Positions 1-34,257 of a stretch of 34,257 nt of DNA are shown one piece after another. The stretch's first letter is position 1. Every line of letters starts with the position of its first letter. The stretch lies in NCBI GenBank assembly GCA_017961175.1, contig JAGCXV010000033.1, forward strand, positions 1 to 34,257, given 5' to 3'. A program made the position numbers and the translations under genes. This DNA is from Bacteroidales bacterium. GTDB lineage: Bacteria; Bacteroidota; Bacteroidia; Bacteroidales; UBA932. The notes under the pieces are model-generated. The model saw only the letters and a list, made by a program, of their open reading frames with translations. It had not been told where the DNA came from and ran no database searches.

Positions 1-2199
1 AGTTTGAGTGCAGGATCGGATAATGACAGTCTTCTTGTCGGTGATGTAAAACAAAGTATTTACAGATGGAATGGAGGAGACTGGGATCTTTTCAAATCAA
101 AAGTGGAGGAGGATTTTAAGAAGAATTTCAGTAAGGAATACCTGTCTGTCAATTACAGGAGTCTTTCCAATATCGTGAAATTTAACAATCTTCTTTTCTC
201 CTCTGAAGATAGAGATGTTTTATCAGTTGAGTATAAAAAAGAGGAAGATTTAAAGAAGGATATAGAATGTCAGAAGAAAGAAAAGAAGGGCGTTGGCTAT
301 CTGGTGAAGAAATTCCAGGACAATTTAAGAACTAGATTGAAAGAAACTTCAACGATAACTGACGAAGATGAAATCAGTAGACTGTGCGATAATATTCCAG
401 ACATTTACTCCGCTTGGCCACAAACAATTAGGGATAAGTTTAAGGAAGCACAATGCGGGGTAGTTGATATTGTTTGCTGCGACAGAGAGAATGGGGGCAA
501 TCTTATTTCCGTCAACGATTTTGTACTTCAGGATATTGTAAGGAAGATAAAAAGTCTGACAGGAGGGGAGAATCCGAAATATAATCTTGGGGATATTGCT
601 GTTCTAACCTCCAGCAAGGACGATGCAAAGGAAGTTGCAGCATTTCTGGTAAACTGCAGAATTAGCATAGTCTCTGGAGAAAGTCTTCTTCTGAATAGTT
701 GCCACAAGGTTTCTCTTATTATTGAAGCTTTAAGGAAAATCCAGTCTCCATCCTCCAAAGGACTTGAGGCCCAAGCCAGGATTCTTTCGGTTGATTTGAA
801 ACAACTGGACTTGCTAAACAATCTTTCGGATGGACGCAGTCTTCTGGAAATCTGCAGGAAAATTCAAAAGGACATTCTTCCTTCTATGGAGAATGGAGAT
901 GCATTATTCCTGAATGCTTTCTATGACAAGGTTTTGGAGTTTTCATTTATATACGGGAACGACATTTCAAGGTTTTTGCAGTGGTGGGATGAAAATTCTA
1001 AGGACTTTTTCGTTCCGGAACCTTCAAATGCTGCATCGGTGAAGATTATGACAATGCATAAAGCCAAGGGTTTGAGTTTCAAGGTACTTTTTATCCCTTA
1101 TCTTAGAGATGTGATGATTCCGCCTAAAGGTAAAGCAAAGTGGTTTACCTCAGATTCTCCATTGGTTGGATATGATGGTCCTCTATTGTTGGAATACTCT
1201 GATAAAAACTTAACAAATACCGCATTTGAGAAGAATCTTCATGAAGAACAAATGCAAATAAGTGTAGATAATATCAATTTGGCTTATGTTTCATTTACAA
1301 GACCAAAGGAAAGACTGTACATTTATGCAAAGTACACTTCAGAGGATAGGGTATCCGGTGCATTGACTTCTTTCTGCAAGAAATACAGTGAGGTTGAGGA
1401 TGATGAGCATTTCAAGTTTAAGGTAGAACCGGGACAGCTTAAAGCTGAGGATTTTAAAGCTGAGGATTTTAAAGAGTTCAATGGAATAGTGAAACTCAAG
1501 GCCGATGAAGGCCAGTTTAACTATACGGAATACATAGTGGGAGATCCTGGAGATGATGCTTATAAAGATTCTTCAGAGGAGAAACTATATAAAGAGGAGA
1601 CAATAGACGCCACTAATCTGCTGTCCCTTATGGATAATGATCCGCGTGAGACTGATCTTAGATATAAGGAGGATGTAGATGATAATATGCGCAAGGGTGT
1701 GCTTTGGCATCAGCTCTATTCCTTTATTGAGGAGGTTGGAGAGGGCCAGAACGGATTGGAAGATGCAGTCAGGACGGCAGTGGACAGGTTCCTGAATAGG
1801 AGACCGGTAAGTTTGCTGGGTAATGATGCGAATAAACTTGTTGCTGATGTCTGTTCCAGGATTAACAGTAAGGCTTCATACGGATGGTTTGATGCAGGAA
1901 AGAGGGTTGAAAATGAAGCATCCATATTATCCGGCAGCGGAAAGAATATGTACAGACCGGATAGATTGCTTCTGCCTGCTGATGGAAGTATGGATTGGGC
2001 GCAGGTGGTGGACTACAAGTTCGGTAGGTTCATAGAAGACTCTAAAGAGAATACTGAAAATGCAGGGTATACTCATAGTGATAATGTAAAGCAGGTTCAG
2101 AATTATATGAATCTGCTCAAGGAAATGGGGTATTCAGATGTGAAAGGGTGGCTTTGGTATGTCCTGGAGGATAAAGTTGAGGAGGTTAAGGGAGATTAA
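1..2199 (+). CDS. RecB/AddA-like UvrD-family helicase with C-terminal PD-(D/E)XK nuclease, 5'-truncated
   Basis: This is the 3' part of an ATP-dependent helicase-nuclease of the kind that processes double-strand breaks for recombination. The reading frame is open to base 1, so the start and Walker A motif lie outside the window. Numbering from the TTG at base 4, I see helicase motif III (GDVKQSIYRW, residues 13-22), NYRS of motif IV (50-53), a motif V-like TMHKAKGLSF near 349, and a motif VI-like YVSFTRPKERLY further on. The C-terminal nuclease shows GVLWHQLY, RPDRLLL near 652 and DYKFG near 670, which fits the D...D-x-K active site. In Bacteroidota the partner AddB-like nuclease is often adjacent and would be expected upstream. 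The gene looks more A+T-rich than the genes after it. A 15-bp in-frame tandem repeat lies between the helicase and nuclease parts. I cannot separate AddA from RecB naming on this fragment. Confidence 0.9.
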   Translation, partial: SLSAGSDNDSLLVGDVKQSIYRWNGGDWDLFKSKVEEDFKKNFSKEYLSVNYRSLSNIVKFNNLLFSSEDRDVLSVEYKKEEDLKKDIECQKKEKKGVGYLVKKFQDNLRTRLKETSTITDEDEISRLCDNIPDIYSAWPQTIRDKFKEAQCGVVDIVCCDRENGGNLISVNDFVLQDIVRKIKSLTGGENPKYNLGDIAVLTSSKDDAKEVAAFLVNCRISIVSGESLLLNSCHKVSLIIEALRKIQSPSSKGLEAQARILSVDLKQLDLLNNLSDGRSLLEICRKIQKDILPSMENGDALFLNAFYDKVLEFSFIYGNDISRFLQWWDENSKDFFVPEPSNAASVKIMTMHKAKGLSFKVLFIPYLRDVMIPPKGKAKWFTSDSPLVGYDGPLLLEYSDKNLTNTAFEKNLHEEQMQISVDNINLAYVSFTRPKERLYIYAKYTSEDRVSGALTSFCKKYSEVEDDEHFKFKVEPGQLKAEDFKAEDFKEFNGIVKLKADEGQFNYTEYIVGDPGDDAYKDSSEEKLYKEETIDATNLLSLMDNDPRETDLRYKEDVDDNMRKGVLWHQLYSFIEEVGEGQNGLEDAVRTAVDRFLNRRPVSLLGNDANKLVADVCSRINSKASYGWFDAGKRVENEASILSGSGKNMYRPDRLLLPADGSMDWAQVVDYKFGRFIEDSKENTENAGYTHSDNVKQVQNYMNLLKEMGYSDVKGWLWYVLEDKVEEVKGD
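1441..1470 (+). repeat. 15-bp in-frame tandem repeat, two copies
   Basis: AAAGCTGAGGATTTT occurs twice in succession (1441-1455 and 1456-1470), giving the peptide KAEDF twice in the linker between the helicase and nuclease domains. It is in frame and lies in a low-complexity acidic/lysine stretch, so a change in copy number would not break the protein. Confidence 0.85.
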
Positions 2200-2207
2200 T
2201 GGAGGTC

Positions 2208-2233
2208 GTTGAAGTTTTTGGCGAAATTTCAAC
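2208..2233 (+). terminator. stem-loop after the helicase-nuclease gene, weak terminator candidate
   Basis: GTTGAAGTTT (2208-2217) can pair with AAATTTCAAC (2224-2233) across a 6-nt loop, giving ten pairs if one G-U wobble is counted. It lies 9 nt after the stop codon, but no run of T follows on the plus strand. It may therefore be an mRNA 3'-end stabiliser rather than a true intrinsic terminator. Confidence 0.35.
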
Positions 2234-2297
2234 AAATTGATACTCAAGCGATTGAAGTTTACATTTTTGATAAAGATAAAAACTTTTGATTAGCCCG

Positions 2298-2310
2298 GGT
2301 AAATTTTACC
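2298..2310. promoter_or_regulatory. palindrome upstream of the pilus promoter, possible operator
   Basis: GGTAAA-T-TTTACC is a perfect 6-bp dyad with one central base. It ends 6 bp before the putative -33 element of the pilus operon promoter, a common place for a regulator to bind. The role is inferred from position only. Confidence 0.3.
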
Positions 2311-2316
2311 GTTTGG

Positions 2317-2348
2317 TTTGGTGACGGTTTGATGCGCTGATACTTTTG
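2317..2348 (+). promoter_or_regulatory. Bacteroidota-type promoter of the pilus operon
   Basis: A TTTG (2317-2320) is followed 20 bp later by TACTTTTG (2341-2348). This matches the primary sigma consensus of Bacteroidota, TTTG at -33 and TAnnTTTG at -7. It lies 23 bp upstream of the DUF3575 start codon. I saw no flanking inverted repeats that would suggest an invertible, phase-variable promoter. Confidence 0.65.
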
Positions 2349-2371
2349 CCGTTGTTTTTTAGCGGCAGATT

Positions 2372-2944
2372 ATGAAGCGCATATCAAAAAAGGTCCGCAT
2401 CTGGGTTGTATTGGCGGCGGTTGTGCTGGCTGGTTCAACCCGTCTGAGCGGGCAGAATTATTCAATTTCTACAAATGTGGCAGACTGGCTGGCTCTGGGC
2501 ACGATCAATGTCCAGGGTTCTATGCCTGTATCAAGGCACACAAGTCTCAGGGCAGGTGCCGCATTCAATCCATTTACATTCGGAAGCGGGGAAAACCAGA
2601 AGTATTTCCGCCGCATCGAATTGTCTTTCGGTGCCAGGTATTGGCCGTGGTTCGTAAACTCCGGGTGGTATCTGTACAGTTATGCAAACTGGGCAAAGTA
2701 TGCCTGGGGAGGAATATTTACGCATAAGGCCTATGAGGGCTATGCCTATGGGGCGAAAATAGGAGGCGGCTATGCCCTTATGCTGGACAAGGGAATCAAC
2801 CTGGAAATGGGTATGGGAGGCTTTATCGGAATGACAAATTATACGAGATATTCCTGCCCCCATTGCGGCCATAATGAAGGCAAGAAGGAGAAGTTTGTGG
2901 TGGCGCCTGCCGGGCTGCTTTTGGGTATCTCATTTGTATTCTGA
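2372..2944 (+). CDS. DUF3575-family outer-membrane-like protein, first gene of pilus operon
   Basis: A 190-residue exported protein with an N-terminal signal segment (positively charged start, hydrophobic residues about 9-21, then a probable cleavage near SGQ). After it come alternating aromatic/glycine strands (YSISTNVADWLALGTINV, LSFGARYWPW, GAKIGGGYALML, LEMGMGGFIG) and a C-terminal ending in phenylalanine, which suggests a small outer-membrane beta-barrel. The NVADWLALGTIN opening is typical of DUF3575. That family is commonly found with FimA/Mfa-type fimbrial genes of Bacteroidales, and here it heads such an operon. A CPHC pair sits in one loop (about residues 162-165). The biochemical role of the family is not established. 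It may assist outer-membrane assembly or anchoring of the pilus. Its stop overlaps the next start by one base. Confidence 0.8.
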   Translation: MKRISKKVRIWVVLAAVVLAGSTRLSGQNYSISTNVADWLALGTINVQGSMPVSRHTSLRAGAAFNPFTFGSGENQKYFRRIELSFGARYWPWFVNSGWYLYSYANWAKYAWGGIFTHKAYEGYAYGAKIGGGYALMLDKGINLEMGMGGFIGMTNYTRYSCPHCGHNEGKKEKFVVAPAGLLLGISFVF

Positions 2945-4779
2945 TGATTATGAAGAATAAGGTTAGTGTTGTAATACGGTTTGTGGGGACCGCTGTCTTG
3001 GGGCTTTTGACAGTGTGTGTGATGGTGGAATGCCGCAGCGGTCTGAGAGGAGACAACCAGAGTCGCCTGAGGGTAACTATCGCTGATGCCCCCGGGAATG
3101 TGGATATGTCTCTTACGGAAGGAAACAGGGAGAGGCTCACAACCGTTTCCGCAGAGGATGAGGAGCTTGTGCTGAATGCTGAGGTAACAGAATCGGGAGG
3201 GGAAATAACGGCTCAGGGCAAGCTCTCGCCTCTAACGGTAACTGCTCTTCACCGCAATATCGCCGAGAGGGGAGGAAAGGTACGCCTGAGCTTTGATATG
3301 AGGGTCAGCCCGGAGCTTCTGGCCAAAGACCGTCAGCTTAGGATAGTTCCCAAACTGATGAAAGACGGGGATACCGTGCTGCTGGACAGGATATTTGTAA
3401 CAGGAGCCGGTTACCGGGCAGAGCAGCTGAAAGGGTATGAGAGATACAACAGGTATTTTGCTTCCATAATCCCGGATTCAGTGGATTTCCTGAAGGCTTT
3501 CGGGTATCTGGGCCTGCTAAAGTACTTTACACAAAGGAATCTGGAAGACAGGCCGCAAGGGGAGTTCGGAGTAACGGAGAAGGAGGCGATAGACTATTAC
3601 ATAAAGCTCTATCTGGTACGCCTTAACAAAAAGAGAAAGGAAAGGCTGGAAGAAGTCTTCCGCAAATGTGTCAAGGATCCGATCGACCGCCTTGGAATAA
3701 GGCTGGACACTGTGCTCCGCGATCCTTCCGGAGGGCTGACTTACAGGTATGTACAGGATTTGCCCGCCACAAGTGACATGCATCGTCTCAGGATGTGTTT
3801 CATGGGAAGCGTGCATTCATACGGGACCACCCTTTACAGGTTCAATGCGCCGGATACCCTTACCTGGTATGTAAGTTCCCTTACCCAGATGGCAGACACC
3901 TCTGCAGTTTACCGCAAGCAGACCCTGGCCAGGGATGTGGAGGCCAGCACCCTGGCATTCATAGAGTTTGAAAAAGGAAGCTGGAAGATAGATACGGCAC
4001 TCGGAAACAACGCTTATGAACTTGAGCGTATCCGCAGGGAGTTTGATTCCCTGGCTGTAAGCAAAAGGTTTACAGCAGACTCTGTGATTATCTGCGCATC
4101 CTGCTCTCCTGACGGCAGTTACAAGGTAAACCAGAATCTGTCCCACAAAAGGGCGGAGTCTGTAATGGAATATTTTTCATCGGCGATAAGAAAGAAAATC
4201 AAGATGCACACGGAGCATATTCCGGAGAACTGGGACCTTCTGAAAGAGCATATAGTATCAGACAGCAACATCGCCGACAAGGAAAGTGCTCTGTCAGCCT
4301 TCAGCGAGGATGATCCTGACAAAAGGGAGGAGCTTCTTTCCAAATGTGCTGATTTCAAATACATAAGAGAGAAGTTATATCCGCTTCTTAGAAGGATAGA
4401 TTTCACATTCAGGCTGCATCGCAGAATATATGACACAATTTCTACCGAGGTAGTGCCGGACGAGGCCTACAAGGAAGGAATCCGGGCCCTTCTCGACAGG
4501 GATTTCAAGAAAGCCGTAGGCCTTCTCCGTCCATATGCGGATATCAATTCGGCGATAGCGTATCTCTGCATGGATTACAACGCTTCAGCGCTGAGTGTCC
4601 TTCAGGAACTGGAGAAAACACCTCGGGTCCATTATCTGACGGCTTTGGTATACAGCAGATTGGGAGAAGACAAAAAAGCAATGGAACACTATAGGGCAGC
4701 AATAGCGGAAGACCCGCGCCTAAGATTCCGTTCATCCCTGGATCCGGAAATGGAAAGGTTTCTTGAACAACTGAAATAA
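2944..4779 (+). CDS. OmpA-like/DUF3868-type pilus-operon protein with C-terminal TPR-like repeats
   Basis: A 611-residue exported protein, second in the pilus operon. It starts at 2944, overlapping the previous stop by one base; a second ATG six bases later is also possible. The N-terminus has a hydrophobic export segment with two cysteines (TVCVMVEC). It could be a lipoprotein, but neither cysteine has a good lipobox. Residues about 40-160 look like an all-beta domain of the DUF3868 kind. An OmpA-like peptidoglycan-binding region lies around 340-430 (FIEFEKGSWKIDTALGNN, then SHKRAESVMEYF). The last 100 residues contain TPR-like helices (AYKEGIRALLDRDFKKAVGLL, ALVYSRLGEDKKAMEHYRAA). It probably links the outer-membrane pilus apparatus to peptidoglycan. 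This role is inferred from domain type and operon position. Confidence 0.72.
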   Translation: MIMKNKVSVVIRFVGTAVLGLLTVCVMVECRSGLRGDNQSRLRVTIADAPGNVDMSLTEGNRERLTTVSAEDEELVLNAEVTESGGEITAQGKLSPLTVTALHRNIAERGGKVRLSFDMRVSPELLAKDRQLRIVPKLMKDGDTVLLDRIFVTGAGYRAEQLKGYERYNRYFASIIPDSVDFLKAFGYLGLLKYFTQRNLEDRPQGEFGVTEKEAIDYYIKLYLVRLNKKRKERLEEVFRKCVKDPIDRLGIRLDTVLRDPSGGLTYRYVQDLPATSDMHRLRMCFMGSVHSYGTTLYRFNAPDTLTWYVSSLTQMADTSAVYRKQTLARDVEASTLAFIEFEKGSWKIDTALGNNAYELERIRREFDSLAVSKRFTADSVIICASCSPDGSYKVNQNLSHKRAESVMEYFSSAIRKKIKMHTEHIPENWDLLKEHIVSDSNIADKESALSAFSEDDPDKREELLSKCADFKYIREKLYPLLRRIDFTFRLHRRIYDTISTEVVPDEAYKEGIRALLDRDFKKAVGLLRPYADINSAIAYLCMDYNASALSVLQELEKTPRVHYLTALVYSRLGEDKKAMEHYRAAIAEDPRLRFRSSLDPEMERFLEQLK

Positions 4780-4804
4780 CGTTTAACTCAAATACTCAAC
4801 TATT

Positions 4805-5863
4805 ATGATCAAAAAACTGTTTTGTGCGGCTCTGATGGCATTGGCCGTGGCCGCGTGCAGCAAGGATGAAGCTGCAAAAGAGGCTGAATCACAAGAGATG
4901 GCAACAATTCACCTGTCTGTTTCTCCTTATGAAATCGTTACCAAGAATACCGATCCCAAACACGGAGACAACAAGTATCTGGATTCTGTCAGGATCATCG
5001 ATGTTTTTGTCTTCAGGGAAGGAGGAGCTTTGGAGGCTTTCAAGCACTTCAGCGTAACCGATGCGGGAGGAATGGATCTTTCCAATCTTCCTATAAACGC
5101 GACAGTTGGAAACAAGACGATCTATGTTGTGGCAAATGCAAAGGAGAATTCCTGGGCAGGAGTTGTCAGGGAGGAGACTTTCCTCAATCTTGTAGTTCCT
5201 CTCCAGAAGGAGACACTGCCTAACTTCACTATGGCTGCCAAGACTACAGTTAACCTTCAGGATGACCAGGTTGTAAGCGTTGTGCTTAAGAAGCTTGTGG
5301 CTAAGGTCATAGTCAAGGGAATAAAGACAAATTTTGCCGGCGGTCCTTACGAGGGGATAAAGCTTAGAAACGTAAAGATGTATCTGACCAACATTTCCGG
5401 AGCCAAGACCTATATGGGCGAGGACCCGTCTACAAAGGTTATTCTCAATTCCAAGGGATATTCCCAGGAAGATTATAACGGCTGCATGATGACCGCTTTG
5501 TTTGCCGAGGGTGTTCCAGGTCTAGTGGGAGATGATGGATATACAACTGCGCACCATTTCTACTGCTATGAAAATCTGATGGATACAGAGACTTCTGCAA
5601 ACAGGTTTACCCGTCTCGTAGTTGAGGCAAATCTGGATGGAACAGTTTACTATTATCCTGTTGACATCAATCAGCCTGGTTACGGATGGGATTCTTCCAT
5701 CGGGCACAAGGGAGTAAAGAGAAATACCTGCTATACCTACAATTTTACCATCACCGGCCCGGGCTCGGATGATCCGGAAAGCAAGATTGTTCTCAAGACC
5801 ATAACGCTGGATGCTTCTGTGGAAAGCCTTACGGATACCCCGGAATATTCTGTTAGTTTCTGA
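4805..5863 (+). CDS. fimbrillin (FimA/Mfa1-like) lipoprotein, type V pilin subunit
   Basis: A 352-residue lipoprotein precursor. The signal peptide ends in VAAC, with Cys18 as the lipidation site. In this superfamily the subunit is exported, lipidated, moved to the outer membrane and cut by a protease to release a donor-strand-ready pilin. The YLDSVRIIDVFVF strand (residues 58-70) matches the N-terminal strand region of FimA-type pilins, and the C-terminal half has the YTYNFTITGPGSD segment seen in this family. The presumed processing region between Cys18 and Ser61 has lysines (K47, K52, K57) but no arginine, unlike the Arg-processed Porphyromonas pilins. It sits between the OmpA-like gene and an Mfa2/FimB-like anchor gene. 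Whether it is the major stalk or a minor subunit cannot be told from sequence alone. Confidence 0.8.
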   Translation: MIKKLFCAALMALAVAACSKDEAAKEAESQEMATIHLSVSPYEIVTKNTDPKHGDNKYLDSVRIIDVFVFREGGALEAFKHFSVTDAGGMDLSNLPINATVGNKTIYVVANAKENSWAGVVREETFLNLVVPLQKETLPNFTMAAKTTVNLQDDQVVSVVLKKLVAKVIVKGIKTNFAGGPYEGIKLRNVKMYLTNISGAKTYMGEDPSTKVILNSKGYSQEDYNGCMMTALFAEGVPGLVGDDGYTTAHHFYCYENLMDTETSANRFTRLVVEANLDGTVYYYPVDINQPGYGWDSSIGHKGVKRNTCYTYNFTITGPGSDDPESKIVLKTITLDASVESLTDTPEYSVSF

Positions 5864-6669
5864 TGAAGAAAATCTTGTTGATATTATTTTCGGCGATGCC
5901 TCTCATCTTTCCAGGATGCGATATCTGGGAAGACAGGGAGGCTTGTCCGAAGATATTGGCAGTTGATTGCAGCCTTCTGGAAGGCAAGGCTTTATATGCG
6001 GATATCTGGATATTCGGACCTCAAGACGGCTTGCTGAGCCGTACCCGCATAACCGAGCATGAGTTCTACAGGCAACAGATTTTTGAGGTCCAGAAAGGAA
6101 ACTACAGATGCTATGTATGGGCAAATCTGGGCGATGGCACAATAACGGCAGACATAAACACCTTGTTCGGAAAACTGTACAAGGCGGCTTCGAAAGATCC
6201 TGACCAGTTGTTTTCCTATGCCAAAGGAGTGGAGATATATAAAGATTCCGCATTGGTCAGAGTCCAGCCGAGGAAGATGTTCATAGACGTATACATAACT
6301 TTCACCGGCCTTAAAGCCGATGAAACGGCGGAGGTTGAACTTTTAAGCCGGTATGGAGGATTCGGCCTGGGTGGAGATCCTTTGCTGCAACAGTCTGAGT
6401 CAAAGGCGGAAGGAACATCTCCACTTCATCTGAGAATGACACGTCCGGCAGAACTGGAAGGTGTTAAGCTGGAGGTTTCCTGCTTCAGGGATGGTGAGCA
6501 GACACTGCGTTCTGATTTTGAACTTGGAGAGTATCTTGCCAGGAGCAATTATGACCTTGTTTCGGACAACATCAAGGACATATACATAACGATTGATCTG
6601 GCAAAACTAAAACCTTTAATAGGGACACAGCCTTTTGACGTGATGCCTCCTGTTCCGATCAACTACTGA
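5863..6669 (+). CDS. FimB/Mfa2-family pilus anchor lipoprotein
   Basis: A 268-residue lipoprotein that starts within the stop codon of the fimbrillin gene (TGATG), so the two are probably translationally coupled. The signal peptide leads to a lipobox ending in FPGC (Cys19). It is followed by a short Asp/Glu-rich stretch and ACPKIL, much like the start of the FimB/Mfa2 family. Known members anchor the pilus to the outer membrane and limit its length. The body has beta-rich segments (ALYADIWIFGPQDG, NYRCYVWANLGDG) resembling the two-domain fimbrillin fold. It lacks a long C-terminal donor strand tail, which fits an anchor rather than a stalk unit. Its 3' end overlaps that of the convergent AsmA-like gene by 7 bp. 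Confidence 0.75.
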   Translation: MKKILLILFSAMPLIFPGCDIWEDREACPKILAVDCSLLEGKALYADIWIFGPQDGLLSRTRITEHEFYRQQIFEVQKGNYRCYVWANLGDGTITADINTLFGKLYKAASKDPDQLFSYAKGVEIYKDSALVRVQPRKMFIDVYITFTGLKADETAEVELLSRYGGFGLGGDPLLQQSESKAEGTSPLHLRMTRPAELEGVKLEVSCFRDGEQTLRSDFELGEYLARSNYDLVSDNIKDIYITIDLAKLKPLIGTQPFDVMPPVPINY

Positions 6670-8651
6670 TCCTCTTCCCAGATGGCATCCACAAAGAAGC
6701 AGTTTTTTCCCTTGTACGCGGACAGGGAGTCTACCTGTACAGGCTCCACTGTATAGTTCCTGGACGGAATACCCATACGTTTCAGGTAGTTGGATAGGTT
6801 CTCGTTCCTGGATTGCGCCAGGGAGAGGACCTTTTCCTTTTCTTCTTTCCTGAGTGCTTTCCCCAGGTTGAATCTCTGGCGGAAAGTATAGTGGAATTCA
6901 TCCTTTTCCTTCATCGTTTCCACGATTTGCTCAAGTTTTCCGTATTCTCTGGTTGAGAAGTCTCCTTCTTCAAGGTCTATCTCTATGTGGTCGAGGTCCT
7001 CCCCTTTGGTAAGCATCTTTCCTACAGCCCTGAGCGGGGCGGCGGACACTTTCGTGAAGACATTTAGGAGGGCCTTTAAGACCGTCTTCCTGTAGGAGAA
7101 ATCCGGGTTGTCCAGATTGCCTTTTACAGGCAGGCTGATGTTCATCAGGCCTTTCTTGTTTGTGAGGGCATAGACACCCAGCCTTACAGGAGCTTCATAC
7201 ACAGGCTCTGTCCATTTGGATCTGCGGCTTACCTTCGGTTTGTAGATTTCTATCTGGTTGCTGCCTTCCAGATGGCCTCCGATGATTGTGTTATGGCTTT
7301 CCCATCGCATAGTTCCTCCCTCGATGTTGTTTCCAACATAGTATTTGGAATATGGGGTGAAGTCTTTTACGTTTATGTTGGTTGCGATAATGTCCAGATA
7401 TACATTTTTCATCCTGACAAAATCGGTAGTCCACTCAAATTCCACTTTTCCGGCTTTCCCTGCCACCGCGCTTCCTGTGAGGATATTCATTTTGTCCAGG
7501 CGGAAATCGCTGCAGGCCAGGCTGATTTCGCTGAGTTTGTATGAAAAGGATTCTTTAAGGGTGTTGTCCTTGAAATCAACCTTTCCGTCTCTGAGGCAGA
7601 GGCTGTCTATTAAGAGTTTGACCTGCGGAGACTCTTCTTCCCGCTGCTGCTCTTCGTCTTTGATAAGATGGGTGAAGTTGTCCGTGGAGTCTTTCAGAAT
7701 CTCGTAATAAGTTTTAGGGCCGGTGATTTCCAGCTCCTTGAGATGGGCGATACCTTTTCCGAGGCTGAAATTGGAAATTGTGGCCTTCAGGCTTTCTGCG
7801 GAGAATACGGGTTTTCTTTTTTCATCTATGACTTTCAGATCCTCCGCGATGAGACTTCCCTTTATGTCTGCATCTGCGATGTGCTGAGTCTTGCCGTGAA
7901 CTTCCAGATGCCCAGATACGCTTCCCTTGCAGCGCTTTACGTTAAGGAATTGCTGGAGATAGGGGGTAAGGCCGTCCGTTCCGAAGTCTTTAAGGCTAAC
8001 GTTAACCGTGAAGCGGCTTCTGTCCGGGTTATAGCTTATGCGGCAATCCATCTGCCCTCCCTCCTCAAACGAGAGGACTGTTCCCACGTCCGTGTTCTTC
8101 CCGCTGAGGTTGATTTTCGGAATCTCCAGGCTTATCTTGTTCAGGGCGAACTTGCTTCCGAGAACCATGTCGCGGTAGCGGATCCTTCCGCCGGTAAGGG
8201 CGATATTCCTTATGTCCATCGTCCATCCGCTGTCTTCCGTGTCTTCCTCCAGATAGGCGTACAGTTTATCTTTAAGGTCATCGAAATTAAAGCGGTCTCC
8301 ATCCTGTACGATATTGATATACAGGGAGTCTATGCTTATACCCTTGATGTTGATTATCCTTCGGGTCACAGGGCGCAGCCTTATGTTTCCCTCAAGGGAA
8401 GAAAGGGAGAGGAAATCCTCCTTTCCGTCCTTTTCAAGTATATGCAGGTCTTTGACCCTCATCCCGGCGGTAAGAGGGTTTATGCTGAGGCTTCCGATGG
8501 TTACGTCTCTTCCAATAAGAGAGTTGCCGTTTTTCTGTATGTAGTGGCGTGCAATGGTACCGCTGAAAGACAAAATCAGCACTATCAGGGCAAAGACAAT
8601 AGCCAATGCCCACAGGAGTCCCTTGCGCAATTTTCTGAAAAATCCTGCCAT
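6663..8651 (-). CDS. AsmA-like / DUF748 envelope protein
   Basis: A 662-residue protein with one N-terminal membrane segment (about residues 12-32) and a large periplasmic part. The opening after the membrane anchor (IGRDVTIGSLSINPLTAGMRVKDL) is typical of AsmA/DUF748 proteins, whose repeated beta-strands form elongated grooves. Large members (TamB, YhdP) help move phospholipids or outer-membrane proteins between the membranes. The C-terminus (QRFNLGKALRKEEKEKVLSLAQSRNENLSNYL) resembles the OmpA-adjacent tail often seen in DUF748 proteins. A role in outer-membrane homeostasis is inferred from family only. The gene is divergent from the DUF2461 gene and has its own -7 box. Confidence 0.75.
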   Translation of the reverse strand: MAGFFRKLRKGLLWALAIVFALIVLILSFSGTIARHYIQKNGNSLIGRDVTIGSLSINPLTAGMRVKDLHILEKDGKEDFLSLSSLEGNIRLRPVTRRIINIKGISIDSLYINIVQDGDRFNFDDLKDKLYAYLEEDTEDSGWTMDIRNIALTGGRIRYRDMVLGSKFALNKISLEIPKINLSGKNTDVGTVLSFEEGGQMDCRISYNPDRSRFTVNVSLKDFGTDGLTPYLQQFLNVKRCKGSVSGHLEVHGKTQHIADADIKGSLIAEDLKVIDEKRKPVFSAESLKATISNFSLGKGIAHLKELEITGPKTYYEILKDSTDNFTHLIKDEEQQREEESPQVKLLIDSLCLRDGKVDFKDNTLKESFSYKLSEISLACSDFRLDKMNILTGSAVAGKAGKVEFEWTTDFVRMKNVYLDIIATNINVKDFTPYSKYYVGNNIEGGTMRWESHNTIIGGHLEGSNQIEIYKPKVSRRSKWTEPVYEAPVRLGVYALTNKKGLMNISLPVKGNLDNPDFSYRKTVLKALLNVFTKVSAAPLRAVGKMLTKGEDLDHIEIDLEEGDFSTREYGKLEQIVETMKEKDEFHYTFRQRFNLGKALRKEEKEKVLSLAQSRNENLSNYLKRMGIPSRNYTVEPVQVDSLSAYKGKNCFFVDAIWEEDQ

Positions 8652-8671
8652 GCGAATTCTTTTTCCTTCTG

Positions 8672-8679
8672 CAAAATTA
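8672..8679 (-). promoter_or_regulatory. -7 box for the AsmA-like gene
   Basis: On the minus strand this reads TAATTTTG, a perfect TAnnTTTG, 20 bp before the AsmA-like start codon. No clear -33 TTTG was identified. Confidence 0.55.
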
Positions 8680-8688
8680 CTCTTTTGC

Positions 8689-8696
8689 TATATTTG
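8689..8696 (+). promoter_or_regulatory. -7 box for the DUF2461 gene
   Basis: TATATTTG matches TAnnTTTG and lies 20 bp upstream of the ATG at 8717. It is back-to-back with the minus-strand box at 8672-8679, so the two transcripts diverge from a 65-bp region. Confidence 0.6.
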
Positions 8697-8716
8697 TACA
8701 CAGCAAATATTATGCT

Positions 8717-9412
8717 ATGAAAAGAGTTTACGATTTTCTGGCTGCCCTTTCCAGAAACAACAACAAGGTCTGGTTTGATGCCCACAAGGACCGTTATCTT
8801 GAGGCAAAGAAGATCTTTGAGGATTTTACCGCTGAGTTGATTGATGAAGTGGCAAAGTGGGATGAGTATGTTTCCGCCTCCAAACCGACCGTAAAGCAGA
8901 GTACCTACAGGATATACCGGGATCTCCGCTTTTCCAGGGACAAGAGCCCTTACAAGACCCATATGGGAGCATTTGTGGTTCCGGGCGGAAAGAAGGCTCC
9001 GTACTGCGGCTACTATTTCCATCTTGAGCCACCTCAGAAGAAGGGGCTCATAGGAGGGAATATGTTGTTTGTCGGCCTGTATCAGCCTGATCCGAAGATT
9101 ATTGCAAGTTTCAGGGATGAAGTGTCCGTCAACGGGGATCCTTTCCTGGAGGCTGTAGCTAAAGCCAAGGGTTTTGACCTCTATACTGAAGGTCTTTCCA
9201 GGAAGGTTCCTGCAGGTTTTGAGAACGTGGAAAAGGAGGAGTGGAAGGATCTTCTGAGAATGAAGGACGTTAACCTTACGATGGCGATGGACGAGAAGTT
9301 CCTGTTTGCCCCGAATCTCGCCAAGAGGGTAGCTGCCCGGCTTAAAAGGTGCAAGGACTTTTCCTTCATTCTTAACCGGTGCGTCGATTATGCTTTGGAG
9401 GGCAATCTATGA
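8717..9412 (+). CDS. DUF2461 (TIGR02453) family protein
   Basis: A 231-residue protein. Family features include the N-terminal FLAALSRNNNKVWFDAHKD, the central YRIYRDLRFSRDKSPYKTH and the YYFHLEP segment. The family is widespread in bacteria and fungi, usually about 210-240 residues, and has no firmly known activity. No signal peptide or membrane segment is seen, so it should be cytoplasmic. Its stop overlaps the start of the next gene (ATGA), suggesting co-transcription, but the products need not share a pathway. Confidence 0.85.
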   Translation: MKRVYDFLAALSRNNNKVWFDAHKDRYLEAKKIFEDFTAELIDEVAKWDEYVSASKPTVKQSTYRIYRDLRFSRDKSPYKTHMGAFVVPGGKKAPYCGYYFHLEPPQKKGLIGGNMLFVGLYQPDPKIIASFRDEVSVNGDPFLEAVAKAKGFDLYTEGLSRKVPAGFENVEKEEWKDLLRMKDVNLTMAMDEKFLFAPNLAKRVAARLKRCKDFSFILNRCVDYALEGNL

Positions 9413-10530
9413 ATCGAAAGTGGCTGATAGTTATGCTGTGTGCTGCAGTGGCTATTGCCGCTGTTGCAATACTTGCATCCAGAAGGAATATGAATAAAGG
9501 AGACCATTATACCTTGTACATAGGCGGTTACGGTAAAGCTGCCGTCAAGTGCGTTTTCAACGCCAAGAGTATGGAAAACAGCATCAGCCGCGATTTCAAG
9601 GCAAGGCATCCGTCTTATCTCCTTACGGTAGATTCTCCGATGAGAGTGTACGGGGTTAGCGAGAGCGGAGCGCGTTCAGGAGTCTGGGGCTATATGGACA
9701 ACTCTCTGGACCAAAGTCTTGGAGATGTCAAAGACGGGGGCGTGGATGCCTGTTATCTGGCATATTTCAATAACCATCTGCTGACTGCCGGCTACGGGAA
9801 GGGTAGCATCGGGGTTTATCCTCTGGATACTGCAGGGAATATAATGCCTGCATCCCAGATAGTTAATTTCCCTTCTGCCGGTGGAGTCTCCAGGCTTCAT
9901 ATGGTAAAGGTTCTGACAGCTCCTCAGACCGGCAACAATTACCTGCTTGCCACTGACAAGGGGTGCGACAGGGTTTATTTTTTCCGCATCGCCGAGACTG
10001 AAAAAGGGCTGAGGCTCAGGCAGTGTGATTCCGCATTTATCTCCACTCCGAAGGGCTATGGACCAAGGCATATGGAATTCTCGAAGGACGGTAAGTTTAT
10101 GTACCTGCTGTGCGAAACCAGCGGGATGATACTTGTCTATACCATAAAAGAAGTGGACGGAAATATCATACTGCACCAGATTCAGGAGGCGGTTTCAGAC
10201 AAGAAGAAAGCCGGAGCCAGCGCAGACATTCATCTTTCTCCGGACGGAAAGTTCCTTTATTCTTCCAACCGCCGGGGCAAGGATGGCATAGCCATATTCA
10301 AAACTTCTGAGGACGGAACGATCACAAGAATAGCGTATCAGGTTACGCTTCAGTGGCCAAGGAGCTTTGCCATTTCTCCGGACGGAGACTTTATGTTCGT
10401 GTGCTGCCAGAAATACAAGGCTGTGCAGATATTCCGCATAGACAAATCATCCGGCTATCTTGCCAATACCGGAAAGATGATAATGTTCCCTGACCTGGAA
10501 CCTTCCTGTATTCTTGTAAGAAACAACTAA
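9409..10530 (+). CDS. beta-propeller lactonase-family protein (6-phosphogluconolactonase-like), exported
   Basis: A 373-residue protein. The start at 9409 is preferred because it makes an ATGA overlap with the upstream stop and is followed at once by a signal/anchor segment (RKWLIVMLCAAVAIAAVAIL). The rest shows seven-bladed propeller repeats: YTLYIGGYG, DACYLAYFNNHLLTAGYG, GPRHMEFSKDGKFMYLLCE, DIHLSPDGKFLYSSNR and SFAISPDGDFMFVCCQ. These fit the lactonase (Pgl/YbhE) family. Cytoplasmic Pgl hydrolyses 6-phosphogluconolactone. This version is exported or membrane-tethered, so its substrate is probably different and cannot be assigned. It converges with the GH89 gene, their stops overlapping by about 4 bp. 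Confidence 0.78.
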   Translation: MNRKWLIVMLCAAVAIAAVAILASRRNMNKGDHYTLYIGGYGKAAVKCVFNAKSMENSISRDFKARHPSYLLTVDSPMRVYGVSESGARSGVWGYMDNSLDQSLGDVKDGGVDACYLAYFNNHLLTAGYGKGSIGVYPLDTAGNIMPASQIVNFPSAGGVSRLHMVKVLTAPQTGNNYLLATDKGCDRVYFFRIAETEKGLRLRQCDSAFISTPKGYGPRHMEFSKDGKFMYLLCETSGMILVYTIKEVDGNIILHQIQEAVSDKKKAGASADIHLSPDGKFLYSSNRRGKDGIAIFKTSEDGTITRIAYQVTLQWPRSFAISPDGDFMFVCCQKYKAVQIFRIDKSSGYLANTGKMIMFPDLEPSCILVRNN

Positions 10531-12758
10531 AGGGCTTCCTTCCACTTCTCGAACATACGGACAGCGGTTTCATACTCGTTTCCGTACTGTCTTGGCGCAT
10601 AGTTCTTTGGAGTGATTATCCAGTTCCATTCCCATTGCCTGAGTTCTGAGTAGAAGGCATCTGCCTCTATGGCCTCCCTGCCGGAAGTCCTTGGCAGAGC
10701 TTCCTCGTATGCCTTGTAGTCTTTCCAGGTTCCGTCCAGAAGTTTTTCCCTCAGCATTGAGTGGAACTTATCCCATCGCGGAAGATAATAGTCACGGATC
10801 AGGCCGCTCCATTCTCTCCAGGAATAGTCGAAGAGATAGTTTGTGCCGCTTTCCTTGTCAGGTCCCCACTGGGTTACCAGCAGAGACTGGTTATAGTCGT
10901 AAAGGGCTGCTTCTTCAGGATTTGTGGCCCATCCGAGGGCTTTTTCTATCTTATCCTCAAAACTGTATTCGCGGCGTGTTCCCACAAGCGTGTCGAGGTC
11001 TGCCAGAAGATCGTGGAACATGGATGTGTACTTGTCATACTCGGCGATGTTTCCGCTGTTGAAAGCCTCTTCCACCTTTTCCAGAATCTTGTAGGCCAGG
11101 TTGCTCATATACTGCCTCTGGACATCCACGATGTCGAACCTTATGCCGTCTGTAGCGTCAGGAAGGCCTGATAGTATGTCCATTACTATGAGGAGGGAGT
11201 CATTGTCGTAAGGGAAGTTGAACGCTCCGCTAGGGCCGGATTTCTTGACGTGTAGAGCTGGTCTTGCGGCTATGGCGGAACTTCTTTCGGTGCCGTCCGT
11301 TCCTCTCTTGTAGGCGGTTCTTATAAGGAGTTCCAGGGCGCTTGTGGTGTAGTCTGATACATAGCCGTATCTGCCTGCGCTGTAGTCTTCTTCCCAAGCA
11401 ACCAGATTAGCCTTGTCCTGCTTGAGTGGCATCTGGAGAGCCAGGTCATAATAGAGAGGATTCTGGCAGATTCCTTCCATGAAAACTCCCGTTCCGATGG
11501 CTTTTTCACCGGCATCCCTGGCCTTTAGGAACTGGTTATCTGCCAGTGCCTTTACATCTCCGTGGAGTTTTATCCTTCCACCGAAATTATGAAGGTTCCC
11601 GGCAAGGTAGCTGTAGCCCCAGAATCTCTCCTGCCCGTCTTTCCTAGGGGTGTAGTCAGGGTCTGCAAGGTCCAGGATGATCAGAGAGTCTTTAGGAATT
11701 GCCGTGACGATTCCCTTGGTAGGGGTCCAGCCCTGCATAATCCAGTATTTGAAGTCAGGGTCAGCTATGCTGTTGAGTTTCATTATGGAATGAGCGACAT
11801 CTGCAAGATAGATGCTGTCTGTGGAAACCGGAGAACTCTCGTGGAACGGGTCTGCTGCATAGAAACCGTGGAGCCCGTAGAGTTTGGCTTCCTCCTCAAA
11901 GAATATCTTTCCGAAGTCCAGAAACAATGAGTCTGTAGGGTCAAGCTGATATACAGGAGGGAAGCCGCACCAGTCTTCCTTAGCTACGATCGTAGCATTA
12001 GGATAGATGTCCTTGAAAGCGGCCGGAACATTGCCGGCAAATCCCTGCTGTATAGGGTGCATTCCGAGTTCTATTTCTCTCTGCATCACTTTCTTGCCCA
12101 GTTCTATATGGCTGTCGATCCAGGATTTCGGAAGAGGACCCGCAAAACTTTCGATATTTCCCATCCACTGCCAGGCAAAGTATGCCGGCCCACACAGATA
12201 CTGCCTTGCCTGAAGGTCAGTGTAGCCGCATCTGAGCAGGGCGTTGTACCATACTCCTTCCAAGCCGGTAACCTGAAGTGGCATGTTCACGCCGTTCATT
12301 GCCAGAAAGTCTATTGTCCACTGCCAGTCTTCCCAGTCCCACCAGGCAGCGGTGTAGCTGAAAGAACAGTAGTTGAAAAACGAACGGTACTCTCCGTTGA
12401 TTTCTCCCTCCGTCCTGGAGGGAAGAGGCAGGGTAGATGGAAGCTCGATATGGTTTCCGCAATAGGAGAGATTGACATTGCACCATTTCCTCAGGTATTG
12501 GTAATAGGCTACGCAAAGGGAAATTGTGGTGTTTCCCTCCAGCAGGATTTTTTCGTCCCTGGTGTCGTAAGCATATCGCTGAGGACCTTCTTCCGGGGTG
12601 ATTTTCAGCGTAAAGGAAGAAGAATACCCTGGAGTTACCCTTTCAATAAGGGCTTTAACTGCTTTTTCTTTTCCGTCCTTCCAGTCTGACGGAGAATTCT
12701 TTGTGCAGGAAACAAGAAGTGCAGCGGCAATGATGGCTGCGGCAATATATTTTTTCAT
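10527..12758 (-). CDS. alpha-N-acetylglucosaminidase, GH89 (NAGLU-like) lipoprotein
   Basis: A 743-residue lipoprotein. The start at 12758 (MKKYIAAAI) is chosen over an ATG nine codons upstream because it begins a proper signal peptide with lipobox LLVSC (Cys18) and lies 1 bp after the previous stop. GH89 enzymes remove terminal alpha-linked GlcNAc, for example from mucin glycans or heparan sulfate. Recognisable family segments are YYQYLRKWCNVNLSYCGN, WWDWEDWQWTIDFLAMNGVN, LEGVWYNALLRCGYT, GMHPIQQGFAGNVP, DPFHESSPV, NLHNFGGRIKLHGD and GVFMEGICQNPLYYDLALQM. Length agrees with human NAGLU and bacterial GH89 cores, without an extra binding module. It should sit on the cell surface or periplasmic face. 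It is last in an operon with an endonuclease and a small unknown protein. No SusC/D pair is nearby. Confidence 0.9.
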   Translation of the reverse strand: MKKYIAAAIIAAALLVSCTKNSPSDWKDGKEKAVKALIERVTPGYSSSFTLKITPEEGPQRYAYDTRDEKILLEGNTTISLCVAYYQYLRKWCNVNLSYCGNHIELPSTLPLPSRTEGEINGEYRSFFNYCSFSYTAAWWDWEDWQWTIDFLAMNGVNMPLQVTGLEGVWYNALLRCGYTDLQARQYLCGPAYFAWQWMGNIESFAGPLPKSWIDSHIELGKKVMQREIELGMHPIQQGFAGNVPAAFKDIYPNATIVAKEDWCGFPPVYQLDPTDSLFLDFGKIFFEEEAKLYGLHGFYAADPFHESSPVSTDSIYLADVAHSIMKLNSIADPDFKYWIMQGWTPTKGIVTAIPKDSLIILDLADPDYTPRKDGQERFWGYSYLAGNLHNFGGRIKLHGDVKALADNQFLKARDAGEKAIGTGVFMEGICQNPLYYDLALQMPLKQDKANLVAWEEDYSAGRYGYVSDYTTSALELLIRTAYKRGTDGTERSSAIAARPALHVKKSGPSGAFNFPYDNDSLLIVMDILSGLPDATDGIRFDIVDVQRQYMSNLAYKILEKVEEAFNSGNIAEYDKYTSMFHDLLADLDTLVGTRREYSFEDKIEKALGWATNPEEAALYDYNQSLLVTQWGPDKESGTNYLFDYSWREWSGLIRDYYLPRWDKFHSMLREKLLDGTWKDYKAYEEALPRTSGREAIEADAFYSELRQWEWNWIITPKNYAPRQYGNEYETAVRMFEKWKEAL

Positions 12759-12759
12759 A

Positions 12760-13077
12760 TTATCCTTGATAGATTCTATAATCAACAGTGCTTATTTTTC
12801 CCTTTTGGAAAGAAACCGTCACCTTCAGCTTGCTGAACGGGCGCAAAGGATCGTCCAGCATCATTTTGGACAGAGGAAAAATCTCCCAGCAGTCTATGTC
12901 TGATTTCTCCTTTTCCTTGGTAACCCTTTGGCTGAAAATGACCTGCCGGTCGAATATCTTTATTTTCACCGAAGTGGAGAGGCAGTCGGACGGGTCAAAA
13001 CCGTTTTTAGCCATATTGTTTACCGCATATTCTGCGATGAGGTTCAGGTAGGGTGGGAGTGGGTGAATCCTTGTCAT
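12760..13077 (-). CDS. small hypothetical protein between endonuclease and GH89 genes
   Basis: I do not recognise this 105-residue protein. The start at 13077 (MTRIHPLPPY) is chosen because it lies 4 bp after the endonuclease stop. An ATG at 13119 would overlap the endonuclease by 38 bp. It has no signal peptide or membrane segment. The first part looks helical (LNLIAEYAVNNMAKNGF), followed by strands (SVKIKIFDRQVIFSQRV, KLKVTVSFQKGKISTVDYRI). Its stop lies 1 bp before the GH89 start, so translation of all three genes is probably coupled. Confidence 0.6.
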   Translation of the reverse strand: MTRIHPLPPYLNLIAEYAVNNMAKNGFDPSDCLSTSVKIKIFDRQVIFSQRVTKEKEKSDIDCWEIFPLSKMMLDDPLRPFSKLKVTVSFQKGKISTVDYRIYQG

Positions 13078-13081
13078 ATCT

Positions 13082-13945
13082 TCAGTGTTTTTTGTTTCTG
13101 CCTTTCGGCGAATTGTCAAACATTCCGGTGTAATTCCTTATGACTTTGCCTTTCTGGTCATAAACCTTTACGTTGTTCTCGAAACCATAAGGTCTCTTTT
13201 CGTTTCCGTGATAGAGGATCTTGATTTCATAAGACACCTTATGTCCTTGTTTCTTGGCGTTTATGGCTTTTTTCTCGAGCTCCAGGATTTCTCCGCTGTT
13301 GAGGTCTCTTCTCTGGGGAACAAAGTTTATCTGCTCTGCCGGGCCGTCTAGAGCCTGAGGGATAAGATGGCCGCAATTGTCTCCGGAGACTCCGTCCTTG
13401 AACTTTACGGAGTATTTCTGGGAACTCTGATTCCTTCCCCTGGACTTAAGCTTAAGGTCCGGGCAGTAAACCCTCTTGATTCTTCCCTTGTCGTCTGTAT
13501 AGTAGCTTATGTTGTCCACCAGATAGATGGCAGATGGGAGGTGTACAGAGTTCAGAAGCATGTTAACATACACTTCCTTTCCGTTTTTAGGCTTTACTCC
13601 CGCATCGGCGACAATCATGCTTTCACTTACAAGTCCGCAGAACTGCCCCCTGTTGTCGAATGCGGCAATCCATCTCTGGTTTCTTCCTCCACGGGGAACT
13701 CTGGAGAGCAGGTTGCCGGCCTTGCGCTGGGAGGAGGTGTCCCTTCCTTTGCACAATGTTCGAAGGTCAATGAACTTGAACTTCTTGAAATCTACGGTGT
13801 AATACTTGTGGGCGCAGGCCTCGTTCCACCAGGATTTCAGCTTGGAAGACCTTTCCAGCGGATTGTCCTTGAACGGGGTGTATGATGCCAGTGCCAGAGG
13901 CAGAAGCAGCGCCGCCAATAATGAAAATATAGAGGCTCTTTTCAT
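13082..13945 (-). CDS. secreted DNA/RNA non-specific endonuclease (Endonuclease_NS_2-like)
   Basis: A 287-residue protein with an N-terminal signal peptide (ASIFSLLAALLLPLALA). The C-terminal catalytic part carries DNCGHLIPQALDGPAEQINFVPQ followed closely by LN. This matches the beta-beta-alpha metal nuclease pattern (D-x-x-GH ... N-x-VPQ ... LN) of the PF13930 type, with the conserved His as general base. The tail KVSYEIKILYHGNEKRPYGF is also typical. Expected substrate is extracellular or periplasmic DNA/RNA, for nutrient use or defence. No immunity gene is obvious beside it, unless the small downstream protein serves that purpose. No toxin-delivery domain is present, so a housekeeping nuclease is more likely than an effector. 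Confidence 0.78.
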   Translation of the reverse strand: MKRASIFSLLAALLLPLALASYTPFKDNPLERSSKLKSWWNEACAHKYYTVDFKKFKFIDLRTLCKGRDTSSQRKAGNLLSRVPRGGRNQRWIAAFDNRGQFCGLVSESMIVADAGVKPKNGKEVYVNMLLNSVHLPSAIYLVDNISYYTDDKGRIKRVYCPDLKLKSRGRNQSSQKYSVKFKDGVSGDNCGHLIPQALDGPAEQINFVPQRRDLNSGEILELEKKAINAKKQGHKVSYEIKILYHGNEKRPYGFENNVKVYDQKGKVIRNYTGMFDNSPKGRNKKH

Positions 13946-13953
13946 AACTTCTA

Positions 13954-13971
13954 CAAATTTAGGTATTTTTG
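13954..13971. promoter_or_regulatory. overlapping divergent promoters, endonuclease operon and pgpH-like gene
   Basis: CAAATTTA (13954-13961) reads TAAATTTG on the minus strand, and TATTTTTG follows on the plus strand at 13964-13971. Both match TAnnTTTG and are separated by only 2 bp. The polymerase footprints would overlap fully, so the two genes probably cannot be initiated at the same time. Confidence 0.65.
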
Positions 13972-13987
13972 CAGAAAATGACTGAAT

Positions 13988-16027
13988 ATGGAAAGGGTCG
14001 ATTTCTATAAACTGAGGCGAGTGTTCGGGAAAAGAAGCAACTTTCTTGTCCTGGGCATTGCCCTGGTCGTGATGATGATATTCTATCCGGTAGACGGAAA
14101 GTTCAGATACCAGTACAAGAAAGGCTCTCCGTGGCTTTACGAGACTCTGGTTTCTCCGATAGATTTCCCTCTGCTTAAAACCCAGCAGGAGCTTGCCGAG
14201 GAAAGGAACCGCGCAGCGGAATCCATGATCCAGTATTTCCGTTCGGATGAGGGCGTGAAGAGCCAGGTGCTCACCGATTTCAGCGGGAAATGCCTGGCAG
14301 ACAGCGTGCCTGCCGCTATCAGTGACGCCGTAACGGAATCTCTGGTAAAGGTTTACAATATGGGAGTCCTGCCGGAAAGGACGCTCACAGACAAGACCGT
14401 ATTCATTCAGAGGGGAAGAAACGCGCTCCCGGAAATCGAGAAAGACCTCTATACTCCGTCAAAGGCGCTTAAGCTTGTTCGTTCAGACCTCAAGTACGCC
14501 CTTCCGCATCTGAATCCGGATTCCCTGATGGACGCGCTGGATATAGCAACTCTCCTGGTTCCGAACCTGGCTTTTGACCAGAATACCACGGAAGAACTCC
14601 ATCACAGGGCGGCAGACTACATATCTCCGACCAAGGGAATGGTCTATGCCGGAGAACATATAGTGACTGAAGGAGAGACGGTTACAGCGGAAATCGCCGA
14701 GATGCTGGATTCATTCAAGGCGGAATACCAGAAGAGCGTGGGGTATTCCGGAAACCTGCTCCTTCTCCATCTTGGGCATGCGCTGATCATAATCATCCTG
14801 CTGATTATGGTTTACGTGGCGGTTTATTTCTCTGACCCGGATGTACTCAGGCACCAGAACGAGTTCAACTTCGTGATCTTCATCCTCTGCCTGAACTTTG
14901 TGGTAATGATGCTTGTCAGGAAGATTTCCCCTGAGTTCCTGTATCTGGTTCCGTTTGCAGTCACGGTGCTGTACCTTAGCGCGTTCCTTTACAACAGGGT
15001 GGTGCTTCCGGTTTATCTTGTTTCCATCATGCCACTGCTGCTGATTTCCGAGAACGGAGTCGAGCTGTTCACAATAGCCGCGGCGGCAGGCTGCATCGCC
15101 TTTGTTTCCTTCTCCCTGTACGAAAGGGGATGGCTGCAGTTCATAAATACGATTTACATATTCATTGTTTGCGCTATCGTCCATATCGGATTCAAGCTCA
15201 TCGCAGACGGAACAATCTTCCCGATAGAAAGCAAGATTTATCTTTACCTGTTCATAGCCAGCATTTTGGTGGTAATCATATATCCGTTTGTCTTCCTTAT
15301 GGAGAAGATATTCTATATGGTTTCCATTTCCACTCTCAAAGACCTTTCAGACACGGAGAACGCCCTTCTGGAAGAATTGTCAGCAAAGGCTCCCGGTACA
15401 TTCCAGCACTCTCTCCAGGTGGCCAACCTGGCCGAGAGGGCAGTGGTGGCAATCGGAGGAAACCCGAGAATCGCCAGGGCCGGAGCCCTGTATCACGATA
15501 TAGGAAAGATGAGCAACCCTCAGGCCTTTATCGAGAACGCTGCCCCAGGCGTTGACCTTCACAAGGACCTCTCTCCAATGGAGAGCGCTCAGTTGATAAT
15601 CAAGCACGTGGAAGATGGAATCACACTGGCCGAGAAGCACAAGCTGCCTCAGCTGGTGCAGGATTTCATACTCTCCCACCACGGGCATTCGATGACAGAG
15701 TATTTCTACAATGTTTACTGCAACGGTGGCGGAGATCCTCAGAACAAGGCGATGTTCACCTACAAGGGCAACCTGCCTGTTTCCAAGGAAGAGGTTGTGG
15801 TTATGATCGCCGATGCTGTAGAGGCTGCTTCGCGCTCACTTAAAGAGTATTCTGAAGAGAGTATCGCTGCCCTTGTGGACAACGTGGTGGCAAAGAGAAT
15901 CTCCGGAAACCAGCTCATACGTTCAGATGTGACGTTCCGTAACCTGAATACGATCAAGGCGGTTATGAAGCGTCAGATCAAGGAAATCTATCACGCTAGG
16001 ATAGCCTATCCGAAGAGAAAGGCCTAG
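13988..16027 (+). CDS. HD-domain membrane phosphohydrolase, PgpH-like (7TMR-HDED plus HD)
   Basis: A 679-residue membrane protein. A first transmembrane helix (residues about 18-34) is followed by an extracytoplasmic domain of about 220 residues, then a block of hydrophobic helices (about 255-450), and a cytoplasmic HD domain. The HD metal site shows H474 (QHSLQVANLAER), H503-D504 (ALYHDIGKM), then ILSHHGHS and a late IADAVEAASRSL. This is the 7TMR-HDED/7TM-HD arrangement of PgpH, which hydrolyses cyclic di-AMP in Listeria. Cyclic-di-AMP phosphodiesterase activity is therefore likely but inferred. No diadenylate cyclase gene is in the window. It converges with lnt, the stops overlapping. Confidence 0.85.
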   Translation: MERVDFYKLRRVFGKRSNFLVLGIALVVMMIFYPVDGKFRYQYKKGSPWLYETLVSPIDFPLLKTQQELAEERNRAAESMIQYFRSDEGVKSQVLTDFSGKCLADSVPAAISDAVTESLVKVYNMGVLPERTLTDKTVFIQRGRNALPEIEKDLYTPSKALKLVRSDLKYALPHLNPDSLMDALDIATLLVPNLAFDQNTTEELHHRAADYISPTKGMVYAGEHIVTEGETVTAEIAEMLDSFKAEYQKSVGYSGNLLLLHLGHALIIIILLIMVYVAVYFSDPDVLRHQNEFNFVIFILCLNFVVMMLVRKISPEFLYLVPFAVTVLYLSAFLYNRVVLPVYLVSIMPLLLISENGVELFTIAAAAGCIAFVSFSLYERGWLQFINTIYIFIVCAIVHIGFKLIADGTIFPIESKIYLYLFIASILVVIIYPFVFLMEKIFYMVSISTLKDLSDTENALLEELSAKAPGTFQHSLQVANLAERAVVAIGGNPRIARAGALYHDIGKMSNPQAFIENAAPGVDLHKDLSPMESAQLIIKHVEDGITLAEKHKLPQLVQDFILSHHGHSMTEYFYNVYCNGGGDPQNKAMFTYKGNLPVSKEEVVVMIADAVEAASRSLKEYSEESIAALVDNVVAKRISGNQLIRSDVTFRNLNTIKAVMKRQIKEIYHARIAYPKRKA

Positions 16028-17643
16028 GCCAGTCTCCTTCTCCTCGAGAATATGCCGATAAGGAAGAACGCCGCTGAAATCCAGCAGCATACGAGTCCTG
16101 TGATATCTCCGTACTTTACAAACGGGGTAATCTCCGTGTTTGGATAAATGCTGCCCCTGATAGCACATTCCTCCCACCAAGGTGAAGGCTGGAGAATGTC
16201 TCCCCTCTGGTTGACGATGGCTGAGGTTCCGGTGTTGGCGCTGCGGGCGATATCCCTTCTTGTCTCGATAGCTCTCAGCGATGCATAGTGCAGGTGCTGG
16301 ATGTGGCCGCTTGTATTTTTCCACCAGCCGTCGTTGGTGATTATCGTCATAAGGTCCGCCCCTTCATCCTTGATATAATCCCTGAAGAAGTTCGGGAACA
16401 CGGATTCGTAGCATACGGCGCTACCGATCTTGTGATCGTCATCTGTTATGAAAAGCCCCCTGTAGCTTTGGATTCCGAAGTTTCCGAATCCTCCTCCCAG
16501 GTCAAGCCCCAGGAAGCCCAGAACGCTGGTATTTCCAATGTACGGAACCGTTTCCGCCATCACCACCAGCTTGGATTTGTGGTAGAAACTCAGAGTGCTG
16601 TCTTTTCCCGCAAAAACTGCCGTGTTGAAAAGGTCGTACCAGGAATAGCCCCCCATAGGCCTGGCGGAACGTGTAGGCTTGTTTTCTTCCGGATAAATGA
16701 GTTGCGTAACAGCTCCAAAAATGAAGTTGACATTGTTGGAGCGGGCAAACGATCTTATACTGTCAAGCGTAGGACAGCCGGCTGGATAGTTTTCAACTAT
16801 GTTCCCGGCAGTGCGTGAAGGGTTGAAGAATGTTTCAGGAGCCACAGCCAGGAAGGTGGAGTCCGTTATGTTGGTCTTTGCCAGCCCAAGAAGAATCTCG
16901 TCCTGCTGCCTCTGTGTCTTGCCTCCGAACTTGTCCTGGTAAGGGTCTATGTTCGGCTGAAGGATCACAACCTCTTTGGCATCAGAATGGCTGAAAGACG
17001 CGATTCTCTTTCCGTATTCAGCATATCTGATATGGGAAAGGACAATAGGAACAGCAATCAGAAGAGTGGCTCCCAGAGCCCACCATCCGGCCTTGCGCCT
17101 TTCAGAAACGTTAAGCAGTGTTTTGAAAATCAGACCGTTTGCAAGCAGGATCCAGAATGATCCGGCAGTGGAACCTGTAACCTCATACCACTGGATATGC
17201 TTGATGCTCTGGGCGAAACTGTTGCCCAGGTTAAGCCACGGCCAGGTAACCTGCCAATCCTGGTAGAGATGCTCCCAGGCGCACCAGAAGGCAGCCAGTG
17301 CAAGATAGGGGAAGAATCCGGAGAATCTTTGCCTGAGAAACCTGAAAAGACGGAAAACCACGGCCATCTGCAGGGCGTTCAGGATTATCGCGGCAACAGC
17401 CCCGGCCGGAGTTGCGTACCAGATCCACCAGGTGGCGACAATGTTCCAGAGAAGGAATCCGGAGTAGTAGCAAAGCCCGAAATGCCTTATGCCGTTTTCC
17501 GTGGCAATCCTTTCCGCTGAAAGCAGGGGCAGAAAGGCTACCAGGCTAATCAGACCGCAATGCGGGTATATGTAAGGTATGGAAAGCAGGAGCCCGGATA
17601 TCAGGCTCAGTATCCAAAGTTTTCCCAGGCTATTTTTTTTCAT
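16024..17643 (-). CDS. lnt: apolipoprotein N-acyltransferase
   Basis: A 539-residue inner-membrane enzyme that adds the third acyl chain to lipoproteins, the last step after Lgt and LspA. The start at 17643 (MKKNSLGK) is chosen because the frame upstream of it runs through the promoter and the divergent lysE gene. About six hydrophobic segments fill the first 230 residues. The nitrilase-like periplasmic domain follows with the expected Glu-Lys-Cys triad: VAPETFF, YHKSKLVVMAETVPY and SAVCYESVFP. The DLMTIITNDGWWKNTSGHIQH segment is also typical. A C-terminal membrane segment (CCWISAAFFLIGIF) closes it. The -7 box ends only 4 bp before the ATG, so the transcript may be leaderless. Its substrates would include the pilus and GH89 lipoproteins encoded here. 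Confidence 0.93.
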   Translation of the reverse strand: MKKNSLGKLWILSLISGLLLSIPYIYPHCGLISLVAFLPLLSAERIATENGIRHFGLCYYSGFLLWNIVATWWIWYATPAGAVAAIILNALQMAVVFRLFRFLRQRFSGFFPYLALAAFWCAWEHLYQDWQVTWPWLNLGNSFAQSIKHIQWYEVTGSTAGSFWILLANGLIFKTLLNVSERRKAGWWALGATLLIAVPIVLSHIRYAEYGKRIASFSHSDAKEVVILQPNIDPYQDKFGGKTQRQQDEILLGLAKTNITDSTFLAVAPETFFNPSRTAGNIVENYPAGCPTLDSIRSFARSNNVNFIFGAVTQLIYPEENKPTRSARPMGGYSWYDLFNTAVFAGKDSTLSFYHKSKLVVMAETVPYIGNTSVLGFLGLDLGGGFGNFGIQSYRGLFITDDDHKIGSAVCYESVFPNFFRDYIKDEGADLMTIITNDGWWKNTSGHIQHLHYASLRAIETRRDIARSANTGTSAIVNQRGDILQPSPWWEECAIRGSIYPNTEITPFVKYGDITGLVCCWISAAFFLIGIFSRRRRLA

Positions 17644-17647
17644 ATCC

Positions 17648-17665
17648 CAAAAATAAGTAAATTTG
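17648..17665. promoter_or_regulatory. overlapping divergent promoters, lnt and LysE-family gene
   Basis: CAAAAATA (17648-17655) reads TATTTTTG on the minus strand, and TAAATTTG lies on the plus strand at 17658-17665. Both are perfect TAnnTTTG boxes, 2 bp apart, the same geometry as at 13954-13971. The lnt ATG begins 4 bp beyond its box and the LysE ATG 9 bp beyond its own, so both mRNAs would have very short or no leaders. Confidence 0.65.
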
Positions 17666-17674
17666 CGCCTTGTT

Positions 17675-18343
17675 ATGCACAACGAGATGCTGGAAGTTTT
17701 CCTTAAGGGACTGATAGTGGGCGTGGGGGCGTCGATTCCTCTTGGCCCGGTGGGGGTCCTGTGTATCCAGAAGACCATAAGTAAAGGCCGTTTCGCCGGC
17801 TTTTTCACAGGTCTGGGAGCTTCCATCTCGGATACCTTCTATTCCGCGCTGTCCCTTCTTGGACTTTTCATGGTAGACAGTTTCCTGGACCAGTACAAGG
17901 CCTGGGTGCTCCTTTTCGGCGGTATTGTAATAGCGTTTATCGGAATCAGGGTATACCGCAGCAATCCGGTCAAGCAGATCAAGCAGAAGCAGGGGAACGG
18001 AAGCAGGATCAAGGATATGCTGGAATCCCTTGCCATAACCATAACGAATCCGGGATCTATTTTCCTTATTTTCGCGATGATGGCCGCCGTCAGGCTGGAT
18101 GTTTCCGCCTATACGCTGGAAACGGCTCCTGTGGCAGTCAGGATCCTTCTGCTTGCGATTTTCCTTGGAACAGCTCTCTGGTGGTTCTCCCTGACTTCCC
18201 TTGTCAGCATTTTCCGCAAGAAATTCCGCCTGAAGCAACTTATCGTGATAAACAGGATTTCCGGAATAGTTATTATTCTGCTGGGCATACTGAGTTTTGG
18301 AGAAGGACTCTTCAAACTGATTCTTCAGTATGTGATAAAGTAG
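17675..18343 (+). CDS. LysE-family amino-acid exporter
   Basis: A 222-residue inner-membrane protein with about six hydrophobic segments. The first carries the family signature GVGASIPLGPVGVLCIQ, followed by ISKGRFAGFFTGLGASISDTFYS. A later ITITNPGSIFLIF segment matches the conserved second half. LysE/RhtB proteins export amino acids such as lysine, arginine, threonine or homoserine; the substrate here is unknown. ATG at 17675 is preferred to a TTG at 17663, which would lie inside the promoter box. The stop codon abuts the 3' end of the convergent tmRNA gene with no gap. Confidence 0.85.
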   Translation: MHNEMLEVFLKGLIVGVGASIPLGPVGVLCIQKTISKGRFAGFFTGLGASISDTFYSALSLLGLFMVDSFLDQYKAWVLLFGGIVIAFIGIRVYRSNPVKQIKQKQGNGSRIKDMLESLAITITNPGSIFLIFAMMAAVRLDVSAYTLETAPVAVRILLLAIFLGTALWWFSLTSLVSIFRKKFRLKQLIVINRISGIVIILLGILSFGEGLFKLILQYVIK

Positions 18344-18742
18344 TGGAGGTGAGCGGAGTCGAACCGCTGTCCAATCAGGCCGCCAATCGGATTTCTACGT
18401 GCGTATCTCCGGTTTGATTTTCGTCCATGGCCCCGCCCCGGAGCGGGCAAGCCCAAAGCTTATCCTTTAAAACTTAGGAGGATTTAAAGGAGTCGTCCTC
18501 CGCATTCTTCTTTAAATGATACCCCGTATGCCAGATCCAAGAAGACGGAAAACCTGGCGGGATACTCGTCCGAAGCACCTTGTGCCTCAAGGATTAAGCG
18601 CCGTCAGCTTAGCTGATTACGCAGCGAGTGCATAATTGTTGTTGCCAATTAATGGCTGAAAGTCATAGATTAACGAGCGCGGCTCCCAACGCTCGGCACG
18701 CACCCCGACCAACTGATCTGATGTCAAAACCAGAACACCCCC
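18344..18742 (-). ncRNA. ssrA: tmRNA (transfer-messenger RNA)
   Basis: A minus-strand gene of about 399 nt that rescues stalled ribosomes by trans-translation. The 3' end carries the tRNA-like T arm (CGGTTCGACTCCG) and acceptor strand CACCTCC plus discriminator A. The 5' end GGGGGTG pairs with the acceptor strand, followed by the TTCTGGTTTTGACA-type D-region. The internal reading frame encodes a short degradation tag (18617-18646). The 3' CCA is not encoded (the genomic bases are CTA), so it must be added by the CCA enzyme. A TAnnTTTG box lies 15 bp upstream of the mature 5' end, so a short precursor is trimmed, presumably by RNase P. The next gene upstream on the same strand ends at 18770. 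Confidence 0.95.
18617..18646 (-). other. tmRNA tag-peptide reading frame (GNNNYALAA, stop)
   Basis: Within the tmRNA, minus-strand codons GGC AAC AAC AAT TAT GCA CTC GCT GCG TAA give the tag. The resume codon is taken as GGC, but a start one codon away cannot be excluded. The YALAA end is the signal recognised by ClpXP-type proteases and is shared with known Bacteroidota tags. Confidence 0.85.
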
Positions 18743-18757
18743 GGGATAAATGGGACG

Positions 18758-18765
18758 CAAATATA
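18758..18765 (-). promoter_or_regulatory. -7 box of the tmRNA gene
   Basis: The minus strand reads TATATTTG, a perfect TAnnTTTG, in the gap between the stop of the FAD/Fe-S gene and the tmRNA. It gives the tmRNA its own transcription start. Confidence 0.6.
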
Positions 18766-18769
18766 CAAA

Positions 18770-21607
18770 TTATTCTGAAGCCTCGTCAACCAGATAGAGA
18801 AGGTTCTTGAAGACAATTCCGCTGTGCTCGCTGAGGCCGATCTCGCAGGTACGGCTGGTGGCATATCCTTCCGTGCATCCCTCCACCTGATTTCTCAGGT
18901 CTCTAAGGCCCCAGTCGTTGAGCTCTGGAGTGAAGAATCCCTTGTCTCCGGCAAAGCCGCAGCAGTTGGTGTCCATGACCTTCACTTTCTTGGCGCATTG
19001 CTTTGCTATCTCTACGATTGTAGTGTCCACTCCAAGTTTCTTTGAAGTGCAGACAGCGAATACCGCAACGCTCTTGTCGAGCTTGTTGATGTTGAGGTTA
19101 GGCAAAAGGTAGAGCTTTGCAAATTCTGCAGGCTCGTATAAAGTGAGCTTGTCCCCGAAGTTGGATTTCATCGTGTAAAGGCAAGGCGTCATATCGCAGA
19201 CAATCGGCAGGGTGCCTCCTTCGGAAGCCTTTGTGAGTTCTTCCAGCAGGTTGTCGCTGAGCATCTTGCCGGCTTTTACATAACCCTTGCTTGAGAATGC
19301 CATTCCACAGCACAGTTTCTTGAGGTTTGACGGGTAAACCACCTCGTATCCTGCCTTGCGGATGAGCTTGTCCATAAGTCTTGTAAGGCTGAGGGCATCC
19401 CTGTATTCCTTGCCGTTACCCATTGAACGGGTGAGGCAACTCGGGAAGTAAACAACCTTTCCCTTGCTCGGCGACGGAATCCTTGACGGATCCGTTCCTT
19501 CAAGGATGGCCTTGGATATCTTGCGGTTGCCCTTAGGGAAGCTGGCGTTCCACTTAGGTATGAGGCCGCAGGTGCTCCATCTGGCAAACTGGGCCAGCGG
19601 CTTCATCACGGTCTTTCCCACAGTCCTGCGCATTACATATGACATGTTCCAGGCGGCTCTCATTCCCCAAACGGCTTTGTCCCAGTGGGCTGCAAGGTTG
19701 GCTGCCTTGTTTTCCTGCTTTGGCGTATGGTTTTGGTGGCGGAGTTCCTTGGTGAGTTTTCCGTTATCCACTTTCACAGGGCATGCGACGGCGCAGAGGC
19801 TGTCAGTGGCGCAGGTCTCGTCTCCCAGATACTTGTATTCCTTCTTCATCAAGGCCAGGTCTGCAGGATTTGATCCTGTCTTTTCCAGCCTTGTCATCTC
19901 CCTGAAAGACACGACTCTCTGTCTTGGGGAGAAGGTCAGGCCTTCGGAAACGCAGTTCTTTTCGCAGAAGCCGCATTCCATGCAGCGGTCAACCTCCGGA
20001 CTTGTCTGAGGGCAAGGCTTGAGGTTCTTGATATGGGCCTGAGGGTCATCGTTGAGGATGACTCCCGGATTCAGTATTCCCTTAGGATCTATGAGCTGCT
20101 TGATTTCTTTCATCAGGCCGTAAGCCTGCTGTCCCCATTCCAGTTCCACAAACGGAGCCATGTTCCTTCCGGTTCCGTGCTCTGCCTTGAGGGATCCGTC
20201 GTACTTGTCTACGACCAGATGGCATACATCGTCCATGAAATGAGCGTATTTGCTCACTTCTTCAGGGCTCTGGAAGTCCTGGTTGAACATGAAGTGGAGG
20301 TTTCCTGCGAGGGCGTGCCCGAAGATCACGGCATCGGAATAACCGTCCTTGTCGAAGAGTTCCCTGAGGTCCGTAACGGCATCAGCAAGACGTGGCACCT
20401 CAAAGCAAACATCCTCAATTATGGCAGTTGTTCCTGCCTTTCTCATTCCGGCTACGGTAGGGAGGCATTCCTTCCTGACTTTCCACAGCGTGGCCCTTTC
20501 CTTGTCGTCCATCGTGAACGAGAACGGAAGAACCGTCTGGAATGGAGCAAGCGCCTCCGTGATTCTCTTGACCTTACCCTGAAGGGACGGCTTGTCCTCT
20601 TCCGTGATTTCAACCAGCAGGCCGCAGGCTCCATCCGGCAGAGTCTTCAGATATTCCGGAACCCCGTCTGCGTTTTCCACGCTGCGGATGGAAGACCTGT
20701 CTATCAGTTCCACTGCGCTTACCGGCATCTGCTTCAGGACCTGGACTGCGCTGCAGGCTTCCCTGATGGTAGGGAATATCACAAGCGCCAGGGCCTTGAA
20801 CTTGTTGTCGTCCACAGTGTTGTAGGTTATGGAAGATATAAAGGCAAGCGTTCCTTCGCTTCCGATAATCAGATGCTTGAGTATGTCTATTCCGTCCTTG
20901 TAGTCCACAAAGGCGTTGAGGCTGTAGCCCGTCGTGTTCTTGATCTTGTATTTCCTCTCGATCCTTTCCTTGAGAACAGGATCAGCTTCTATTCTCTTTG
21001 CTATATTCTCCAGTCCTTCAACAATATGGGCGTGTGTTTTCCTGAACCTGGTAACGGAGGAGATATCCGCGGTGTCCAGGTCAGTTCCGTCCGGGAGGAT
21101 GATGTTAATGTCAGCGATGGTCTTGTAGGAGTTCTGGCTTGTTCCGCAGCACATTCCGCTGGCATTGTTGGCCGCGATTCCTCCGATCATCGCGGAGTCA
21201 ATGGATGCCGGGTCAGGCCCGATTTTCTTTCCGAAGCGGGTGAGCAGGCGGTTTGCCATTGCGCCCCTTATACCTGGAGCAAGGCGGATCTGCTCTCCGC
21301 GTACAGATATGCTGTAGCCCCTGAATCCGTGAGTGGCAATCACCAGAACGGAGTCTGACAGGGACTGCCCGCTCAGTGATGTTCCTGCCGCCCTGAAGGT
21401 TACGGGGATATCCATCTCGTGCGCCGCCATCATTATCTGCCTGACTTCCGGTGCCGAATAAGCCCTTACCACCAGCTTAGGTATGAGACGGTAGAAAGAG
21501 GCATCCGTGCCGAATGCAAGTGTAGTCAGAGGATCGTGGAACATCCTGTCTTTAGGGATGAACGCCTTGAGTTTTTCGTAAAATTCCTTGTACTTTCCGG
21601 TTAGCAT
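18770..21607 (-). CDS. FAD-linked oxidase fused to Fe-S/CCG domains (GlcD + GlpC-like), probable D-lactate or 2-hydroxyacid dehydrogenase
   Basis: A 945-residue flavoprotein. The N-terminal FAD_binding_4 domain has PVTFRAAGTSLSGQSLSD and GPDPASIDSAMIGGIAANNASGM. The FAD-oxidase C domain follows (VIFGHALAGNLHFMFNQ, KAEHGTGRN). A dicluster ferredoxin region comes next (CMECGFCEKNC near residue 540, then CAVACPVKVDNG), and then two CCG domains (FPSCLTRSMGN ... LCCGMAF and CTSKKLGVD ... TNCCGFAGDKG). This one-chain layout is known for respiratory D-lactate/2-hydroxyglutarate-type dehydrogenases, which pass electrons from a 2-hydroxyacid to quinone. The exact substrate is not readable from sequence. 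It starts 12 bp after the tandem-thioredoxin gene and is last in that run. No signal peptide is present, so it should be peripheral on the cytoplasmic side of the membrane. Confidence 0.85.
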   Translation of the reverse strand: MLTGKYKEFYEKLKAFIPKDRMFHDPLTTLAFGTDASFYRLIPKLVVRAYSAPEVRQIMMAAHEMDIPVTFRAAGTSLSGQSLSDSVLVIATHGFRGYSISVRGEQIRLAPGIRGAMANRLLTRFGKKIGPDPASIDSAMIGGIAANNASGMCCGTSQNSYKTIADINIILPDGTDLDTADISSVTRFRKTHAHIVEGLENIAKRIEADPVLKERIERKYKIKNTTGYSLNAFVDYKDGIDILKHLIIGSEGTLAFISSITYNTVDDNKFKALALVIFPTIREACSAVQVLKQMPVSAVELIDRSSIRSVENADGVPEYLKTLPDGACGLLVEITEEDKPSLQGKVKRITEALAPFQTVLPFSFTMDDKERATLWKVRKECLPTVAGMRKAGTTAIIEDVCFEVPRLADAVTDLRELFDKDGYSDAVIFGHALAGNLHFMFNQDFQSPEEVSKYAHFMDDVCHLVVDKYDGSLKAEHGTGRNMAPFVELEWGQQAYGLMKEIKQLIDPKGILNPGVILNDDPQAHIKNLKPCPQTSPEVDRCMECGFCEKNCVSEGLTFSPRQRVVSFREMTRLEKTGSNPADLALMKKEYKYLGDETCATDSLCAVACPVKVDNGKLTKELRHQNHTPKQENKAANLAAHWDKAVWGMRAAWNMSYVMRRTVGKTVMKPLAQFARWSTCGLIPKWNASFPKGNRKISKAILEGTDPSRIPSPSKGKVVYFPSCLTRSMGNGKEYRDALSLTRLMDKLIRKAGYEVVYPSNLKKLCCGMAFSSKGYVKAGKMLSDNLLEELTKASEGGTLPIVCDMTPCLYTMKSNFGDKLTLYEPAEFAKLYLLPNLNINKLDKSVAVFAVCTSKKLGVDTTIVEIAKQCAKKVKVMDTNCCGFAGDKGFFTPELNDWGLRDLRNQVEGCTEGYATSRTCEIGLSEHSGIVFKNLLYLVDEASE

Positions 21608-21619
21608 ATCTTATTGTTT

Positions 21620-23677
21620 TTATTTCAGTATATCGTTCAGTTTTTCTGTGGACGTGCCTTTGAAAACAACGGTTCCGTCACGGTCTAGGGCCAGAATCAG
21701 AGGAACGGCCTCTATATAATATTTGTCTCCGAGTTCAGCCAAATTGTCTTTTGCATAAAGCTGCCTGAATTCCAGGTTGTTGGCGGAAACAAACTTGCGA
21801 AATTCCTTAACATTGTCCCCCGCGAAGATACCGGTGAAAGAAACCTTCTTTCCGTATTTCTTCCAAGCATTCCGTATCTCCGGGAGGGTTTCCTTGCATA
21901 CCTCGCATCCTGTGCGGTAAAAGTACAGCACCTTCATCTTGCCGTCAGAAGGAATAAGGTCTGAAGGATTGTCTGCGATATCGTAAAGTGTAATGTTCTC
22001 AGCCAGGCTTCCAGGAGCGTTCATTTTGGCTGCTTTAAGGATGCTTTCCACGCTGGATACAAACACCGTATCTTCCCATTTATCAGGCATATCCAGCACA
22101 TATTCCTGTCCAAGATATAAAGCGGTCTGGGTATTTGGCCCGTAACCGGAGAAGAACAGGTAGGTGAATGCCTGCCTCATAAGGCGGGAGAAAGAAGCGG
22201 AAGTTTTTACTCCTTCATAAATCTTGTCAACGACATTCTTCCGAACCTCCAGATCCAAAGCGGAATCCGGTGAAAGTTCCTCGGCAGGGAATATCTGTGA
22301 AAGGTAATTGTAGGCCTTGTTGTCTTCTTCCGCCTGTTCCTTCAGCATGGACGTAAGGGTAGGGGTGAGGATTCCTCTTCCCGCAATCCTCAGGCTTTCG
22401 TCCAGAAGGAACATCTTAGGTGTGCTGACAACGCCGTAATCTACAGGGAAACTGCTCTCCCTGTCAAGGTCTGCCATGTGGATCCAGGTTATGTACGGAT
22501 TGTCGATAGAGAAGTGTTTCCTGATATATTCTTCCCATCCTTCCTTATTTGTTCCCGTATAGACGGCAGCTATGTTGATTGGGAATTCCTGCCATGAATC
22601 GAGCAGGGTTACAAGCCTCGGAGTTTCTTCCTTGCAAAAATTGCAGTCATCTGAGTAGAAGTAGATTATGGAATGGTCTCCCATCAGCTCGGAAATGCTC
22701 CTTTCCATTCCTGAAGTATCCTTCAGCCTGAGTTCCGGAGCCTTTGCTCCAACCAGGGTTCCCTTGTTGACGGTCACATACCAGGCGGCTTCGGCCTTTT
22801 GTGAGGCGGTTAATGATTCATCGCCGAGCAGATATTTTTCCGCGGCATAGACAGCGCTTCCCTCGCAGCCCATCACGACGGAAGAAGAGAAACGGCGGAA
22901 ACACTCCATTGCCGTGGCTGCTCTCATCTCAGGGTCAGTCAGGTAACGGTTCTCCATAAGATAGTCTATGGCCATGTTCCTGATACTCTCCTTGGACAAC
23001 TTGAACTTGTCAAGGAAAACGTCTATGTACTTTTTCCCGAAGTCGGTGTAATAAAGCCTCTCGTCGGCGATGTCCGGCAACTGGCTGTTGTCGCTTGCAG
23101 ACAGAGGCTTGCACAAAAACTTGAGATAGATTTCCACAAGGCTGCCGGGAACTTGTTTCTGGGCCTGGAGCAGCAGGCCGTTATATGCGGCTGGCTGATT
23201 GTCTGCCTGAAGGAAAATCCCGTTCTCCCTGCCTCGTTTTTTCGAGCTGTTGTTTTTCCAGGCATTCTGCTGATAAGAGAAGGTTTCCTTGAAGTCTCCT
23301 CCGTCCATCGGAGAATACAGGAAACAAAGCAGGTTTTTTCCTTCACCGGTTATGTAGTATTGTCCGGCAGTGAAAAGGCTGCTGTGCTTGCCGCTTATTT
23401 GGGACGGGAATACAAGTCCGGCAAAAACCGCCTTCATTTTTTTGTTTACGGATGCCGAGTCTATTACAGTTCCTCCAGGAGTATCCCAGTTGGCCTTTTT
23501 CAGATATAGACGGGTTCCCGGTACGATGCCGTTCCCATATCCGCTCAGGTTAACTGTAACCTTGTAGGTGCCGGAGGGGTTCTGGGAGAAGGCCGTGAGG
23601 CAGGAAATAACCAGACACAGGGCTGCAAGTATCAGTCCTTTAGACAATAATCCCGATGCAGTCCTGTTCAGGGTCAC
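21620..23677 (-). CDS. exported protein with two TlpA-like thioredoxin domains
   Basis: A 685-residue exported protein. The start is GTG, overlapping the coaD stop (GTGA); no other start fits the signal segment (KGLILAALCLVISCLTAFS). Residues about 30-300 form an N-terminal beta/helical part of the kind often placed before TlpA domains in Bacteroidota. The first thioredoxin-like domain has YSDDCNFCKEETPRL (C345-x2-C348) and WEEYIRKHF later. A second complete one has FYRTGCEVCKETLPEIRNAW (C591-x2-C594) and AVPLILALDRDGTVVFKG. Both keep the CxxC pair, so both may be redox-active in the periplasm. Two such domains in one chain are less usual than one. Partners are unknown. It might maintain reduced cysteines in envelope proteins. 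Confidence 0.8.
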   Translation of the reverse strand: MTLNRTASGLLSKGLILAALCLVISCLTAFSQNPSGTYKVTVNLSGYGNGIVPGTRLYLKKANWDTPGGTVIDSASVNKKMKAVFAGLVFPSQISGKHSSLFTAGQYYITGEGKNLLCFLYSPMDGGDFKETFSYQQNAWKNNSSKKRGRENGIFLQADNQPAAYNGLLLQAQKQVPGSLVEIYLKFLCKPLSASDNSQLPDIADERLYYTDFGKKYIDVFLDKFKLSKESIRNMAIDYLMENRYLTDPEMRAATAMECFRRFSSSVVMGCEGSAVYAAEKYLLGDESLTASQKAEAAWYVTVNKGTLVGAKAPELRLKDTSGMERSISELMGDHSIIYFYSDDCNFCKEETPRLVTLLDSWQEFPINIAAVYTGTNKEGWEEYIRKHFSIDNPYITWIHMADLDRESSFPVDYGVVSTPKMFLLDESLRIAGRGILTPTLTSMLKEQAEEDNKAYNYLSQIFPAEELSPDSALDLEVRKNVVDKIYEGVKTSASFSRLMRQAFTYLFFSGYGPNTQTALYLGQEYVLDMPDKWEDTVFVSSVESILKAAKMNAPGSLAENITLYDIADNPSDLIPSDGKMKVLYFYRTGCEVCKETLPEIRNAWKKYGKKVSFTGIFAGDNVKEFRKFVSANNLEFRQLYAKDNLAELGDKYYIEAVPLILALDRDGTVVFKGTSTEKLNDILK

Positions 23678-24177
23678 TGTTTCTTGAGTTCTTTAACTGC
23701 TTTGATGTACTTTTTGAGATTAACGCCCTTTGGCATAAACGGTGTGGCGTCTCCGTTGTGGACCAGGACATCCCTTACAACTGTCGAGGAGATGAAGGAA
23801 TACTCGTGGCTGGCCTGGACATATACTGTAACGATGTCAGGATCGATAACCCTGTTTGCCTGGGCTATAACGCCCTCAAACTCAAAGTCCGTGGTGGTCC
23901 TGAGGCCTCTAACTATGAAGTTGACGCCCAGCCTGTGGCAGAGGTCAATCGTAAGCTCCTTGTAGCAGCAAACGTCCACCCTGTCCTTATATTGCTTTAT
24001 GGCATCCTTGATGATTTTGATTCTGATGTCTACAGGAAAGAAACCGCTTGTAGCCTTAGTGCTGTTGTAGCCCACTGCAACTATCACTTTGTCAAATAGT
24101 TTCAGAGCCGAATCCAGAACATCCAGATGGCCGGCGGTAAAAGGATCGAAAGATCCCGGGAAAATAGCTGTACGCAT
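23674..24177 (-). CDS. coaD: phosphopantetheine adenylyltransferase
   Basis: A 167-residue enzyme of CoA synthesis that converts 4'-phosphopantetheine and ATP to dephospho-CoA. The start FPGSFDPFTAGHLDVL holds the nucleotidyl-transfer T/H-x-G-H motif, RGLRTTTDFEFE matches the conserved Arg loop, and YSFISSTVVRDV is the ISSxxVR-type second motif. The length is normal for CoaD. It is cytoplasmic and hexameric in known cases. The gene lies 57 bp after ung on the same strand, with a perfect inverted repeat in the gap, so it may have its own control. Its stop overlaps the start of the next gene. Confidence 0.95.
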   Translation of the reverse strand: MRTAIFPGSFDPFTAGHLDVLDSALKLFDKVIVAVGYNSTKATSGFFPVDIRIKIIKDAIKQYKDRVDVCCYKELTIDLCHRLGVNFIVRGLRTTTDFEFEGVIAQANRVIDPDIVTVYVQASHEYSFISSTVVRDVLVHNGDATPFMPKGVNLKKYIKAVKELKKQ

Positions 24178-24188
24178 AATATTTCTCG

Positions 24189-24210
24189 TTTACACTTAAC
24201 AAAGTGTAAA
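24189..24210. promoter_or_regulatory. perfect 9-bp inverted repeat upstream of coaD
   Basis: TTTACACTT and AAGTGTAAA flank a 4-nt spacer (24198-24201). The repeat lies 11 bp before the coaD ATG and 24 bp after the ung stop. No T-run follows on either strand at the right place, so an operator or mRNA stem is more likely than a terminator. A near -7 box (TACACTTTG, one base too long) lies within it on the minus strand. Confidence 0.45.
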
Positions 24211-24234
24211 TTTAAGAAAAAAAGCGATGGGGTA

Positions 24235-24906
24235 TTACAGGCTCCAGTCTATTGGATTCAGTCCGCGGTTCTGGAGATATGCGTTGCACTTGGAGAAATG
24301 GCGGCAGCCGAAGAAGGCTCCTCCGGCAAGGGGAGAAGGATGGGCGGCTTCCAGGACAAGGTGGCGGGAAGTATCTATCAGAGCCTTTTTGCTTTTGGCA
24401 AAATTGCCCCAAAGCATAAACACCACTCCTTCCTTATTGTCTGATATAGCCCTGATTACGCTGTCTGTAAAAGTTGTCCAACCTATACGGCTGTGGGAGG
24501 CGGCGTTATATGCCCTTACGGTCAGGATGGCGTTCAGGAGGAAGACACCCTGTTTAGCCCAGCCGGTGAGGTTTCCGTTTTTGCCCTGGAGAGAAATGCC
24601 CAGGTCGGATTCAATTTCCTTATAAATATTCTTCAGCGACGGTGGGAGGGCAACCCCGTCCGGAACGGAAAAGCTCAGGCCGTGAGCCTGCCCCGGATTG
24701 TGGTAGGGGTCCTGCCCCAGAATCACGACTTTTACATCGTTGAACGGAGTAAGGGCAAAGGCGTTGAAAATCAAAGATCCCGGAGGGTAAATAACCGCCC
24801 CGGAATCTTTTTCCCGGTGAAGATATGCGGCAAGCTCGGCAAAATAAGGCTTGCTGAACTCATCGCTGAGTATGCTCTTCCACTGGCTTTCTATCTTGAC
24901 ATCCAT
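24235..24906 (-). CDS. ung: uracil-DNA glycosylase, family 1
   Basis: A 223-residue base-excision repair enzyme that removes uracil from DNA. The water-activating loop is GQDPYHNPGQAHGLSFSV (catalytic D66, H69), and the DNA-intercalating loop is HPSPL (H189). PPSLKNIYKE and FMLWGNFAKSK are also family segments. The length is standard. The start overlaps the lon stop by one base (TAATG), so the two are co-transcribed and perhaps coupled. It is cytoplasmic. The combination of a stress protease and a repair enzyme does not by itself indicate a shared pathway. Confidence 0.96.
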   Translation of the reverse strand: MDVKIESQWKSILSDEFSKPYFAELAAYLHREKDSGAVIYPPGSLIFNAFALTPFNDVKVVILGQDPYHNPGQAHGLSFSVPDGVALPPSLKNIYKEIESDLGISLQGKNGNLTGWAKQGVFLLNAILTVRAYNAASHSRIGWTTFTDSVIRAISDNKEGVVFMLWGNFAKSKKALIDTSRHLVLEAAHPSPLAGGAFFGCRHFSKCNAYLQNRGLNPIDWSL

Positions 24907-27320
24907 TACTTTTGAGGAAAAATGAAGTTTATAACCTCGTCTATGGTCTTGACATACTTGAACTTGAGCCCCTTGATGTAAACAGGCTTGATCTCGGCGA
25001 TGTCCTTTCGGTTTTCTTCGCTGAGGATGATGGTGGTGACACCGGCCCTCTTTGCGGCGAGGATCTTTTCCTTGATTCCGCCTACAGGGAGAACTTTGCC
25101 CCTAAGTGTCATCTCACCGGTCATCGCGATCTTGCTCTTGACCTTCTTTCCCATAAGGGCTGAAGCCATGGCGCTGACCATAGTGATACCTGCGGATGGG
25201 CCGTCCTTAGGGATGGCACCTTCTGGAACGTGAACGTGAAGGTCAAATTTCTTCAACTGCTGGGTGGTCATTCCCAGAATCTTAGGATTAGCCTTCAGCC
25301 ACTGGTATGCGATTGTGGCGCTTTCCTTCATGACGTCTCCCAGGTTGCCGGTAGTGGAGAGAGCTCCCTTGCCCTCGCTGCGGATACATTCCACAAACAG
25401 AATCTCACCACCCATTTCCGTCCAGGCAAGGCCGGTAACCACTCCCGGAGCCTCGTTGTCTTTCTGGAGCTCGTGCTGGTTGGTAGGAAGCCCGAGGATT
25501 TCCTTTACGTCCTTTGCATCAATCTTAGCCGGAACTTTTTCATCCATAGCCACTTTCATTGCCTGATGACGGGCAATCTTGGCTATCTGCTTGTCCAGCT
25601 GGCGGACTCCGCTTTCGCGCGTGTACTCGTCTATGATTTCATTGATGGCATCTTCCGTCAGGGCAAGCTGACCGTCCTTCAGACCGTGCTCTTTCATCTG
25701 CTTTGGAACAAGGTATCCCGTAGCGATGTGGAACTTCTCCTCTGCCAGGTAGCCGGAAAGCGGAATCATTTCCATCCTGTCCTTCAGGGCTGCCTGAATG
25801 GTTGAGGTGTTGTTGGCGGTAGTGATGAACAGCACCCTTGACAGATCGTAGTCAATATCCAGATAGTTGTCGTGGAATGTTGTGTTCTGCTCAGGATCAA
25901 GCACTTCCAGAAGGGCTGAAGAAGGATCTCCGTGATAGTCGTTGGAAACCTTGTCTATCTCGTCCAGGACGATTACCGGGTTGGATGTGCCGGCACGGTT
26001 GATGGCCTGCATTATCCTTCCGGCCATCGCTCCGATATAGGTCTTTCGGTGTCCCCTGATCTCTGACTCATCGTGGAGTCCTCCAAGTGAAATCCTCTGG
26101 TATTTTCTGCCAAGGGCCCTTGCAATGGATTTTCCAAGGGAAGTCTTACCGGTGCCAGGAGGCCCGTAGAGGCAGATGATAGGGGACTTCATATTCCCCC
26201 TAAGCTTCAGGACTGCAAGGAATTCCACAATCCTTTCCTTTATCTTTTCCAGGCCGTAGTGATCCTCATCGAGAACCTGCTGGGCGTGCTTGAGGTCCAG
26301 GTTATCCTTGGTGGTTTCGTTCCAAGGCAGGCCAACCATAAACTCCAGGTAGTTGAGTTCCACGTTGTAGTCCGGAGTGTTCGGATTCATCTTCTCCAGA
26401 CGGCTGATGCCGCGGTCAAACTCCTTCTTGGCATATTCAGGCCAGTCTTTCTTTGCAGCCTTCTTGGCAAGTTCGGAAACATCTTTGGAATTACCGCTCA
26501 TTCCGAGCTCTTCCTGTATGGTTTTCAGCTGGTTGTTAAGGTAATACTCCCTCTGCTGCTGGTCCATCTCGCTCTTGACCTTCTGCTGGATATCGTCCTT
26601 GATCTTCAGGATCTCAATCTGCTTGCTGAGGACAGAGAGAAGTTTGTAGGCCCTCTGCTTTATGTCGCTTTCCATCAGCAACTTGATCTTGTCTGCCACA
26701 ACCTCGTTGTCCAGGGTGGTGGCGATAAAGTTGGTGAGGAACTCGAAGGAATCTATGTTCTTTATCGCAAACTCGCTTTCCGCTGCAAATGAGGAAGAAT
26801 ACTTCACTATCCTCAGAGCTGATTCCTTTATGGAGTCTGAAAGCGCCTTGATATCCTTGTCGTCCTTTGCAGGAAAGATATCCGGAATATTCTCGATAGT
26901 TCCTATCAAATAAGGATCCTCAGCGATTATCTGCTCGATGCGGAAGCGGCGGATTCCCTGGAGTACAGCTGTAAGTGCTCCGTCTGGCATCTCTATGAGC
27001 TTCAGTATCTTGGCACTGCATCCCACCTCGTAAAGGTCTGCCTGGCGAGGGTCATCCTTATGAACGTCTATCTGGGTGGCGGTACCGATGATCCTGGTGG
27101 TTTTGTAGAGAGCCTTTACAAGCTTGACGGATTTGTCTCTTCCGATAGTGACCGGAAGGATGGTACCCGGGAACAGAACTGAATCCCTCATCGCCAGGAT
27201 AGGGAGGGTCTGTGGAACTTCTATCTTGTCTGTCTTTGCATTCGCTTCAATACTCATGACGGGAAGGATGTTTATGTCTCCTCCCTCGATCTGGTTAAGC
27301 ATTTCCTCTAAAAATTTCAT
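24906..27320 (-). CDS. lon: ATP-dependent Lon protease
   Basis: An 804-residue cytoplasmic AAA+ serine protease that degrades misfolded and short-lived regulatory proteins. The LAN N-domain starts at LPILAMRDSVLFPGTILPV. The helical coiled region follows (QQREYYLNNQLKTIQEELG). Walker A is GPPGTGKTSLGKS near residue 390 and Walker B is VIVLDEIDKV. The protease domain has the Ser-Lys dyad: PKDGPSAGITM (Ser near 709) and GGIKEKILAAKRAG (Lys near 748). The length is typical. It has an AGGAG Shine-Dalgarno sequence, rare in this window, and no TAnnTTTG box upstream. Stress-dependent transcription by another sigma factor is possible. Confidence 0.96.
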   Translation of the reverse strand: MKFLEEMLNQIEGGDINILPVMSIEANAKTDKIEVPQTLPILAMRDSVLFPGTILPVTIGRDKSVKLVKALYKTTRIIGTATQIDVHKDDPRQADLYEVGCSAKILKLIEMPDGALTAVLQGIRRFRIEQIIAEDPYLIGTIENIPDIFPAKDDKDIKALSDSIKESALRIVKYSSSFAAESEFAIKNIDSFEFLTNFIATTLDNEVVADKIKLLMESDIKQRAYKLLSVLSKQIEILKIKDDIQQKVKSEMDQQQREYYLNNQLKTIQEELGMSGNSKDVSELAKKAAKKDWPEYAKKEFDRGISRLEKMNPNTPDYNVELNYLEFMVGLPWNETTKDNLDLKHAQQVLDEDHYGLEKIKERIVEFLAVLKLRGNMKSPIICLYGPPGTGKTSLGKSIARALGRKYQRISLGGLHDESEIRGHRKTYIGAMAGRIMQAINRAGTSNPVIVLDEIDKVSNDYHGDPSSALLEVLDPEQNTTFHDNYLDIDYDLSRVLFITTANNTSTIQAALKDRMEMIPLSGYLAEEKFHIATGYLVPKQMKEHGLKDGQLALTEDAINEIIDEYTRESGVRQLDKQIAKIARHQAMKVAMDEKVPAKIDAKDVKEILGLPTNQHELQKDNEAPGVVTGLAWTEMGGEILFVECIRSEGKGALSTTGNLGDVMKESATIAYQWLKANPKILGMTTQQLKKFDLHVHVPEGAIPKDGPSAGITMVSAMASALMGKKVKSKIAMTGEMTLRGKVLPVGGIKEKILAAKRAGVTTIILSEENRKDIAEIKPVYIKGLKFKYVKTIDEVINFIFPQK

Positions 27321-27325
27321 ACAAT

Positions 27326-27330
27326 CTCCT
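27326..27330 (-). promoter_or_regulatory. Shine-Dalgarno-like AGGAG before lon
   Basis: The minus strand reads AGGAG, five bases and then the ATG. Most genes here have A/T-rich leaders without such a motif, as expected for Bacteroidota, whose ribosomes hide the anti-Shine-Dalgarno end. Confidence 0.5.
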
Positions 27331-27380
27331 TTCTCTTTCTGTTGTCTGCCGCCAGTGTCAAATTGTCAGTATTCCCCTTT

Positions 27381-27401
27381 CCCGGAAGGCTGTTTTCCGG
27401 G
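27381..27401. promoter_or_regulatory. inverted repeat in the lon/HU intergenic region
   Basis: CCCGGAA (27381-27387) and TTCCGGG (27395-27401) form a 7-bp stem with a 7-nt loop, 61 bp upstream of lon. It may lie in the lon leader or act as an operator. The rest of the 296-bp gap holds the HU promoter and otherwise shows nothing I can name. Confidence 0.35.
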
Positions 27402-27546
27402 TAAATCGGTGTCGCTGAGGCGGCCGATAATAAGGTATGTCAATCATTGTGCCAAAAGGGAAATTGACAGAAATGGCAGAAAAATCGCCTCTTTTTCCCG
27501 AAAATGTGCCCTAAAATGCTCTCTTTTAAACATTTTTTCCAAAATC

Positions 27547-27579
27547 TTTTTGCTGAAATGAAAAAAAAATCTATTTTTG
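27547..27579 (+). promoter_or_regulatory. promoter of the HU gene
   Basis: TTTTTG (27547-27552), 19 bp and TATTTTTG (27572-27579) match the Bacteroidota -33 and -7 elements. The start codon is 37 bp further on, after an A/T-rich leader without a Shine-Dalgarno sequence. Confidence 0.75.
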
Positions 27580-27616
27580 CGCCACAAATATTCACCAATT
27601 TTTAGTATTTAGAATT

Positions 27617-27901
27617 ATGACTAAATCAGACATTATCAACGAGGTTGCTAAGCAGACTGGCTTAGAGAAAGTAACCGTAGCCCGTGTTATCGAGGGCTTC
27701 ATGGCAGCCGTTAAGGGTTTCCTTGCAAAGGGTAAGAACGTTTATCTTCGTGGCTTTGGCTCATTCGTTATCAAGAAGAGAGCAAAGAAGACTGCAAGAA
27801 ACATTTCTAAGAACACTACAATGGTTATCCCTGCTCACAACATTCCAGCTTTCAAGCCTGCTAAGGTTTTCATGAGCGGTGTAAAGGGCGGTAGAAAATA
27901 A
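27617..27901 (+). CDS. HU/IHF-family DNA-binding protein
   Basis: A 94-residue nucleoid protein. The helical N-terminal half (MTKSDIINEVAKQTGLEKVTVARVIEGF) and the beta arm region (NVYLRGFGSFVIKKRAKKTARNISKN ... IPAHNIPAFKPAKVF) are classic. The proline of the DNA-intercalating tip is replaced by the region NTTMVIPAHNIP, as in many HU-type proteins of this phylum. It binds and bends DNA as a dimer. The strong promoter and the terminator 3' of the next small gene suggest a highly expressed two-gene unit. Confidence 0.92.
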   Translation: MTKSDIINEVAKQTGLEKVTVARVIEGFMAAVKGFLAKGKNVYLRGFGSFVIKKRAKKTARNISKNTTMVIPAHNIPAFKPAKVFMSGVKGGRK

Positions 27902-27906
27902 TTATT

Positions 27907-27999
27907 ATGCCTAGCGGAAAGAAAAGAAAAGGACACAAGATGGCCACTCACAAGCGCAAGAAGCGTCTGCGTAAGAACAGACACAAGAAGCGCAAATAA
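27907..27999 (+). CDS. 30-residue Lys/Arg-rich protein downstream of HU
   Basis: The frame starts 5 bp after the HU stop with ATG CCT AGC GGA and ends in TAA. Of 30 residues, 18 are Lys or Arg and 4 are His, with no acidic residue. The sequence opens MPSGKKRKGHKMATHKRKKR. It lies between the HU stop and a strong terminator, so it is on the same abundant transcript. The composition fits a small RNA-binding ribosomal or ribosome-associated protein, or a nucleoid peptide. I recall similar tiny proteins beside HU in other Bacteroidota but cannot confirm it here. It is short enough to be missed by automatic gene callers. Confidence 0.75.
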   Translation: MPSGKKRKGHKMATHKRKKRLRKNRHKKRK

Positions 28000-28016
28000 G
28001 GCATCTTGATGTGTTG

Positions 28017-28060
28017 ATAATCTAAGGCAGGGCTCTGCTCTGCTTTAGATTATTTTTTTT
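28017..28060 (+). terminator. strong rho-independent terminator after the HU/basic-protein unit
   Basis: ATAATCTAAGGCAG (28017-28030) pairs with CTGCTTTAGATTAT (28040-28053), 14 pairs including one G-U, around a 9-nt loop, followed by a run of eight T (28053-28060). The run ends 3 bp before the RNase G start codon, so it also lies in the leader of that gene. Confidence 0.9.
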
Positions 28061-28063
28061 GAG

Positions 28064-29632
28064 ATGGAGAAGGATTTGATTATCGATGTAAGCCCTGCGC
28101 AGGTGACAATCGCCCTGCTTGAGGACCATCGCCTGATGGAAATCAACAAGGAGCAGAATACCTCGGCGCAGAGCATCGGTGTCGGAGACGTCTATCTGGG
28201 AAAAGTCAAGAAAGTTATGCCGGCCCTCAATGCCGCATTCGTGGATATCGGGGACAACAAGGACGCTTTCATCCACTATCTGGATCTTGGCCTGAATTTC
28301 AAGGCATTTGACTATTTCACAAGACAGATCAACACCCAGAAGGATCTTCAGACCTTCTACTCCAAAGTCAGGATCGGTCCGATTCTCGAGAAAGAGGGCA
28401 GGATCGACGAAGTGCTCTCGCCGGGTCAGCAGATTGTCGTTCAGATAGTCAAGGAGCCTATATCAACCAAGGGCTCAAGGCTTACGGCGGAAATTTCCAT
28501 AGCAGGAAGAAACATTGTCCTGCTTCCTTTTGCAGATAAGGTAAGCATATCGCAGAAGATCTCCTCCAAGGAGGAGAAGAGGCGTCTGGAACGCCTGGTG
28601 CAGAGTATTCTGCCCAAGAATTACGGAGCCATCATCAGGACCGCAGCCGAAGGCAAAAAGGCGGCCGTTCTGGATGCAGAGCTCAGTTCATTGATAGAAA
28701 AATGGGAAGGAGGGTGCCGCAAGCTGCAGACTAGCCGTCCGCCGCAACTCCTTTTCACAGAGAACAGCAAGACCACTACAATCCTCAGAGACCTTCTGAA
28801 CGACTCGTTCTCTTCCATAGAGGTTAACGATGAGTCAACCTTCTATGAAATAAGAGATTACATCAGAACCATCGCTCCTGAGAAAGAGAAAATCGTCAAG
28901 CTCTACAAAGGAGAAACGCCTATACTTGACTATTTCGATGTCACCAGGCAAATCAAGGGTTCGTTCGGAAAGGTAGTTCCACTGAAAAAGGGTGCATACC
29001 TGGTTATAGAACATACTGAGGCATTGAATGTTGTAGACGTTAACAGCGGAACCCGCGTAAAGAAGGGTGTGGAACAGGAGGACAACACCTTCGAGGTCAA
29101 CACTCACGCAGCGGATGAAATTGCCCGTCAGATGAGGCTCAGGGATCTGGGCGGAATCGTCATTATAGACTTCATCGATATGGACAACGGAGATAACCGC
29201 AACAAACTCTACAAACATATGCAGGAGCTGATGCAGGGCGACAGGGCCAAGCATAACATTTTGCCTCTGACCAAGTTCGGCCTAATGCAGATTACCCGCC
29301 AGAGGGTCCGTCCGGCAACTGAAATCAAGGTTAACGAGACTTGTCCAATGTGCCACGGCACGGGCGAGATTGCTCCAAGCCTGATAGCCGACGAGGCCCT
29401 TGAAAGACAGCTGGCGTATTACACCAAGGAAAGGAAGATTTTCTCTTTCATCCTTACGCTGAACCCTCTGTTGGAAGCTTATCTTACAAAACGCAAAGGA
29501 TTGTTCCACAGTATCATCAAGGACTGGTGCAGGAAGTATTCCTGCTCTATAAAGACCAAGATTGATACTGAACTTCCGCTGCTGGACGCTCACTGGAGCG
29601 ACAAGGCAGGCAATCCTTTGGACCAGGAGTAG
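28064..29632 (+). CDS. rng: Rne/Rng-family endoribonuclease (RNase G-type)
   Basis: A 522-residue endoribonuclease that cuts single-stranded RNA in rRNA maturation and mRNA decay. The N-terminus DLIIDVSPAQVTIALLEDHRL and the S1 region (VGDVYLGKVKKVMPALNAAFVDIG) are typical. The catalytic Mg-binding aspartates are D325 (VVDVNSGTR) and D369 (IIDFIDMD). The zinc-link CPMC is at 427-430. There is no long disordered scaffold tail, so it is of the RNase G form rather than full RNase E. ATG at 28064 is supported by this conserved start. It follows a strong terminator by 3 bp with no clear promoter of its own, so its expression depends on read-through or on processing within that stem. Confidence 0.93.
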   Translation: MEKDLIIDVSPAQVTIALLEDHRLMEINKEQNTSAQSIGVGDVYLGKVKKVMPALNAAFVDIGDNKDAFIHYLDLGLNFKAFDYFTRQINTQKDLQTFYSKVRIGPILEKEGRIDEVLSPGQQIVVQIVKEPISTKGSRLTAEISIAGRNIVLLPFADKVSISQKISSKEEKRRLERLVQSILPKNYGAIIRTAAEGKKAAVLDAELSSLIEKWEGGCRKLQTSRPPQLLFTENSKTTTILRDLLNDSFSSIEVNDESTFYEIRDYIRTIAPEKEKIVKLYKGETPILDYFDVTRQIKGSFGKVVPLKKGAYLVIEHTEALNVVDVNSGTRVKKGVEQEDNTFEVNTHAADEIARQMRLRDLGGIVIIDFIDMDNGDNRNKLYKHMQELMQGDRAKHNILPLTKFGLMQITRQRVRPATEIKVNETCPMCHGTGEIAPSLIADEALERQLAYYTKERKIFSFILTLNPLLEAYLTKRKGLFHSIIKDWCRKYSCSIKTKIDTELPLLDAHWSDKAGNPLDQE

Positions 29633-29645
29633 AATTTCTCGGCGA

Positions 29646-30968
29646 CTAAGGTTGATGCGGCCTCCGGAAGATGGAGTGCCGCATCTTCTTTTCTATCTCT
29701 TTTAGAGCAAGATCTCCGATACTGCCTATGTGGGTATGGTTCAGAGATTTAACATTCATCCTACTCTCGGGGAATTCAAACTTTTTCTCAGCGACTTCTT
29801 TTGCCACTTCCTTATATGCCTGGCGGAAAGGCTTGCCGGCAAGGACCTTTTGGTTAACTTCCTCTACGGTGAAGATCGGAGCATAGAGAGGGTTATTGAA
29901 GATATCCTTGCTGACCTTGATGTTTTCAATCATAATTGCAGCCATCTGAAGGCAGTCGTGAGTCTTTTCCAGAGCCGGCATGATGATCTCCTTAAGCAGC
30001 TGGAAATCCCTATGATAGCCGTGAGGAAGATTTGTGGTGAGCATAGCGGTCTGGCCGTAGCAGGATGAAATCAGGTTGCAGTTTCCCCTTATCATTTCCC
30101 ATACGTCAGGATTCTTCTTGTGAGGCATTATGCTGCTTCCGGTCGTAAGGCTGTCAGGAAAACTTATGAAAGAGAAATTCGGGCAGGAGAACAGGCAGCA
30201 GTCCTGCGCGAGCTTGTTGAGGGTGCCGGCAATCTGGCCGATGGCAGCGGCTATGGCCCTCTCAGTTTTGCCACGCCCCATTTGTGCGGCTATGGAGTTG
30301 AAACTCAGGGTGCTGAATCCAAGCAGCTTTGTGGTCAGCTTTCTGTCCAGAGGAAATGAATTGCCATAACCGGCTGCACTTCCAAGAGGATTCTGGTCTG
30401 CAATCTTGTATGCCGCTCCAAGCATAACCATATCGTCCGCAAGGCTTTCCGCATAAGCTCCAAGCCATAGGCCGAAAGAAGACGGCATTGCGGTCTGGAA
30501 ATGGGTGTATCCCGGCATAAGGACATCCTTGTGCTTTCTGCTTTGCTTGACAAGAATCTTGAAAAGATGAAGGATCTCGTCCCTTATCTTCAGACATTCG
30601 TCCTTGAAGAAAAGTTTCAGGTCCACTGCCACCTGGTCGTTGCGGCTTCTTCCGGAATGGATCTTCGTGCCGATGTCTCCAAGTCTTTCTGTAAGAATCA
30701 GTTCTACCTGTGAGTGGATGTCTTCCACGCCTTCTTCCAGACAGAATTTTCCCTTTTCTACTTCAAAGAGAATCTTGTCCAGCGCATCGCTGAGTTTAGA
30801 ATGCTCTTTGGAAGTGAGCAATCCGATTTTCTCCAGCATCGCAATGTGGGCTTTGCTTCCTATGATGTCGTATTTTGCAAGTTTGAGGTCCAGTTCCCTG
30901 TCTTTTCCAACGGTGAACTTTTCCGCTTTTTCTTCAAATTTGCCGCCTTTGTCCCAAAGTGTAGCCAT
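29646..30968 (-). CDS. argH: argininosuccinate lyase
   Basis: A 440-residue cytoplasmic enzyme that splits argininosuccinate into arginine and fumarate, the last step of arginine synthesis. Family segments: KYDIIGSKAHIAMLEKIGLL, EDIHSQVE, HSGRSRNDQVAVDLKLF, GYTHFQTAMPSSFGLW and the fumarase/lyase signature GSSIMPHKKNPD near residue 277, which carries the catalytic serine. The length is normal. The start overlaps the stop of the M20 deacetylase gene by one base (TAATG). It is last in the four-gene arginine operon and converges with the RNase G gene. Confidence 0.96.
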   Translation of the reverse strand: MATLWDKGGKFEEKAEKFTVGKDRELDLKLAKYDIIGSKAHIAMLEKIGLLTSKEHSKLSDALDKILFEVEKGKFCLEEGVEDIHSQVELILTERLGDIGTKIHSGRSRNDQVAVDLKLFFKDECLKIRDEILHLFKILVKQSRKHKDVLMPGYTHFQTAMPSSFGLWLGAYAESLADDMVMLGAAYKIADQNPLGSAAGYGNSFPLDRKLTTKLLGFSTLSFNSIAAQMGRGKTERAIAAAIGQIAGTLNKLAQDCCLFSCPNFSFISFPDSLTTGSSIMPHKKNPDVWEMIRGNCNLISSCYGQTAMLTTNLPHGYHRDFQLLKEIIMPALEKTHDCLQMAAIMIENIKVSKDIFNNPLYAPIFTVEEVNQKVLAGKPFRQAYKEVAKEVAEKKFEFPESRMNVKSLNHTHIGSIGDLALKEIEKKMRHSIFRRPHQP

Positions 30969-32056
30969 TATAGTTTTGTTTGCAAGTGTTTTATAATCAG
31001 TGAGTATCCTTTAATTCCCCCGGCGATTTCGCCTTTGGTGATGTATTCGCCGGCCTTATGGCTGCGGGAGCTTTCTCCAGGGCCGATCTTTATTGCCGGA
31101 ACAGTAAGGCGTGCCCAGTCGGAAGAAGTAGGGGAGACATAAGTCTCGATGCCAAGTTCCTGCACCGTTTCCCAAAGAGGACTGCCGGCGGGAGTCACAC
31201 AGCACCTGTGCTTGAGGTTCCGGGCCTTGAGGCTGCATGAGGTTTTAACGGATAGTATCCTTAGGATTTCCTCCGGAGTGTACTTTTCGTTGAACCTTAT
31301 GTCCACTACAAAGGTGCAGGTGTCCGGGACAATGTTGTGGGCTGAGCCTGCATTTATCTGAGTCACCGCAAGATGCGTCGGACCTGTCACATCAGAGTTC
31401 CTTCTGAATTTGAACTTCCGCAAGGTTTCTATGTCCTTAACTGCATTGTAGATCGCGTTGTCCTGTTGAAGGTGGGCAGCGTGGGAACGGGTACCCTTTG
31501 AGGTTGCATCCAGAACCAGAAGGCCTTTCTCCCCGACAGCCGCTTTCATTCCGGTAGGCTCTCCAACCAGAGCTAAATCAGGCATCGGGATAACTTTTTG
31601 TTTCTTAATGTATTCCAGCACCAAAGGAAGACCGTTTGCTCCACCGTTTTCCTCTTCTGCGGTAAGTGCCAGCAGAAGGTTAAGTTTGCCTTTTGCGTGG
31701 CTGAGGAAAGCCTCCAGCATGCAGACAGCGGATGCTCCGTCATCGTTGGTTCCCAGGCCGTACAGCTTTCCGGCTTTCCACGCAGGAGATGGAATGGACC
31801 CCTCTGACGGTTTAACAGTGTCCATATGGGCGCACATCAGCAAGGTTTTCTTGCTTTCTGCTGGAGAATAGAGGATGATATTGTTCTTGATGCCGGCCAT
31901 TATGACTTTGTCCTCTAGCCCTTCATCTTTCAGATAAGATAGGATCTTCTTCCTCAGAAAAGCGCTCCTTGCCTCCTCCTGCGAGGAAGGGGCGGGGATG
32001 GAAACCATTTCTTCCAATAGGGCTATTGCCCTGCTGTCCAGCTTTTTGCTTTTCAT
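30968..32056 (-). CDS. M20 metallopeptidase-family deacylase, ArgE-like (N-acyl-ornithine/citrulline deacylase)
   Basis: A 362-residue M20 zinc hydrolase. The metal and catalytic residues are visible: H77-x-D79 in CAHMDTV, bridging D105 in GTNDDGAS, and E134-E135 in LTAEEENGG. The dimerisation part follows (KGTRSHAAHLQQDNAIYNAVKDI). It lies between argG and argH with 4-bp and 1-bp overlaps, so an arginine-pathway role is secure by context. In Bacteroides the pathway runs through N-succinyl-ornithine and N-succinyl-citrulline, so the substrate may be N-succinyl- or N-acetyl-citrulline rather than acetylornithine. Sequence alone does not settle which. I leave the symbol empty for that reason. 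Confidence 0.85.
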   Translation of the reverse strand: MKSKKLDSRAIALLEEMVSIPAPSSQEEARSAFLRKKILSYLKDEGLEDKVIMAGIKNNIILYSPAESKKTLLMCAHMDTVKPSEGSIPSPAWKAGKLYGLGTNDDGASAVCMLEAFLSHAKGKLNLLLALTAEEENGGANGLPLVLEYIKKQKVIPMPDLALVGEPTGMKAAVGEKGLLVLDATSKGTRSHAAHLQQDNAIYNAVKDIETLRKFKFRRNSDVTGPTHLAVTQINAGSAHNIVPDTCTFVVDIRFNEKYTPEEILRILSVKTSCSLKARNLKHRCCVTPAGSPLWETVQELGIETYVSPTSSDWARLTVPAIKIGPGESSRSHKAGEYITKGEIAGGIKGYSLIIKHLQTKL

Positions 32057-33246
32057 TTGATATTTTTGTCGCTGAGGCTGTAATAAATCTTGAGAGGATT
32101 GGCAAGCACCCTTGTGAATCCTATGACATCCTGAGCGGTGAAAGACTTGTTGTCTTCTCCGTATGCGCCGAATTTGGAATCCATAAGGTCATATGGGCTA
32201 TTGCATCCCAATGCCTGGAAACAGTATGGCCTGAGTTTTACGAATACGGTTCCGGTCACGTTCTTCTGTGTGCTTTCCAGGAAGGCTTCCATATCCCTTG
32301 CCGTTGGGTCCAGATACTGGGCTTCGTGCATCAGTTGGCCGTAATATGCTGATATATGGTCTTTCCAGTTAAGCTGTCCTTTTACCAGAACGTGCTTTTC
32401 CAGAAGATGGTGGGCCTTGATTATTATCAGCGGAGCGGCAGCTTCAAAACCTACTCTTCCCTTGATTCCGATGATTGTGTCTCCTGTGTGGATATCCCTT
32501 CCGATACCATAGTCGTTTGCAATGGAGGCAATCTTGCGGATTGATTCTACCGGACTCATCTTCACACCGTCTACGCCAACAGGCTCTCCTTTAAGGAAAT
32601 CTATGCTTAGAATCTTTTCTTTCTTTTCCTTAACATGGTGAGGGTAAGCTTCTTCCGGAAGATATCCGTCTGAATGAAGAGTCTCCTGCCCGCCAATGCT
32701 TGTTCCCCAGATTCCCTGGTTTATCGAGTATTTACTTTTCTTCCAAGAGAAATTGAATCCCTTGCTTTTCAGATAGTCTATCTCGAACTTTCTCTGGAAA
32801 TTGTTGTCCCTGACAGGGGCAATGATCTTGATTTCAGGTGCAAGCACGTCGAAAATCAAATCGAAGCGTACCTGGTCGTTACCGGCACCGGTGCTCCCGT
32901 GGGCCACGAAGCCGGCCTTTTTCTTTTTCGCGATCCTCAGGACCTCCAGTCCCTGGAACACCCTCTCGCTGCTTACGCTGAGCGGATAGGTGGCGTTTTT
33001 GAGGACGTTTCCGAAAATCAGGTATTTTATACCTTTATTATAATAGTCTTCTACGATGTTGGAGCAGGTATGTGTTTTGGCGCCCAGCTCCAGGGCTCTT
33101 TTCCGGATTTCCTCTTCCTCCTCCGGGGAGAAGCCACCGGTGTTTACGAATACGGTATGAACCTCATAACCTTGTTCCTTGAGGTATGGGACGCAGAAAG
33201 ACGTGTCCAGGCCTCCGCTGAATGCCAGTACGATTTTCTTTTTCAT
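32053..33246 (-). CDS. argG: argininosuccinate synthase
   Basis: A 397-residue cytoplasmic enzyme that joins citrulline and aspartate with ATP. The N-type ATP pyrophosphatase loop is SGGLDTSFC (residues 10-18). HGSTGAGNDQVRFD and later GIWGTSIGGQE and YEVHTVFVNTGG segments fit the family. Its start overlaps the GNAT stop and its stop overlaps the next start (ATGA in each case), the tight packing of a co-translated operon. Length is normal for the family. Confidence 0.96.
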   Translation of the reverse strand: MKKKIVLAFSGGLDTSFCVPYLKEQGYEVHTVFVNTGGFSPEEEEEIRKRALELGAKTHTCSNIVEDYYNKGIKYLIFGNVLKNATYPLSVSSERVFQGLEVLRIAKKKKAGFVAHGSTGAGNDQVRFDLIFDVLAPEIKIIAPVRDNNFQRKFEIDYLKSKGFNFSWKKSKYSINQGIWGTSIGGQETLHSDGYLPEEAYPHHVKEKKEKILSIDFLKGEPVGVDGVKMSPVESIRKIASIANDYGIGRDIHTGDTIIGIKGRVGFEAAAPLIIIKAHHLLEKHVLVKGQLNWKDHISAYYGQLMHEAQYLDPTARDMEAFLESTQKNVTGTVFVKLRPYCFQALGCNSPYDLMDSKFGAYGEDNKSFTAQDVIGFTRVLANPLKIYYSLSDKNIK

Positions 33247-33806
33247 ATTTCCTGTTGTTTTTGTTGTTTCTTTTCATCTGCCGGATCATATAGCAAGGCT
33301 GTGCAAAGGCATATCTTGCAGTCATTTCTCTGAAGTATGTCATAGTTCGGGCAGCCGTAGCAGCCTTCCCAGAATTCTTTTTCAGATGTCAGCTCGGAGA
33401 AGGAAACGGGCTTGAATCCCAGCTCGTTATTTATCTTCATGACAGCCAGTTGCGTGGTTATGCTGAAAATCTTTGCATATGGGTACATTTCTCTGGACAA
33501 TTCGAATATCCGCTTCTTGATCTGTCTGGCAAGACCGCTTCTGCGATAAGGCGGAGCTACGATTAAACCGGAGTTTGCCACAAACTTGGTATGGCTCCAA
33601 GTCTCTATGTATGAGAAACCTGCAATCGTTCCATCCTCGTCCAGCGCGATTATGGCCTTGTGGTTTTCCATCTTGTCCTTAATGTAATCCGGGGTTCTTA
33701 TGGCAAGCACAGTACCCCTTTCTTTTGAAGACCCTTCCATCATTTCAACGATTTTTTCCGCATACTTGAAATGGCTCTGGTCAGCTACTACAATATTGAC
33801 TTTCAT
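33243..33806 (-). CDS. GNAT-family acyltransferase heading the arginine operon, Cys-rich C-terminus
   Basis: A 187-residue cytoplasmic acyltransferase. The GNAT fold shows DEDGTIAGFSYIETW, NSGLIVAPPYRRSGLARQIKKRI (acyl-CoA loop RRSGLA, 88-93) and AVMKINNELGFKPV. The C-terminus carries C149-x2-C152-x10-C163-x2-C166-x-C168, which looks like a zinc- or cluster-binding knuckle. Genes of this type sit next to argG in other Bacteroidales, where they are candidates for the first step (N-acetyl- or N-succinyl-glutamate synthase). That assignment here is inference from context. It is the first gene of the operon. No TAnnTTTG box is seen in the 70 bp directly upstream. The nearest one is beyond the structured element at 33881-34012. 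Confidence 0.8.
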   Translation of the reverse strand: MKVNIVVADQSHFKYAEKIVEMMEGSSKERGTVLAIRTPDYIKDKMENHKAIIALDEDGTIAGFSYIETWSHTKFVANSGLIVAPPYRRSGLARQIKKRIFELSREMYPYAKIFSITTQLAVMKINNELGFKPVSFSELTSEKEFWEGCYGCPNYDILQRNDCKICLCTALLYDPADEKKQQKQQEI

Positions 33807-33855
33807 TTTTTATGTTATGTGATTGTATAATGGTCCTATGATATGAAATAGACTG

Positions 33856-33870
33856 TAATCTAACAGATTA
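33856..33870. repeat. dyad TAATCT-AAC-AGATTA, one of a pair with a shared TCTAACAGA core
   Basis: A perfect 6-bp dyad 50 bp before the GNAT start. The same 9-mer TCTAACAGA (33859-33867) recurs at 33979-33987 within another dyad (ATTCT-AAC-AGAAT, 33977-33989), exactly 120 bp away. The pair brackets the long hairpin and may be operator sites or transcript stems. Confidence 0.5.
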
Positions 33871-33880
33871 TAGCTATATG

Positions 33881-34012
33881 AAAAATTGAGCGCAATTGCT
33901 CGGATAGAAAGCACCTCTCGCAGGACACTGGAATCAGTGACCTTGGCGAGGTGCTCAAGATCGGACTCTTAGAACAATTCTAACAGAATGAAATATGAAA
34001 ATTTTTTCTGTC
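33881..34012 (-). ncRNA. structured RNA element upstream of the arginine operon: 6S-like RNA or attenuator leader
   Basis: Read on the minus strand, an outer stem (AATTGTTC with GAGCAATT, plus coordinates 33972-33979 and 33894-33901, one G-U) encloses an asymmetric internal loop and a 44-nt hairpin without bulges (33911-33954: 7 outer pairs, a few mismatches, 5 inner pairs, 4-nt loop). It ends in GAGC-AATTGC-GCTC followed by AATTTTT (33901-33881), a weak terminator. The G-U pair in the outer stem would be a C-A mismatch on the other strand, so the minus strand is favoured. The outer stem and the terminator use the same GAGC, so they exclude each other. Closing stem, central bubble and apical stem recall 6S RNA. 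The position recalls an attenuator. The 5' end is estimated from the -7 box. Confidence 0.5.
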
Positions 34013-34018
34013 ACGATG

Positions 34019-34026
34019 CAAAAGTA
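34019..34026 (-). promoter_or_regulatory. -7 box for the structured RNA / arginine operon
   Basis: The minus strand reads TACTTTTG, a perfect TAnnTTTG. A clear TTTG at the -33 distance is not present. It is the nearest such box upstream of the GNAT gene. Confidence 0.55.
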
Positions 34027-34128
34027 TAAAAATATCTTTTCAATGCACTATACTGTGGATTCTTTTTGCCGAAAAAGTGTAAGTTTTACCGATAAATGAA
34101 ATTTTTTGGAAAATTTTTTGCAAAAAGA

Positions 34129-34159
34129 TTTGGTGGTATGAAAAAAGTGTTTACCTTTG
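34129..34159 (+). promoter_or_regulatory. strong promoter of rRNA-operon type
   Basis: TTTG (34129-34132), 19 bp and TACCTTTG (34152-34159) match the Bacteroidota primary promoter. The context TTTGGTGGT ... TTACCTTTGCAGCCCG, preceded by A/T-rich runs that could act as an UP element, resembles promoters in front of rRNA operons in this phylum. No coding frame of note follows before the window ends. Confidence 0.7.
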
Positions 34160-34257
34160 CAGCCCGTTTCGGCCAAATTTTGTTGGAAGGAACAGTTCAT
34201 TGACATTTTGAAGACAAGCAGCAAACCTTTTAAAGGTTTTCCAATTTACAAGGAAAA
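34160..34257 (+). other. probable rRNA-operon leader, cut by window end
   Basis: After the promoter comes GTTCATTGACATTTTGAAGA and then a dyad AAACCTTT-T-AAAGGTTT (34223-34239). The TTCATTGACAT-TTGAAGACAAG segment resembles the leader that precedes 16S rRNA in many Bacteroidales, and the dyad may be part of a processing stem. 16S itself is not reached, so the call rests on resemblance only. Confidence 0.5.

Follow-up and report, generated by a model that had tools for sequence, protein, structure and literature searches.

Ribosome-mediated attenuators of the trp and his type combine a short open reading frame (ORF), rich in codons for the amino acid that the operon makes, with a downstream hairpin and a biosynthetic operon. 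Other translated leaders are the Cys-rich upstream ORFs of mycobacteria, some of which are proven leaderless attenuators, and orf34 of speF in Salmonella, which is also named speFL. The mycobacterial ORFs have residues of the relevant amino acid clustered at their C-terminus and have been proposed to act by attenuation, in a group where leaderless transcripts are reported to be common (PMC4633059). The Arg codons of orf34 sense arginine via ribosome pausing, and the accessible part of the report describes control of polyamine synthesis through Rho, RNase G and the ribosome-binding site (RBS), not of an arginine biosynthesis operon (PMC6386406). In S. aureus, ribosomes short of arginine pause at rare Arg codons close to the end of the tiny ORF rbfL; as described in the accessible text, this ORF has 8 residues, is led by a Shine-Dalgarno sequence, blocks translation of a biofilm regulator and represses under limitation (PMC13009471).

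For Bacteroidota, leader-peptide attenuation has been suggested before amino acid operons of F. psychrophilum, in a paper whose main text, as far as accessible, names arginine once and not concerning leaders (PMC9723704). Small ORFs in long 5' UTRs of B. thetaiotaomicron have likewise been likened to attenuators (PMC7366714, accessible part), and terms for leaders and attenuation are absent from the text of PMC10994844. A search of open-licence PubMed Central found no arginine leader peptide in Bacteroidota or for arginine biosynthesis, which is no proof of absence, as subscription papers and supplements lay mostly beyond its reach.

Here, we analyze a minus-strand stretch of 146 nt (33881-34026) that forms a structured leader upstream of the genes GNAT-argG-deacylase-argH in a Bacteroidales bacterium, probably a rumen dweller. 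It lies in a window of 34,257 nt, by which we mean the whole stretch of DNA that was analyzed. The region works like a ribosome-mediated attenuator and most probably is one. Like the trp/his-type systems it has a short ORF with codons for the product amino acid, a hairpin behind it and a biosynthetic operon; unlike them it concerns arginine, has its start codon at the predicted transcription start, contains a fixed GUC-CGA codon pair and occurs where the repressor ArgR is missing. From the mycobacterial ORFs it differs in phylum and in amino acid.

A leader ORF upstream of the arginine operon

The operon behind the leader makes arginine, both argG and argH being recognized above the cut-offs of their families (Table 1). 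An earlier sequence-only reading of this region had noted the promoter box, a structured RNA and competing hairpins, but had found the leader to lack both a start codon and a run of Arg codons, and had set aside peptide-coupled attenuation. That part of the reading is wrong, because a GTG at 34012-34014 starts an ORF of 19 codons (33955-34014) that ends with the stop TGA at 33955-33957: GTG ACA GAA AAA ATT TTC ATA TTT CAT TCT GTT AGA ATT GTT CTA AGA GTC CGA TCT TGA. Three of its codons (AGA, AGA, and CGA) encode arginine, and the ORF, which is conserved in relatives, begins at the predicted transcription start.

Table 1. Features of the arginine locus in the window, in order of position.
Feature	Position	Strand	Basis
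argH, argininosuccinate lyase	29646..30968	-	TIGR00838 above cut-off
M20-family ArgE/DapE-like deacylase	30968..32056	-	Pfam PF01546 above cut-off; ArgE/DapE families below cut-offs
argG, argininosuccinate synthase	32053..33246	-	TIGR00032 above cut-off
GNAT N-acetyltransferase, gene 1 of the operon	33243..33806	-	Pfam PF00583 above cut-off; NCBIfam N-acetyltransferase matches below cut-offs
Short hairpin H3 (GAGC-AAUUGC-GCUC) with AAUUUUU, second terminator-like site	33881..33901	-	75% of cells paired, one pair double-changed
Outer stem, 8 pairs, 33972-33979 with 33894-33901 (nt 36-43:114-121 from GTG)	33894..33979	-	possible in G000
Strong hairpin H2 (33911-33954), candidate terminator, then UUUCUAU	33904..33954	-	-24.9 kcal/mol
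Candidate antiterminator P, GAUCUUG (33956-33962) with CAAGGUC (33939-33945), nt 53-59:70-76	33939..33962	-	85.7% of cells, one double change
Arginine leader peptide ORF, GTG start, MTEKIFIFHSVRIVLRVRS*, predicted leaderless	33955..34014	-	sequence reading and conservation in relatives
Hairpin H1 (UAAGA-GUCCGA-UCUUG), spans last Arg codons, possible pause hairpin	33956..33971	-	80% of cells paired, no double change
Codon pair GTC-CGA (Val17-Arg18), invariant	33961..33966	-	in-frame NTC-CGA in 53/53 leaders; GTC in 57/62 occurrences
-7 promoter box TACTTTTG (TAnnTTTG type)	34019..34026	-	read in sequence

The promoter box of the earlier reading is indeed present, and 4 nt separate it from the GTG. 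Since the TAnnTTTG box of F. psychrophilum is placed at -12 to -5 (PMC9723704, accessible part), position +1 would fall on 34014, the G of the start codon, and the transcript is predicted to be practically leaderless. The same spacing of 4 nt is found in 10 of 53 leaders from relatives, and the others would have a predicted 1-6 nt before the start codon. Leaderless mRNAs are rare in Bacteroidota: the accessible parts of two studies give 5.5% of the mRNAs studied in F. psychrophilum (PMC9723704) and about 3.7% of 5' UTRs shorter than 10 nt in B. thetaiotaomicron (PMC7366714). Shine-Dalgarno sequences are described as lacking from the phylum (PMC9723704, accessible part).

Upstream of this promoter, on the plus strand at 34152-34159, stands a further box, TACCTTTG, followed up to 34257 by an apparent rRNA operon leader that runs off the end of the contig; the window itself contains no rRNA at its right end. 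The arg promoter lies back to back with an rRNA operon in two relatives, where a bacterial SSU rRNA gene adjoins the arg leader divergently (G017, L034:2573-3561 +; G034, L053:1-886 -), and this neighborhood is the likely reason why many contigs end here.

The GNAT protein was searched in 148 related genomes, of which 90 matched at E <= 1e-20; 90 loci in 89 genomes were examined, a GNAT gene fragment (G044) being left out and one genome (G142) having two loci. A leader was called by rule where a TAnnTTTG box was followed within 0-12 nt by an ATG or GTG opening 10-40 codons with an Arg codon in the last six, no more than 320 nt from the GNAT start. By this rule, 53/90 loci and 53/89 Bacteroidales genomes have a leader, against 0.67% of 9000 shuffles of the upstream DNA, although the 53 are not 53 independent events, since they are related by descent. 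In the genus of the window the rule recognizes 32 of 35 GNAT loci, and in the rest of the family 12 of the 18 genera examined have at least one leader. The short ORF stood directly after the box in all 30 loci examined first, all of the window's genus, with ends such as RVRS, RVRL, VRR, VRRRR, RRRC, and VRK. The 53 leaders start with ATG (43) or GTG (10), 4-10 nt after the box, and encode 13-30 residues. Two loci counted as having no leader nevertheless contain ORFs that resemble one: in G067 the start codon of MYNEATLANHSRIRR lies 27 nt after the box, and in G065 a longer Arg-rich ORF ending in SRRRSRRCNSVRR precedes the GNAT gene by 224 nt.

A stricter leader pattern, which fails to pick up some known leaders (G034 and G019 among them), was searched in 12 genomes and occurred at 8 places in six of them, six of these places being arg loci. 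A loose pattern for a second arginine leader in the window's own genome (G000) gave 7 matches, fewer than the 29 of its reversed control, and the idea of such a second leader was dropped. Three loci from the genera g22 and g2 (L083 in G077, L089 in G059, and L103 in G080) share a block, AATTGACAATCCAGGTTTGTCTT, between leader and GNAT start, which is possibly a further conserved RNA or DNA element.

Structure and output of the leader

The 146 nt fold with -47.3 kcal/mol, compared to -29.3 +/- 3.4 kcal/mol for dinucleotide-shuffled sequences (z -5.3; 0/200 shuffles as good), which bears out the earlier description of a structured leader with potentially competing structures. The minimum-energy fold contains the long apical hairpin that had been described and the weak hairpin with the T-run at 33881-33901 (H3). 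The alternative hairpin TTAGAA-TTG-TTCTAA (33969-33983), which had been proposed as a competitor, can also be read in the window and is kept among close relatives in 77.8% of cells (28/500 shuffles) with one pair double-changed. The outer stem fared less well: its eight pairs are possible in G000 but are absent from the minimum-energy fold, and in relatives it is kept in 29 of 48 cells (60.4%), including the eight of G000 itself.

Structures were compared in seven close relatives (six distinct rows), for which RNAalifold yielded a consensus, while 17 leaders of the genus gave none. H2 is paired in 81% of cells, and 5 of its 15 pairs have changed on both sides, with as many double changes in 13/500 shuffles. 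Four pairs of the outer stem have also changed on both sides (13/500 shuffles), but 87/500 shuffles pair as well as the stem does. Of the structures compared, H2 is the best supported, and the outer stem is equivocal. H2 begins at the base after the leader stop codon, and the U-tract behind it is imperfect. A third element, the pairing P, would compete with both H1 and H2. H1 did not prove to be common to the 53 leaders. Downstream of H3, at 33849-33869 on the minus strand, AATCTGTTAGATTACAGTCTA resembles CATTCTGTTAGAA within the leader ORF; it is able to form a small hairpin of its own, and near relatives have similar letters there.

We consider it probable, from reading and comparing sequences, that the region exerts peptide-coupled control by arginine over GNAT-argG-deacylase-argH. 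There is good support for the leader as a sensor of arginine; its output is less secure, and termination at H2, taken alone, is favored with rather less confidence. Judging from the spacing of the box, transcription would begin on the leader start codon or no more than a few nucleotides away, where a ribosome would start the 19-codon peptide. With ample arginine it would pass the Arg codons and be released at the UGA, so that H2 could fold and transcription would end. When charged tRNA-Arg is short, it would stall at the Arg codons, chiefly at the rare CGA of GUC-CGA, two codons before the stop. The accessible part of the work on S. aureus rbfL gives a toeprint distance of +13 at Arg codons (PMC13009471), and with this value a ribosome stalled with its A site on the CGA (nt 52-54) is expected to cover the RNA to about nt 64, including nt 61-64 of the H2 stem (61-67:98-104). 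Were it to stall at Arg12 instead, nt 53-59 would remain available for pairing with nt 70-76 (P); Arg16 as the site of the stall would fit neither occlusion nor P cleanly. By occlusion or by P, H2 would be blocked, and the operon would be transcribed when arginine is short.

The alternative that survives best keeps the leader peptide and changes what the stalled or released ribosome controls: not intrinsic termination but the access of Rho, the decay of the mRNA or the translation of GNAT, as in Salmonella orf34-speF or S. aureus rbfL. We regard it as unlikely, though it deserves the most serious attention among the rivals. Terminator-like geometry is not common to all 53 leaders: over the 62 nt that follow the stop codon, z averages -1.37 and falls below -2 in only 14/53, compared to a mean of -0.54 for the next block (n=35) and -0.02 for DNA upstream of the promoter (n=52). 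A terminator hairpin abutting the stop codon as a general rule was rejected, as it occurs in 15/53 leaders (28%) and in 23.6% of shuffles. The non-uniform folding after the stop suggests that genera differ in their output or that intrinsic termination is not the output in every case, and arginine leader peptides are known that act via Rho, RNase G or occlusion of the RBS, according to the accessible parts of PMC13009471 and PMC6386406. Against this stand the strength of H2 and its compensatory changes in the window's clade, as well as a distance of at least 58 nt from leader stop to GNAT start in the 53 leaders (the start being that of the protein match, approximate in a few), which is too far for direct RBS occlusion. 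The probabilities that we attach to these readings overlap and do not add up to one, because this alternative and an arrest peptide, considered below, share the leader peptide with peptide-coupled attenuation.

The GUC-CGA codon pair and other readings of the leader

Arginine accounts for 194 of the 1054 codons in the 53 leaders and stands second from the stop in 43/53 and fourth in 35/53; this enrichment near the end is partly built in, because the rule required one Arg codon in the last six. The preference for CGA and the NTC-CGA pair were not built into the rule. CGA makes up 94/194 Arg codons in the leaders and 11/484 in 21 genes of the window. All 53 leaders contain an in-frame NTC-CGA, with 57 GTC, 4 ATC and 1 TTC among the 62 occurrences. 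The Val codon preceding Arg is GTC in 64/70 cases, compared to 3/30 for other Val codons of the leaders and 131/625 in the window genes, which implies that synonymous bases are conserved too. Elsewhere the peptide seems little constrained: among eight pairs of leaders compared, the changed codons were all non-synonymous in four pairs and all synonymous in two, and the non-synonymous changes indicate that most of the peptide sequence is unconstrained.

Slow decoding of CGA in a fixed context would explain the conservation of GTC-CGA. We infer this reason, since local folding fails to explain the conservation (the 37 nt around UCCGA show little excess, mean z -0.41 over 53 leaders) and complementary k-mers are uncommon, those tried for UCCGA occurring in at most 7/53 transcripts. 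In the his leader of Salmonella, ribosomes are reported to take longer over CGA than over CGU and CGC (PMC4046918, accessible part).

Were the peptide an arrest peptide, the nascent chain would sense free arginine, and stalling would not depend on uncharged tRNA. The C-terminal V-R, invariant in 14/14 aligned leaders of 19 residues, is what such a peptide might conserve, but the remaining sequence varies, the 53 leaders have lengths of 13-30 residues, and the bias for CGA points to the rate of decoding rather than to the residue. This makes an arrest peptide improbable.

Still less probable is a riboswitch-like leader that binds a metabolite or protein, with GUCCGA as an RNA recognition motif and no translated ORF. 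UCCGA is present in 53/53 leaders including the third base of Val, which exceeds the needs of peptide coding alone, and the leaders as a whole are structured (mean z -1.79, 20/53 below -2). A copy of the motif is nevertheless in frame in 53/53, and Arg is enriched only in the frame of the ORF (16.7% against 2.4% and 6.2% in the other two, start and stop codons counted). As a hairpin-loop motif UCCGA was rejected, as it lies in a loop in 10/53 leaders (19%), compared to about 17% by chance; the scant folding around it and the few complementary k-mers count against a recognition element as well. No Rfam riboswitch or T-box matched the window: its sole match at the gathering threshold is an ordinary tmRNA (18341-18742, minus strand, 147.5 bits), and nothing relevant matched at E <= 10 in 33781-34150.

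That a 6S RNA homologue sits here by chance, as the sequence-only reading had considered, is hardly credible, mainly because the ORF, which with its conserved Arg codons takes up the 5' half of the region in 53 genomes, is conserved and the outer stem is poorly kept; moreover, argR often takes the place of the leader in genomes without it. The shape of an outer stem, bubble and apical hairpin is possible in G000, and no other 6S RNA was detected there with RF00013 or RF01693. The suggested search with these Rfam models (6S and Bacteroidales-1) gave no match at E <= 10 in 33781-34150 and none anywhere in G000. Under stricter filters, RF01693 exceeded its cut-off in 11/148 genomes, none of them in family f1 (G000-G088), and matched weakly in G073 and G087. 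Either the 6S RNA of this family has diverged greatly or the models do not include it, and they may be insensitive here, since they found no 6S RNA in G000 and RF01693 none in the family.

ArgR and the leader among related genomes

Matches to the ArgR family TIGR01529 were found in 29/148 genomes, five of them above the curated cut-off. Within the 89 GNAT genomes, ArgR occurs in 0/53 with a leader and in 22/36 without (4 within the window's family and 18 outside), so that leader and ArgR are mutually exclusive among the genomes examined. Incomplete genomes could hide an argR, but hardly 53 times. Neither a leader by rule nor ArgR is present in 14/89, of which the window's family contributes 12 of its 69 genomes; the genera g4, g8, g9, g19 and g24 show this lack of both. 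Of the 22 genomes with ArgR, 18 have the argR match on the strand of the GNAT gene and no more than about 250 nt before it, and G147 is a genome with argR upstream of GNAT; in the remaining four of the 22 it is more than 1 kb away (G097, G124) or on another contig (G105, G142). By its position, the ArgR of Bacteroidales arg operons belongs to the same GNAT-led operon as the leader and would repress it. The two devices differ in kind, ArgR being a protein repressor and the one proposed for the window a device of RNA and peptide, and they never occur together in the 89 genomes. Most relatives in the family lack ArgR, and the leader is found where ArgR is missing.

A tree of GNAT proteins from 58 of the 89 genomes places those of the family on one side of a branch with 100/98 support, except G008 and G035, two argR carriers of the window's own genus whose GNAT proteins group among those of other families. 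This grouping suggests that their argR and GNAT genes arrived together by transfer, although the places of G008, G035, and G103 are unsure, because long branches meet there. Two further genomes with argR, G070 and G087, sit inside the leader group. The argR matches of G008 (L161, L118) and G035 (L162, L119) come in two pieces within one open frame, so that this ArgR may have diverged or may contain an insertion.

For the family as a whole, we tentatively propose a leaderless leader peptide in which GUC-CGA, fixed by selection on the nucleotides themselves for its exceptionally slow decoding, would serve as a single-pair sensor and stand in for ArgR, each having replaced the other more than once and the two not coexisting. 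This wider picture is considerably less secure than peptide-coupled control in the window itself.

If true, an arginine biosynthesis operon in Bacteroidota would be controlled by an arginine leader peptide, and a protein repressor and a translated attenuator would have been swapped at one locus, in a way that is visible across many related genomes. With its fixed GUC-CGA, the leader would also lend itself to a natural test of how codon pairs affect the speed of the ribosome. The locus further suggests that attenuation may work via leaderless initiation in a phylum that, according to the accessible parts of the two transcript studies, does without Shine-Dalgarno sequences and rarely makes leaderless mRNAs (PMC9723704, PMC7366714).
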